A stretch of DNA of 54,318 bases from assembly GCA_947465495.1 (NCBI GenBank), contig CANIAS010000015.1, positions 1-54,318 on the forward strand. The letters run 5' to 3'. The notes under the pieces were generated by a model. The model saw only the letters and a list, made by a program, of their open reading frames with translations, made no database searches and was not told the DNA's origin. Position 1 is the stretch's first letter; each line of letters opens with the position of its first letter. Shown one piece after another: positions 1 to 54,318 of the stretch. This DNA comes from Candidatus Pollutiaquabacter sp. (lineage in GTDB: Bacteria; Bacteroidota; Bacteroidia; AKYH767-A; 2013-40CM-41-45). Position numbers and translations under genes: made by a program.

Positions 1-114
1 TACTTAAAGCCGCCATTCGAGATGGTATTGAGGCTTCGACTAACTAAAACTTCGTCACCGTAAATTAGTGATATAGTTATTGCTAAAGTATGGTAAGGTG
101 ATTTGCTAGAGTAA

Positions 115-1641
115 TTATTGCTCGGCTTCCTCTGCAACTTTTTCCGGGCGCATTGCTGGAAAAAATAAGACATCTTGGATGGAATGACTATTCGTCATAA
201 TCATACTGATACGATCAATGCCGATTCCAAGACCAGCTGTAGGAGGCATACCGTATTCGAGCGCACGTAAAAAATCTTCATCCAACACCATGGCTTCGTC
301 GTCGCCGCGGGCTCCAAGTTCCAGTTGGTGTTCGAAACGTTCGCGCTGATCTACCGGGTCATTCAACTCTGAAAAAGAATTACATATTTCTTTGCCATTG
401 CAGATAGCTTCGAAACGCTCTACCAATCCTTCTTTTGAACGATGCTTCTTGGCAAGCGGACTCATTTCGACAGGATAATCCGTTATAAAGGTTGGCTGGA
501 TTAATTTTGGTTCCACTTTGTCTCCGAAGATACTATCAATCAATTTTCCTCGCCCCATTTTTTCATCTACTTGAACGCCAATGCTTCGACATATTTTGCG
601 AAGTTCTTCCTCGTTCATCGCTGAAATGTTGATACCCGTAAATTCCTGAATGGACTCGTACATGGTGTATCGTTTCCAAGGACGTTTGAAGTTGATGACA
701 TTTTCACCCACAGGAACTTCAGTGGTACCGTGCAAATCCATAGCAATTTTTTCGACCATTTCTTCCACCAAATCCATCATCCATTCATAATCTTTGTACG
801 CAACGTATAATTCCATTTGCGTGAATTCAGGATTGTGGAAACGGCTCATGCCCTCATTGCGGAAGTCCTTGGAGAATTCATAAACGCCATCGTATCCGCC
901 TACTACCAAACGTTTCAGGTAAAGCTCGTTGGCAATCCGCAGGTATAGCGTCATGTCAAGTGTATTATGATGCGTCTTAAATGGACGCGCAGCGGCACCT
1001 CCATAAATGGGCTGAAGAATTGGTGTCTCAACTTCCAAATACCCTTTGTCATTTAAATAGGTACGCATGGAATTAACCAATCGTGTGCGCTTTACAAATG
1101 CATCGCGAACATGTGGATTGACAATCAAGTCGAGGTAACGCATGCGGTAACGCTGCTCCGGATCAGTAAAGGCGTCGTGTATATTGCCGTCGGCATCCTG
1201 TTTGACAATCGGAAGTGGACGTAGCGCCTTGGAAAGCATTTTAAACGTAGTGGCATGAATGGTAATCTCGCCGGTCTTGGTACGGAATACATATCCTTTG
1301 ATACCGACAATATCACCGATGTCGATTCCTTTTTTAACTACAAAGTCAAAAAGTGTCTTGTCTTCGCCCGGACAAATGTCGTCGCGGCGAACATAAATCT
1401 GTATGCGGCTCAACGAATCCTGCAGCACGATGAATAGTGCTTTACCCATATCGCGTATGCTCATAATGCGACCGGCATACGACAGGTCTTTGAACTTATC
1501 CGGATCAGAATCAAATCCTGCAAGAATCTCTTTTGAGTTGGTGTTTACTTCCCAGCGTTCTGCGGGATACGGCTCAAAACCATTTTTGCGTAGTTCGTCA
1601 AGTTTTTGACGGCGGATCAGTTCCTGTTCGTTCAGTTCCAT
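115..1641 (-). CDS. lysS: Lysyl-tRNA synthetase, class II
   Basis: Charges tRNA-Lys with lysine in the cytoplasm. The 508-aa protein has an N-terminal OB-fold anticodon-binding domain (about residues 55-165) and a class II catalytic core. Motif 2 is visible as [16 protein letters not shown] near residue 260 and motif 3 as GLGIGIDRI near residue 467. The reading frame is open a further 36 codons upstream to 1749, but that extension looks unlike any LysS N-terminus. The family start [11 protein letters not shown] at 1641 is preceded, 18 nt upstream, by a TATCTTTG promoter box, so I chose 1641. Length fits the family. It is divergent from the sugar isomerase at 1791. Identification is secure. 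Confidence 0.97.
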
Positions 1642-1659
1642 GCGGACGTGTATTTCCCG

Positions 1660-1667
1660 CAAAGATA
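1660..1667 (-). promoter_or_regulatory. -7 promoter box (TATCTTTG) of lysS
   Basis: Perfect match to the Bacteroidota TAnnTTTG element, ending 18 nt before the lysS start at 1641. It lies inside the longer open frame, which argues that the longer start is not used. No TTG -33 element stands out at the usual distance. Confidence 0.65.
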
Positions 1668-1765
1668 ATGGTTGTGGTGGATTACTGGAGTGACCCGCTA
1701 TAAACAATAGCGCATGGAAATATGTTGACGTAGGTTGAAAAACAATCATGTAATTAACCTCAAAC

Positions 1766-1783
1766 CGCCTATTTTTACAGGCG
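1766..1783. other. Small inverted repeat in the lysS/isomerase divergent region
   Basis: CGCCT, an 8-nt loop ATTTTTAC, then AGGCG, followed by TTTTAAT on the + strand. It lies just upstream of the isomerase start and overlaps TATTTTTA, one mismatch from a -7 box. It may be a promoter-proximal hairpin or operator; five base pairs is too short to be sure. Confidence 0.3.
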
Positions 1784-1790
1784 TTTTAAT

Positions 1791-2783
1791 ATGTCAATCA
1801 TGAAAAATCTTGTATTGAATTTCCCGGCTCAGATCAAAGAGGCCATTTCTATTGGTGAAGCTGCTACCATTACTTCTTCCAAAGCCCCCATCCACCACGT
1901 ATTGGTCACCGGTCTGGGAGGTTCAGGCATCGGAGGAACAATCCTCGCCGAAGTGGTGGCCGGTCAGTGCCCGGTTCCCATTCTTGTCAATAAGGATTAT
2001 TTTCTTCCCGCTTTTGTCAACGAAAATACGTTGGTAGTTGTCAGTTCCTATTCCGGTAATACGGAGGAGACGATGGAGGCCATGCAGATTGCTTTGACGA
2101 AGAAAGCCAAGGTGGTATGTGTGACTTCCGGTGGAAAGATTGCTGAAATGGCACGTGCTCATGAGCTGGACCTGATCATGATCCCCGGCGGAATGCCTCC
2201 ACGCTCTTGTCTTGGTTATTCCCTGACGCAGTTATTTTACATATTGCATGGACTTAACTTGATAGATGCCTCGTTTAAAAAGCAACTACAGGCAGCCTTG
2301 ACGATGATGGAAAGCGATCAGGAAGCAATACAGGCTGAGGCACATAAATTGACATCCTTCTTGTATCAAAAACTTCCGGTAATTTATGCTGCCGATGGCT
2401 ATAATGGCGTCGCCACACGTTTCCGTCAGCAGATCAATGAGAATTCTAAAATGCTGTGCTGGCACCACATTTTGCCAGAGATGAATCACAATGAATTGGT
2501 TGGTTGGGCTGAACAACATCCCGAGTGTGCGGTCGTTTTCCTGCGTAATGACAATGATTATTTCCGGACACAAACGCGTATGGAAATTTCCAAGGAAATC
2601 ATCGGTCAGCGTGATGCTCAGATCCATGAATTATGGTCGAAGGGAGATTCTCAGCTAGAGCGCTCTTTATATTTGATTCACGTAACGGATTGGGCTTCCT
2701 GCTACATAGCGGATAAGAAGGGTATTGATGCGGTTGAAGTGAACGTCATTAACCACCTCAAAGGAGCACTGGCTAAATTGTAA
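1791..2783 (+). CDS. Bifunctional phosphoglucose/phosphomannose isomerase
   Basis: Interconverts glucose-6-P or mannose-6-P with fructose-6-P, feeding glycolysis and sugar-nucleotide synthesis. The 330-aa protein has two SIS sugar-isomerase folds: GGSGIGG at 43-49, the phosphate-binding SSYSGNTEE at 85-93, and the bact-PGI_C-type C-terminal half. Likely catalytic residues by analogy with archaeal PGI/PMI are E217 (NEN), H233 (MNHNE) and K324 (NHLKG). This is the short family of archaea and some bacteria, not the ~550-aa classical PGI. An internal ATG at 1800 (MKNLVLNF) is an equally good start. The gene is monocistronic, divergent from lysS. Confidence 0.88.
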   Translation: MSIMKNLVLNFPAQIKEAISIGEAATITSSKAPIHHVLVTGLGGSGIGGTILAEVVAGQCPVPILVNKDYFLPAFVNENTLVVVSSYSGNTEETMEAMQIALTKKAKVVCVTSGGKIAEMARAHELDLIMIPGGMPPRSCLGYSLTQLFYILHGLNLIDASFKKQLQAALTMMESDQEAIQAEAHKLTSFLYQKLPVIYAADGYNGVATRFRQQINENSKMLCWHHILPEMNHNELVGWAEQHPECAVVFLRNDNDYFRTQTRMEISKEIIGQRDAQIHELWSKGDSQLERSLYLIHVTDWASCYIADKKGIDAVEVNVINHLKGALAKL

Positions 2784-2837
2784 TACCTTTCATCGGACCA
2801 CCCGTTGTCGTTGAAATTTTTCTGCTGAAATCTTCCG

Positions 2838-2845
2838 TACCTTCG
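2838..2845 (+). promoter_or_regulatory. -7 promoter box (TACCTTCG) of holB
   Basis: TAnnTTCG variant ending 6 nt before the holB ATG at 2852. The same 11-base string TACCTTCGTCC recurs before the M16 peptidase at 7800. The spacing predicts a leaderless or nearly leaderless mRNA. Confidence 0.5.
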
Positions 2846-2851
2846 TCCAGG

Positions 2852-3979
2852 ATGCAGTTCGCAGACGTCATAGGGCACACGGAATTGAAGACAAGGTTGC
2901 TAACAACGGCTTCCGAAGGTCGCGTGAGTCATGCTCAATTATTTCTTGGACCTGAAGGTAGTGGCGCACTTCCCATGGCGCTAGCGTATGCGCAATACCT
3001 GGTTTGTAGCCAGCCATCAGCTTTCGATAGTTGTGGGACCTGTTCGTCTTGTGTCAAGTCCGCCAAGTTGGTGCACCCCGACATTTCTTATTCTTTTCCG
3101 GTAGCACCTAAAGAGAAATTATCACAACCCAAGAGCGTCGATTTCATTACGCAATTCCGGCTTGCGGTGCAGCAGCAGCCGTATTTGAATTATCACGATT
3201 GGGTACAAGCCTTAGAGATTGAAAATAAACAAGGACTGATTAACATTCACGAAGCGCGTAACATTATACAACGATTGTCGCTGAAATCGGTGGAAGGATC
3301 TTTTCGGGTAATTCTGTTGTGGTATCCGGAAAAAATGAACGTGGAGGCGGCCAATTGTCTGTTGAAAATCCTGGAAGAACCCGAGGAGAAGACGGTATTT
3401 TTACTGGTGGCAGAGAACGACGAATCGATACCACTCACTATTTTATCCCGAACACAATTGGTTAAAGTTAACCGACTATCGGATACTGACATGTTCAATG
3501 GACTTTCACGTTTGACCGACATCGACCCTAAAGTGGCTCGGTCGGTAGCGCTTCGTGCAAATGGTAACTATCGATTGGCGCTACACTTGTTGGAAGAGGA
3601 AGATCCCGATGCTGACGATGCCCTGTTGTTCTTAGAATGGATGCGCGCTTGTTTGAAGTTGAATGTCGTCAAGCTGCAACAAATGAGCGAACAAATGGCA
3701 GCCATCGGAAGGGAACGTCAGAAAGCTTTTTTTGAATTTTCATTATCCATTGTGCGCGAATGTTTGATGATCAATTACGGCGACGAGCGATTGGTTCGCA
3801 TCGAAGGCAAAGACAAGGATAACTTTATCAGATTTGCCCCATTTATTCAGCAGCGAAATGCGGAGGCTTTTATACGCGAGTTGAACAATGCTCATTATCA
3901 CGTCGAACGCAATGCAAATTTCAAAATCCTTTTCATGGATCTATCCTTCCGGATTTTTCATTTGTTGAATGCCAAGTGA
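2852..3979 (+). CDS. holB: DNA polymerase III subunit delta' (clamp loader)
   Basis: Non-ATP-hydrolysing subunit of the sliding-clamp loader in the replisome. The 375-aa protein has an AAA+ core with a degenerate Walker A (GPEGSGAL at 33-40, where the usual lysine is alanine, as expected for a delta'), a zinc module with C52, C61, C64 and C67, a Walker B-like region near residue 165 and the sensor sequence LSRTQ. The lost Walker A lysine points to delta' (HolB) instead of the ATPase gamma/tau (DnaX). In Bacteroidota holB often sits near the ricT-gldH pair, as here with one gene between. It is convergent with the DUF2490 gene, 15 bp apart. Confidence 0.9.
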   Translation: MQFADVIGHTELKTRLLTTASEGRVSHAQLFLGPEGSGALPMALAYAQYLVCSQPSAFDSCGTCSSCVKSAKLVHPDISYSFPVAPKEKLSQPKSVDFITQFRLAVQQQPYLNYHDWVQALEIENKQGLINIHEARNIIQRLSLKSVEGSFRVILLWYPEKMNVEAANCLLKILEEPEEKTVFLLVAENDESIPLTILSRTQLVKVNRLSDTDMFNGLSRLTDIDPKVARSVALRANGNYRLALHLLEEEDPDADDALLFLEWMRACLKLNVVKLQQMSEQMAAIGRERQKAFFEFSLSIVRECLMINYGDERLVRIEGKDKDNFIRFAPFIQQRNAEAFIRELNNAHYHVERNANFKILFMDLSFRIFHLLNAK

Positions 3980-3994
3980 TGAAATCACATTCTT

Positions 3995-4633
3995 TTACCA
4001 GTGAAAACTATGCACCAATTGCGTGAATAGTTGATTGCGACTTCCTGATCGGTAACGAATGTACAAGTTACCCGTCTCCAAGCGAAAATGATCATTGAAG
4101 CGATAGCCGATACCGGTAAAAATCCGATTCTGATCGAACGTTAAACCGTCAGCCAGTAGGAATAATTCGTCAAAAGCCCCCGCGTACCACCGATGTTTTT
4201 CGTTCCACCAATAACGGCCACCGAACTGGTACCTGAAACGAAGTTGGAAGCGGTCCGACAAGAATCGTTCTTCCACACGCAGTCGTTGAGCCAGCACCAC
4301 GCGCTTGTTCAGAATTTTGTGGATTAGCTGCTGCGTGATTCGGTTTTCTAGCCCTGTAGTTTTGTCCTCGCCGGAATAATTAGCTGCAAGTGAAAATGCA
4401 TATCCGCAACCAATCTCCACATGAGAGTTGATCTCGTATTGCAAATTGGTGCGTAACAAGAGCTGCTGAAAATCGCCCGTTAGTTCATAGTTGCGCAATT
4501 GATAATCCCCGACGGTTGACCAGCGTTCGGAGATTTTGCCATTGATTGCATACGATAACCAATTACCCATGCCTGAGGGCTGTGCAAAGGTTGATCCGGT
4601 CATTATCAGGAAACTTACAGCACATTTGAACAT
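3995..4633 (-). CDS. DUF2490 family outer-membrane beta-barrel-like protein
   Basis: Function unknown. The 212-aa product starts with a signal peptide (MFKCAVSFLIMTGSTFA, cleavage near QPSG) and continues as alternating amphipathic strands ending in the aromatic residues HSFHW, which is typical of small outer-membrane beta-barrels. The pattern GNWLSYAINGKISERWS followed by short barrel strands matches DUF2490, widespread in Bacteroidota. The frame is open upstream to 4687, but the signal peptide only makes sense from the ATG at 4633. It is divergent from ricT. Family assignment is fairly confident; role is not known. Confidence 0.75.
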   Translation of the reverse strand: MFKCAVSFLIMTGSTFAQPSGMGNWLSYAINGKISERWSTVGDYQLRNYELTGDFQQLLLRTNLQYEINSHVEIGCGYAFSLAANYSGEDKTTGLENRITQQLIHKILNKRVVLAQRLRVEERFLSDRFQLRFRYQFGGRYWWNEKHRWYAGAFDELFLLADGLTFDQNRIFTGIGYRFNDHFRLETGNLYIRYRSGSRNQLFTQLVHSFHW

Positions 4634-4725
4634 GTGTCCTGAAACTGCGTACAATGACCGTCTGAAAGTGGCCGAATAATGCAACATACTGATAAACAGA
4701 CGAATGAATAGTCGTTAATATTCCT

Positions 4726-4733
4726 TATTTTTG
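4726..4733 (+). promoter_or_regulatory. -7 promoter box (TATTTTTG) of ricT-gldH
   Basis: Perfect TAnnTTTG match ending 30 nt before the ricT ATG. It would drive the overlapping ricT-gldH transcript. Confidence 0.55.
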
Positions 4734-4763
4734 TAAAAATAGCTTTTTGAAGTAATCAATACT

Positions 4764-6281
4764 ATGGCTTGTGGATCTTGTAGTACCGGAAAAGACGGCC
4801 AACCTGGCGGGTGCAGAAACAACGGCACCTGCGGTACGGGTGGCTGCAACAAGCTGAACGTATCCAATTGGTTGACAGACATGGTGCTGCCGCATGGACA
4901 AGCACCGTATGATATCGTTGAAGTTCGTTTTAAAGGAAGCAGAAAAGAATTCTATCGCAATAAAGAAGTCACGGACCTTAAGGTCGGAGATGTAGTTGCG
5001 TTGGAGGCTTCTCCCGGACACGATGTTGGAGTTGTTTCGATGACCGGAGAATTGGTTCGTTTTCAGTTGCGTAAAAAAGGACTGACAGAATCGTCGGATA
5101 CGATTAAGGCCTTATATCGTCGTGCGAAACAGAGTGAGGTGGAAAAATGGCTCGAGGTAAAAGATAAAGAGGCGTCCATGATTCTTCGCACGCGCACGGT
5201 CATTCAGACGTTGCGCTTGCAAATGAAATTGAGTGACGTGGAATTTCAGGGTGATGGAAAGAAAGCTACCTTTTACTATACAGCGGATGAACGCGTCGAT
5301 TTCCGTGAACTAATTAAACGGTTGGCGGATGAGTTTCGTATTCGCATCGAGATGCGTCAGATTGGAATGCGTCAAGAAGCTAGTCGTGTTGGTGGTTTAG
5401 GAGTCTGCGGATTAGAACTGTGTTGTTCTACGTGGTTGACTGATTTTAAGACGGTGTCTACCGGCGCAGCACGGTATCAAAATCTAGCATTGAATCCTGC
5501 GAAACTAGCCGGGCAGTGCGGTAAACTGAAGTGCTGTCTCAATTACGAACTGGACAGTTATATGGATATCATGCGTGATTTTCCACAAACTAACGTTGCG
5601 CTGGAAACGGAAAAAGGTCGTGCGGTCCATCAGAAGACAGATATTTTCAAACGATTACTATGGTATTCGTATATCAACGATCGTAGAGGCGCAGCAGAAG
5701 GATCCAGTGGTCCGGATGGCGGTGCTTGGGTTGCTATTCCATTGGATCGTGTAAAAGAAATTATTGCGTTGAATAAATCCGGACAGAAAGCCGGAGACTT
5801 GTTAGAAGGAGAATGGCTGGAAGTAGAAGAAGTAGAGAAGGAGCCGGATTATCTGAATGTCGTCGGTCAAGATCGTATTGACCGGATGGACAAGAAGAAA
5901 AAGAAGAAAAAGAAAAAGAAGCCGTCCGATGTCAGAGGAGGTTCGCAAGTAGCTTCACCAAGTCCAGTTGTAGAAGGCGGAAATCCTCTAACACCCAAGG
6001 AGAATCGTCCGCAACAACAAGGAAAACGTCCGCAAGGAGATCGTCCGCAACAACAAGGACAACGTCCGCAAGGAGATCGTCCGCAACAACAAGGACAACG
6101 TCCGCAAGGAGATCGTCCGCAACAACAAGGACAACGTCCGCAAGGAGACCGTCCGCAACAACAAGGACAACGTCCGCAAGGAGACCGTCCGCAACAACAA
6201 GGACAACGTCCGCAAGGAGATCGTCCGCAGGGTAATCGTCCTCCACGTCAACAGCCACCTAAATCCGACGACGGAAAATGA
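4764..6281 (+). CDS. ricT: RicT/PSP1-domain protein with repeat-expanded C-terminal tail
   Basis: PSP1 (YaaT/RicT) proteins are cytoplasmic; in Bacillus RicT works in an Fe-S containing complex affecting RNA maturation and development. The 505-aa product has a Cys-rich N-terminus (C3, C6, C17, C23, C28), the PSP1 core to about residue 345 with conserved cysteine clusters (GLELCCSTWL and GQCGKLKCCLNYE), then a disordered basic tail. The tail contains ten consecutive lysines (residues 377-386) and six perfect-to-near-perfect 12-residue RPQQQGQRPQGD repeats (residues 415-486). The N-terminal cysteines and the pairing with gldH, whose ATG overlaps this stop codon, are typical of Bacteroidota. The long tail is the unusual part. 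Confidence 0.88.
   Translation: MACGSCSTGKDGQPGGCRNNGTCGTGGCNKLNVSNWLTDMVLPHGQAPYDIVEVRFKGSRKEFYRNKEVTDLKVGDVVALEASPGHDVGVVSMTGELVRFQLRKKGLTESSDTIKALYRRAKQSEVEKWLEVKDKEASMILRTRTVIQTLRLQMKLSDVEFQGDGKKATFYYTADERVDFRELIKRLADEFRIRIEMRQIGMRQEASRVGGLGVCGLELCCSTWLTDFKTVSTGAARYQNLALNPAKLAGQCGKLKCCLNYELDSYMDIMRDFPQTNVALETEKGRAVHQKTDIFKRLLWYSYINDRRGAAEGSSGPDGGAWVAIPLDRVKEIIALNKSGQKAGDLLEGEWLEVEEVEKEPDYLNVVGQDRIDRMDKKKKKKKKKKPSDVRGGSQVASPSPVVEGGNPLTPKENRPQQQGKRPQGDRPQQQGQRPQGDRPQQQGQRPQGDRPQQQGQRPQGDRPQQQGQRPQGDRPQQQGQRPQGDRPQGNRPPRQQPPKSDDGK
5892..5921 (+). repeat. AAG/AAA run encoding ten consecutive lysines in RicT
   Basis: Ten lysine codons in a row, mixed AAG and AAA, giving a highly basic stretch between the PSP1 core and the RPQQQG repeats. 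Such a run can slow ribosomes or bind RNA; which applies is unknown. Confidence 0.85.
6006..6221 (+). repeat. Six tandem 36-bp coding repeats in the ricT tail
   Basis: Six in-frame 36-bp units (starting at 6006, 6042, 6078, 6114, 6150 and 6186) encode RPQQQGKRPQGD once and RPQQQGQRPQGD five times. Units differ by only a base or two: unit 1 has AAA for CAA (K for Q), and units 4 and 5 end GAC where others end GAT. A partial seventh unit follows. Near-identity at DNA level, including synonymous sites, points to recent expansion by slippage or unequal recombination. Confidence 0.97.
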
Positions 6282-6757
6282 TGATTCGCAATTCTCAATT
6301 TCGAGTACTGCTATTCTTTCTTGTACTTCTTAGCTTGACGGCGTGTGATCCGAGTGCGGTATTGGATGAAAACGTCAAGTTGCCTGAAAACCAGTGGGCG
6401 CTTAACAATGTGGTGCGCTTGGAAGCGGATATTGCCGATACAGTTATCCCCCACAATATTTATATCAATGTCCGTAATGCTGGCGGTTATTCCTTCAGCA
6501 ACTTGTTTTTATTTATGAATACCTATACACCAGACGGGAAATTTGCACGTGATACGATTGAGGTGACGTTGGCCGATGAACGCGGACAATGGTTGGGTGA
6601 TGGTATGGGAGATATTTGGGATAACCGCATCCTTTTCAAGAAGAACTTTGTGTTCCCTCAATCTGGGAAATACCGTTTTGAGCTCGAGCAGGCAATGCGC
6701 GTGAATCCATTGCCGGGTATCATGGATGTGGGAATACGGATTGAAAAAGCGAAGTGA
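6278..6757 (+). CDS. gldH: Gliding motility lipoprotein GldH
   Basis: GldH is a lipoprotein needed for gliding and linked with the type IX secretion machinery in Flavobacterium. The 159-aa protein has a hydrophobic leader and lipobox LTAC (Cys near residue 24), then the family pattern with NIYINVRN, a central FARDTIEV segment and a C-terminal beta-rich part. Its ATG overlaps the ricT stop codon by 4 bp, so the two are translationally coupled; a second ATG at 6281 would also serve. GldH here agrees with the T9SS cargo proteins elsewhere in the window, but its presence does not prove gliding. Confidence 0.9.
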   Translation: MMIRNSQFRVLLFFLVLLSLTACDPSAVLDENVKLPENQWALNNVVRLEADIADTVIPHNIYINVRNAGGYSFSNLFLFMNTYTPDGKFARDTIEVTLADERGQWLGDGMGDIWDNRILFKKNFVFPQSGKYRFELEQAMRVNPLPGIMDVGIRIEKAK

Positions 6758-6858
6758 AACTGACCATCTCGTGGATCACAACAGCTGATTCAGGATGTGC
6801 TCATCGGATTGTTTACTTCGAACGACAATAATTCCCTTTTTCTCTGAAACAATAACTT

Positions 6859-7731
6859 ATGCGTTTAAATAAATTCATTAGTGATACGGGCTATTGTTCC
6901 CGCCGCGAAGCCGATCGCTTCATCGAACGTGGACATGTGTTTATCAACGGACAGCGAGCACATGTTGGCGATCAGGTAGAGGTCGGTGATGTGGTACGTG
7001 TGAATGGACACGAACTGGAGCCACGTCAGCAGGACGACCTTGTCTTCATCGCACTTAACAAGCCAGTGGGAGTTACATCAACCACCGAAGAGGGCGTCCG
7101 CGACAACATCGTTCAGTTTGTCAATCATAGTTCCCGAATTTTTCCGATTGGTCGTTTGGACAAGGATTCACAAGGATTGATTTTTCTGACGAATCAAGGG
7201 GATTTGGTCAATAAGATACTGCGTGCTGGCAACCGTCATGAGAAAGAGTACATGGTAACAGTGGATCATCCGCTTACGCCGGACGTCATTCAAGGCATGG
7301 CGATGGGTGTTCCGATGCTAGGTGTTGTCACCAAAAAATGCAAGGTTTTTCACGAGGCGCCGAATGTGTTCAGGATCATACTCATTCAAGGTTTGAATCG
7401 GCAGATTCGTCGTATGTGCGAATATTTCGGGTATGAGGTGGTGAAACTGGAACGTACCCGTATCATGAATATCACGCTTAAAGGATTGCCTCCCGGAGAA
7501 TGGCGAGAGTTGACGGCTGAAGAGCTGGAGAGTATTCATCGTATGACTGTTGATTCTTCGTCAGATTCAAAGCCAAAGTCACGTACTCACAAGAAAAGTT
7601 CCGGTTCGCAGCAAGCAAAAGCTCCCACATCCGCTCCACAGCGAAACAATCCTGATAATCGGAACCGTCGTCGCGGAGGTGCTTCGAAGCGTAATTCTGG
7701 AGCTGGTCCACGGCGGGGAAAACGCCACTAA
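6859..7731 (+). CDS. rluF: 23S rRNA pseudouridine synthase, RluF type
   Basis: Isomerises a uridine in 23S rRNA (U2604 by RluF in E. coli). The 290-aa protein has an N-terminal S4 RNA-binding domain (1-50) and an RsuA-family catalytic domain with GRLDKDSQG, where D101 is the expected catalytic aspartate, and the C-terminal core motif [14 protein letters not shown]. The [15 protein letters not shown] form favours RluF over RluB/RluE. About 55 C-terminal residues are a low-complexity Ser/Lys/Arg/Asn tail, a common addition in this phylum. It stands alone, with no obvious operon partner. Confidence 0.9.
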
Positions 7732-7799
7732 CGGATTTTTTTATCACTAACAGCAAGTACTTTTTCATGGTGGGCCTACTCACATACATGACTTGTTGT

Positions 7800-7807
7800 T
7801 ACCTTCG
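7800..7807 (+). promoter_or_regulatory. -7 promoter box (TACCTTCG) of the M16 peptidase pair
   Basis: TAnnTTCG variant ending 24 nt before the ATG at 7832. It sits within a longer open frame that begins at a TTG (7793), so it supports the later start. Confidence 0.45.
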
Positions 7808-7831
7808 TCCGTAACGAATTATCTTGACCTT

Positions 7832-9184
7832 ATGAAAAAAGCGCTATTCCTGTTGGCAGGTTTGTTCCTGTTGAAAAGCAGTCTGTCGGCTGCACCGCCT
7901 GACAGCGAGAAGATCTTGCCTTCGCAGATCTATCAAAAAAAATTAACTAACGGGTTAAATGTCGTCACCGTTCCGTATGCCTCACCCGGAATTGCGGCCT
8001 TCTACATCGTAGTACGTGTAGGATCTCGCAATGAGATTGAGCCCGGCCATACCGGCTTTGCACACTTTTTCGAACACATGATGTTTCGTGGCACGGAAAA
8101 GTATCCAAAAGAAAAATACAGTGAAGTGCTTAAATCCACCGGCGCATCAGCAAATGCGAATACCAGTCTTGATCGCACTGTCTATCACATGACCGGCAGT
8201 TCGGCGAAACTCGAAACCATGTTTGAGTTGGAAAGCGATCGATTTCAGAATTTGAAATATTCCGTGCAAGGCTTCAAAACGGAAGCGGGTGCTGTTAAAG
8301 GGGAATACACCAAGAACTCTGCAAATCCGTATACCAAATTGAATGAGCTGATACAGGATGCAGCATTTTCAAAGCACACGTATAAGCATACCACGATGGG
8401 CTTCTTCCAGGATATCGTTGATATGCCGAACCAATATGATTATTCCATTGAGTTCTTTAAACGCTTTTATCGTCCCGAATACACGACAATTTTGGTGGTT
8501 GGTGACGTGACCAACTCACAGGTTGAAGCATTGGCACAGAAGTATTTTGGTAAATGGCAAACCGGAACTTATACGAGTGAAATTCCAGTTGAGCCGGCGC
8601 AGCTCGAGACGCGCAGTACCCATCTCAAAAAAGGGGGCTTCCCACCGTATTTAAGTCTTAACTACAAAGGGCCTGGCTATTCGGACAACGAATTGGATTT
8701 TCCGGCATTGGACATTCTTTGTTCCATGCTTTTTTCGGAGAACTCTAAGTTATACGAAGAATTGGTGATCAAGGAGCAGAAGTTACGCTCCATCGAAGGC
8801 GGCGCCTATAACACGCGTGATCCATACCTGGTAAGTGTGGAGGCATCGTTGGTAAATGCAGGCGATCTTCAAATGATCAAAGATCGAATTTCTTTGACGC
8901 TGGAGCAGGCAAAAACTGCTACACCAGATATCAAGGAAATGGATGCCGCTAGAATGAACTTGAAGAATTCATTTCGTATGCGCATTGACAATCCGACGTC
9001 CATTGCAGAGAACCTGAGTTTTTTCACCTGGCTGAGTGGAGATCCTGAATCCTTGAATCGGTATTATGCCAACTACGACAAGGTGACAGCAGCCGATTTG
9101 CAGCGCGTTGCTAAAACCTACTTTACGCCAGAGCGACTGACGATTGGAACCATTTCACCAAGCGACAGCGAGACGATCAAATAA
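7832..9184 (+). CDS. M16 family zinc metallopeptidase (active subunit)
   Basis: Pitrilysin/insulinase-type peptidase, predicted periplasmic. The 450-aa product starts with a signal peptide (MKKALFLLAGLFLLKSSLSA) and has the inverted zinc motif HFFEH (H78, E81, H82), with the third ligand E158 exactly 76 residues downstream in KGEYTKN. Both the M16 N-terminal and M16_C domains are present, one half of the full clamshell. The next gene, 8 bp away, supplies the zinc-less half, so the pair probably forms a heterodimer like the mitochondrial processing peptidase or bacterial two-subunit M16B enzymes. Start chosen at the ATG that begins the signal peptide. Confidence 0.92.
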   Translation: MKKALFLLAGLFLLKSSLSAAPPDSEKILPSQIYQKKLTNGLNVVTVPYASPGIAAFYIVVRVGSRNEIEPGHTGFAHFFEHMMFRGTEKYPKEKYSEVLKSTGASANANTSLDRTVYHMTGSSAKLETMFELESDRFQNLKYSVQGFKTEAGAVKGEYTKNSANPYTKLNELIQDAAFSKHTYKHTTMGFFQDIVDMPNQYDYSIEFFKRFYRPEYTTILVVGDVTNSQVEALAQKYFGKWQTGTYTSEIPVEPAQLETRSTHLKKGGFPPYLSLNYKGPGYSDNELDFPALDILCSMLFSENSKLYEELVIKEQKLRSIEGGAYNTRDPYLVSVEASLVNAGDLQMIKDRISLTLEQAKTATPDIKEMDAARMNLKNSFRMRIDNPTSIAENLSFFTWLSGDPESLNRYYANYDKVTAADLQRVAKTYFTPERLTIGTISPSDSETIK

Positions 9185-9192
9185 GAACCACC

Positions 9193-10743
9193 ATGAAAAA
9201 GACACGCTATATAGTACTCTGTTTACTGATGCTTTCACTGAGCACTTTCGCTCAGGAACTCGTGACACTGCCGATGCCTAATTCCGGCAAAGTCGTCATC
9301 CGATTGATGTTCCGAAATGGTTCGATAGCCGATCCTAAAGGCAAGGAGGGACTTACCTTGTTGACGACAAATGTGATTACGGAAGGCAGCACAAAGAATT
9401 ATACGACCACGCAATTGCAGAAGACCATGTATCCATGGGCAGCTCGAATGGGTAGCTCTGTGGATAAGGAAGTATCGATTTTTAGTTTTGAAGTTCCGTC
9501 ACTGTATCTGGAACCTTTCTATGCACTGGTTAAAGATGTCATGCTTAATCCAGCCTTTGATTCCAGCGATGTTGAACGTGTTCGTTCCAATCAGAAGAAT
9601 TATGTCGACGAAGTTATCCGTCAATCATCCGATGAAGAATACGGAAAGAAGTACCTCGAGTATGTTCTTTTCCGTGGCACCAATTATCAACACCTTAAGC
9701 AAGGAACGTCTGCAAGTATTCCTACAATTACGATTGATGACATCCGTTCGCACTATAAAAATTTCTTTACAAGAAATAACATCATGATTGGTGTAGCAGG
9801 TGATTATCCTTCCGGTTTTCCGGAGCGATTGAAGAAAGACTTGACCGGCTTGTCCGATGTGCAACCAAAGATTCCAGTCCCTACGATTTCCGCTCCAATT
9901 CAAGGAGCGAATGTCACCATCGTTTCAAAGCAAGGAGCTCTCGGCTCTGCCATTTCCGGCGGATTCCCGTTGGGTATTACCCGCTCTGCCGATTATTTCG
10001 CGGCACTGATGATTGCTAATTCTTGGTTGGGCGAACATCGTAAATCGTACTCGCGGTTGTATCAAAAAATCAGAGAGGCCAGATCGATGAATTACGGTGA
10101 TTATACCTACATCGAATGGTATGAAAACGGCGGCGGTAACATGTTGCCTCCTGCAGGAACACCGAGAAGCATCAATTACTTTAGTGTTTGGTTGCGTCCT
10201 GTGCAGACTGCTAAAGGACTAAAAGGCCAATATGAAGAGTTGAGCGATTTGCGTGTCGGTCATGCTCCGTTCGCTATGAAAATGGCATTGCGGGAGATGA
10301 ATGATTTGATCAACAATGGAATGTCGGAGGAAGATTTTGAAAAAACTCGGGATTTCCTGCGCAGCTATTCTAAACTCTATGTAGAAGGAATGTCCAAGAA
10401 GCTAGGATATGCCATGGATTCGCGTTTTTATGGACGCAAAGACTGGATTGCTGAATTGGACCAGCTGCTTTCGACGACTACACGTGAGTTGACCAACAAT
10501 ATTATGAAAAAGTATTGGCAGACCGGTAATATGGAGTGGGTGATTGTCACGGATGAATCAGAGGTAGATCCTTTGGTTAAAACCTTTAAGGATAACGCAC
10601 CGGCACCAATCGCCTATTCCAATGGCTTGAAAGCATCGTTGAGTAAAGAGATTTTAGCGGAAGACGAAATCATCAACAAATATCCCTTTCCGGTAAATAA
10701 AGTAACGGTGGTACAAAGCGATAAGACGTTCCAAGGAGAATAG
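9193..10743 (+). CDS. M16 family peptidase-like protein (inactive partner)
   Basis: Second half of the M16 pair, 516 aa with a signal peptide (MKKTRYIVLCLLMLSLSTFAQ). It has the M16 fold, but the place of the HxxEH motif is filled by KEGLTLLTTNV, so it cannot bind zinc in the usual way. Inactive M16 partners typically provide the substrate-binding arginine/tyrosine side of the chamber. The 8-bp gap to the active subunit implies co-transcription and 1:1 production. A strong intrinsic terminator lies 28 bp after its stop codon. Substrate unknown. Confidence 0.88.
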   Translation: MKKTRYIVLCLLMLSLSTFAQELVTLPMPNSGKVVIRLMFRNGSIADPKGKEGLTLLTTNVITEGSTKNYTTTQLQKTMYPWAARMGSSVDKEVSIFSFEVPSLYLEPFYALVKDVMLNPAFDSSDVERVRSNQKNYVDEVIRQSSDEEYGKKYLEYVLFRGTNYQHLKQGTSASIPTITIDDIRSHYKNFFTRNNIMIGVAGDYPSGFPERLKKDLTGLSDVQPKIPVPTISAPIQGANVTIVSKQGALGSAISGGFPLGITRSADYFAALMIANSWLGEHRKSYSRLYQKIREARSMNYGDYTYIEWYENGGGNMLPPAGTPRSINYFSVWLRPVQTAKGLKGQYEELSDLRVGHAPFAMKMALREMNDLINNGMSEEDFEKTRDFLRSYSKLYVEGMSKKLGYAMDSRFYGRKDWIAELDQLLSTTTRELTNNIMKKYWQTGNMEWVIVTDESEVDPLVKTFKDNAPAPIAYSNGLKASLSKEILAEDEIINKYPFPVNKVTVVQSDKTFQGE

Positions 10744-10771
10744 TAATCGTATAGTTAATTCCATGGATGAA

Positions 10772-10797
10772 GGACCACGTCAAACGTGGTCCTTTTT
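10772..10797 (+). terminator. Intrinsic terminator after the M16 pair
   Basis: Perfect 9-bp stem GGACCACGT / ACGTGGTCC with a 3-nt CAA loop, followed at once by TTTTT. It is the clearest Rho-independent terminator in the window. Confidence 0.9.
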
Positions 10798-10902
10798 CGT
10801 TCGTGAAATTTCTCACTACACTCGCTATGTTTGCATATTTCCCGCGAGTAGCATTTGTGTACACTGAAAATAATACTACATTTAGGATGTAAACTTCGCG
10901 CC

Positions 10903-13269
10903 ATGATAAAAAAAGTAATAGTTTTTCTAACGGCTATTTTAATACATTTTAATTCGGACGCTACGATTACAGGGATGTCGCCAAATAGCGGGGTTGTTGG
11001 TACAAATCATCTTAATACTACCATTACATCCAATGGCACGTTTGTTCAAGCAGCCTCGCCCAATGGCAACGTGTACGAAATCGGATTGCGTCAAGGAGGC
11101 ACGTACTATTCATTGGCGGATGGTTATTATAACTACACCATCTATCAGAATACAACAATTGTTGATCCGAATACCTTGCAACTGACGGATTTTTCGTTGC
11201 CTTATAATGCACCGACTGGTTCCTATACGTTGGTTGTTGGTTATTTGGATCCCATGTTTCAAATGATACAGCCCCAATCGCAATCGTACGATTCGTTGCA
11301 AAACGCGTTCACCATTCTTCCGCCAGACGGTTATTTGCAGGGGACTATTTTTGAAGACATCAACCAAAACGGTCAACGCGATGCAGGGGAACCACCGTTT
11401 GTGAGTGGACAATTGTTGCTCAATCCGGGAGGAACTTATTATTCACTCACGGCTACTGGTGATTTCTCCATTCCGGTTTCCAACGGAAATTATACAGTTA
11501 CGTACGTGCGCAGTTCCGGTGACGTTGCTTACTTGACTTCTGATTCGATACAATACACGGTCACTGTTAATGCCGCCAATGTAACTGGTTTAGATTTTGG
11601 CGTACACCGTAAATTAACAGGCATCTTTCCTAATCAGGTGGTTGCTGGACAGCAAGTGCGAATAACAGTAGTCGGAGACACCTTGTTTTCGCCCGGCACT
11701 AATCTACTTTACTCCTTACAACTTCGAAGAACAGGATCCACCATCACAACCTATTATACCAACATTACCGTCATTGATACTGCCACCGCCAGTGCGTTGG
11801 TGTCGATTCCAGTATCAGCGGCAGGTATGTATAGTGCTTGGGCATATATTAGTGGAGGCGTCTATTCAGGTCAGCACTACTTAGCGAATTGCCTGACCGT
11901 CCTTCCTCCAACAGGCTTCTTTTCAGGTCACGTCTATTTTGATAGTAACAACAACGGGGTGCAAGATCCCGGAGAGGCTCCGTTAAGTTACCAGCGTTTA
12001 CACTTGATGCCGGATGATGCGTATGGTTATACGGATGCGAATGGCAACTATGCTATTGGAGCCGCAGCAGGCACACACACTGTATCGTGGGCGCCTGCAT
12101 CCGGAAGTACATTCGTGCTTTCATCCCCCAATGCAAGTTGGACCGGTACTTTACCAGGAACTACTAACGGATTTGATTTTGGATTGCGGACGACAAATCC
12201 TGATTATACCTGCACGGTCAGTATTACTCCTACATTTCCGCGGTGCAACACCAACAACATGTATTTTATGACTTGCCAGAATAATGGCAATATTCCATTT
12301 GACGCGCGCTTGTATTTACTTAGAGATGCACAGACCGTTTATAATGGATCGACCGTGTTGGCCAGTGGATCTACGGCTACCGGAGATTCTATCTGGTGGA
12401 ATTTTCCAAGCATTCAGCCCTTCGCTCCGACGTCCGTTCGCACTGCTCTCCTTATGCCGGGTGCGGGGTCAACGGTTAGCAATGCTGCCTATCTGATTAC
12501 TTACGATGCTAATGGTATTCCACAACGGACCGCTTACCAATATATCAACGAAGTTGTTCGGTGCTCTTTTGATCCTAATGACAAGGCTTGCACGCCAGAA
12601 GGAGTGGGGCTGGAGCATTTTACCCTAACCAGCGCTGACCTAGAATATAAGATTCGCTTTCAAAATACCGGAAACGACACGGCTTATGATGTGCGTATTT
12701 ATGATCAACTGGATACGAGTTTAGACTGGACATCTCTTGAAATTCTTGAAAGCAGTCATTCGGTGCGTACTACCCTCGACACGACTGGGCAATTGACCTT
12801 TTATTTTGAGCAAATTTATCTACCCGATAGTAATGTAAACGAACCAGAAAGCAATGGATTCGTTCGGTATCGAATCCGTGCAAAATCGACTTCTCCTGAT
12901 TTTACCGTGATCAATAATACCGCGTATATCGTTTTCGATTTGAATCCGGCGGTGGTTACCAATACCACCTATAATACACTCGTACAACAGATTCCATTGT
13001 GGGCCTCCATGAATTTAGCGGCGGAGTCTGGAGTAGTTGTATACCCAAACCCTTTCCATAGCCAAACAAGCTTCCGTTTCCCCAATCAGGACGGCAAAAT
13101 AATCGGTTTTCAACTGTATGACCTAACCGGAAAATGCGTCTTTACAGACCGTATCCGTGGCGATCAGTTTGAATTTTCAGGAAAGGGATGGCAAGTTGGA
13201 ATGTATTTCTACCGCCTTATCGGTGGCCAGGGGGAATCAATGTATCAGGGAAAAATAATTCTGGAATAA
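10903..13269 (+). CDS. T9SS-exported multidomain surface protein with SdrB-like modules
   Basis: Secreted cell-surface protein, 788 aa. A signal peptide (from MIKKVIVFLTAILIHF) is followed by Ig-like segments alternating with two SdrD B-like modules. Each module carries a calcium-binding-type loop: DINQNGQRDAGE near residue 160 and DSNNNGVQDPGE near residue 350. A conserved region beginning SFDPNDK near residue 560, common in Bacteroidota cargo proteins, precedes the C-terminal type IX sorting domain (VYPNPFHSQTSFRF to the end). The ATG at 10903 gives the signal peptide; the frame is open to 10855. Likely adhesin or structural role; no catalytic domain is visible. Confidence 0.85.
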   Translation: MIKKVIVFLTAILIHFNSDATITGMSPNSGVVGTNHLNTTITSNGTFVQAASPNGNVYEIGLRQGGTYYSLADGYYNYTIYQNTTIVDPNTLQLTDFSLPYNAPTGSYTLVVGYLDPMFQMIQPQSQSYDSLQNAFTILPPDGYLQGTIFEDINQNGQRDAGEPPFVSGQLLLNPGGTYYSLTATGDFSIPVSNGNYTVTYVRSSGDVAYLTSDSIQYTVTVNAANVTGLDFGVHRKLTGIFPNQVVAGQQVRITVVGDTLFSPGTNLLYSLQLRRTGSTITTYYTNITVIDTATASALVSIPVSAAGMYSAWAYISGGVYSGQHYLANCLTVLPPTGFFSGHVYFDSNNNGVQDPGEAPLSYQRLHLMPDDAYGYTDANGNYAIGAAAGTHTVSWAPASGSTFVLSSPNASWTGTLPGTTNGFDFGLRTTNPDYTCTVSITPTFPRCNTNNMYFMTCQNNGNIPFDARLYLLRDAQTVYNGSTVLASGSTATGDSIWWNFPSIQPFAPTSVRTALLMPGAGSTVSNAAYLITYDANGIPQRTAYQYINEVVRCSFDPNDKACTPEGVGLEHFTLTSADLEYKIRFQNTGNDTAYDVRIYDQLDTSLDWTSLEILESSHSVRTTLDTTGQLTFYFEQIYLPDSNVNEPESNGFVRYRIRAKSTSPDFTVINNTAYIVFDLNPAVVTNTTYNTLVQQIPLWASMNLAAESGVVVYPNPFHSQTSFRFPNQDGKIIGFQLYDLTGKCVFTDRIRGDQFEFSGKGWQVGMYFYRLIGGQGESMYQGKIILE

Positions 13270-13407
13270 CTCAACATTGCAGGTTATTCCCAGGACCTGT
13301 AATCCCCATTGTATTCCATATACTGCCGTGTAAATCCTTTTCAAAGACAGGAAATTGGCAGCTTCAAATATTCGTAAATTGACCTCGTTAAAGGTTCAAT
13401 CTCGGCC

Positions 13408-15621
13408 ATGCCTAAATCTTCTTCCAACGAAAATTTCTCCTCTTACATCAAGTTTTTTTGGCTATTAGTTCTGCTCCCATTTCTGGGAATAGGTCTTGTT
13501 TTGTTATTCGCCGCCAAGGGTTGGATCGGAGAAGATCTTCCTTCGTTTTCTGAATTAGAAAATCCTAAAAGTGCGCTGGCTTCTGAAATCATATCGGGTG
13601 ATCAGGTGGTCATAGGTAAATATTATATCCAGAATCGGACGAATGTTCATTACTACGAACTATCGCCGAATCTGGTCAACGCATTGAAAGCTACAGAAGA
13701 TGTACGTTTTGAAAGTCATAGTGGTGTTGATCTTCGCGGTTTGTTGCGTGCGGTTTTTCGTGCAGGTACAGCAGGAGGGGGAAGTACAATCACCCAGCAA
13801 TTAGCCAAAAATCTTTTTCACGAGCGGCCCGATTCTAAATTAGAACGTGTGATTCAGAAGATTCAGGAATGGATCATTGCCGTAGAGTTGGAGCGGCGAT
13901 ATACGAAGGAAGAGATCATGGCCATGTACCTGAACACCGTTGAGTTCAGTAGTAATGCATTCGGCATCAAGTCGGCATCCAGAACCTATTTTAATAAACT
14001 GCCGGATTCCCTGAATGTGCAAGAAGCAGCAGTATTGATTGGCATGTTGCAAGCGCCTACTAAGTACAACCCGGTGCGTAATCCCAACAACTCGTTGTCA
14101 CGACGAAATGTGGTGTTGAGTCAGCTCAATAAATATGATTTCATCACGGATGAACAATACGATTCTTTAAAAGCATTGCCTATCAAGCTCGACTACCAGC
14201 AGGATGACCACAATTATGGTTTGGCCACCTATTTTCGGGAGGTGTTGCGAAAAGAGATGTTGGCATGGTGCAAGGAGCATACTAACAACGCTACCGGCAA
14301 GCCGTATAATCTGTACACCGACGGGTTGAAGATTTACACTACGATTGATTCGCGGATGCAGCGATATGCGGAAGAAGCGATGAAGGAGCACCTTACCGAA
14401 CTTCAACGAAAATTCAATGAACATTGGAAAGGTAAAGTTCCCTGGGAAGATCATCCGGAAGTAATTACCGAAGGACTCAAACGTTCGGACCGGTATATTT
14501 CAATGAAAGCATCAGGTGCGACGCAGAAAGAAATTGACAAGGCGTTTGCTACGAAGGTAGACATGAAAATTTTTACGTGGAAGGGCGAACGTGATACACT
14601 GCTTAGTCCGATGGATAGCATCAAGTATTACAAGAAGATGCTTCAATGTGGATTTATGGCTGTTGAGCCGAAGTCGGGGGCAGTGAAAGCATGGGTGGGA
14701 GGAAACGATTACCGCTTTTTCAAATACGATCACGTGAAAGAAGGACGTCGGCAAGTTGGTTCAACGTTCAAGCCATTTCTATATACATTGGCGATGCAGG
14801 AAGGATATTCTCCTTGTTATAAAGTGCCGAACGTGCGAGTGTATTTTGATTTGCCTACTGGAGAATCGTGGTCGCCGGAAAATTCAGATGCAGAGTATGG
14901 AGGCATGCTTACGCTGAAACAAGGTCTTGCGGAATCAGTTAACTGCGTCTCCGCCTATCTCATGAAACAATTTGGCCCGCAAGCGATGATCGAGATTTGT
15001 CGAAAGATGGGAATTACTTCACCGATTGATGCGGTGCCTGCTATTTGTTTGGGAACCCCGGATGTTTCGGTGTATGAAATGGTTGGAGCGTATGCTACGT
15101 TTGCCAATAAAGGTGTTTTTACTCAGCCGCAATACCTCACACGCATCGAAGACAAAAATGGAAATGTCTTGCAGGAATTTGTTCCACGACAAGTCGAAGC
15201 CATTAGTGAAGAAACGGCTTATTTAATGACGAACCTGATGCAAGGGGTTGTTCAATTTGGAACTGGCGCAAGATTGCGTGGTCAGTACAAACTGACGGCT
15301 CCGATTGCTGGTAAAACAGGTACTACGCAGAATCAGAGCGATGGATGGTTCATTGGCATCACGCCTCAACTAGCCGCAGGATGTTGGGTTGGCTGTGAAG
15401 ATCGTGTCGTGCATTTTCGTTCCATTGAAATGGGGCAAGGCGCTCGCGAAGCAATGCCAATCTGGGCGCTGTTCATGCAACGTGTATATGCTGACAAGAC
15501 CATTAATTTGTATACTGGCGACTTTCCGTCACCGACTGAACCGCTATCGGTGGAACTGGATTGCAACAAATACAAGCAAGAAGGTGGTACTAGTTCAGGG
15601 GCAGATGACAAGGATTTCTGA
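13408..15621 (+). CDS. Penicillin-binding protein 1A (bifunctional transglycosylase/transpeptidase)
   Basis: Polymerises and cross-links peptidoglycan at the outer face of the inner membrane. The 737-aa protein has a cytoplasmic N-tail, one membrane anchor (about 14-36), a GT51 transglycosylase domain with catalytic E97 (EDVRFESHSG) and GGGSTITQQLAKN at 123-135, and a transpeptidase domain with S452-x-x-K455 (STFK), S510-V-N512 and K636-T-G. All three penicillin-binding motifs are intact. Length and order match class A PBPs of Bacteroidota. A weak terminator-like hairpin follows. Confidence 0.96.
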   Translation: MPKSSSNENFSSYIKFFWLLVLLPFLGIGLVLLFAAKGWIGEDLPSFSELENPKSALASEIISGDQVVIGKYYIQNRTNVHYYELSPNLVNALKATEDVRFESHSGVDLRGLLRAVFRAGTAGGGSTITQQLAKNLFHERPDSKLERVIQKIQEWIIAVELERRYTKEEIMAMYLNTVEFSSNAFGIKSASRTYFNKLPDSLNVQEAAVLIGMLQAPTKYNPVRNPNNSLSRRNVVLSQLNKYDFITDEQYDSLKALPIKLDYQQDDHNYGLATYFREVLRKEMLAWCKEHTNNATGKPYNLYTDGLKIYTTIDSRMQRYAEEAMKEHLTELQRKFNEHWKGKVPWEDHPEVITEGLKRSDRYISMKASGATQKEIDKAFATKVDMKIFTWKGERDTLLSPMDSIKYYKKMLQCGFMAVEPKSGAVKAWVGGNDYRFFKYDHVKEGRRQVGSTFKPFLYTLAMQEGYSPCYKVPNVRVYFDLPTGESWSPENSDAEYGGMLTLKQGLAESVNCVSAYLMKQFGPQAMIEICRKMGITSPIDAVPAICLGTPDVSVYEMVGAYATFANKGVFTQPQYLTRIEDKNGNVLQEFVPRQVEAISEETAYLMTNLMQGVVQFGTGARLRGQYKLTAPIAGKTGTTQNQSDGWFIGITPQLAAGCWVGCEDRVVHFRSIEMGQGAREAMPIWALFMQRVYADKTINLYTGDFPSPTEPLSVELDCNKYKQEGGTSSGADDKDF

Positions 15622-15645
15622 TACCAGCTATTCTAAATTATGATG

Positions 15646-15677
15646 AAAGCAGGCTAATCGTCTGCTTTCCTTTTTTT
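15646..15677 (+). terminator. Probable intrinsic terminator after the PBP1A gene
   Basis: Seven-bp stem AAAGCAG / CTGCTTT with a 9-nt loop, then CC and seven T. The two C residues between stem and T-run make it weaker than the terminator at 10772. Confidence 0.5.
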
Positions 15678-15684
15678 ACCTTTG
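15677..15684 (+). promoter_or_regulatory. -7 promoter box (TACCTTTG) of the CoA-transferase operon
   Basis: Perfect TAnnTTTG match ending 21 nt before the subunit A ATG at 15706. It lies within the longer open frame starting at 15682, which supports the 15706 start. Confidence 0.6.
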
Positions 15685-15705
15685 AAGTGCATTAAACAAA
15701 GAATT

Positions 15706-16401
15706 ATGAATAAGATAGTTGCCGGTGCCGATGCTGCCATTGATGGAATTCAGGATGGCATGTTACTCATGGTCGGAGGATTTGGGCTGTGTGGTATTCC
15801 TGAGAATTGTATTGCAGCGTTGGTTAAAAAAGGAATCAAAGGATTGACCTGTATTTCAAACAATGCTGGCGTTGATGATTTCGGGCTGGGATTGTTATTG
15901 CAAAATCGACAGATCAAAAAAATGATTTCGTCCTACGTAGGGGAGAACGCAGAATTCGAACGGCAAATGTTGTCGGGAGAGCTGGAAGTCGAGTTGATTC
16001 CTCAAGGGACATTAGCGACGCGTTGCCTCGCTGCGGGGTATGGCATGCCAGCTGTTTTCACGCCTGCTGGAGTTGGCACCGAAGTGGCCGAAGGAAAAGA
16101 GGTTCGGATTTTTAATGATAAAGAATACCTGCTTGAATATGCTTTTGATGCTCCGTTTGCTATAGTGAAAGCGTGGAAAGGAGATGCCCACGGTAATCTT
16201 GTCTACCGCGAAACAGCTCGAAACTTTAATCCATTGATGGCTATGGCCGGACGAATCACCATCGCCGAAGTCGAGGAGCTAGTACCAGTTGGCACGTTGG
16301 ATCCGGACCATATTCATACACCAGGAATTTATATTCACCGAATTTTTCAAGGTGAAAAATATGAGAAGCGGATTGAACAACGAACCATCCGCAAAAAATA
16401 A
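15706..16401 (+). CDS. scoA: Succinyl-CoA:3-oxoacid CoA-transferase subunit A
   Basis: Transfers CoA from succinyl-CoA to acetoacetate or other 3-oxoacids, opening ketone-body use and branched-chain amino-acid breakdown. The 231-aa subunit shows the family-I CoA-transferase alpha pattern: [48 protein letters not shown] and [13 protein letters not shown]. Subunit B follows 63 bp downstream, and the pair has the usual A-then-B order. Start set at the ATG at 15706, 21 nt after a -7 box. Confidence 0.95.
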
Positions 16402-16464
16402 TTCGACCATTTATTTCGAACTACCATAGCAGTCAATCAATTCTTGTGAATTAAAAATAATATC

Positions 16465-17124
16465 ATGCTGGATAAAATCGGAATCGCAAAACGAATCGCC
16501 AAGGAAGTTAAAGATGGCTATTATGTGAACTTAGGAATTGGTATTCCTACGTTGGTGGCCAATTACATTCCCCAAGGCATGAATGTCGTCTTGCAGTCAG
16601 AAAATGGACTTTTAGGAATCGGACCGTTCCCATTTGAAGGAGAAGAAGACCCAGACCTGATCAACGCGGGCAAGCAAACTATTACCACGTTACCAGGTTC
16701 TGCTTTTTTTGATTCAGCTATGAGTTTTGGAATGATTCGTTCCGGGAAAGTCGATCTCACCATTTTGGGAGCTATGGAAGTAAGTGAGGAAGGCGATATT
16801 GCTAATTGGAAAATTCCTGGAAAGATGGTGAAAGGCATGGGTGGTGCCATGGATTTGGTGGCCTCAGCGAAGAACATCATTGTTGCTATGCAACACGTCA
16901 ACAAAGCAGGTGAATCAAAGTTATTGCCAGCATGTACCTTGCCGCTAACGGGTAAGCGGTGTGTCAAAAAGATTGTCACTGAATTGGCTGTATTGGATGT
17001 GCTTCCTGAAGGTGGGTTCAGATTATTGGAAAGAGCTCCCGGCATTACGGTAGAGCAGATTGTTCAAGCCACGGCCGGGAAATTAGTGGTAGAGGGAGAA
17101 ATTCCTGAAATGCGCATTGATTGA
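16465..17124 (+). CDS. scoB: Succinyl-CoA:3-oxoacid CoA-transferase subunit B
   Basis: Catalytic beta subunit of the family-I CoA-transferase. The 219-aa protein has NLGIGIPTLVANY near the N-terminus and the active-site SENG motif, with E46 expected to form the glutamyl-CoA thioester. GAMEVSEEGDIANWKIPGK and KGMGGAMDLV further match SCOT beta. It works with the product of the upstream gene as a heteromer. Confidence 0.96.
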   Translation: MLDKIGIAKRIAKEVKDGYYVNLGIGIPTLVANYIPQGMNVVLQSENGLLGIGPFPFEGEEDPDLINAGKQTITTLPGSAFFDSAMSFGMIRSGKVDLTILGAMEVSEEGDIANWKIPGKMVKGMGGAMDLVASAKNIIVAMQHVNKAGESKLLPACTLPLTGKRCVKKIVTELAVLDVLPEGGFRLLERAPGITVEQIVQATAGKLVVEGEIPEMRID

Positions 17125-17191
17125 AACCGCACGAATTTTCTTGCGTTGAACCATCGGCCCGAAGCATTATTCGTTCATTAGGGCAACTTTT

Positions 17192-17923
17192 ATGAGCCAG
17201 CGACCTATTACCAAATTATCCATCATTATTCCCGCTTACAATGAAGCGCCTACGATTCATTTGATACTGGATAAGGTGCGAGAAGTAAGGCTTACCAATG
17301 ACATTGAGAAAGAGATTATCATTGTCAATGATTGCTCTAAGGACAATACAGCAGAGATTATTAATGAGTATTCTAAGGCTCATCCGGAGGCGGGTATCCG
17401 GTTATTCAATCAGCCAGTCAACATGGGCAAGGGCGCGGCGATACACAAAGGCATTGAACTGGCAAGCGGAGATTTTCTCATCATTCAAGATGCGGATCTC
17501 GAGTATGATCCGCAAGAATACAATGTGTTACTTAAACCTATTCTCAGCGGTTTTGCTGATGTCGTTTACGGCTCACGCTTTCTAGGAGGGAAACCTCATC
17601 GCATTCTTTTTTTCTGGCACTCCATTGGCAACAAGTTTCTGACAATGTTGTCCAACGCATTCACGAATCTGAATCTTACCGATATGGAGACCTGTTACAA
17701 AATGTTTCGATCGGATATTATTAAGAAGATTACCTTGAAGGAAAATCGATTTGGATTTGAGCCAGAAGTTACAGCGCGAATTTCCCGTATCCCAGAAATA
17801 CGTATTTATGAAGTAGGCATTTCTTATTACGGACGTACATATGCCGAAGGAAAGAAGATTGGCTGGAAAGATGGTTTTCGTGCCATCTATTGCATTATAA
17901 AATACAATCTGTTTTCAAGATAA
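17192..17923 (+). CDS. Family 2 glycosyltransferase (DPM1-like)
   Basis: Cytoplasmic or membrane-associated glycosyltransferase, 243 aa, GT-A fold. The N-terminus [14 protein letters not shown] and [15 protein letters not shown] bind the sugar nucleotide, and D100-A-D102 (QDADLEYDP) is the metal-binding DxD. The [14 protein letters not shown] and YGSRF motifs resemble dolichyl/undecaprenyl-phosphate mannosyl- or glucosyltransferases. There is no transmembrane domain at the C-terminus, unlike ArnC/GtrB proteins. Likely transfers a sugar to a polyprenyl phosphate; the sugar is not predictable. Confidence 0.85.
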
Positions 17924-18001
17924 TCGCCGGAATCGATGGAACGCTTCTCAAATTTTTGATGCCAAACCGACGCTCAATGGGAGATCAGGTGCATTCGGTT
18001 T

Positions 18002-19750
18002 TTAAAAATTAATTGCAGGGATTGCAGAAATCAACCGTTGAGTATATGCTGATGAGGGTGCGTTATAAATCTCATCAGGATCGCCCATCTCTTCGATTTT
18101 ACCTTTGTTCATCACAATCATTCGATCGCTCATGAATTTCACCACCGAAAGATCGTGGGAGATGAATATATAGGTGAATCCGAATTCTCGTTTCAATTCG
18201 TTCAGTAAATTCAGCACCTGCGCTTGCACAGATACATCGAGTGCACTAACCGATTCGTCGCAGATGATGAATTGAGGTTGAAGTGCTAATGCTCGAGCGA
18301 TGCAGATACGTTGGCGCTGACCGCCTGAAAATTCATGAGGGTAACGATCGAAATACTCGTGCTTTAAAGAGACACGTTGCAGCAACTCCATTACCTTCTC
18401 TTTACGCACAGAATTATTTTCATGCAACTGGTGTACTTGCATGGGTTCCATGATAGCATGACCGATAGTCATGCGAGGATTTAAGGAAGAATAAGGATCC
18501 TGAAAAATGATTTGGATATTCTTTCGCATGGCTCGAAGTTCTTCTCCTTGTAACGCTGCGAAATCTTTCTCTTTGAATATAACTTTGCCACCTGTCGGTT
18601 CTATCAAACGAATGATACTTCTGCCCAAAGTCGTTTTACCGCAACCTGACTCGCCGACGAGGCCAAGTGTTTCACCGGGATAAACGTTAAAGGAAACATC
18701 ATCGACGGCCTTAATGAATTCCCTTTTGCCTCCAAACCAACCACGACGAACCGGAAACCATGTTTTTAATTGTTCAACTTGCAGAATAGGCGACTGGCAA
18801 TAGAGTTGTGCTAAGTGTTTAAGGCGCTCTGCGTTTGTTATGACCTGAGATGCAATAGCTATATTGACGTCTGTTTCGACGGCTGAAAAAGTGCCATCGA
18901 CTTCTTCTTTCATAAAATCACTAACGATTGGCAATCGCTTCACACGTCGATCGAGCGGAGGTCTGCACGCTAACAAACTTTTGGTATAGGGGTGCTTAGG
19001 GTGCTTGAAGATTTCACTAACCGTACCATACTCTACCACGTTGCCTTTGTACATTACCACAATCTTGTCTGCAATTTCAGCAATGACGCCGAGATCGTGC
19101 GTGATAAAGAGCATACCCATTTCTCGCTCTTGTTGCAACGACTTCAATAATTCTAAAATTGTTTTTTGTACGGTTACATCGAGCGCAGTAGTAGGTTCAT
19201 CGGCAATTAATACTGACGGATTACAACTGATGGCCATGGCAATCATGACACGTTGCTTTTGTCCTCCACTGATTTCATGAGGATAAGCATCGTAGAGTTG
19301 AGCGGCGCGCGGTAGCTGAACCTTTTCGAACAATTCAATGGTTTTGAGGCGCGCTTCTTTTTTAGAAAGCTTTAGGTGCAAACGTAACGCTTCAGCGACC
19401 TGGTATCCGCAAGTAAGTACCGGATTTAATGAAGTCATCGGCTCCTGAAAGATCATGGCTAATTCTTTGCCGCGATATTTCCTCATTACATCCGGCGATA
19501 GTTTGGCTAAATCGATTACATCGCCGTTGGCTGAGTGATAGCTTATCGAACCCTTTGCAATGCGACCAGAAGCACTTATCAGTCGCATGATGGAAAGCGA
19601 TGTAACGGATTTTCCGGAGCCAGATTCGCCAACAATTCCGATGGTCTCCCCGCGATTCAGCGAAAAACTAACATTGTTCACAGCGATTACATCGCCATGG
19701 TCAGATGGGAAAACAGTCTGGAGTTGATCGACATGGAGCAATGGCTGCAT
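18002..19750 (-). CDS. Peptide/nickel-type ABC transporter, two fused ATPase domains
   Basis: ATP-binding protein of an Opp/Dpp-type importer, with both ATPase halves in one 582-aa chain, as in GsiA/YejF. The first half has Walker A GESGSGKS (41-48), signature SGGQKQR and Walker B VLIADEP; the second has GESGCGKTT, SGGQRQR and FIICDES. Each half has its own H-loop region (ITHDLGV and ISHDLSV). The first half ends with the oligopeptide-transporter extension (KHPYTKSLLACRPP) typical of OppD/F. No permease or substrate-binding protein gene lies nearby, so its partners must be elsewhere. Convergent with the glycosyltransferase gene. Confidence 0.92.
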   Translation of the reverse strand: MQPLLHVDQLQTVFPSDHGDVIAVNNVSFSLNRGETIGIVGESGSGKSVTSLSIMRLISASGRIAKGSISYHSANGDVIDLAKLSPDVMRKYRGKELAMIFQEPMTSLNPVLTCGYQVAEALRLHLKLSKKEARLKTIELFEKVQLPRAAQLYDAYPHEISGGQKQRVMIAMAISCNPSVLIADEPTTALDVTVQKTILELLKSLQQEREMGMLFITHDLGVIAEIADKIVVMYKGNVVEYGTVSEIFKHPKHPYTKSLLACRPPLDRRVKRLPIVSDFMKEEVDGTFSAVETDVNIAIASQVITNAERLKHLAQLYCQSPILQVEQLKTWFPVRRGWFGGKREFIKAVDDVSFNVYPGETLGLVGESGCGKTTLGRSIIRLIEPTGGKVIFKEKDFAALQGEELRAMRKNIQIIFQDPYSSLNPRMTIGHAIMEPMQVHQLHENNSVRKEKVMELLQRVSLKHEYFDRYPHEFSGGQRQRICIARALALQPQFIICDESVSALDVSVQAQVLNLLNELKREFGFTYIFISHDLSVVKFMSDRMIVMNKGKIEEMGDPDEIYNAPSSAYTQRLISAIPAINF

Positions 19751-19832
19751 GCAGTAAAGATAATGGGTATTTTCAAAGCATAAAGTACCAGAATCGATAT
19801 ATCAGGGCTAAATTTTACGACTCATCATACGA

Positions 19833-20435
19833 CTACTTTCGAATATCTCGTGCCTTCCACAAGTGCAGACAGGCATAGGTGCGGTAGGGCGCCCATGCAG
19901 CTGCGATTCGATCCATTTCCCTACGCAAGACTTTTTTATCAGACGGATCAAGACGATATGTATACATCATGCTTTGTTGTATGCCGAAATCATCGGGAGC
20001 GAAAACATCCTCACGACCTAATGCGAACATCAATGTCATTTCTACAGTCCATCGACCGACGCCTTTGATTTGTGTTAAGAGTTCGATGACTGATTCATTA
20101 TCCAGCTTTCTAAACGACGAATCCGTTAACGATAGTTCATCGAAAAATCGGGCCACATTGTGCACATAATTCGCTTTAGTTGCTGAAAGACCAATTTTTC
20201 TCAGACTAGAGGTAGGCACTTGTAAAACTGCTGCTGCACTTGTGTTTCCGACCGGTAGCAGTTCCATGAATCGATTTTCGATGATGGTAGCCACTTTGGT
20301 GGAAAGTTGTTGAGCAATGATGGAACGGCATAGGTGAAGGCAGATGTTCTTTCGTCTGGATACTTTCAACGGTCCAGTGGCTTTTATCAGCATTTTCATG
20401 CGCGAATCTTTGGATAAGATTTCGATGTATTCCAT
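19833..20435 (-). CDS. DNA-3-methyladenine glycosylase II-like (HhH-GPD)
   Basis: Excises alkylated bases from DNA to start base-excision repair. The 200-aa protein is the compact AlkA/MAG1-type HhH-GPD domain: ICLHLCRSIIAQQLSTKVA at 31-49, hairpin IKGVGRWTVEMTLMFALGR at 123-141, and the catalytic aspartate in FAPDDFGIQ (D148/D149, the second being the expected one). It lacks the N-terminal domain of E. coli AlkA and the Fe-S cluster cysteines of endonuclease III. Its start lies 3 bp after the stop codon of the exonuclease gene, so the two are probably co-transcribed and may act together in repair. Confidence 0.9.
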   Translation of the reverse strand: MEYIEILSKDSRMKMLIKATGPLKVSRRKNICLHLCRSIIAQQLSTKVATIIENRFMELLPVGNTSAAAVLQVPTSSLRKIGLSATKANYVHNVARFFDELSLTDSSFRKLDNESVIELLTQIKGVGRWTVEMTLMFALGREDVFAPDDFGIQQSMMYTYRLDPSDKKVLRREMDRIAAAWAPYRTYACLHLWKARDIRK

Positions 20436-20438
20436 CGC

Positions 20439-21146
20439 TTAGGCAAAATCAATTTGATCGGGAGTAAGTAATTCCTTTCCCTGAAATTTTAAAAAAATCT
20501 GCGCTACTGTTAACGTATCTTTCTGGCAATAGGTGACAATTCTATCCAGGTTATTTTCTACCCAATATACTTCCCATACTTTACTACCATCGATATCGTC
20601 TTTTGGCGTAGGAATGCCAAACACATTGGCTAACAAGTTAAGGGATGTGAAGGATTTATAGTCACCAAATTTCCAGAGCTCGTGCGTATCGAGGTGATTC
20701 ACTTCCCAAGGCTTTTTTCCTGGTGTATTTAATATAGCAGGTAAGTGAATGCCATTGATTAGCATTCGTCGCGATAAAAAAGGGAAGTCAAACTCTTTTC
20801 CATTATGAGCGCACAACCATCTTTCGGATGGCAGAAATGATTTCTGGCAGAGTGTTGCAAAATCTTGCAGCACTTTCTTTTCATTGTCACCGTAAAACGA
20901 CTTGATTCGGAAGCGATGATCCGATGTAAACATGCCGCAGGAAATACAAATGATCTTACCGAACTCTGCGTAGATGCCGGCGCGGTGATATAATTCCTCC
21001 GGCGTTTCATCATCTTTACGCAACTGCAGTGCTTTTCGTGTCCATAATTCTTGCATTGCTGCTGGGGCATCGTTGAAAGAGGAATACGCTGGTACGGTTT
21101 CGACGTCCAGAAAAAGTATGGAGGTAATTGGATACTGATCGAGCAT
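20439..21146 (-). CDS. PolB-like 3'-5' exonuclease (RNase H fold)
   Basis: Predicted nuclease, 235 aa, DEDD family. Exo I motif LDVETVP holds D14 and E16; exo II lies in CAHNGKEFDFPFLSRR; exo III in RIVTYCQKDTLTVAQIF, where the aspartate of KDT is the last metal ligand. It matches the stand-alone PolB-type exonuclease (DUF2319-type) common in Bacteroidota. It lacks any polymerase domain. It is followed 3 bp later by the DNA glycosylase, suggesting a repair role. Promoter box TATCTTTG lies 15 nt upstream. Confidence 0.85.
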   Translation of the reverse strand: MLDQYPITSILFLDVETVPAYSSFNDAPAAMQELWTRKALQLRKDDETPEELYHRAGIYAEFGKIICISCGMFTSDHRFRIKSFYGDNEKKVLQDFATLCQKSFLPSERWLCAHNGKEFDFPFLSRRMLINGIHLPAILNTPGKKPWEVNHLDTHELWKFGDYKSFTSLNLLANVFGIPTPKDDIDGSKVWEVYWVENNLDRIVTYCQKDTLTVAQIFLKFQGKELLTPDQIDFA

Positions 21147-21161
21147 GATGATTTAATACAT

Positions 21162-21169
21162 CAAAGATA
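21162..21169 (-). promoter_or_regulatory. -7 promoter box (TATCTTTG) of the exonuclease-glycosylase pair
   Basis: Perfect TAnnTTTG match ending 15 nt before the start codon at 21146. Confidence 0.6.
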
Positions 21170-21218
21170 ATTTTACCCGTAAAACTCAGGGCTGCTTTAA
21201 AGCGGATAATTGTAAAAC

Positions 21219-21626
21219 TTACCGAAGCATTACTCCGGGTTTCCCTATGAAAGGAATCAGGGTGAAATTATTTTCCGTGATGCTTTCTGCCAAAAAAACA
21301 TACTTTTTATCAAAGATTTGTTGTTGGAGGTAAAAACTGATCCAGTATTCGTTGCTCAGACCGAACAACGACGGCATGATGGGTTCTACTTTGACATAAT
21401 CAAGAGCGCCTACATGATCGATTAAGTGACGAAGCACAGATGTTTTAACGGGTTCACCATTCAGTTCACCGTATCCTTTAGAGGCCACTAACACTCCAGT
21501 GATATCTTCTTCGTAAAGATTGATGAGATAGACGTTCCAAACGGTTTCACCAGTTTCTTCTTCTTGTTCGCGCACTACCGCCAGCGCGATGTTCTCCACT
21601 TCCGGTCGATGGATGTCTTTGAGCAT
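21219..21626 (-). CDS. Conserved hypothetical protein, 135 aa
   Basis: I do not recognise a functional domain. The soluble 135-aa acidic protein has no signal peptide or membrane segment. Its first third (VENIALAVVREQEEETGETVWNVYLINLYE as successive strands) looks like a beta-sheet core, followed by a helix with VKTSVLRHLIDHVG and a C-terminal aromatic/hydrophobic segment ending in GKPGVMLR. Proteins of this shape are conserved in Bacteroidota. It lies 27 bp after lipB with its own -7 box, and 72 bp before the exonuclease gene. The neighbourhood does not reveal its role. Confidence 0.7.
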   Translation of the reverse strand: MLKDIHRPEVENIALAVVREQEEETGETVWNVYLINLYEEDITGVLVASKGYGELNGEPVKTSVLRHLIDHVGALDYVKVEPIMPSLFGLSNEYWISFYLQQQIFDKKYVFLAESITENNFTLIPFIGKPGVMLR

Positions 21627-21631
21627 AGCAA

Positions 21632-21639
21632 CAAAGTTA
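21632..21639 (-). promoter_or_regulatory. -7 promoter box (TAACTTTG) of the 135-aa gene
   Basis: Perfect TAnnTTTG match ending 5 nt before the start codon at 21626, in the short gap after lipB. It predicts a leaderless mRNA independent of lipB. Confidence 0.55.
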
Positions 21640-21653
21640 AGAAATAATAAAAG

Positions 21654-22367
21654 CTAGACTGCTGTCGTAAAAATTTCCATCCCGAATTGTGTGGCAAGAT
21701 GTGCAAGCAGTTTATTTTTCACCTGCGCAATATCTTGTAGTTGCCCAAGTTCTTTTTCCAACGATGTTACTTGCTTATCATTGATTCCACACGGAACGAT
21801 ATTATTAAAATAGGAGAGATCTGAGTTGACATTGAAGGCGAAACCATGCATGGTCACCCAACGCGAGCAGCGAACGCCCAATGCACATATTTTACGAGCC
21901 TTAAAAGGATCATTCGGATCTAACCATACGCCTGTATAACCAGGATAACGGTCGCCCTTTAAACCATATTCAGCCAATGTCAGAATAACGGCTTCTTCCA
22001 AATACCGAAGGTATTTATGGATGTCCGTGAAGAAACAATCGAGATCAAGAATGGGATAACCCACAATTTGACCGGGACCATGATACGTTATATCACCACC
22101 ACGATTATTTTTGTAAAAAGAAGCGCCAATTTTTGATAGCTCATCCTCCTGAAGCAATAAATGTTTTTCTTCACCACTTCTTCCTAACGTATAGACGTGC
22201 GGGTGCTCACAGAAAATAAGATGATGCAATTGCTCAATGATTTCAGTAGGAGCGGCAGTTCGGTTGAAAAGCTTGCGAGAAACAACTTCTTGAAAAAGTT
22301 GCTCTTGTAAATCCCACGCAGTTGCATAGTCGATGAATCCTACGTCCCGAAATCGCACTCGCTTCAT
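21654..22367 (-). CDS. lipB: Octanoyl-ACP:protein N-octanoyltransferase
   Basis: Transfers octanoate from acyl carrier protein to the lipoyl domains of 2-oxoacid dehydrogenases and the glycine cleavage H protein, the first step of lipoate synthesis. The 237-aa protein has all family landmarks: LGRSGEEKHLLL at 61-72, RGGDITYHGPGQ at 89-100, K159 (ARKICALG), HGFAFN at 174-179 and catalytic C193 (VPCGI). LipA is not in the window. Length matches bacterial LipB. Confidence 0.97.
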   Translation of the reverse strand: MKRVRFRDVGFIDYATAWDLQEQLFQEVVSRKLFNRTAAPTEIIEQLHHLIFCEHPHVYTLGRSGEEKHLLLQEDELSKIGASFYKNNRGGDITYHGPGQIVGYPILDLDCFFTDIHKYLRYLEEAVILTLAEYGLKGDRYPGYTGVWLDPNDPFKARKICALGVRCSRWVTMHGFAFNVNSDLSYFNNIVPCGINDKQVTSLEKELGQLQDIAQVKNKLLAHLATQFGMEIFTTAV

Positions 22368-22737
22368 GCTGTAAAAATACGAAATATGCAGGAAAGAAAT
22401 TAAGACCTACTTGTACTTTGAGATAACCCTGAACGTGCCTTCTACACCAAGGAAGGGCGATGGGTACTATTAAAATTGATTCAAAATCATTCTTACTTTA
22501 ATTCGTTAAGCCAATGTCCGGTGATTAATTTTCGACCAAAATGGAAACATCTAGTAGTTCTCAGGAGGTATCCCTTTGAATGGATTTTTACTAAATGAAA
22601 ACAAGTATAAACGTAGATGATTGCCTTGATTTTCACAATTGAACCGAAGAATTGTTATTCAAATCTTGGATAAAACATGATTTTGATAGGATATAATCCT
22701 CCTTTTATATCTTAAATTTGTAAAGAGCCATTGATGT
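22368..22737. other. 370-bp intergenic region without a recognisable gene
   Basis: AT-rich divergent spacer between lipB and a T9SS cargo gene. No open frame of note and no tRNA-like fold was seen. It holds a short palindrome AGGAT-ATA-ATCCT (22688-22700) just upstream of the cargo gene's -7 box, and an isolated SD-like GGAGGT near 22563 that precedes only a 4-codon frame. Confidence 0.6.
22713..22720 (+). promoter_or_regulatory. -7 promoter box (TAAATTTG) of the 506-aa T9SS cargo gene
   Basis: Perfect TAnnTTTG match ending 17 nt before the ATG at 22738. The palindrome at 22688-22700 lies where an operator or -33 region would be. Confidence 0.55.
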
Positions 22738-24258
22738 ATGCGCCTGTACCTAATTGCCTTTTTCGTACTACTATTTTTACGTGTCAATGGTCAACCATCA
22801 TTGATGTGGAATGTTGGCAATGGATCTACTCCAATTAATTTGCGTTTGACCTCCGCCGGCGATGTATTGGTAGTGACGACGCAAGGAATCTTGCTATATT
22901 CGGGTGCTAATGGGCAATTGCTTCGTCAGGATTTTAACTTTTCAACGGCAGATGCAGTAGTAGATGATGCAGGAAGTGTCTACATCACTGGTAATGTGGA
23001 TACACTTGGTAGTAGTGCGCCCTATATTCGAAAGGTTGATTCTGTTTTTCAACAACAATGGATGACTGTATTTTTTCCAGCTGGCACAAATCAGTTTACT
23101 GCTAGTAATATTCTTCTTAGTAATGGTAATGCATACATTGCAGGCGCTTTTTCCGACTCAATACTACTGGCAACAGGTTGTTATTCTGCTTCAGTGGATA
23201 TTTTGGGAACCATTCGATGGTCATACGGATTTGTCTCCTCTCCTGTTAACCAGGATTATGTTCTCTTTCGTATGGATCAGCTTGGACAACCTGTGATTGG
23301 ATCAAACGTAGATCACCTGGACTCCAGTAGTGGAGAGATGTCTTTTCGTACCATCGATCAGAATGGATCATTTCTACACGAATCTGTGTTTGATCCTATT
23401 TCTGCGCGGGATATTTTGACTGATATTGAATTCGGTCCTGGGAATTTGTATTATCTCACGGGATCCTACAATCTTACCAACGCTATCGGAAACTCCGTTA
23501 GTGTATTTGGCGTTTTTGATTCTAATGGATTGTTAACCAACTTCAACGGGTATGATGGCTATTATTACGATGAAGGCCAACAGCTTTTCGCGGATTCCTT
23601 AATTGGAGTGTATGCCATCGTTACAGGCACCGATGTATTAGGCACTACCAACAGCCATTTCGATGTCTTGCGTCTTTCCGATGTAGGGGCAATTACCTGG
23701 CAACAGCGCCATCAGCAAGGACTTCCGGTATTTGAATATGCTAATGACCTCGCAATAACACCTTGCAAAGATGTTCAAGTGTGCGGTCGTTATCGAAATA
23801 CAGTCATGTTACACGATGATGGCATCGTGGTAAGGTATGATTCAACGGGTATCATGCAATGGGAAATTTATTATCGTCAACCAGGAAGCGATGTTGAATT
23901 CACAAAGTTGGCTATAGTGGATGACTATACATGTTATGCTTTAGGTACTTCAACAGATTCACTTGGCAACATCCAGTTGATCTTGGTTAAGTACAATCAG
24001 AATACTACTGAAATCCCTACCATTGGGTCATCGTCTAATGCGAGGATTTATCCGAATCCTACTCATGATCGTTTATATATCAAATGCGATGGTTTTGTTA
24101 CAAAGGCAACCGTGATGGATGCTTACGGTCGAAATTCATTGGTAATTACCGATGAAGTCATCCGAAGTATAGACGTCTCAACACTCGAGCCTGGAAGCTA
24201 TTATATGAAAATAGAATCGTCGAATGGATTCATCATCCGGCGTTTTCTGAAAGATTGA
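22738..24258 (+). CDS. T9SS-exported beta-propeller-like protein
   Basis: Secreted protein of 506 aa. Signal peptide MRLYLIAFFVLLFLRVNGQ is followed by about 400 residues of repeated short beta segments (for example DDAGSVYITGNVDTLGS and DDYTCYALGTSTDSLGN), the pattern of SBBP/PQQ-like beta-propeller repeats. The last ~75 residues are a type IX sorting domain: IYPNPTHDRLYIKC, VMDAYGRN and DVSTLEPGSYYMKI. No catalytic motif is visible. Likely surface-attached or released after T9SS processing. Ends 15 bp from the convergent efflux operon. Confidence 0.82.
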   Translation: MRLYLIAFFVLLFLRVNGQPSLMWNVGNGSTPINLRLTSAGDVLVVTTQGILLYSGANGQLLRQDFNFSTADAVVDDAGSVYITGNVDTLGSSAPYIRKVDSVFQQQWMTVFFPAGTNQFTASNILLSNGNAYIAGAFSDSILLATGCYSASVDILGTIRWSYGFVSSPVNQDYVLFRMDQLGQPVIGSNVDHLDSSSGEMSFRTIDQNGSFLHESVFDPISARDILTDIEFGPGNLYYLTGSYNLTNAIGNSVSVFGVFDSNGLLTNFNGYDGYYYDEGQQLFADSLIGVYAIVTGTDVLGTTNSHFDVLRLSDVGAITWQQRHQQGLPVFEYANDLAITPCKDVQVCGRYRNTVMLHDDGIVVRYDSTGIMQWEIYYRQPGSDVEFTKLAIVDDYTCYALGTSTDSLGNIQLILVKYNQNTTEIPTIGSSSNARIYPNPTHDRLYIKCDGFVTKATVMDAYGRNSLVITDEVIRSIDVSTLEPGSYYMKIESSNGFIIRRFLKD

Positions 24259-24273
24259 ACAAAAGAAAAAGTT

Positions 24274-25569
24274 TCAGAACACCATCGTTCCCATCAGTCT
24301 TTTTAATTCAATTTCTGCCAGCTTAGCGATGTAACGAACATTGACTACGGAGGCTGCAGTTTGCTCGTAACTGGATTGTGCCGCACGAAGATCAAGAATG
24401 GTTGATTGACCAAGCGAAAATCGTTGCAGTTGAATTTCCATCACTTGTCCGGCTAAGATGAAGCTCTCTTCTTGTTGATCCAATTGACCGAGTGCGATGC
24501 GATAGGCTTCATATGATTTGATGGCATCGGCCTCAAGCCGTTGTTTCGTCATAGCGGTTTCAGTTTTTGCACTGGAGGCATTCAATTGAGCGATGCGTTC
24601 CTGTGTTTTTACGCTCCCACCATAATAAATCGGTACTTGAAGCGTGGCACCTACCGATGGTCCACTGAATTGATTCAACAACGAAAATCCTGCTTCGTTT
24701 GCAGTTCGGCTATAGCCGTAAGCGCCATCGAGGCGTATTGAAGGAAGACGTTGCGATCGAATTTCACGAATCAATTGCTCGCTGACCGTCGACCGTTGCT
24801 CAGCAGCAATCATCTCAGGATGACTATCCAGGTATCTCAGAACCGAATCCAGCCCAATGGATCGATCAATCACAATGGTATCCGTTAATGTAAAAAGTGA
24901 ATCCGGATGGAGTGACATCAATACGGCCAGGTCAACAGTCGATCTTCGTATCAATAACTCTTGCTCGGCTAAGTTTTGTTTTACGTCATTCACATCGATG
25001 GTTGCCTGAAAAAGATCGGCATTGTTTGAAAGCCCTACTTGTACTCGCTGATTGATAATCTCTTGTTTTTTGATGGCAAATTCTTGACTCTTCAGGAGTG
25101 CTGCTTGGTAGCGTTGCTGGCGTACGATGTCGAAATACTTTGCTGTAACTTGCGAAGCCGTCAGTTGTAATTGAATCAGTAATTCTTGTTGCCCAATTGA
25201 TTGTAACGCGTCCAACCGTTGTTTTGATGCTTGAATTTTGAATCCATTAAATAGAAAATAACTGGCGTTTGCAGAAGCTGAAAAACTATTCGATGAATTT
25301 CCTGTTCGACTGATTTCAGTACCATTCGAAAAAGATTGATTGATATCAGTCAACATTTCCTGATCACGAGATGATAGATCTACTTGCGGCAATGCGCCAG
25401 CCATGCCAGCGGTATTATTCAAGCGAGCAGCATCAGCATTGTTCTGCGCGATACGGATAGCAAAATTGTTTTTAAGGGCTACGTCTTGTGCTTCTTTTAC
25501 TGACAACGGCTGTTGCGCCCAGCCAGTGGAAGTGATGAGAAGGACGACTAGCAACAATTGGGTTTTCAT
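24274..25569 (-). CDS. TolC-family outer-membrane efflux channel
   Basis: Outer-membrane channel of the tripartite efflux pump encoded here, 431 aa. A signal peptide (MKTQLLLVVLLITSTGWAQ) precedes two repeated OEP domains rich in long coiled helices (AALLKSQEFAIKKQEIINQR and KTETAMTKQRLEADAIKSYE), with beta-strands between. The C-terminal helix has LGQSTILDLRAAQSSYEQ, a typical OEP motif. The start codon overlaps the pump gene stop by 4 bp, so it is translationally coupled. Confidence 0.93.
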   Translation of the reverse strand: MKTQLLLVVLLITSTGWAQQPLSVKEAQDVALKNNFAIRIAQNNADAARLNNTAGMAGALPQVDLSSRDQEMLTDINQSFSNGTEISRTGNSSNSFSASANASYFLFNGFKIQASKQRLDALQSIGQQELLIQLQLTASQVTAKYFDIVRQQRYQAALLKSQEFAIKKQEIINQRVQVGLSNNADLFQATIDVNDVKQNLAEQELLIRRSTVDLAVLMSLHPDSLFTLTDTIVIDRSIGLDSVLRYLDSHPEMIAAEQRSTVSEQLIREIRSQRLPSIRLDGAYGYSRTANEAGFSLLNQFSGPSVGATLQVPIYYGGSVKTQERIAQLNASSAKTETAMTKQRLEADAIKSYEAYRIALGQLDQQEESFILAGQVMEIQLQRFSLGQSTILDLRAAQSSYEQTAASVVNVRYIAKLAEIELKRLMGTMVF

Positions 25570-28500
25570 TCTTCCTCAGTAGTTTTATGGCGTTTGCCTG
25601 AAATGACAAGATACATGGCAGGAATAACAAATAGTGTGAGGATCAACGAGAATAAAAGTCCGCCGACGACTACAATTCCCAGCGGGATGCGACTGGTTGC
25701 AGCAGCTCCCAAACTAAGTGCAATGGGTAATGCTCCCAAGGTGGTTGCCAAGGTGGTCATTAGGATCGGACGTAATCGTTGTGAAGAAGCCTCCAGAATC
25801 GCATGATGGATTGGAAGCCCTTCGTCTCTTTTCTTGTTGGTAAACTCAACGATTAAAATACCGTTTTTGGTTACTAACCCAATCAGCATAATCATACCAA
25901 TCTGCGAGAAGATGTTTAAGGTCTGACCGAAAATCCACAGGCTAAGCAGTGCGCCAGCGAGAGCAAGTGGCACCGTGATCATGATAGTTAGCGGATCACG
26001 GAAGCTTTCAAATTGTGCGGCTAACACGAGGTAGATTAACATGAGCGCAAGTATGAAAGCGAAAAGAATATTAGAAGAACTATCGGCAAAGTCGCGTGAG
26101 GGACCACTTAGTGAAGTTTGGAACGACTCATCCAGAAGCGTGTCAGCGATACCGCGCATCACATCGATACCATCACCAATAGTTTTTCCTTCCGCCAAGG
26201 AGGCTGATATAGTCGCTGATTTAAAGCGATTGAAGTGAAACAAGGTAGGAGGATTTGCAGTCGTAGTCAGGTGAACCACCGAAGATAATGGTACCAAGTT
26301 ACCAGATACCGTTCGGATATTGAGGTTGTAAATATCATCTGGTTTTGAACGATTGTTCAACTCTACCTGAGATAGCACAGGATATTGTTTTCCATGCATG
26401 GTGAAATACGCTATACGTCTTCCACTAAATGCACTCTGTACCGTACCAGCGATATCAGAAACAGTAAGTCCAAGCTCACGCGCTCTCATTCGATCTATTT
26501 CTAGGCTCACCTCCGGACGGTTGAATTTGAGATTCACATCTACATTTTGAAAGGTTTTGTTGGACCGCGCCGCTTCAAGAAATTTTGGAATAGTTGTTTT
26601 TATTTTTTCAAAATCGATATTCTGCAATACAAATTGAACAGGCAATTGTCCACGCGAAGCCATACCCACAGAAATTGTCTGATCTTCCAATGGGAAAATT
26701 CTCAGAGCATTGAATCGAGATAACTTTTTCGATAGCTCTTGCGCAATCTCAGTTTGTGATCGAACACGTTCGTTCTTCGGCACTAATATCAGACGACCAA
26801 ATCCTGTATTAGTACCAGTACCAAATACGCTTGGTACCATCTGGAACGTAAATTCTTCTTCGGGAATCGAATCCATCAGGAAGTTCGAAAATTCTTCCCC
26901 AGCTTTACTCATGTATTTGTAACTAGCACCTTCCGGACCAGTCATTGAAAATCGTATGCTGCTTTTATCTTCTAATGGAGCAAGTTCACTTTGAAGTGAG
27001 TTGCCAATGAAATAGATGATACCAGCACAAATTATCAAGATAGCCCAGGCCAATTTTTTGCGCTTCAGAAATCGCTCAAGTTTCGATCGGTATCCGTTTT
27101 CCATGGAACGGAAGAACGGTTCAGTTCGGTCATAGAATCTGCCGTGACCTTTTCCTTTACGGTGTAATACGACATTTAATACAGGTGTGATGGTGAGTGA
27201 TACAAATGCGGACACAAGCACAGCACTAGCGACAACAATACCAAATTCACGGAATAGACTACCAATAAACCCTTGCAAGAATACAACGGGTAAGAATACT
27301 ACGGCCAACGTGATGGAGGTGGAAATGACAGCAAAAAATATTTCCCGACTACCTTCTCGTGCAGCGTCTCGGATTGACATACCTTGCTCCAGTTTTCGAA
27401 AAATATTTTCCGTTACAACGATTCCATCATCTACCACCAAACCGGTAGCCAATACGATGCCGAGCATAGTAAGGATGTTGATGGAAAATCCTGCGAAATA
27501 CATGATAGCGAAGGTTGCAATCAAGGATATCGGGATGTCAATGATCGGTCGTAAAGCAATCAGCCAGTTTCGGAAAAACAAGAAGACTACCAGCACCACT
27601 AATAAAAATGCGATGAGTAATGTTTCTTGTACTTCTTTCAGAGAACGGCGTACATTTTTGGTGACGTCAATCAATGGGTCAAGTTGAATATCTCCAGGCT
27701 GTTCGCGTTTTAATTCGTCCAGTCGCTTGTAAAACTCGTCGGCGATACGAATATAGTTTGCTCCAGGTTGAGGGATGATTACCAGCGAAACACCAGGCGT
27801 TCCGTTAAGTCGCCAACTTAATTCATATTGCTCCGGACCTAATTCAATCCGAGCAACATCACCAAGTCGAATAATCTGATCTGCTGTCTCACGAATAATC
27901 ATGTTGCGGAAGTCCGCCTCGTTGGTGAAACGTCCGGTAGCCCGTATAGTCATCTCGGTCTGACTACCATATACTTTCCCCGAGGGGATTTCGACGTTTT
28001 CTGCGTTTAGAACTTGGGTAATATCGTTAAATGCAAGACCATATGCGGATAATTTATTCGGATCTATCCAAAGGCGCATGGCGGGCCTCCGTAATCCAAA
28101 AATATTGACAGCACTTACTTCCGGAATAGTTTGAAACTTGTTTTGTAATACGTTCTCTGCATAGTCGCTTAATTCTAGTAATCCTTTTGTCTGACTTCTT
28201 ACAGCAAGAAGAATGATGAAGTCGCTATTCGCATCGGATTTGGTAACAACAGGTAGCGCATCAATGTCTTGAGGAAGATTTTTAACAGCTTGACTTACTT
28301 TATCGCGCACATCATTGGCAGCAGCTTCTAAATTGGCATCTACATTAAACTCAACAGTGATGGTGCTGTTGCCCGTTGAGCTGGTAGATGTCATGGTCCG
28401 TATATCCGGAATTCCGTTGATGGATTTTTCCAACGGTTCGGTAATTTGATTTTCCACTACATCCGCGTTCGCTCCAGCGTAGGCGGTTGTAACGGTGATG

Positions 28501-28631
28501 ACAGGCGGATCTACAGCTGGGTATTCACGTACACCCAGATACGAATAGCCAATCCATCCGAACAGGATGATGAGCACATTCATCACCGTGGCTAGGATGG
28601 GACGTTTTAGTGATAGTTCGGAAATATTCAT
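25566..28631 (-). CDS. RND efflux transporter, inner-membrane pump (HAE1 type)
   Basis: Proton-driven exporter of drugs or other amphiphiles, 1021 aa, with twelve predicted membrane helices and two large periplasmic loops, the AcrB plan. TM4 carries the proton-relay pair in GLVVDDGIVVTEN near residue 397; TM10 carries the lysine in GLVTKNGILIVEF near residue 920. N-terminal FxxRPxxA-like start is NISELSLKRPILATVMN, as in AcrB/MexB relatives. It is the middle gene of adaptor-pump-channel and is 15 bp after the adaptor. HAE1 and not heavy-metal (CusA) because the metal-relay methionines and DDE-type TM4 motif are absent. Substrate unknown. Confidence 0.95.
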   Translation of the reverse strand: MNISELSLKRPILATVMNVLIILFGWIGYSYLGVREYPAVDPPVITVTTAYAGANADVVENQITEPLEKSINGIPDIRTMTSTSSTGNSTITVEFNVDANLEAAANDVRDKVSQAVKNLPQDIDALPVVTKSDANSDFIILLAVRSQTKGLLELSDYAENVLQNKFQTIPEVSAVNIFGLRRPAMRLWIDPNKLSAYGLAFNDITQVLNAENVEIPSGKVYGSQTEMTIRATGRFTNEADFRNMIIRETADQIIRLGDVARIELGPEQYELSWRLNGTPGVSLVIIPQPGANYIRIADEFYKRLDELKREQPGDIQLDPLIDVTKNVRRSLKEVQETLLIAFLLVVLVVFLFFRNWLIALRPIIDIPISLIATFAIMYFAGFSINILTMLGIVLATGLVVDDGIVVTENIFRKLEQGMSIRDAAREGSREIFFAVISTSITLAVVFLPVVFLQGFIGSLFREFGIVVASAVLVSAFVSLTITPVLNVVLHRKGKGHGRFYDRTEPFFRSMENGYRSKLERFLKRKKLAWAILIICAGIIYFIGNSLQSELAPLEDKSSIRFSMTGPEGASYKYMSKAGEEFSNFLMDSIPEEEFTFQMVPSVFGTGTNTGFGRLILVPKNERVRSQTEIAQELSKKLSRFNALRIFPLEDQTISVGMASRGQLPVQFVLQNIDFEKIKTTIPKFLEAARSNKTFQNVDVNLKFNRPEVSLEIDRMRARELGLTVSDIAGTVQSAFSGRRIAYFTMHGKQYPVLSQVELNNRSKPDDIYNLNIRTVSGNLVPLSSVVHLTTTANPPTLFHFNRFKSATISASLAEGKTIGDGIDVMRGIADTLLDESFQTSLSGPSRDFADSSSNILFAFILALMLIYLVLAAQFESFRDPLTIMITVPLALAGALLSLWIFGQTLNIFSQIGMIMLIGLVTKNGILIVEFTNKKRDEGLPIHHAILEASSQRLRPILMTTLATTLGALPIALSLGAAATSRIPLGIVVVGGLLFSLILTLFVIPAMYLVISGKRHKTTEEE

Positions 28632-28646
28632 GATCGGACAGCGGGA

Positions 28647-29672
28647 TTAGTCGATCGCGACTTCTTGCACGGAGCGGACCTTGACCGCAGCGTTTGGTCG
28701 AACAAATAGCACTCCAGTTACTATGACGGTATCTCCGGCAGAAAGTCCTTCGGTGATTTCCACAACACCTTCGGTCCGAAGTCCGGTTTTTACATTCACA
28801 AATACACCTTTGCCGCCTTTTACGGTGAGCACTTTGCTGGATATTGCATCGGGTATCACGCATGGTGTGGGTACGATGATGCCAATCATAGGATTACTCA
28901 AAATTACTTTCACGTATGCTCCGGGAATCAATCGGCCACTTTTAAGAATAGCGCGTGCTTTAATATTTCGGGTTGCAGGATTGATTTGTGGATCGAACGC
29001 CGAAATGTAGGCCGCCAACTTCTGCTCATCAGAACCAATTATAGTTACAGTTGCGCCAGTTTTCAAGTGCGATGCATACTGCTCAGGTAGTGTGAAGTCG
29101 ATCTTAACAGGACCATTTTCTTGCAAACTTCCCAAAGCAGTTTGTGGAGTAATGTAGGCGCCTTGACTAACCATTCGTAATCCTAATGTCCCATCAAACG
29201 GTGCACGTACCTCAGTTTTTTCGATGAGTGCTTTGGTGATGTCTACCGATGCTTCCAGCGTGGCTACCTGGCTGACGGCATTATCGTAATCTGCCTGATT
29301 GACACCGCTGACCGCCAATAATTTTTCAAATCGTGCTTTGTTGGCTTTAGCAAGAGTTAGTTGCGTGGTTTCTTGTCGGAGACGTGCTTGTAATTCGGCA
29401 TCGTTTATTTTTGCCAGTAAAGTCCCTTTCGTGACGGAGGCGCCATCTTTCATTGTTAGTTGAATAAGGCGACCACTGCTTTCAGCGTGAAGCTCTACAC
29501 TTTCACCGGCAAGTACCGATCCGTTACACATTAGTTCATTCTGAACCGTCATTTCAGCGGCTACAATCACATCGACCGGTACTGGAGGAGGAGGTGATTG
29601 GACACTAGCAGATGGATTGTTTCCGCAAGCGGCCATGATGATTAGTATCAGTAAAACTAGTAGATATCGCAT
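28647..29672 (-). CDS. RND efflux periplasmic adaptor lipoprotein
   Basis: Membrane-fusion protein linking pump and channel, 341 aa. The leader MRYLLVLLILIIMAAC ends in a lipobox (MAAC), so it is anchored by lipid. Then follow a lipoyl/barrel-sandwich half (ELHAESSGRLIQLTMKDG), an alpha-hairpin (QTTLAKANKARFEKLL and neighbours), the second lipoyl half (VRAPFDGTLGLRMVSQGAYI) and a beta-barrel domain. First gene of the operon. An in-frame ATG at 29699 lies upstream, but the 29672 start gives the proper lipoprotein signal. No regulator gene is adjacent. Confidence 0.93.
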   Translation of the reverse strand: MRYLLVLLILIIMAACGNNPSASVQSPPPPVPVDVIVAAEMTVQNELMCNGSVLAGESVELHAESSGRLIQLTMKDGASVTKGTLLAKINDAELQARLRQETTQLTLAKANKARFEKLLAVSGVNQADYDNAVSQVATLEASVDITKALIEKTEVRAPFDGTLGLRMVSQGAYITPQTALGSLQENGPVKIDFTLPEQYASHLKTGATVTIIGSDEQKLAAYISAFDPQINPATRNIKARAILKSGRLIPGAYVKVILSNPMIGIIVPTPCVIPDAISSKVLTVKGGKGVFVNVKTGLRTEGVVEITEGLSAGDTVIVTGVLFVRPNAAVKVRSVQEVAID

Positions 29673-29833
29673 AGGTAGGGAATGACTGTGAAAATACATT
29701 TTTTAAAGGATGGGAAACGCTGTGTCCAGTTCTTTTTATGGAATGCTAAAGATAACAACCTGCCTGACTAAAAAGAGTGATTGTAGGCAGTATTTACTAT
29801 TTCAACCCGATGAATTCATCACCAGAAGAATAG

Positions 29834-29841
29834 TATCTTCG
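29834..29841 (+). promoter_or_regulatory. -7 promoter box (TATCTTCG) of the cyclase-family gene
   Basis: TAnnTTCG variant ending 5 nt before the ATG at 29847; its last base is the G of an alternative GTG start at 29841, making that start unlikely. Predicts a leaderless mRNA. Confidence 0.5.
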
Positions 29842-29846
29842 TGACT

Positions 29847-30680
29847 ATGAAAAAGAATTATGCATTGTTTTTATGGGTAGGATGTATCCTGTGCTTATCC
29901 TCCTGTTTACGTAAAGAAGAAAAAGTTATCGTCCTCGGTGAACCAGATTGGATTGATCTTACTTATCCGTTTGATTCAACTACTCTCTACTGGCCCAATA
30001 ATCCTTTAGGATTTGTACATAAGACAGAGGCTGCTGGCACCACTCCGGGTGGTTACTTTTATTCATCCTATTCGGTGTGCGCACCTGAACACGGCGGAAC
30101 ACACGTTGATGCTCCGATACATTTTGCCGAAAATAAATGGACCATTGATGAGGTTCCGCTGGATCATTTAATAGGCGATGCAATTCTCGTGGATGTTTCT
30201 GAAAAAGCGTTGAAGGATCGCGACTACCAGATCACCATTCAAGATCTTGAAGCTTGGGAAAAGAAGAATGGCGCTATTCCGCAACATGCCATCGTACTTT
30301 TCCGAACCGGCTATGGTGCATTTTATCCGAATCGGGAAAAGTATTTCGGCACGTCCATAAAAGGGCTTGAGGCAATTCCGTTACTTCATTTTCCTGGAAT
30401 AGGCCCAGACTGTGCTCAATGGCTCGTTGACAAACGGGAAATCAAAGCAGTAGGATTGGATACGCCAAGTATGGATTACGGACAATCCAAAGAGTTTAAG
30501 ACACATCGAATTATTTGCGGCAATAACATTTGTGGATTCGAAAATGTGGCCAACCTTGATCGCCTACCTGCTAAAGGTGTACGCGTGATTGCTTTACCTA
30601 TGAAAATCGGGGAAGGTAGTGGAGCCCCACTTCGAATCATCGCCAGTGTGATGAAAGAACTTCCTGGAATCCCAGAATAA
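29847..30680 (+). CDS. Cyclase-family (kynurenine formamidase-like) lipoprotein
   Basis: Predicted metal-dependent hydrolase of the cyclase/KynB family, 277 aa. The leader MKKNYALFLWVGCILCLSSC ends in a lipobox with Cys20, so it is exported. The catalytic metal motif HGGTHVDAPIH (H82, H86, D88, H92) is intact, and further down are FRTGYG and GLDTPSMDYGQ, also typical. Cytoplasmic KynB forms hydrolyse N-formylkynurenine; an exported lipoprotein form more likely acts on another formamide, lactone or isatin-like substrate. It stands alone between the efflux operon (divergent) and the O-antigen ligase (convergent, 10 bp). Confidence 0.88.
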   Translation: MKKNYALFLWVGCILCLSSCLRKEEKVIVLGEPDWIDLTYPFDSTTLYWPNNPLGFVHKTEAAGTTPGGYFYSSYSVCAPEHGGTHVDAPIHFAENKWTIDEVPLDHLIGDAILVDVSEKALKDRDYQITIQDLEAWEKKNGAIPQHAIVLFRTGYGAFYPNREKYFGTSIKGLEAIPLLHFPGIGPDCAQWLVDKREIKAVGLDTPSMDYGQSKEFKTHRIICGNNICGFENVANLDRLPAKGVRVIALPMKIGEGSGAPLRIIASVMKELPGIPE

Positions 30681-30690
30681 TGGCATATGA

Positions 30691-33000
30691 TTAATTAATT
30701 TTCTGGCCGGAACAGAAGCGCAGAATAGGGGGATCAATCGTGTAACCGTATTTCATAGCCATGTTAAAATCTGGACATGCTTCGGCTTGCCTTCCCAAGT
30801 TCCAAAAACAGTAACCACGGTTGAAAAAACAACGACCATTGTCTACTTGCTGACTGTTAATCAGGGAAGTGTACAAGGTTACTGCTTCAGCATATTGTTG
30901 CATATCAACTAAGCAACCAGCCATATTTTTAAGGACATAAAAATCGGTAGGTTTAATTTCAAGCGCTTTTCGGTAGTTTGCTACTGCGCTTACATTTTCG
31001 CTTTTGTTTTGTAAAATACCTCCCGTGTAGAAATATTTGTCGAAGAGAAGGCCTTTGTCATCCGGGTGCTCACGTACAGCAATTTCCAGTTCAGAAATAA
31101 AGGAAGCTGGATTATTGGTACAGAAAAGCATGTTCTGACAATATACCGAACACACTTTTGGTGACTTGTTCCACTTTTTAATTTCCAGGTAAGACTGATG
31201 CAACGCAGCTGAATCTTTTTGCTGAGCTTGAAATCCGGACAAAAGTGTAAACAGCTGAAGGTTGCAAGGTCGGTTATTGAATGCGATACGCGCATAATAG
31301 ATAGCAGAGTCCTTTCTTCCCATGTCGTCGAAAGATTTACTACGCACCATCTCGGCGTAATAAAGATGCGGGTTGGAATTATCTTCATTCAACACACGGA
31401 AGGCTTCGGCGTATTTTTTTTCTTCACACAAGTACTTCGCCTTCACACAGGCAATCGGCATACAAAGCTGGTTTAGGTTTGGTATCCAAGGCAGTCCTGC
31501 GATGATTGTTTCTGATGGAATGACTTTGTTGGTAGGCTTGGGATTTCCCAACCAGTCGTTAGCAATCATATTTTGAGTCCGAAGCGAGGTGAAAACTTGC
31601 TTGGAAACATACGTTGTGCCGATGCCAATCAACGAGAAGATGACCACAGTTGTAGTCACCATTTTTGAATTTTTTGGTTGCTGATCTGAAATCTTGGGAT
31701 AGAGTAAAACACAGGTGCCTGCCATCACCAGCGTAAAAGCAATTTGCATACTCGGCCGTTCCAACGGGAAATTGAAAAGCGAATCGATTGCGTATGCTAC
31801 CAGCATGAACAACAACGTCATCCAAATCATTCGTTGTTCGTTCGTTAAAGTACGTCGAAGTAAAGCACTAATCGATAGGCTGGCCAGTAGTATAAAGATA
31901 CTGAGATAGATCAAGCCACCTGGAATCCCAGTTTCTGCTGTAACTTCCAGGAAGTCACAGTGTGCATGTTTGGAGCTTCCAAATCCAGAGCGAATGTATC
32001 GTTCATACGGAATTGTATGGATCTTCCAGTTTCCGAACCCGCCACCTGTAATGGGATGTTTCGAAATGAAATCAAGCGCAGATCGCCAAAGCACTAAACG
32101 TCCGCTGCTGCCTTCGTTGGATACGTCGATTGACCCTACTCGTTCTGTCAAAGAACCGTAGGTGCCAGCTTTCTTAGTATGTTCAACGGTGGTCATCATC
32201 CACTGCATTAAAATCACTGCAGCAATGGAAATTCCTGCCATCCAGATAATGGTTTGACGGGCTTCGTTGTTTTTATCTTGTTTGCGTGAAATCAGAACTA
32301 GTCCTATGCAGTAGCCAATTATTACCAAGAAAAGACTGATGTATGCTGCGCGTGCATTCAGTAAGATAATGGCTGAGATAGTGATTAATAAACCCATTCC
32401 TGCAGCCATGCGTTTGCTACCACGGAATTGATTAAACAAATAGAGCAACGCAGGCAATTTAACGACAATCGAAGCGGCTAGAATATTTTTGTTGCCATTG
32501 CTTGCTCGAATATTAAAGATGATTTCGTATACATATCGAAATGATTTGTAGTTAGCAGCAAATTCTCCGAAAGCGCGTACACTTTGAATACAAGCAATGA
32601 CACCGGCAATTGTCAATAGCTCCTTTAAAAGTGCTGGTCGAAGATGCATCATGATCAATAAATAAATCACGGCATTGACGGTAATTAACAACCTTGAAAA
32701 GGTGACAATACTTTCTACCACGTTGAATGCCGAAAAAAAAGAAACAGCACTCACAACGGTAAATAGCAAAAGACTTATCAGCGGCAATTGTAATACGGGT
32801 AAACGTGGAAGACGCGCTCGATATTTAACTAGGAAAAATCCACTGAACAGATTGAGAATAGCAAGAAACAGCCATTGACTTCCCATGTTATCCACCGTCT
32901 CCAAGCCAGGAAAAAACTCTGCCAAAAGGTACAGGAAGGCTAGCCAATGAACGGCCGGAGCATTTGTTATTGATGGAAGTTGTTTTTTGACTTTTTTCAT
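30691..33000 (-). CDS. O-antigen ligase-like membrane protein with C-terminal TPR domain
   Basis: Polytopic membrane protein of 769 aa. About 10-12 hydrophobic helices fill residues 1-470. A large periplasmic loop has RLVLWRSALDFISKHPITGG and HCDFLEVTAETGIPGG, the Wzy_C/WaaL motif with conserved Arg and His that binds the polyprenyl-linked glycan. Residues ~510-769 are soluble helices with at least four TPR-like units (ANYRKALEIKPTDFYVLKNM; DFNMAMKYGYT). Such ligase-TPR fusions glycosylate proteins or lipid A in several bacteria. Acceptor unknown; could be a protein O-oligosaccharyltransferase (PglL-like). Confidence 0.85.
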   Translation of the reverse strand: MKKVKKQLPSITNAPAVHWLAFLYLLAEFFPGLETVDNMGSQWLFLAILNLFSGFFLVKYRARLPRLPVLQLPLISLLLFTVVSAVSFFSAFNVVESIVTFSRLLITVNAVIYLLIMMHLRPALLKELLTIAGVIACIQSVRAFGEFAANYKSFRYVYEIIFNIRASNGNKNILAASIVVKLPALLYLFNQFRGSKRMAAGMGLLITISAIILLNARAAYISLFLVIIGYCIGLVLISRKQDKNNEARQTIIWMAGISIAAVILMQWMMTTVEHTKKAGTYGSLTERVGSIDVSNEGSSGRLVLWRSALDFISKHPITGGGFGNWKIHTIPYERYIRSGFGSSKHAHCDFLEVTAETGIPGGLIYLSIFILLASLSISALLRRTLTNEQRMIWMTLLFMLVAYAIDSLFNFPLERPSMQIAFTLVMAGTCVLLYPKISDQQPKNSKMVTTTVVIFSLIGIGTTYVSKQVFTSLRTQNMIANDWLGNPKPTNKVIPSETIIAGLPWIPNLNQLCMPIACVKAKYLCEEKKYAEAFRVLNEDNSNPHLYYAEMVRSKSFDDMGRKDSAIYYARIAFNNRPCNLQLFTLLSGFQAQQKDSAALHQSYLEIKKWNKSPKVCSVYCQNMLFCTNNPASFISELEIAVREHPDDKGLLFDKYFYTGGILQNKSENVSAVANYRKALEIKPTDFYVLKNMAGCLVDMQQYAEAVTLYTSLINSQQVDNGRCFFNRGYCFWNLGRQAEACPDFNMAMKYGYTIDPPILRFCSGQKIN

Positions 33001-33093
33001 AGGTACTGAAATGAATTGTAGAGCGAACTAACTAGGCTCTGTAGTTAATCCTTTGAAGTTAGTGGTCAACTTATAGAGACGATAACCTCGTTT

Positions 33094-34119
33094 TTAATCG
33101 GCTTTTAAAAATTCAACTAAGCCTTTAAAGTAATTTTCCTGGTCGTCGTATTGGGCCAGATGACTACCGTTAGGACAATACAGGAATTGCCCACGTTTAA
33201 CTTCTTTCGACATCCATTCCATTTGCGCAGGATCCATGGTGTCGTACTTGCCACCGATGAATAGTGCAGGTACGCTTATTTCGTTCATGCGATTTTTAAT
33301 GTTCCAGTCTTTTAAAGTAGCATTTCCGGATATGCCAAGTTCGCTGTGTCCTTGCATATGGATGTAAATATCTTTGTTAAGATGATTGAAAGCGCGGGTA
33401 ACGGATTCGGGCCATGCTGCAACAGGTTTACGCAATAAATGTTTGGTGTAATAATGTTCCACCAGCAATGGCTCGTACTCAGGATTCGTATAGTCTTCGT
33501 CAGCTTCTATCTTTTTTATTTTATTCAAGACCTCTTGAGGTAACTGAGGCTCAAGTACCGTAGCCGCATAATTAATATAATCGGGAACACTGGCCATCAT
33601 ATTGGATACGATTAGCCCTTTCATGTTTTGCTGATACTTCAGCGCGTATTCCATGGCGAAGATTCCACCGGCCGATTGTCCGAGTAGGTAAAAGTTACTG
33701 CTGTCCAGTCCTAACGCAGTTCGAACTTGCTCCAATTCATCGACATAATGGTCAATGTTCCAGAGCGAAGAATCCGGCAATGGATCACTGTAATAAGATC
33801 CGGATTGGTCGTAATAAATGAACTCAATACCCTCTGCAGGAAGATAGCCGTCGAAACACTCGAACAACTCGTGTGTGCCGCCAGGCCCACCGTGCACTAA
33901 AAGCAGTTTAATTTTCGGATTGTTCCCAACGCGTTTTGTCCACACCCTCACGACTCCGTTTTTGGTCTGCACTGGAATCATACGAATACCGCCAGTATAT
34001 CGATCTTCTGGATGGTCGAAGTGCCAGTATGAATGGGTCATTTCAGGATTATTTTTTTTTGTGCAATTCATCAACAACAAGGTAAGTGATACTATGGATA
34101 AACGGATTCGGAGGCGCAT
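33094..34119 (-). CDS. Alpha/beta hydrolase lipoprotein, proline iminopeptidase-like
   Basis: Predicted exported serine peptidase, 341 aa. The leader MRLRIRLSIVSLTLLLMNC ends in a lipobox-like MNC, suggesting a lipid anchor. The S33 pattern is present: HGGPGG oxyanion loop at 76-81, YDQSGSYYSDP at 103-113, nucleophile S149 in GQSAGG, an acid in KYDTMDP near 294 and His in NGSHLAQYDD near 319. Typical proline iminopeptidases have GGSWG at the nucleophile, so this variant may cleave other peptides or esters. It is divergent from the dipeptide epimerase, sharing an 81-bp promoter region. Confidence 0.85.
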   Translation of the reverse strand: MRLRIRLSIVSLTLLLMNCTKKNNPEMTHSYWHFDHPEDRYTGGIRMIPVQTKNGVVRVWTKRVGNNPKIKLLLVHGGPGGTHELFECFDGYLPAEGIEFIYYDQSGSYYSDPLPDSSLWNIDHYVDELEQVRTALGLDSSNFYLLGQSAGGIFAMEYALKYQQNMKGLIVSNMMASVPDYINYAATVLEPQLPQEVLNKIKKIEADEDYTNPEYEPLLVEHYYTKHLLRKPVAAWPESVTRAFNHLNKDIYIHMQGHSELGISGNATLKDWNIKNRMNEISVPALFIGGKYDTMDPAQMEWMSKEVKRGQFLYCPNGSHLAQYDDQENYFKGLVEFLKAD

Positions 34120-34161
34120 GAATAACGTGATCTATTTCAATTGAAATAAAGTAATTTTACT

Positions 34162-34169
34162 CGAAGGTA
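34162..34169 (-). promoter_or_regulatory. Possible -7 promoter box (TACCTTCG) of the hydrolase lipoprotein gene
   Basis: TAnnTTCG variant ending 42 nt before the start codon at 34119. A TTTG lies 15 bp further upstream at 34185-34188 on the same strand, closer than the usual -33 spacing. Confidence 0.4.
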
Positions 34170-34200
34170 GGATAATTTCAATCGCAAACTTTCTAACAAC

Positions 34201-35307
34201 ATGGTCATTCAGCGCATTACTCTGATACCGATTCGTATTCCACTGATCGAACCTTTTATAATTTCCTTAGGACCGCTGACGCATGCAGAGAATGTTGTGG
34301 TACGAATGGAATCATCCAATGGAATCATCGGCTGGGGCGAGTGCAGTCCATTCCGCACAATACATGGTGAAACAATCGACACGTGCATGACCATAGGAAC
34401 AGAACTAGCATCGCAGATAATCGGTTGTGTTATAGAAACACCTGAGCAGCTCTTACAAAGCATGGATAAAGCTATTTATGGGAACACAAGTATTAAAAGT
34501 GCATTTGACATCGCATTTCATGACCTGCTTTCACGCCAACAAGAATTGCCCTTGTACCGGTTTTTAGGTGCAACAAGGAAGCGTACCCTGATGACGGATT
34601 ATACTGTGAGTCTGGCCGACATTTCTAAAATGAAAAACGATGCTCTTGACATCGTTGATAAGGGTTTTACCATCATTAAGGTAAAGTTGGGCGGAAATCC
34701 GTTGGAAGATGTGGATCGAATCCGCGCTATTAGAAATGCGGTAGGACCTACCATACCTATCCGAATTGATGCCAACCAGGGCTGGACCTTAGCAGGAGCG
34801 AAACAGGCATTGTCCGGACTCGCGAAAATGAATATTCAATACTGCGAAGAACCACTTTCTCGATGGCAGTATCGGGATTTACCTTCAATTCGAAACAGCA
34901 CTGAAATTCCCATCATGTCGGATGAATCCTGTTTTAATGAATATGATGCTGAAAAATTAGTTGAGCTCCAAGCTTGCGATGCGTTTAACATTAAATTGGG
35001 AAAGTCCTCTGGAATGGTTCGCGCAAATCGTATTGCAAGAATTGCACGAGATCATGCCATAGAATTACAAGTCGGTGGTTTTTTGGAATCGCGGCTTGGG
35101 TTCACAGCGGCAGCGCATTTTACGTGGTCGCTGGATGAAACAGCTCACATTGACTTCGATACGCCATTAATGTTCAGTGCTGATCCGGTGGACGGAGGCA
35201 TTCGTTATGGTAAGCACGGTGAAATCAGTATGGAGGATAGTCCAGGATTGGGGGTTACCTTGAAGGAGAATGCCTACCGAACCGATGACTGTGTGGTAAT
35301 TGTATAA
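34201..35307 (+). CDS. Dipeptide epimerase (L-Ala-D/L-Glu epimerase type), enolase superfamily
   Basis: Epimerises the second residue of dipeptides, classically L-Ala-D-Glu from murein peptides. The 368-aa protein has an N-terminal capping domain and a TIM barrel with K160-V-K162, the metal ligands D190 (DANQGW), E216 (CEEP) and D241 (SDES), and the opposite-face lysine K265 (FNIKLGK). D318-F-D320 near the C-terminus (IDFDTP) matches the DxD that binds the dipeptide amino group in this subgroup, separating it from muconate cycloisomerase and o-succinylbenzoate synthase. It might instead use hydrophobic or cationic dipeptides. Followed 45 bp later by pgk. Confidence 0.87.
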   Translation: MVIQRITLIPIRIPLIEPFIISLGPLTHAENVVVRMESSNGIIGWGECSPFRTIHGETIDTCMTIGTELASQIIGCVIETPEQLLQSMDKAIYGNTSIKSAFDIAFHDLLSRQQELPLYRFLGATRKRTLMTDYTVSLADISKMKNDALDIVDKGFTIIKVKLGGNPLEDVDRIRAIRNAVGPTIPIRIDANQGWTLAGAKQALSGLAKMNIQYCEEPLSRWQYRDLPSIRNSTEIPIMSDESCFNEYDAEKLVELQACDAFNIKLGKSSGMVRANRIARIARDHAIELQVGGFLESRLGFTAAAHFTWSLDETAHIDFDTPLMFSADPVDGGIRYGKHGEISMEDSPGLGVTLKENAYRTDDCVVIV

Positions 35308-35334
35308 GTCTTTCATCATTATTTAAGTGTTGTT

Positions 35335-35342
35335 TATCTTTG
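35335..35342 (+). promoter_or_regulatory. -7 promoter box (TATCTTTG) of pgk
   Basis: Perfect TAnnTTTG match ending 10 nt before the pgk ATG, so pgk is expected to have its own short-leader transcript despite following the epimerase gene. Confidence 0.6.
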
Positions 35343-35352
35343 GCAACGAATT

Positions 35353-36564
35353 ATGAAAACCGTCGACTCGATTAATTTTTCCCAAAAGCGCGCGTTGGTT
35401 CGCGTGGATTTCAATGTTCCACTGGACAAATCTTTTCAGATCACCGATGATAGTCGCATTCGTGCAGCTATATCGACTATTCGGAAAATTCTTTCCGATG
35501 GGGGATCTGTTGTATTGATGAGTCATCTCGGGCGACCGTTGAAAAAATTACTCGAAGATGGATCCGTCGACACCGAGAAATTCTCGTTGCGTCATACGGT
35601 ACAACGAACCTCTGAATTACTGGGTGTGCCCGTGAAATTTACCGATGATTGCGTAAGTGATAAAGCATTTCAACTTTCCGCTGAATTAAAGTCGGGCGAG
35701 GTATTACTACTCGAGAATCTCCGATTTTACAAAGAAGAAGAAAAAGGAGACGCGTTATTTGCTGAAAAATTATCCAAACATGGCAATGTTTATGTAAATG
35801 ATGCATTTGGAACAGCTCACCGCGCACACGCGTCCACGGCAATTATTGCTAGGTATTTTTCGACTGAAAAATGTTTTGGCTACTTGATGGCAGCGGAGCT
35901 GGAGAACGCACGGAAAGTAATGGAGCAGGCCCAACGGCCATTCACAGCAGTAATGGGGGGAGCGAAAGTAAGTGATAAAATTCTTATTATCGAGAACATG
36001 ATTTCTCGGGCCGATAACATCATTATCGGAGGAGGAATGGCCTATACATTTTTTAAAGCGATGGGAGGAAGTATCGGCAATTCGTTGGTAGAGCAGGATA
36101 AACTGGATCTGGCTTTTTCATTGATTCAAAAAGCGAAAGAGAAGGGATGTAATTTATTGTTACCGGTTGACTCAATCCTAGGCGATCGATTTGATAAAGA
36201 CGCTAACACTTCCAACGCAGATAATATGCTAATTCCTGATGGATGGATGGGCTTAGACATTGGCCCGAAAGCTGTTGAGCAATTTTGCAGTGTCATTCGT
36301 CATTCTAAAACCATTCTTTGGAATGGGCCGATGGGAGTTTTTGAAATGGATAAGTTCTCCAACGGCACCCGCTCTGTAGCTCAAGCTATTGCGGATGCAA
36401 CCGCTGATGGTGCATACTCGCTAATCGGGGGAGGTGATTCCGCGGCGGCAGTTAATCAATTCGGCTATGCGGATAAAGTATCCTATGTATCAACCGGTGG
36501 CGGTGCCCTGCTGGAATATTTTGAAGGGAAAGTGTTGCCCGGTGTTGCAGCTATCGGAGAATAA
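35353..36564 (+). CDS. pgk: Phosphoglycerate kinase
   Basis: Glycolytic enzyme converting 1,3-bisphosphoglycerate and ADP to 3-phosphoglycerate and ATP in the cytoplasm. The 403-aa protein starts with [14 protein letters not shown], has SHLGRP (about 56-61), [35 protein letters not shown] and the nucleotide-binding GGGDSAAAV near the C-terminus. Full length, all signature regions present. Convergent with cvpA, 12 bp apart. Confidence 0.98.
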
Positions 36565-36576
36565 AATCTATTCGAC

Positions 36577-37083
36577 TTATTTCAATTCGTGGACCTTTGA
36601 TTCTACATTTTTTAGAACTGGCATAACTGCCGGCCCGGTTTTGAGCAACGGATAATAAAGCGTTGATTCTGCTTTGGTATCGGGATTGATCCAATGGTAT
36701 TTGCTGTCGGCTTTATGAAAAAAGAAAATGAATAAGCTGAGTAGCAGGAAGAATTTGGTACCCCCGAATATTGCTCCGGCCAACTTATTGAAGATTCCTA
36801 ACATCGCTACATTGATTAATCCTTCGAACAGCTTACTTAATAAGATCATCCCAATCCATATAGCCAGAAAAACAATAAACAAGGAAATGTAGTGAATGAA
36901 AGTAGGGCCGGCATCAAATACCTTAGCAATGTGCGGCGCTACTTTTTCGGTCAATGCAAAACCAAAATAGAGTCCGATGAAAAAGGCTCCCAGATTTGCT
37001 ATTTCATAAACAAAACCATGCAAGAAACCACGGACGATTCCAATCAATAGTATGATTGCTAGAAATACGTCGAGCCAGTTCAT
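36577..37083 (-). CDS. CvpA family membrane protein
   Basis: Integral inner-membrane protein of 168 aa with four predicted helices (NWLDVFLAIILLIGIVRG; ANLGAFFIGLYFGFAL; ISLFIVFLAIWIGMIL; LAGAIFGGTKFFLLLSLFIF). The family is named after E. coli CvpA, linked with colicin V production and envelope homeostasis; molecular function is unclear. Start at 37083 lies 4 nt after a TACATTCG box. The C-terminal tail carries no extra domain. Convergent with pgk, divergent from the oxygenase gene. Confidence 0.85.
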   Translation of the reverse strand: MNWLDVFLAIILLIGIVRGFLHGFVYEIANLGAFFIGLYFGFALTEKVAPHIAKVFDAGPTFIHYISLFIVFLAIWIGMILLSKLFEGLINVAMLGIFNKLAGAIFGGTKFFLLLSLFIFFFHKADSKYHWINPDTKAESTLYYPLLKTGPAVMPVLKNVESKVHELK

Positions 37084-37087
37084 GGTA

Positions 37088-37095
37088 CGAATGTA
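37088..37095 (-). promoter_or_regulatory. -7 promoter box (TACATTCG) of the cvpA gene
   Basis: TAnnTTCG variant ending 4 nt before the start codon at 37083; predicts a leaderless mRNA. Confidence 0.5.
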
Positions 37096-37183
37096 TATTT
37101 TTCAATCCGTCATTTTTCGAGGCATTCATTTCCTTTTTACACGACGATTGGTTAATCCGCTTCCATGCAGTGATTGAAATATG

Positions 37184-37191
37184 TAGCTTTG
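37184..37191 (+). promoter_or_regulatory. -7 promoter box (TAGCTTTG) of the oxygenase gene
   Basis: Perfect TAnnTTTG match ending 5 nt before the ATG at 37197. This and the family alignment decide the start against the longer open frame from 37056. Confidence 0.6.
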
Positions 37192-37196
37192 AAAGA

Positions 37197-38192
37197 ATGA
37201 ATCAACCCCAACTTCCAATAATTGACATTCGGCCTTTTCTGGTGAATGGAAATTCAACACAAAAAAAAGACATCGCTCATCAGTTGCACCAAGCATGCTG
37301 CGAGTTCGGCGCTTTTTATTTATCGGGACATGGCATCAACAATCGAGACGTACTGGAGCGCATGCGCCAGTTTTTTTCAATGTCCACTGCCGATAAGGAG
37401 TCCATTGCTATCCGAAAAGGAGGATTTACTCGTGGTTATATCGGAATGGGTGCCGAAAGCGGTTCGGATGCCTTGGAAGTAAAGGAGGCTTTCTCTTATG
37501 GTTATCCATGGAAGCCAGGAGTTGTGCCGGAGAATTCATTACAAGGCGAAAATGTATGGCCGGATGCGGGTCAATTGCCGATCGGTTGGCAAGTGGCGAT
37601 GGAAGATTGCTATCAACAATTTATCAATGTTGCGGTTGGATTGACAAAAGCGTTCTCCATCAGCTATGGCAAAGAGGAAGAATATCTCGGAAGTTATTGT
37701 GAAGGCGGTGAGACCATCTCGTTGATGCGACTCTTTCATTACTTTCCGTATCGTGAAGCGGATCAGCATTTTCCACTGCGACAAGATCGCATCGGATCCA
37801 GCGCTCACACAGATTGGGGATTCTTGACACTCATTTTGCAGGAAGATGGCGTTACCGGATTGCAACTCGATAAAGACGGACAATGGATGGATGTGCCACC
37901 AATGTCGGATACATTAATGGTCAACTGTGGCGATTATTTTTCCTTGTTGACTGGAGGGAAATACCTGTCGCCGTTGCATCGAGTCATCTCGGAAGGCAAA
38001 GAGCGGATGTCTGCTGTTTTATTCTATTATCCGGCATTCGATGCTAAAATTCCTATGTTGGGGAACCAGACATATAGCCTGTTTAAAAATCAAGTTGTGG
38101 CAGGAGGAGAAATAGACGCAACTACGATTGTCGATAAAGCCTTTGGAGAATACATCCGCGAGAAGTGGGAGCAGGTGCAGCGTAAGGATTGA
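37197..38192 (+). CDS. Isopenicillin N synthase-like 2-oxoglutarate/Fe(II) oxygenase
   Basis: Predicted soluble iron oxygenase, 331 aa. The N-terminal DIOX_N region begins LPIIDIRPFL and includes GAFYLSGHGI. The 2OG-FeII core has the iron ligands H204-T-D206 (SSAHTDWG) and H261 (SPLHRVI), plus R270-M-S272, the R-x-S that binds the 2-oxoacid carboxylate. All catalytic residues are intact. The family spans IPNS, ethylene-forming enzyme, flavonoid and amino-acid hydroxylases, so the substrate cannot be told. Convergent with DUF3050 27 bp away. No biosynthetic cluster (NRPS, PKS) surrounds it. Confidence 0.9.
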   Translation: MNQPQLPIIDIRPFLVNGNSTQKKDIAHQLHQACCEFGAFYLSGHGINNRDVLERMRQFFSMSTADKESIAIRKGGFTRGYIGMGAESGSDALEVKEAFSYGYPWKPGVVPENSLQGENVWPDAGQLPIGWQVAMEDCYQQFINVAVGLTKAFSISYGKEEEYLGSYCEGGETISLMRLFHYFPYREADQHFPLRQDRIGSSAHTDWGFLTLILQEDGVTGLQLDKDGQWMDVPPMSDTLMVNCGDYFSLLTGGKYLSPLHRVISEGKERMSAVLFYYPAFDAKIPMLGNQTYSLFKNQVVAGGEIDATTIVDKAFGEYIREKWEQVQRKD

Positions 38193-38219
38193 TGTTGCCA
38201 GCGCCTTATCGCAATTATT

Positions 38220-38990
38220 TTAGTGGACAGATTTCAGAATTCCATCCCATAAAGTGGCGCGCGATTGTAGCGCTTCGATTACTTCTACTTCGCATTCTTT
38301 CCATTTCTGTTCATCGTCACCACATAATTCTTGCGTCATAGCCAGGGCTAGTTCACTGTGATGGCCTCCGTCAACTTCGATGTGACGTTCCACGTAATAT
38401 TGTAGGATGTCGACTTTATCAGGGAACTGTTGTTTTAGTTCTTTAATCAGTTGCAAGAACATATCCGGAATAAGGTCTTCACGCCCGAACGTAAATACAG
38501 CAGCGATGACGTGTACCTTGTTGGTACCAATAACTCTAAAGGTGTTTGCTACGAATGTAGCTGCTTCAACGGGAACTGCTATTGTGCGTAAAGCCTCTTC
38601 TACGGAAACTCCAGCTTTTATCTTTTGAATGAATTCCTGCATGATGGCGCTATTGCAACCTGCTTGCTTCATGGCTAACAAGTACAATTCAAAGTGACTA
38701 ACCCTTTTTCCGGATTGATCCACATCACTTTCTTCGCCGGCTACAATTTCGTTGATAAGGTAGCGAGTATTTGCACTACCAACCGGCAACCAGGGTACGT
38801 CGATGCAAGTCAGATTTCGTTGCAAGGATTTTAGCAAAGACATGAAATCCCACACAGCAAAGACATGATGCTCCATGAAGCTTTGCAAGTCCTTCAATGA
38901 TTTCATAGAAGCGTAAACCGGATGCTGAATCAGTCGGTCCCGGAAGGGCGCAATAGCGGCGCGGAAATTTTCAATACGTAACGAGTTCAT
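38220..38990 (-). CDS. DUF3050 protein, heme-oxygenase-like fold
   Basis: Function unknown. The all-helical 256-aa protein matches DUF3050: [20 protein letters not shown] near the N-terminus, [37 protein letters not shown] and [18 protein letters not shown]. The recurring acidic and histidine residues ([17 protein letters not shown]) could bind a di-iron or other metal centre, as in the heme-oxygenase-like oxidase group; this is inference. An in-frame ATG at 39053 would add 21 residues, but the family begins near MNSLRIENF, so 38990 was chosen. Confidence 0.78.
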
Positions 38991-39108
38991 ATCCTGCGAT
39001 AACAAATTGGTAGTGGAATAGTTTCGTGAAGTGTTACCAGCTTCGCTGTTCAACCTATCAACCGTGTGAAGTCAAATTACTTTTGACGCACTTAACGTTG
39101 CTGTAAGT

Positions 39109-39855
39109 TTAAGCCATCCCTCGCTGTTTCTTGATAGTTTCGTAGGCCTCGTTGATTTTACGGAATTTTTCTTGCGCATCTTGTTGGTATTCTGGGCCAA
39201 GGTGATGCACTTTATCGGGATGATATTTCATCGCCATTTTACGATAGGCCTTTTTAACCTCTTCGTGACTAACGGAAGGGTCTATTTCTAGAATTTTATA
39301 AGCGTAATTAGCATCCTGAACAAACATCGCGCGGAGGCTGATGAAATCCTTATCACTGATTCCAATCAAAGTCGCTATTTGTTGCAGAACAATAAGTTCT
39401 TCCCGACTCACTTCGCCGTCACTATTGGCGAGTCCGAAAAGCAGGTGCAATAATTGCAAGCGTGAGGCATGGTCGATGTTGCCACGAACTTGTTGACACA
39501 CTGCTCCGATTTGAATTTCCTGTTTAAGAATTTCTCTGAACAACAGCATCCGCTCCCGCGTGTGGGCTTCACCAAAAGTGCGGTTGAAGAACGCTCGGAT
39601 AAATTCCAACTCTGATTTCAGCAGTTTCTGATCAGCCTTCATCACTGCTGCACACAATACCATCAAGGCTGCGCTGAAATCATTGGGTAAAACATCCGGA
39701 CGGTTCCATCCTCCAGAACTGCTGCCCGTTTCCGGACGGTAGTTTTTGCCAGCTTCTTCCGTCACAGAACCCAAGGCAAATCCAATAATGCCTCCAATTG
39801 GTCCGCCAACGGCCCATCCCAAACCTCCAAAAATCCACTTACTCCACTTCGACAT
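39109..39855 (-). CDS. TerB-domain co-chaperone with C-terminal J domain (DjlA-like)
   Basis: Likely DnaK co-chaperone at the inner membrane, 248 aa. A glycine-rich hydrophobic segment (GGLGWAVGGPIGGIIGFALGS, about 10-30) looks like a glycine zipper or membrane anchor. Residues ~55-165 form a TerB-like helical domain (DFSAALMVLCAAVMKAD; LLFGLANSDGEVSREE), and the C-terminus is a J domain with the HPD tripeptide (MKYHPDKV) that stimulates DnaK. The order anchor-TerB-J is that of DjlA. Substrate unknown. It has its own -7 box 17 nt upstream. Confidence 0.9.
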   Translation of the reverse strand: MSKWSKWIFGGLGWAVGGPIGGIIGFALGSVTEEAGKNYRPETGSSSGGWNRPDVLPNDFSAALMVLCAAVMKADQKLLKSELEFIRAFFNRTFGEAHTRERMLLFREILKQEIQIGAVCQQVRGNIDHASRLQLLHLLFGLANSDGEVSREELIVLQQIATLIGISDKDFISLRAMFVQDANYAYKILEIDPSVSHEEVKKAYRKMAMKYHPDKVHHLGPEYQQDAQEKFRKINEAYETIKKQRGMA

Positions 39856-39872
39856 GTTCTTTGTTTATTTCG

Positions 39873-39880
39873 CAAAATTA
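39873..39880 (-). promoter_or_regulatory. -7 promoter box (TAATTTTG) of the TerB-DnaJ gene
   Basis: Perfect TAnnTTTG match ending 17 nt before the start codon at 39855. Confidence 0.55.
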
Positions 39881-39904
39881 TGAAATCAATGCTTGCCTAA
39901 GAGT

Positions 39905-40273
39905 ATGTACCTTTACCGCCCTATGGAAGCGGCAGATCTTCAAGTATTAAAGGAAAAATGGCAATCCCTGGTTACTTCCTTAGCACAAAGGTTTGACGAA
40001 GAACCAGACTTACAAACCATCATCTTTCTGATCGGTGTTCGTGAACTGGGGAAAGGTCCGCTGAAGTATTCCAAAGACGAAAAACAAGATCTGATGCACA
40101 TCGCAGTATGCAGATTGTTAAGTCGTTACGGCTATTACGAGCTGGAGGGAGTCGACGAAGAAGGGTGGCCCCATTGGAAGCTGGTAAAGAATTTACCACC
40201 ATTGACACTCAAGGAGCAAGACTTGTTATTGAAGCAAGCCGTGCTAACGTATTGGGAAGAAGAAAACCTGTAA
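39905..40273 (+). CDS. Conserved hypothetical protein, 122 aa
   Basis: I recognise no named domain. The soluble acidic 122-aa protein (from MYLYRPMEAADLQVLKEKW) is all-helical in outline, with a conserved-looking core RELGKGPLKYSKDEKQDLMH and a WPHWKLVKNLPPLT turn before the last helix. Proteins like this are found across Bacteroidota next to housekeeping genes. A TTG at 39893 is an alternative start. It is convergent with the small lipoprotein, with 4 bp between stops. Confidence 0.7.
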   Translation: MYLYRPMEAADLQVLKEKWQSLVTSLAQRFDEEPDLQTIIFLIGVRELGKGPLKYSKDEKQDLMHIAVCRLLSRYGYYELEGVDEEGWPHWKLVKNLPPLTLKEQDLLLKQAVLTYWEEENL

Positions 40274-40277
40274 TTAC

Positions 40278-40646
40278 TTAGAAAGTGACCGATTGAAACA
40301 CGGTTTTGTGTTCCTCCAGGCGTACAAAACCACGAGCGGTATCGGCGTTCTTGTAGGCCTCCAAATTCAGAAAAGCTTCCAAAGCAAACTCAAATTCAGC
40401 CTTTCCAGCCGCATCGGTAGTCAGTGTTTCACGAATTTGAGCCACATTGCCGGTGGTCTCATTCACGGCAGTATCCTGCCAAAGGATGACGGTGGCTCCT
40501 TGTACCGGACGACCTAAAGAATCATTGACCGTAATAACAGCCTGTGTAGGTCCATCTTTCTTGCATCCCGAAAACCCAGTTTGGATCAGGATAAAAGAGA
40601 GGATAAATAAACCGGAGACCTGGATGAATCGTTTTTCCTTCTTCAT
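40278..40646 (-). CDS. Small lipoprotein with carboxypeptidase regulatory-like domain
   Basis: Predicted lipoprotein of 122 aa. The leader MKKEKRFIQVSGLFILSFILIQTGFSGC ends in a lipobox with Cys28. The mature part (ITVNDSLGRPVQGATVILWQD ... TTDAAGKAEFEF) is a single Ig-like carboxypeptidase-regulatory/CnaB-type beta-sandwich with a final strand KTVFQSVTF. Such domains are structural and surface exposed. The ATG at 40646 begins the signal; the frame is open to 40694. Divergent from the cyclophilin gene, 51 bp apart. Confidence 0.8.
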   Translation of the reverse strand: MKKEKRFIQVSGLFILSFILIQTGFSGCKKDGPTQAVITVNDSLGRPVQGATVILWQDTAVNETTGNVAQIRETLTTDAAGKAEFEFALEAFLNLEAYKNADTARGFVRLEEHKTVFQSVTF

Positions 40647-40697
40647 TCGTTTTGGTAAGTTTGCTGTTCCTGAGTAAGTATACAAAAATAACACAAG

Positions 40698-41381
40698 ATG
40701 AAGACGTTAGCAACCTTATCCATCGCGTTTTTAACGCTTATTCCATGCTTTTCTTTTGCAGAAGCAGGGAAAGTAGCCAAATCCAAGGTACCTGTCGATA
40801 CCCTTGTCATCATCTCCACGGATCTTGGCGACATGAAAGTTCGGTTATACAAAGAGACGCCGCTGCATCGCAGCAATTTTATTCATCTCGTAGACTCGGG
40901 ATTTTATGACAGTTTGCTCTTTCACCGTGTCATTCGGAATTTCATGATTCAAGGCGGTGATCCGCAATCTAAAAATGCTCCTGCGGGAGTCATGTTAGGG
41001 AACGGAGATGTTGGCTACACGATTCCTGCAGAATTCAGGGATACTATTTATCACAAGAAAGGTGCGCTTTGTGCAGCACGCACAGAGAATCCCGCAAAGG
41101 CTTCCAGTGGCTGTCAATTTTATATTGTACAAGGACAGGTTTTCACCACGGAACAATTTAGCATGATTGAGTCTCAGCGTGGGATGAAACTTTCCGATAA
41201 GCAGAAACAACTTTATTCCACCGTTGGTGGTTCTCCATGGCTCGATGGTGCATACACGGTCTATGGTGAAGTCATTGAAGGAATGGAAGTCATTGATAAA
41301 ATCGCGGCTGTTCAAACGGCGCCCGGTGATCGTCCGGTAACCGATGTTCATATGTATATGCGCATCGAACTTGTTTATTGA
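40698..41381 (+). CDS. Exported cyclophilin-type peptidyl-prolyl isomerase
   Basis: Periplasmic protein-folding enzyme accelerating proline isomerisation, 227 aa. A signal peptide (MKTLATLSIAFLTLIPCFSFAEAG) precedes the cyclophilin fold: GDMKVRLYKETPLHRSNFIHL, FHRVIRNFMIQGGDPQ with the active-site FHR and QGGD residues, GALCAARTENPAKASSGCQFYI, and GGSPWLDGAYTVYGEVIEGMEVID. It has the Bacteroidota-type insertion between FTTEQF and STVGG. Followed 22 bp later by pheS, so the two may share a transcript. Confidence 0.95.
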   Translation: MKTLATLSIAFLTLIPCFSFAEAGKVAKSKVPVDTLVIISTDLGDMKVRLYKETPLHRSNFIHLVDSGFYDSLLFHRVIRNFMIQGGDPQSKNAPAGVMLGNGDVGYTIPAEFRDTIYHKKGALCAARTENPAKASSGCQFYIVQGQVFTTEQFSMIESQRGMKLSDKQKQLYSTVGGSPWLDGAYTVYGEVIEGMEVIDKIAAVQTAPGDRPVTDVHMYMRIELVY

Positions 41382-41403
41382 TTGAATTTATTGTCTCAAC
41401 CGT

Positions 41404-42432
41404 ATGTCAACACTGCAGGATCATTTAACCGAAGTCGAAGGATACATCGCCACTACCAAAGAGGAGGTGGAGAGTTTTCGATTGAAATATCTCAGTAAGA
41501 AAGGCATACTCGCCGACCTCTTCGCGGAGATGAAGAACATTGCTCCCGATCAGCGTAAGGAGTATGGGCAGCAGGTGAATGAGTTGAAAGTGAAAGTTGA
41601 GGAAAAGCTGACCTCATTTCAGTCCATCTTAGAAGCCGCGGAAGATGTTGCAGCTGGTGGTCCAGTTGATTTAACCTTGCCAGCCGCTCCAATGCCCATC
41701 GGCTCTCGTCATCCAATCACACTTATTCGTAATCGCATTATCAGCATTTTTACCCGCATTGGATTTACGGTTTCGGACGGTCCGGAGATTGAAGACGATT
41801 GGCATAATTTCACGGCTTTGAATTTTCCCGAAAACCATCCTGCTCGTGATATGCAGGATACCTTTTTCATTGAAATGAAAAGTGGCAGCCAATCAGTAGC
41901 GTTGCGTACGCATACCTCTTCCGTGCAGGTGCGTGTCATGGAAACGACCAAACCACCCATCCGTTCGTTGATGCCTGGACGTGTATTTCGTAACGAAGCG
42001 ATTTCTGCACGAGCTCATTGTTTTTTCCACCAAGTTGAAGGACTATACATCGATGAAGGCGTCACTTTCGCAGACATGAAACAGACGCTGCTCTATTTTT
42101 CCCGCGAAATGTTCGGAGCAGAAACACAGATTCGTTTGCGTCCTTCGTATTTCCCTTTCACCGAACCTTCCGCTGAGATGGACGTCACGTGTGAAATCTG
42201 CAAAGGCAAGGGATGCAATGTATGCAAGTACACCGGATGGCTTGAAATCATGGGTTGTGGAATGGTTGATCCTAATGTATTGCGCAATTGCGGCATCGAT
42301 CCAGACAAGTATTCCGGATTTGCATTTGGCATGGGGATCGAGCGAATCGCTATGCTTAAATACGGAGTAAAAGATTTACGGTTGTTTTCAGAAAACGATG
42401 TCCGGTTTCTGCGGCAGTTCGCCGCTGAGTGA
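41404..42432 (+). CDS. pheS: Phenylalanyl-tRNA synthetase alpha subunit
   Basis: Catalytic subunit of the alpha2-beta2 class II synthetase charging tRNA-Phe. The 342-aa protein has an N-terminal coiled coil (about 1-80), motif 1 near 100-150 (PENHPARDMQDTFF), motif 2 RVFRNEAISARAHCFFHQ near 195-213, and motif 3 GMGIERIAML near the C-terminus. A Cys-rich insert CEICKGKGCNVC, four cysteines spaced for zinc, sits between motifs 2 and 3; I recall the same insert in other Bacteroidota PheS. The beta-subunit gene pheT is not adjacent, which is normal in this phylum. Confidence 0.97.
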   Translation: MSTLQDHLTEVEGYIATTKEEVESFRLKYLSKKGILADLFAEMKNIAPDQRKEYGQQVNELKVKVEEKLTSFQSILEAAEDVAAGGPVDLTLPAAPMPIGSRHPITLIRNRIISIFTRIGFTVSDGPEIEDDWHNFTALNFPENHPARDMQDTFFIEMKSGSQSVALRTHTSSVQVRVMETTKPPIRSLMPGRVFRNEAISARAHCFFHQVEGLYIDEGVTFADMKQTLLYFSREMFGAETQIRLRPSYFPFTEPSAEMDVTCEICKGKGCNVCKYTGWLEIMGCGMVDPNVLRNCGIDPDKYSGFAFGMGIERIAMLKYGVKDLRLFSENDVRFLRQFAAE

Positions 42433-42437
42433 ACCAA

Positions 42438-43679
42438 TTATTCGTCGTTCCGAACCGTATTTAAGTCCAGACTTTTTGAAACCATCCGGTGTGCCGGATA
42501 CCATGCGGCTACGAAGCCTATGGTGAATACGGTGGCAAATACATACACGAAATCCAGCACTTCCATTTTTACCGGATATGCATCGATCACGAATGATCCG
42601 CTGCCACTAAGTGTAATCCAACCGAAATGTTGCTGCCCCAAACAGATCAGGAAACCGGTGGCAATTCCAATGATACAACCGATAAGGTTGATGAAGAGTC
42701 CTTCCGTAAGAAAGATGCTGCGTAGCATCTGTTGATTAGCCCCCATGCTGTGCAGGATGGCGATGTCTTTTTTCTTTTCAATCACCAGCATTGAAAGGGT
42801 TCCGATGATGTTAAAGGTAGCGATGATGAGAATAAATGTCAGGATCATGAAAACCGCCCACTTCTCTGATTTCATGATGCGGTATATCTGTTCGTGTTGA
42901 TGGAATCGGTCCTTTACCCCAAAGTCCGGACCAATCAGAGCTTCCAATCGACTAAGGGTTTCTTGCGTGTCGGCGTCTTTTTTTAAAGTGACTTCAATCG
43001 AAGTGACCAACGAATCGTATTCGAAGAGTTCCTGAGCAAAACGAAATGGAACCAGCACGTACCTAGAATCATATTCCTGCTGAATGGCAAAAATGCCACT
43101 CGGCTGGACATATCGTCGGTTAAAGGCTTCTTCTGGATTTAACAGCGAACCGGCATCTCGTTTTGGTGCGTAGATTTCAATGGGAGTGTTGTAGTTTCCC
43201 AATCCAAGTTGCAAGCTATAAGCGACACCGGATCCAATCAATGCATAATCTGTATCGCCTCGCTCCAAGATGCAGGAGCCATCCACCAACATGGTGTCGA
43301 TGCCGGAGTATTTTGAAAAAGATTGATCGACGCCCTTTAAGGTTACAATGAATTGTCGTTCCGAATAACGCACCAATGCGTTCTCTTCAATAACCGGCAT
43401 GACATGCTGTACCCCTGGATCGTTCCGTAAATGTTCCAGGGAAACCGCTGATGCCGGAAAGTTTTTACCGTGCGTCGCTTCAATTCGAATGTCCGGATCA
43501 AAGGAATCATAGAGTCGTAGAATAAGATTTTCAAACCCGTTAAAGACACTCAGGACGATGATGAGCGCAGCGGTACCGACCAATACGCCGGATACCGAAA
43601 TCATCGAAATGATATTAATCGCCCGTTGTGATTTTTTCGAGAGGAAGTAGCGGCGGGCGATGAAATACGGGAACTGCAT
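42438..43679 (-). CDS. FtsX-like ABC permease (LolC/LolE type)
   Basis: Inner-membrane permease, 413 aa, of the MacB/LolCDE superfamily that extracts lipoproteins from the inner membrane. One N-terminal helix (NIISMISVSGVLVGTAALIIVLSV), a large periplasmic MacB_PCD domain (about 45-265), then three helices (WAVFMILTFILIIATFNIIG; LTEGLFINLIGCIIGIATGFL; VYVFATVFTIGFVAAW). No LolD ATPase gene is in the window. In Bacteroidota this gene often sits near rbfA, as here. Two copies (LolC and LolE) or one hybrid LolF may exist; which cannot be told. Confidence 0.88.
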   Translation of the reverse strand: MQFPYFIARRYFLSKKSQRAINIISMISVSGVLVGTAALIIVLSVFNGFENLILRLYDSFDPDIRIEATHGKNFPASAVSLEHLRNDPGVQHVMPVIEENALVRYSERQFIVTLKGVDQSFSKYSGIDTMLVDGSCILERGDTDYALIGSGVAYSLQLGLGNYNTPIEIYAPKRDAGSLLNPEEAFNRRYVQPSGIFAIQQEYDSRYVLVPFRFAQELFEYDSLVTSIEVTLKKDADTQETLSRLEALIGPDFGVKDRFHQHEQIYRIMKSEKWAVFMILTFILIIATFNIIGTLSMLVIEKKKDIAILHSMGANQQMLRSIFLTEGLFINLIGCIIGIATGFLICLGQQHFGWITLSGSGSFVIDAYPVKMEVLDFVYVFATVFTIGFVAAWYPAHRMVSKSLDLNTVRNDE

Positions 43680-43774
43680 GTAGGCCTCGTGATACGATGG
43701 GTCGGCAACCGAAAGGTACTAAAAGCAGGTGAGAGTAGTAGCAGTGGATGGGGCATCCTTTGCTAATCCATGGT

Positions 43775-44590
43775 TTACTTCCAGGCTTTTACGATTAATC
43801 CAGTTCCTGTAGGATGATTTTGCGAAACATCCAGCCAGTTCAACAGATAGGCAATCGGGTAGGTGATGAGGTAATAAAAAGGAACTATCAGGAAGAACAA
43901 CTTGGAAACACCGAGTACCTGAATCGGGTATTTCATGCTAAGGCGCCAGGAAATTTTTCCAGGACTGCCATATTGGTAACGGGCTTCAATTTTTGAAAAG
44001 CCTGCGGTGCGTAGCTTATCCTGAATCTCCTGGATATTGTAGCCATCGCGCACATGCTCTTCGATGAAAGATGCTTCGCCTTCTCCGTGCACATCACTGC
44101 CGCCTTGGTCCGATGGTGTAGATATTAGTAATACACCTCCTTGTTTCATCGAGGCAAAATAGTTTTTGAAAACCTGAACATCCGGCTCGATATGTTCCAT
44201 CACATCAACGCAAACCACGAGGTCGTAATAATTTGGCTTTACATAGGTAGTAAGATCTCCAACCGTGAATTTCACGTTTGAGCCTCCAATGGCAGAAAAG
44301 AAACGATTGCAATCGGCCACTTGTTCTTCTTTCACATCGACGGCCAGAATATTCCAGGAAGGATGCTTGCGGTGCAGCCAAAAAGTGTACTGACCGAATC
44401 CGGCTCCAGCATCAAGAACTTGTACATCGCTGCCTTTTTTGAGTAGGGCCGGTGTCAATGAACGGAGCTCTTTGTGTACGTGCCATGCTCGAAGCAGGAG
44501 TAGGTCCAACAAACGGTAAAAAAGTTTACGAAGGAAAGGCGTTCGGTTGAAGACGTTACCCAGTGAACGTTTGATCGGATCGTATTGCAT
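43775..44590 (-). CDS. SAM-dependent methyltransferase with C-terminal membrane segment
   Basis: Class I methyltransferase of 271 aa. Motif I is VLDAGAGFGQYTF (about 55-67), acidic motif II VDVKEEQVADC, and motif IV LVVCVDVMEHI; the Methyltransf_11/23 layout. Residues ~225-258 (SKLFFLIVPFYYLITYPIAYLL) form one or two hydrophobic segments, so it is probably membrane associated and may modify a lipid, quinone or glycan. Lies between rbfA and the permease gene, all on the minus strand, with gaps of 94-95 bp, so shared transcription is uncertain. Confidence 0.82.
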   Translation of the reverse strand: MQYDPIKRSLGNVFNRTPFLRKLFYRLLDLLLLRAWHVHKELRSLTPALLKKGSDVQVLDAGAGFGQYTFWLHRKHPSWNILAVDVKEEQVADCNRFFSAIGGSNVKFTVGDLTTYVKPNYYDLVVCVDVMEHIEPDVQVFKNYFASMKQGGVLLISTPSDQGGSDVHGEGEASFIEEHVRDGYNIQEIQDKLRTAGFSKIEARYQYGSPGKISWRLSMKYPIQVLGVSKLFFLIVPFYYLITYPIAYLLNWLDVSQNHPTGTGLIVKAWK

Positions 44591-44684
44591 ACTAGTGGAG
44601 GAATTCGTTGGTAGAAGGCGAGTATGACAAGCAGTCGTTACTCGCCAATATCGTTGTTAAGTCCTTTACAAGTTTTTAACTGCG

Positions 44685-45062
44685 TTATTCTAATGGGGAT
44701 GATTTGCCTTCATCCGACTTTTTCGTCTCATCCAGCAGTTTGTTTATTTTTTCGGCATAGTCTAGGGTATCGTCCAAGAAGAATTTTAACTCCGGAATGA
44801 TGCGAGCCTGATGACGAATCCGATTGCCCAGTTCTTTTCGGATTTCTTTGTTATGGGTTTCAATCTGGTCGATCACTGATTGAGCGATTTTACTTCCCAG
44901 TACACTTACGTAAACGCGGGCAATGCTAAGGTCTGGACTTACTTTAGCACCAGTGACCGTTACGAACGCTTTTCCGTAGTAGTTCGTACCATTCCGTTGG
45001 AAAATGGTGCCGATCTCCTTTTGGATCAAGCGGGAGTATTTCAATTGGCGGGTCGAGTCCAT
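44685..45062 (-). CDS. rbfA: Ribosome-binding factor A
   Basis: Binds the 30S subunit and helps 16S rRNA maturation. The 125-aa protein is the KH-like RbfA fold: STRQLKYSRLIQKEIGTIFQ at the N-terminus, VTVTGAKVSPDLSIARVYVSV in the centre and RHQARIIPELKFFLDDTLDYAEKINKLLDE near the end, the latter two being the signature. The -7 box TATCTTCG ends 6 nt before the start. Divergent from the ABC exporter gene, 104 bp apart. Confidence 0.96.
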   Translation of the reverse strand: MDSTRQLKYSRLIQKEIGTIFQRNGTNYYGKAFVTVTGAKVSPDLSIARVYVSVLGSKIAQSVIDQIETHNKEIRKELGNRIRHQARIIPELKFFLDDTLDYAEKINKLLDETKKSDEGKSSPLE

Positions 45063-45068
45063 GACGGG

Positions 45069-45076
45069 CGAAGATA
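45069..45076 (-). promoter_or_regulatory. -7 promoter box (TATCTTCG) of rbfA
   Basis: TAnnTTCG variant ending 6 nt before the rbfA start; predicts a leaderless or nearly leaderless mRNA. Confidence 0.5.
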
Positions 45077-45153
45077 GCGATTTTGGTCGGATAAAGGCCT
45101 GATCGGCTGGATTATCCGATCATACAATAGAAGCGTCCTACAGCGCGTTTTCC

Positions 45154-45161
45154 TATCTTTG
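45154..45161 (+). promoter_or_regulatory. -7 promoter box (TATCTTTG) of the MsbA-like gene
   Basis: Perfect TAnnTTTG match ending 5 nt before the GTG start at 45167; no Shine-Dalgarno can fit between them, so a leaderless mRNA is predicted. Confidence 0.6.
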
Positions 45162-45166
45162 ACACT

Positions 45167-46993
45167 GTGAAAAATTACCTACGCTTGCTCGGATTGGTCC
45201 GGTCCTATAAAGGATACGTGATGTTGAACATCTGCTGCAACATTCTATCCGTCATTTTTTCGCTGTTCTCGCTGACCATGGTCGCCCCATTTTTGAACGT
45301 GCTGTTCAACCAGGATGCGGTTTACCATCCTATGCCCTGGAGTGTTTCTGTTAAAGTTCTGCTGAATAATTTCAATTACCATTTGGGACAATACATCCAG
45401 GTGTACGGGCAACTCAACGCCTTGACCCTGATTTCCGCATTGGTGGTTGTCATGTTCTTTTTAAAGAATCTCTTTCGTTACCTGGCCATGTATTTTATGG
45501 CGCCGATCCGCAACGGCGTCGTGCGTGATTTACGCAACAAGATGTACGAAAAACTACTCCATCTTCCGTTTGCCTATTTTTCCAATGAACGAAAGGGTGA
45601 TCTTATGGCACGTATGACAAGCGACGTGCAGGAGATCGAATGGAGCATCATGCAATCCTTGGAAGTGATTTTCCGTGAACCAATCACCGTGGTACTTTTT
45701 CTGAGTACGATGCTGCTGATGAGTCCGCAGCTTTCGTTGTTTGTATTCATACTTTTGCCGGTCGCAGGATTAATGATCGGTCAGATTGGAAAAAGTCTAC
45801 GTCGTACATCCACCAAGAGCCAGGCGCAGATGGGAACCTTGATCTCCAACATTGAGGAGACGCTGGGCGGACTGCGCATCATTCGTTCATTTACCGCGGA
45901 GGTTTTTTCGTCTAAACGCTTCCGCGACATCAACGATCGCTATCGTCAATTGATGATACGGCTGTATCGTAAACGTGACCTGAGTTCACCGCTAAGTGAA
46001 TTTATGGGAGCCGTGGTACTCGTTACCGTAATGTACTTCGGGGGTCATCTCGTATTATCGGGAGAGCATGCACTGGAACCCTCTGTCTTTATCGCGTTTA
46101 TCGCTATTTTTTCACAGCTAATTCCTCCTGCCAAAGCGTTTACCGAAGCATATTCGAACGTGCAGAAAGGATTGGCTTCCGCAGAGCGTATTAATAAGAT
46201 TTTAGATGCTGAAGACACCATACGTGACAGTGAACATGCACGTTCATTGACCACCTTCGAGCGGGCGATCGAATACAACAACGTTTCATTTGCCTACTTG
46301 CGAGACGGGGAGGGTTGGGTGCTAAAGGACATTCATCTAACCATTGAAAAGGGAAAAACAATTGCATTGGTTGGACAGAGTGGTTCGGGTAAAACGACAC
46401 TGGCCGATTTACTGCCACGATTTTATGATATTGAAATCGGTTCCATCCTGATTGATGGCCACGACATTCGAGATGTAAAATTGAAAGACTTGCGTGGTTT
46501 GATGGGCATTGTTTCTCAAGAGAGCATTCTTTTCAATGATACCATTCACAACAACATCGCTTTTGGAATGCCGGAAGCTACTGAGGAACAAGTGATGGAA
46601 GCAGCGAAAATCGCACACGCCCATGAATTCATTGCCCAATTGCCGGAAGGATATCAAACGAACATCGGCGACCGAGGCAGTAAACTCAGTGGCGGTCAAC
46701 GCCAACGATTGAGCATCGCCCGGGCGGTTTTGAAAAACCCTCCGGTTCTTATTTTGGACGAAGCTACCTCCGCTTTGGATACGGAAAGTGAACGGCTGGT
46801 GCAGGATGCCTTGACACGACTGATGCAGAATCGAACGACGCTGGTAATCGCTCACCGATTATCGACTATCCAACATGCGGACGAGATCATTGTCATGCAA
46901 AAAGGAGAAATCATTGAGCGGGGAAAACACAACGATTTGATTGCACGCGAAGGTGTGTACAAACGATTGTATGATCTTCAGGCATTCGCCTAA
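45167..46993 (+). CDS. MsbA-like ABC exporter (half-transporter)
   Basis: Homodimeric exporter of 608 aa, six transmembrane helices (ABC_membrane, about 20-320) fused to one ATPase domain. Walker A GQSGSGKTTLA, signature LSGGQRQRLS, Walker B PVLILDEATSALD and H-loop VIAHRLST are all intact. The family plan is that of the lipid A flippase MsbA; Bacteroidota have several such half-transporters, so lipid A export is likely but not proven. GTG start: the first in-frame start codon after the TATCTTTG box. Confidence 0.9.
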   Translation: MKNYLRLLGLVRSYKGYVMLNICCNILSVIFSLFSLTMVAPFLNVLFNQDAVYHPMPWSVSVKVLLNNFNYHLGQYIQVYGQLNALTLISALVVVMFFLKNLFRYLAMYFMAPIRNGVVRDLRNKMYEKLLHLPFAYFSNERKGDLMARMTSDVQEIEWSIMQSLEVIFREPITVVLFLSTMLLMSPQLSLFVFILLPVAGLMIGQIGKSLRRTSTKSQAQMGTLISNIEETLGGLRIIRSFTAEVFSSKRFRDINDRYRQLMIRLYRKRDLSSPLSEFMGAVVLVTVMYFGGHLVLSGEHALEPSVFIAFIAIFSQLIPPAKAFTEAYSNVQKGLASAERINKILDAEDTIRDSEHARSLTTFERAIEYNNVSFAYLRDGEGWVLKDIHLTIEKGKTIALVGQSGSGKTTLADLLPRFYDIEIGSILIDGHDIRDVKLKDLRGLMGIVSQESILFNDTIHNNIAFGMPEATEEQVMEAAKIAHAHEFIAQLPEGYQTNIGDRGSKLSGGQRQRLSIARAVLKNPPVLILDEATSALDTESERLVQDALTRLMQNRTTLVIAHRLSTIQHADEIIVMQKGEIIERGKHNDLIAREGVYKRLYDLQAFA

Positions 46994-46998
46994 GTCGC

Positions 46999-47505
46999 TT
47001 ACTCCTGATACAACAAAAGTTCTTCTGGGTCTTCGGCAATTTGTAATCGCCTGACAAATGACAATCCAAGTTTTTTGAGCAACGCTATGGAGCGCAGGTT
47101 GTGTTCCAATGTAATGGCGCACACCGCAGGAATGCCTAAATCATTTTTAGCATAGTTCATTAATTTCGAAGCAGCTTCATAGGCGTAACCCCTGCCTGAA
47201 TAAGCAGGAAGTAAGGCAAACCCAATGTCGTGTAGCGGCAAGTAATCCCGTTTTAGCAAACTAAGTAATCCGACAGGGACTTGGTCATCCATCCGTTCAA
47301 TCAGGAAAATTCCCCACCGGTTTTTTTCGTAGTTGTCTAATGCAACGCGCTGTAAATAATTTCGGGCAGCTTCTTCCGAATCAATTTGTCGGTCGCCAAT
47401 GTATTTCAACCAGCCCTCACTATTGAGGAGTTGCTGAATAAATACAGTGTCATTCAGGGAGAATTTGCGAATAGTAAGTCGATCGGTCTGAGTCAACATA
47501 TTCAT
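46999..47505 (-). CDS. GNAT family N-acetyltransferase (RimJ/RimL type)
   Basis: Transfers an acetyl group from acetyl-CoA to an amine, 168 aa. The RimJ/L pattern is clear: TDRLTIRKFSLNDTVFIQQLLNS at the N-terminus, GLLSLLKRDYLPLHDIGFALLP, and the acetyl-CoA pyrophosphate loop YSGRGYAYEAASKLM, then LEHNLRSIALLKKLGLSFV. Targets are ribosomal or other protein N-termini, or small molecules; not predictable. Convergent with the exporter gene 5 bp away, with its own -7 box 4 nt before the start. Confidence 0.9.
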   Translation of the reverse strand: MNMLTQTDRLTIRKFSLNDTVFIQQLLNSEGWLKYIGDRQIDSEEAARNYLQRVALDNYEKNRWGIFLIERMDDQVPVGLLSLLKRDYLPLHDIGFALLPAYSGRGYAYEAASKLMNYAKNDLGIPAVCAITLEHNLRSIALLKKLGLSFVRRLQIAEDPEELLLYQE

Positions 47506-47509
47506 CGAG

Positions 47510-47517
47510 CAAAAATA
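47510..47517 (-). promoter_or_regulatory. -7 promoter box (TATTTTTG) of the GNAT gene
   Basis: Perfect TAnnTTTG match ending 4 nt before the start codon at 47505; predicts a leaderless mRNA. Confidence 0.55.
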
Positions 47518-47596
47518 ATCACTCGACTCAGAGTTACGTGATGCTGCTCGTGAGTTTTTAGGAGAGTTCCTAACTAGCCATGGTAGATCCCGTTGT

Positions 47597-48010
47597 TCAG
47601 TGGGAGATTACTGCTAACTCAGTAGGCCATTGTTTGATGCCACCTTCCAAAATGGTGATATCGTAAATCCCTTGTGAACGCAGTTCGTTGGCTGCTTTTT
47701 TGCTTAGAATACCCGTGCTGCAATACAGGAAGTAAGATTTGGAACGGTCCAATGTATCCACTTGTGCATCGAATTGGATGCCTTGAAAATCCAGATTAAC
47801 GGAACCTCTTAAATGTGCTTGTTCGAATTCCCGCTGGCTCCTCATGTCCAACACGACTGCGTTGACAGATGCGCTAAGTTGTTGAAATTGCATGACATCG
47901 GCACACTTTAAGGGTTTTTCTGCAATAGCCCGTTGGCAGCCGCTTTGGTAAATCAGTGAGGTCAATAGGAGGAAGAGAACAGCGGCATCACAGCGAAAAA
48001 AAGTTTTCAT
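47597..48010 (-). CDS. Rhodanese-domain lipoprotein
   Basis: Single-domain rhodanese of 137 aa, exported. The leader (MKTFFRCDAAVLFLLLTSLIYQSGC) ends in a lipobox. The rhodanese fold follows with VLDMRSQREFEQAHLRGSVN, the active-site loop YLYCSTGILSKKAA (Cys expected to carry the persulfide) and the C-terminal LEGGIKQWPTEL. Sulfur transfer or thiol-redox role in the periplasm or outer membrane is likely; the acceptor is unknown. The frame is open to 48085, but 48010 gives the signal peptide and follows a -7 box. Confidence 0.9.
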   Translation of the reverse strand: MKTFFRCDAAVLFLLLTSLIYQSGCQRAIAEKPLKCADVMQFQQLSASVNAVVLDMRSQREFEQAHLRGSVNLDFQGIQFDAQVDTLDRSKSYFLYCSTGILSKKAANELRSQGIYDITILEGGIKQWPTELAVISH

Positions 48011-48025
48011 GGTGGTAATTTTTAT

Positions 48026-48033
48026 CAAAGGTA
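48026..48033 (-). promoter_or_regulatory. -7 promoter box (TACCTTTG) of the rhodanese gene
   Basis: Perfect TAnnTTTG match ending 15 nt before the start codon at 48010; it lies inside the longer open frame and so supports the later start. Confidence 0.6.
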
Positions 48034-48245
48034 ATTTCAGCATGCTATGAACTGAATGATGAAGGTCAATACCGGTTGACCACATTTCATGTTTATTGCA
48101 TGAAATATTGATCTGTTTAAGGGAGTATTTTATAAAAAATTGACAATTGCATATAGGATAAATAACACGGTAAAACTGTAACTAACAGTTACTGTTTTCG
48201 TATCCTATTATCGCCTTAAAATCCCATCCTTTCAAGTTGTTTCTT

Positions 48246-51200
48246 ATGTTGAAAAAGTCGATTTTTTTTCTCCTATTCATCATGATATCCACGCTTTCGG
48301 ATGCACAAGTGGTTATCAATGAAATGATGGCCAACAATCAAAACACCACACTTGATTCCGATGGGGATGCTTCTGATTGGATTGAACTGTATAATACTTC
48401 TGCCACTTCCGTAAATCTCCTTGGTTGGACGCTTTCTGATAATCCAGACAGCCTAAACAAATGGACGTTCCCCAGTCAGGCTCTTGCTGCCGGCGGATAT
48501 ATTAGGATTTGGTGTTCTGGTAAAAATCGGTTGACGCCTTCCTACCACACCAACTTCTCTATCGACGCCAAAGGTGAAGTGGTTTATTTAACGGCTCCTA
48601 CAGGTGTTGTGATCGACAATGTCGGTCCGGTCTATATGCCTATGGACATATCCTTTGGACGTTACTTCAACGGATCTAACAACTTGCTTTACTTATCTGT
48701 TGCAACGCCAGGGTTTTCTAATAATTCTGCAACCACGTTTGTCGGAGCGTTGCAAGTAGAGCCTTCCTTTTCCATCAAAGGCGGATACTTTTCTGATTCC
48801 ATCTACGTAGGCATTACACATCCTGACCCAACGGTCACCATTCGTTATACCACAGATGGATCGGAGCCGAATGATCAGTCACCGATTTACACGACACCAA
48901 TCTTGGTGAAAAGTCGTGCCGGTGATCCGAACAATTATTCCAACATCCGAACGTGCTACAACATGCATTTCTGGTTGCCCGACTGGCTGCCACCATTGGG
49001 AGAAGTCTTTAAATGTACCACCTTACGTGCATGTGCTTTCAAAGCCGGCTACTTGCGAAGTCCAATTCAGACAGAATCTTATTTTGTCGACCATGGCATG
49101 TTCACGCGGTATGGGAAACTGCCTGTGGTCTCATTGGTATCGGATCCCAAAAATCTTTTTAGTGATACCACTGGAATTTATGTACCCGGGATCAATTACG
49201 TGCCGGGTACGTTTCAGGCTAACTACTACTTGAATTGGAAACGCCCTGCGAACATTGAATACTTCCTGCCGGATGGTTCACAAGCGGTCAATTCAAACTT
49301 TGAGATTAGCATCAATGGCGTCAGCTCACAATCCAGTCCGCAAAAGGGATTGAATGTAAATGCATCCAGCGACTACGGCGCTAGTAAATTCCACCATCCT
49401 GTTTTTGAACAAACAAAAGGTAAAGCCAAGTACATCACAGATTTTGATAAGATTAAACTCCGTGCATGGGGAAGTGATCGTGGAAAGGCGTTGTTCAGAG
49501 ATGCGTATGCGGCATCTTTTATGCATCGCACCGACTTGGATTATGAAGCCTACCAGCCTTGCGTAGTTTTCATTGATGGCGAATACTGGGGTTTACAGGA
49601 AATTCGTGAACGAAATCGCAACAGCAGTTTTTACGAGGAACATTACTTAAACAACAAGCAGTTAGACATTATCGACTTGCAAACCATGCAGCCAATTGAA
49701 GGTAGTGCGACGAATTGGAATACGTTACGTTCGTTCATACTAAACAACAACATGGCTGACTCCGTTAATTTCAGCCAAGTCCAGTCTAACATCGATCTAA
49801 ATAGCTTCTTATTACATTACGTCTTTTCCATTTATTTATCCCGCGGTGATTGGCCCGACCAAAACGAATCGGTATGGCGTGCGAGTGATGGCACTGGTAA
49901 ATGGAAATGGATTATGTGGGACATGGACAACACCGCGGCCTATTATTTGAATCCGTGGTACGATATGTTTCAGCAGGCGTTGATTGGTACACGCGGCTAT
50001 GGTCCATCCGACCTGCTGGTTGCATTTCTTGCCAATAACCAATTCAAATATGATTTCATCAATATCTATTGCGATTGGATGAACACATCTTTTCTTCCTA
50101 CGCTCATGCAACAACGCGTGGATAGTATGAAGGCCGAGCTATCACCTTACATGGCGGAATATCAAAATCGATGGCAGACGAATTATAATTGGAACAATCA
50201 AACAGACAGCATCAAATGGTGGGTTGGGTTGCGACCGCAAAACTGCCGCCTGCAGTTGCAAAGTAATTTTCAGCTGCCACTTTCCAAACGATTGGGATTG
50301 CAGGTGTCTGATACGTTGAAAGGAAACATTCAGGTGAACACTATTCGCCTGGACCGTAATACCCCACGGACTTCCAACTATACCTTCCCGTGGGCTGGAT
50401 ATTATTATCCCGGCGTTCCTGTTCCCTTAACTGCCACTGCAAAACCTGGCTACCGCTTCCTGCATTGGTTGCCAACCATGGATACCTCACGCACTATTTA
50501 TGTGCAGATGACATCAGACACCTTGCTCACAGCCGTTTTCGACGTGGATCCGAATTATCATCCATTCCTTCCAATTGTTATCAATGAGGTGCAGACATCA
50601 AACTTGCTTACCATTGCTGATAGCTACCTTGAATATGACGATTGGCTGGAGCTATACAATCCGAACCAGGATACCATTGATATCGCTGGATATTATTTGA
50701 CAGATAATCTTGTACTTCCTACCCGTTTCCGATTTGCGGAGGGATCCGATTCCACTAAAATTCCTCCCTACGGACATTTGCTAGTGTGGGCGGATAATGA
50801 TGTTGAACAGGGGTTGCTACACACGAATTTTAAATTTAATGCTTCCGGGGATTTACTGGTATTGTTAAAACCAGACGCTGAAACCGTGGAAGACTCCCTA
50901 CAGATTCCTGCCATTGGTAACGACCTGTCATATGGTCGTGCTTACGATGGCTCTGAATCTTGGATTGTTTTTACAAGCACTACACCGAGTACAACCAACA
51001 TGGAAATTCCGGCGTCATCGTTGACCATCAATGAACTGATGTCCTCTAACACATCCAACATGACGGATGAGTTCAGCGAATACAATGATTGGATTGAATT
51101 GTATAATCCCTCTGCGGATACCGTTGATTTTTCGGGTTGGTTTATAAGCGATGATCCAGCCCGCCCCAACAAGTTTCGCTTCGGTTTCGAAATTGATTCA

Positions 51201-52577
51201 TTGAAAATTCCTCCTTACGGATTTAAGTTACTTTGGGCAGATGCCCAGCCGTTGCAAGGCCCGCTTCACTTGCCGTTCAGCCTCGCTGATGCAGGTGGAT
51301 GTGTGAACCTATGGAAGCCTGATGCCGTTAGCTTATCTGATTCTCTTAGTTACGGAGCGATCTTATCGAATCTTTCATATGGTAGTAGTTACGATGGCGC
51401 AACAGATCATGTGTTATTTACTACTCCAACGCCACGGAAAACTAATCAGGAACTGCCAGCAGGAATTCTATTTATTAATGAATTACTCCCCATCAATGTC
51501 AACTCTGTGATGGATGATTTTAATGAACATGAATCATGGATCGAGATTTTTAATCCTGGTGCGGACACCATGGATTTGGCCGGCTGGTTCATTACGAATG
51601 ATGCGGGATATCGGGAAAAGTACAGATTCCCACATGGTAGTCCACAGACCATTGTTCCACCCGGCGCACATCTGCTGTTATGGGCCGATGGACAAATGGC
51701 GCAAGGACCCTTGCATTTGAATTTCCGGTTGACTGCCACCAATGGTTGTGTGATACTCTACAAGCCTGACGATTTCACGTATGGAGATGTCAAGTGTTAC
51801 ACGACTATTTCAGTCGACCATGCACTTGGACGTGCGTATGATGGTGGATATTCTTGGATTGATTTTTCGGTTCCAACACCAGGGGCTGTCAATTGGATTT
51901 TTACCGCTGAGCAGGTATTCATCAATGAAGTGCAGGCAGACAATCAATCTACTGTCAGCGATAATGTGGGAGAATACGAACCCTGGATTGAATTATATAA
52001 TCCGAATTCCGACACACTGGATTTGCGTGGATGGCTGCTCACAGATGATCCTGCGTTGATTGATAAGTACCGATTACCTTTCTCCAGTGATTCCTTGAAA
52101 ATTTCCCCCTACGGCTTCTTGCTTTTGTGGGCCGATAATAATGTGTCGCAAGGTGCACGTCACGTTGGATTTCGTCTGCCAAATTCACCGTCATGTGTTC
52201 GTTTGTCCAAGCCGGAACAATCTTTCGTGGATTCAGTTTGTTATTCGACCATGGCCACCGACGAGTCGTTTGGCCGTGTAAACGATGGCGCACCGTTTTG
52301 GCTATCGTTCAGCATTCCAACACCAGACTCAAACAACGTTGACCTTTCCAGTGAAGTAGTAGCATTGACAGGTAGTTCATTCACAGTATATCCCAATCCT
52401 GTGCATGGTGAATATCTACGTTTCAGTCGGGCAATTAGCTTTAGGATGTACGATATGCAAGGGAGGCAGGTTATTCGTGCTTTAGAGACACTGGAGTGTT
52501 CGGTAAATTCCCTGACCACCGGAATCTATCTCTTACGTACGGATGATAACATACAGGTTCGAATAATCGTTCAGTAA
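48246..52577 (+). CDS. T9SS-exported CotH-kinase protein with five lamin-tail domains
   Basis: Large surface protein of 1443 aa. Signal peptide MLKKSIFFLLFIMISTLSDA; lamin-tail domain 1 (about 20-160, VVINEMMANN, DWIELYN); chitobiase-type domain (about 175-270, RYTTDGSEPND); CotH kinase domain (about 285-640) with KLRAWGSDRGKALFRDAYA, YWGLQEIRERNR and the metal-binding-type WDMDNTAAYY near 557; a bacterial-repeat-like segment (725-765); then four more lamin-tail domains starting near 777, 925, 1074 and 1224; and a type IX sorting domain from VYPNPVHGEYLRF near 1380. CotH proteins in spores phosphorylate coat proteins; here it may act on surface partners. The start is the ATG opening the signal peptide. 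Confidence 0.9.
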   Translation: MLKKSIFFLLFIMISTLSDAQVVINEMMANNQNTTLDSDGDASDWIELYNTSATSVNLLGWTLSDNPDSLNKWTFPSQALAAGGYIRIWCSGKNRLTPSYHTNFSIDAKGEVVYLTAPTGVVIDNVGPVYMPMDISFGRYFNGSNNLLYLSVATPGFSNNSATTFVGALQVEPSFSIKGGYFSDSIYVGITHPDPTVTIRYTTDGSEPNDQSPIYTTPILVKSRAGDPNNYSNIRTCYNMHFWLPDWLPPLGEVFKCTTLRACAFKAGYLRSPIQTESYFVDHGMFTRYGKLPVVSLVSDPKNLFSDTTGIYVPGINYVPGTFQANYYLNWKRPANIEYFLPDGSQAVNSNFEISINGVSSQSSPQKGLNVNASSDYGASKFHHPVFEQTKGKAKYITDFDKIKLRAWGSDRGKALFRDAYAASFMHRTDLDYEAYQPCVVFIDGEYWGLQEIRERNRNSSFYEEHYLNNKQLDIIDLQTMQPIEGSATNWNTLRSFILNNNMADSVNFSQVQSNIDLNSFLLHYVFSIYLSRGDWPDQNESVWRASDGTGKWKWIMWDMDNTAAYYLNPWYDMFQQALIGTRGYGPSDLLVAFLANNQFKYDFINIYCDWMNTSFLPTLMQQRVDSMKAELSPYMAEYQNRWQTNYNWNNQTDSIKWWVGLRPQNCRLQLQSNFQLPLSKRLGLQVSDTLKGNIQVNTIRLDRNTPRTSNYTFPWAGYYYPGVPVPLTATAKPGYRFLHWLPTMDTSRTIYVQMTSDTLLTAVFDVDPNYHPFLPIVINEVQTSNLLTIADSYLEYDDWLELYNPNQDTIDIAGYYLTDNLVLPTRFRFAEGSDSTKIPPYGHLLVWADNDVEQGLLHTNFKFNASGDLLVLLKPDAETVEDSLQIPAIGNDLSYGRAYDGSESWIVFTSTTPSTTNMEIPASSLTINELMSSNTSNMTDEFSEYNDWIELYNPSADTVDFSGWFISDDPARPNKFRFGFEIDSLKIPPYGFKLLWADAQPLQGPLHLPFSLADAGGCVNLWKPDAVSLSDSLSYGAILSNLSYGSSYDGATDHVLFTTPTPRKTNQELPAGILFINELLPINVNSVMDDFNEHESWIEIFNPGADTMDLAGWFITNDAGYREKYRFPHGSPQTIVPPGAHLLLWADGQMAQGPLHLNFRLTATNGCVILYKPDDFTYGDVKCYTTISVDHALGRAYDGGYSWIDFSVPTPGAVNWIFTAEQVFINEVQADNQSTVSDNVGEYEPWIELYNPNSDTLDLRGWLLTDDPALIDKYRLPFSSDSLKISPYGFLLLWADNNVSQGARHVGFRLPNSPSCVRLSKPEQSFVDSVCYSTMATDESFGRVNDGAPFWLSFSIPTPDSNNVDLSSEVVALTGSSFTVYPNPVHGEYLRFSRAISFRMYDMQGRQVIRALETLECSVNSLTTGIYLLRTDDNIQVRIIVQ

Positions 52578-52704
52578 TCAATAAATCCGTCTTTCACACT
52601 TCAGCTTTTAGCTACTTTTATCCCAATGTGTCATCCATTCGGACATCAAATTCAGTCGTTGGGTACCCTGACGAAGAATCCGAATAATGAGTTAATTTAG
52701 CACC

Positions 52705-53997
52705 ATGAAATACCCCGCCATTGATTCTTCTCTTTTTAGTGAGAATCGTAAAAAGTACGTTGCCCATCTTTCTGAGAAGTCCATCGCTATTTTTAATAGC
52801 AACGATGAAATGCCGCGCAACGGCGATGCGAATTTTCTTTTTCGCCAGCAGTCGGATTTGTTTTGGTTGACCGGTATCGATCAGGAGCAGACCATTCTCG
52901 TGCTTGCACCGCATCATCCAATTTCTGAATACCGTGAATTGCTTTTTGTGCGCAAGACCAACGAGCACATTGCAGTGTGGGAAGGACATAAATACACCAA
53001 AGAAGAGGCGCGCGCTGCTTCAGGGATACAGTCGGTTTATTGGCTCGACGATTTTCAATCCCTCTTGCCTGTGCTGATGCACCATTCCGACAAAGTATAT
53101 CTTAATCTCAACGAAAACGATCGTTTCGTCACTGAAGTTCCTTACCGCGACCAGCGCTTTGCAGCATCGCTGCGAGAAAAATATCCGCACCATCAATACG
53201 AAAGGTCTGCACCTTTGATGGCCGCCTTACGTGTGATAAAGTCGGATACTGAAATCCAGTTAATGCGAACTGCTTGCGACATCACCGACAAAGCGTTCCG
53301 CCGAGTGCTTCGTTTCACACGTCCCGGAGTGAACGAATGTGAAATCGAAGCAGAGATCATCCATGAATTCATCCGTAACCGTGCGACGGGACATGCTTAC
53401 ACCCCCATCATTGCCAGCGGACCGAATGCTTGCGTGTTGCATTACAATGAAAACAACAAGGATTGCAAAGCAGGCGATGTGATCTTGCTCGACTTCGGTG
53501 CGGAATATGCCAATTATGCCGCGGATCTTAGTCGCAGCATTCCTGTCAGTGGTAAATTCAGCGCACGTCAGCGCGACGTATACAACGCGGTCTTGCGCGT
53601 GATGCGTGCCGCTCGCAAAATGCTTATGCCAGGAACCATCATTTCAAAATACCACGAGGAAGTTGGCTGGGTGATGCAGGAAGAGTTGATAAAACTTGGA
53701 TTGCTCGATGCGGAGGCCGTTAAGAAGCAAGATCCAAAGTCACCGCTATACAAGAAGTACTTCATGCACGGCACCTCCCATTTTCTGGGATTGGACGTGC
53801 ACGATATCGGCAGCCGTTACGAACCGCTGGAGTCAGGCATGGTACTGACTTGCGAGCCTGGAATCTATATTCCTGAAGAGGGATTAGGCATCCGTATCGA
53901 GAACGACATCCTCATCACCTCAAAGGGCCCCGTCGACTTGATGGAGCAGATTCCGATTGAAGTAGAGGAGATCGAAGAATTGATGTCTAGTAAGTAA
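52705..53997 (+). CDS. Xaa-Pro aminopeptidase (aminopeptidase P)
   Basis: Removes N-terminal residues before proline; cytoplasmic M24B peptidase with two metal ions. The 430-aa protein has an AMP_N domain (about 5-135, NRKKYVAHLSEKSIAIFNSN) and the pita-bread catalytic domain with ligands D263 (LLDFGAE), D274 (AADLSRS), H355 (HGTSHFLGLDVHD), E384 (CEPGIYI) and E399 (RIENDIL). All five ligands are intact. Upstream is TAATTTAG, one mismatch from a -7 box and 4 nt before the ATG. Last gene in the window; the repeat array begins 210 bp after its stop. Confidence 0.95.
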   Translation: MKYPAIDSSLFSENRKKYVAHLSEKSIAIFNSNDEMPRNGDANFLFRQQSDLFWLTGIDQEQTILVLAPHHPISEYRELLFVRKTNEHIAVWEGHKYTKEEARAASGIQSVYWLDDFQSLLPVLMHHSDKVYLNLNENDRFVTEVPYRDQRFAASLREKYPHHQYERSAPLMAALRVIKSDTEIQLMRTACDITDKAFRRVLRFTRPGVNECEIEAEIIHEFIRNRATGHAYTPIIASGPNACVLHYNENNKDCKAGDVILLDFGAEYANYAADLSRSIPVSGKFSARQRDVYNAVLRVMRAARKMLMPGTIISKYHEEVGWVMQEELIKLGLLDAEAVKKQDPKSPLYKKYFMHGTSHFLGLDVHDIGSRYEPLESGMVLTCEPGIYIPEEGLGIRIENDILITSKGPVDLMEQIPIEVEEIEELMSSK

Positions 53998-54151
53998 AGC
54001 GCTAGTTATTGCACATCCTTCTTAAGCTTTATCGACATGATGATGTGATGGATTTCACGGAGGAGTTTTTATCGGATAAAATTTGGCATCTCTCCAAATA
54101 ATAAATGTTGATTAGCAGGGTCACGCTACGACATATTTGTATCTGCCGCGA

Positions 54152-54173
54152 AATAAAAATCAGCGATTGCTGA
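54152..54173 (-). terminator. Possible intrinsic terminator for a minus-strand gene beyond the window
   Basis: Read on the minus strand: TCAGC-AATC-GCTGA stem-loop (54160-54173) followed by TTTTTATTT. Five base pairs is short, so this is tentative. Confidence 0.35.
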
Positions 54174-54196
54174 ACTTAACTTTTGGGTTTAGTTCA
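54171..54196. repeat. Imperfect 10-bp inverted repeat before the tandem array
   Basis: TGAACTTAAC and GTTTAGTTCA pair over ten positions with one mismatch around a 6-nt loop TTTTGG. It shares three bases with the neighbouring hairpin, so only one can form at a time. Confidence 0.6.
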
Positions 54197-54206
54197 TCAC
54201 TTCGCC

Positions 54207-54318
54207 GACCACCGACCACCGACCACCGACCAATCGACCACCGACCAATCGACCAATCGACCACCGACCAATCGACCACCGACCACCGACCACTGACCAC
54301 TGACCAATCGACCACCGA
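54207..54318. repeat. Mixed tandem array of GACCACC, GACCACT and GACCAATC units
   Basis: Fifteen contiguous units run off the right edge: three GACCACC, then GACCAATC, GACCACC, two GACCAATC, GACCACC, GACCAATC, two GACCACC, two GACCACT, GACCAATC, GACCACC and a partial GA. All begin GACCA and are 7 or 8 bp long (ten 7-mers, five 8-mers). The alternating unit length breaks any reading frame, so this is not a protein repeat. True length is unknown because the window ends inside it. Confidence 0.97.

What the first reader, a model, noticed from the sequence alone, without database searches (positions are those of the whole stretch)
54207..54318. Array of 7- and 8-bp GACCA-type units with mixed order
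Sequence shows 15 contiguous units of three kinds (GACCACC, GACCACT, GACCAATC) in a non-simple order and with mixed 7/8-bp length, starting sharply at 54207 and continuing past the edge. The G/C-strand bias (no G except the first base of each unit) makes one transcript strand C-rich and the other G-rich, so the minus strand would carry spaced GG pairs. It resembles short tandemly repeated repetitive sequences described from some cyanobacteria, but is in a Bacteroidota-like genome. Function, if any (recombination, transcript end, protein-binding site), is inference.
Basis: seen in the sequence. Interest (0 to 1): 0.6.

Follow-up and report, generated by a model that had tools for sequence, protein, structure and literature searches.

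The report
Seven-base repeat array, likely orphan arm
The contig ends in a real array of 7- and 8-base repeats, one of at least seven in this genome; in its closest relatives the same kind of array forms matching inverted arms around a small gene of the "23S rRNA intervening sequence" family, which ties two long-unexplained features of bacterial genomes together.

Summary
In detail: 15 units (8 GACCACC, 5 GACCAATC, 2 GACCACT) run from 54207 to the contig end, far beyond chance. It is not unique: the genome holds at least seven such arrays, all beside gene 3' ends. They belong to the known class of intergenic heptamer tandem repeats. In 500 kb of a same-genus genome, period-7 arrays (63 with three or more copies) far outnumber other short periods, and each genome has its own unit sequences.

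[quoted passage not shown] The two flanks are often reverse complements (27 of 57; 1% expected), the 5' arm G-rich (26 of 27), and the genes co-directional with both neighbours (46 of 53; controls 70 of 143). In relative G007, 7 of 8 IVP-arm heptamers match arrays elsewhere in that genome. In relative G008, this family's sister unit frames an IVP gene behind rplI, where our genome has only a small hairpin-like array.

The window array has no IVP gene beside it. It is best read as an orphan C-rich arm; how such arrays arise and spread remains inference.

The parts
54207..54318 (+). Array of 15 units, 7-mers GACCACC/GACCACT and 8-mer GACCAATC, cut by the contig end; C-rich on + strand, i.e. the base bias of the 3' arm of an IVP element
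   Evidence: polarity rule
53998..54206 (.). Intergenic stretch between the aminopeptidase P gene and the array; no IVP gene and no significant G-rich partner arm in the 800 bp left of the array
   Evidence: (left score 18 against shuffled 95% level 20)
52705..53997 (+). Neighbouring gene, Xaa-Pro aminopeptidase (AMP_N + Peptidase_M24); its 3' end faces the array; context only

Best explanation
The array is one orphan copy of a genome-specific family of short-period intergenic tandem repeats. [quoted passage not shown] Transcribed, the two arms would pair into a long stem with the IVP gene in the loop, as the stems of 23S rRNA intervening sequences do. The window array has the base bias of a 3' (C-rich) arm but no IVP gene and no partner arm in the known sequence, so it is most likely a solo arm or a remnant of a hairpin, lying in a tolerated spot behind gene ends. 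Shown: the array, its multi-copy family, genome-specific unit pools shared by orphan arrays and IVP arms, inverted complementarity and polarity of the arms, sense orientation of IVP genes, and a G008 locus where the sister family frames an IVP gene. Inferred: that arrays lengthen by slippage or unequal exchange in unit steps (the 8-mers arising from GACCACC by an inserted A, then C to T); that orphans descend from or spread with IVP elements; that the transcript stem is what matters for the element.
For: Seven loci of one unit family in a 2.7 Mb genome with shared derived variants. G008 behind rplI: (AGTCGGC)n - IVP gene - (GACCGCC)n, sister family RCYGACY; own C3 locus at the same rplI position has a 25-nt G-rich arm abutting a GACCACC array and folds as a hairpin, z -3.4 and -6.8 on the two strands. 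58 IVP loci: short-period arrays within 600 bp in 39, both sides in 17, against 0.9-13% and at most 0.5% at random positions. Flanks reverse-complementary above the 99% null in 27 of 57, direct 8. 5' arm G-rich in 26 of 27. IVP co-directional with both neighbours 46 of 53 against 70 of 143. G007 arms equal orphan families 7 of 8, against 1 of 27 and 2.4% random. In Chryseobacterium salipaludis (L134) a GACCACC array follows an IVP gene directly.
Against: Most arrays have no IVP gene near: 25 of 29 GAYYACY loci, 113 of 114 cross-phylum GACCACC loci, nearly all G007 arrays, all 7 own arrays. Some genomes with arrays have no IVP match. Orphans are enriched between convergent genes, IVP elements lie between co-directional genes. 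The far flank of the G008 rplI site is not shown to be orthologous. In L134 the 5' flank is not complementary to the 3' arm.
Confidence: 0.5

Rival explanations
1. Ordinary long simple sequence repeat: a heptamer born by chance, enlarged by polymerase slippage and unequal exchange, copied now and then to other sites, and tolerated behind gene ends, with no functional tie to IVP genes; IVP flanks are just one more place where such repeats accumulate.
For: Heptamer arrays with many unit sequences occur across phyla, mostly without IVP genes near; higher-order order of the units (23-nt period) looks like block duplication; location in non-coding DNA behind genes.
Against: Does not predict reverse-complementary flanks, fixed G-rich/C-rich polarity, sense orientation of IVP genes, or a shared unit pool of arms and orphans; does not by itself explain one unit at seven sites.
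Confidence: 0.37
2. A 3'-end regulatory or protecting element: the array, or the hairpin its G-rich transcript forms, stops transcription or RNA decay between converging genes.
For: All seen flanking gene ends in this genome are 3' ends; convergent regions carry arrays more often in G007, 14 of 47 against 29 of 252, p=0.0025; the minus-strand transcript folds well, z -5.5.
Against: Unit sequence and presence change completely between species of one genus; several arrays sit behind an ordinary terminator; not convergent-biased in the phylum set; the plus-strand transcript is unstructured.
Confidence: 0.08
3. Assembly artefact at a contig end.
For: Three of seven arrays sit at contig ends (C15, C20, C70).
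Against: Four arrays of the same family are inside contigs, and the first 20 kb of 25 other contigs show no such array; short-read contigs break at repeats, which explains the three.
Confidence: 0.03

Closest known systems
Intergenic heptamer repeats of bacteria: TAACTGA in Beggiatoaceae, Cyanobacteria and some Bacteroidetes (PMC4679880); GGGNATC in Xanthomonas and Nostoc (PMC4692102); STRRs of Calothrix (cited in PMC4692102)
   Same: 7-nt units, head to tail, mostly intergenic, many sites per genome, patchy distribution
   Different: Different unit; mixed 7- and 8-nt units; few loci (seven); no runs of three G; those papers describe no inverted arms and no IVP gene
23S rRNA intervening sequences (IVS) with S23p/IVP gene, as in Coxiella burnetii (PMC4990558)
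   Same: PF05635 gene in the loop between terminal inverted repeats, sense orientation inside a transcription unit
   Different: The elements seen here lie between protein genes, not in 23S rRNA, and their arms are tandem arrays of 6-8-nt units; the window array itself has no IVP gene
MITE-like, gene-less derivatives of mobile elements (general knowledge)
   Same: Many gene-less copies beside few complete elements, shared end sequences
   Different: No transposase, no target duplication shown; end sequences are simple arrays that differ between species
Avd of diversity-generating retroelements (homology with PF05635 discussed in PMC10053308)
   Same: Same protein fold family as the IVP genes
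   Different: No reverse transcriptase or template/variable repeat was looked for or seen here; only a lead for what IVP may do

Membership tests
Intergenic heptamer tandem repeats (LSSR/STRR type) | Head-to-tail units of 7 nt beyond chance | tested here: met
   with 5 of 14 spacings of 8 nt
Intergenic heptamer tandem repeats (LSSR/STRR type) | Several dispersed loci per genome, mostly non-coding | tested here: met
   Seven loci, all intergenic
G-quadruplex repeats of the GGGNATC type | Runs of three or more G per unit | tested here: not met
   Only GG pairs; G4Hunter 0.5-1.0 on the minus strand
IVS-like IVP element (window array as a complete member) | PF05635 gene next to the array | tested here: not met
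   No IVP in the window or near any own GACCACC array; DNA beyond the contig end not held
IVS-like IVP element (window array as a complete member) | Reverse-complementary partner arm | tested here: not met
   None in the 800 bp to the left; to the right the contig ends. A short partner arm exists only at own locus C3
IVS-like IVP element (window array as an orphan arm) | Same unit family frames an IVP gene in the closest relative | tested here: met
   G008 C369, RCYGACY arms around an IVP gene
IVS-like IVP element (window array as an orphan arm) | Descent from, or mobilisation by, an IVP element | not testable with these tools
   Needs strain pairs or experiments
23S rRNA intervening sequence | Location inside a 23S rRNA gene | tested here: not met
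   Array lies behind an aminopeptidase gene; no Rfam match in the window

The most novel reading that the evidence does not exclude
IVP genes with inverted short-period arrays are a widespread class of sense-oriented IVS-like elements lying between protein genes, and many of the unexplained heptamer arrays of bacterial genomes, this one included, are their solo arms or gene-less hairpin derivatives, mobilised or maintained in trans by IVP.
Probability: 0.3. Interest if true: 0.8.

Novelty: new variant of a known kind. Interest (0 to 1): 0.55.

Why it matters
Heptamer arrays have long been catalogued in bacteria without an accepted reason for the period or for their spread, and IVP/S23p has a solved structure but no known function. 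Finding that IVP genes are framed by reverse-complementary short-period arrays drawn from the host genome's own array pool gives both a concrete, testable common explanation, and a handle (arms, polarity, sense orientation) on how intervening sequences may be carried in transcripts.

Tried and rejected
(1) GACCACC as a privileged sequence: the reversed unit is commoner in viral contigs (28 vs 4 stretches), and in the phylum 33 of 395 genomes have GAYYACY arrays against about 16 with the reversed control (counted by eye), so no strong privilege. (2) G-quadruplex role: too weak, and absent in most sister families. (3) Arrays always between convergent genes: true of this genome and enriched in G007, not in the phylum set (6 convergent of 26). 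(4) Known RNA family: none in the window; only a tRNA at the other array loci. (5) Strict period 7: IVP arms also come with periods 6 and 8. (6) Insertion always right behind a terminator: seen at rplI, C65 and one G007 locus, but only 6 of 27 paired-arm IVP loci have a T-run within 60 nt before the arm. (7) Array presence depending on IVP presence per genome: 29/33 against 269/362, weak. (8) Base bias of arrays relative to transcription in tandem gene pairs of G007: none (24 vs 21). (10) A first PDB query used a wrong frame and was repeated.

Full report
Observation. The array is real. From 54207 to the last base of the window there are 15 units: GACCACC (8), GACCAATC (5), GACCACT (2), with nine 7-nt and five 8-nt spacings. 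Thirteen three-unit matches against none in 100 shuffles rule out chance. The window is an entire contig, C15, of a 2.72 Mb assembly in 117 contigs, so the array is cut by the contig end. Its 5' neighbour is an aminopeptidase P-like gene whose stop is 209 bp away.

The family in this genome. Pattern searches of the whole genome found seven loci: C3, C5, C7, C15 (window), C20, C65, C70. Units recur across loci: GACCAACC in C3, C65 and C70; GACCAATC in C15 and C70; GACCATC in C5 and C7. The 8-mers read most simply as GACCACC with one inserted A (GACCAACC) and then C to T (GACCAATC). By contrast, 500 kb of other stretches of the genome contain no period-7 array with three or more copies. Every flanking gene end that could be seen is a 3' end: three complete loci lie between convergent genes (C5 after setting aside a spurious short ORF), and the three contig-end loci face a 3' end. 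C65 also follows a gene end.

The wider class. Heptamer arrays are known from cyanobacteria, Xanthomonas, Beggiatoaceae and some Bacteroidetes (PMC4692102, PMC4679880). Here the exact 26-mer (GACCACC)3GACCA occurs in at least 114 stretches across many phyla. GAYYACY arrays occur in 33 of 395 genomes of the phylum, about twice the number for the reversed control. In same-genus genome G007, 500 kb hold 63 period-7 arrays with three or more copies against 6 for all other periods up to 12 together (a further 11 have periods 14, 21 or 35); a Markov-shuffled copy holds none. These arrays fall into 29 recurrent unit families, none of them the window's. So the period is shared and the sequence is private to each genome.

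Orthologous sites. At the pepP site G008 has no array and G007 has a different heptamer, GTTCACT. At lptB and at the dehydrogenase E1 gene no array was seen in either relative. Behind rplI, G008 has the sister unit RCYGACY and G007 none.

The IVP link. [quoted passage not shown] the protein matches PDB 2gsc, the Xanthomonas family member. Following this, I took 58 IVP loci from the family and phylum. Short-period arrays lie within 600 bp in 39 of 58, on both sides in 17; random positions in sampled stretches give 0.9-13% for any side and at most 0.5% for both. The two flanks align as reverse complements above the 99% level of mismatched pairs in 27 of 57, against 8 in direct orientation. The 5' arm is G-rich in 26 of the 27. 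IVP genes run the same way as both neighbours in 46 of 53, against 70 of 143 control genes of similar size (p=1.2e-6; gene calls by a simple longest-ORF rule). In G007, 7 of 8 IVP-arm heptamers are identical to families of arrays elsewhere in the genome, against 1 of 27 arms from other genomes and 2.4% of random heptamers. I found no paper describing this arrangement (open-access library only).

What this means for the window. By its base bias the array is of the 3'-arm kind. Its own genome has one IVP gene, on C19, with hexamer arms, and no IVP gene near any GACCACC array. The C3 locus shows a short G-rich arm abutting the C-rich array; it folds as a hairpin. It occupies the rplI position where G008 has the complete element, although the far flank could not be shown to be the same. 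I therefore read the GACCACC arrays as orphan arms of a family that in the sister species frames an IVP gene. The step from 'same pool' to 'descended from' is inference. Against it stand the many arrays without IVP genes and the different placement of orphans (enriched between convergent genes) and IVP elements (between co-directional genes).

Mechanism, graded. Shown: structure, multiplicity, private unit pools, inverted arms, polarity and sense orientation of IVP genes. Well grounded in known work: IVS stems are formed by terminal inverted repeats and cut by RNase III (PMC4990558). Inferred: growth by slippage or unequal exchange; a transcript stem formed by the two arrays; spread with, or by, IVP elements. 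The lone array in the window probably has no function of its own now.

Limits. Gene calls for context are approximate. TRF thresholds miss degenerate arrays. Sampling covered parts of each genome.

Noticed in passing
G007 stretches L226, L245-L248, L265-L284: Very dense heptamer arrays (71 in 500 kb) of 29 unit families, several families often side by side in one intergenic region; the window's genome, in the same genus, has almost none in an equal sample.
   Followed up: partly
58 IVP loci, L367-L426: IVP genes lie co-directional with both neighbours far more often than control genes (46 of 53 against 70 of 143), as if carried inside transcription units.
   Followed up: partly
L374 (own genome C19, about 26.0-26.9 kb): Behind the only IVP gene of this genome stands a composite unit (G-rich hexamer arm, short core, C-rich hexamer arm) repeated about three times, next to what looks like a tRNA gene.
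   Followed up: no
window 5996-6229, ORF 4764-6281 +: Coding 36-bp repeat, 6.5 copies, giving a Q/R/G/P-rich tail (PQQQGQRPQGDR) on a 505-aa protein.
   Followed up: no
G007 C1:745114-746015 (L340, L343, L346, L349): Four copies of the same 21-mer at a spacing of about 294 bp: a longer tandem repeat that contains heptamer units.
   Followed up: no
IMG/VR contigs L309-L336: The reversed-unit control (CCACCAG)n is frequent in viral contigs, in some cases near both ends of one contig (UViG_3300044966_000686, UViG_3300043414_001022).
   Followed up: no
L204, L205, L208, L203, L217 (other genomes of the phylum): Gene-less palindromes: (AGTARTC)n followed within a few bases to about 30 bases by (GAYTACT)n, always with the G-rich arm on the left.
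   Followed up: partly
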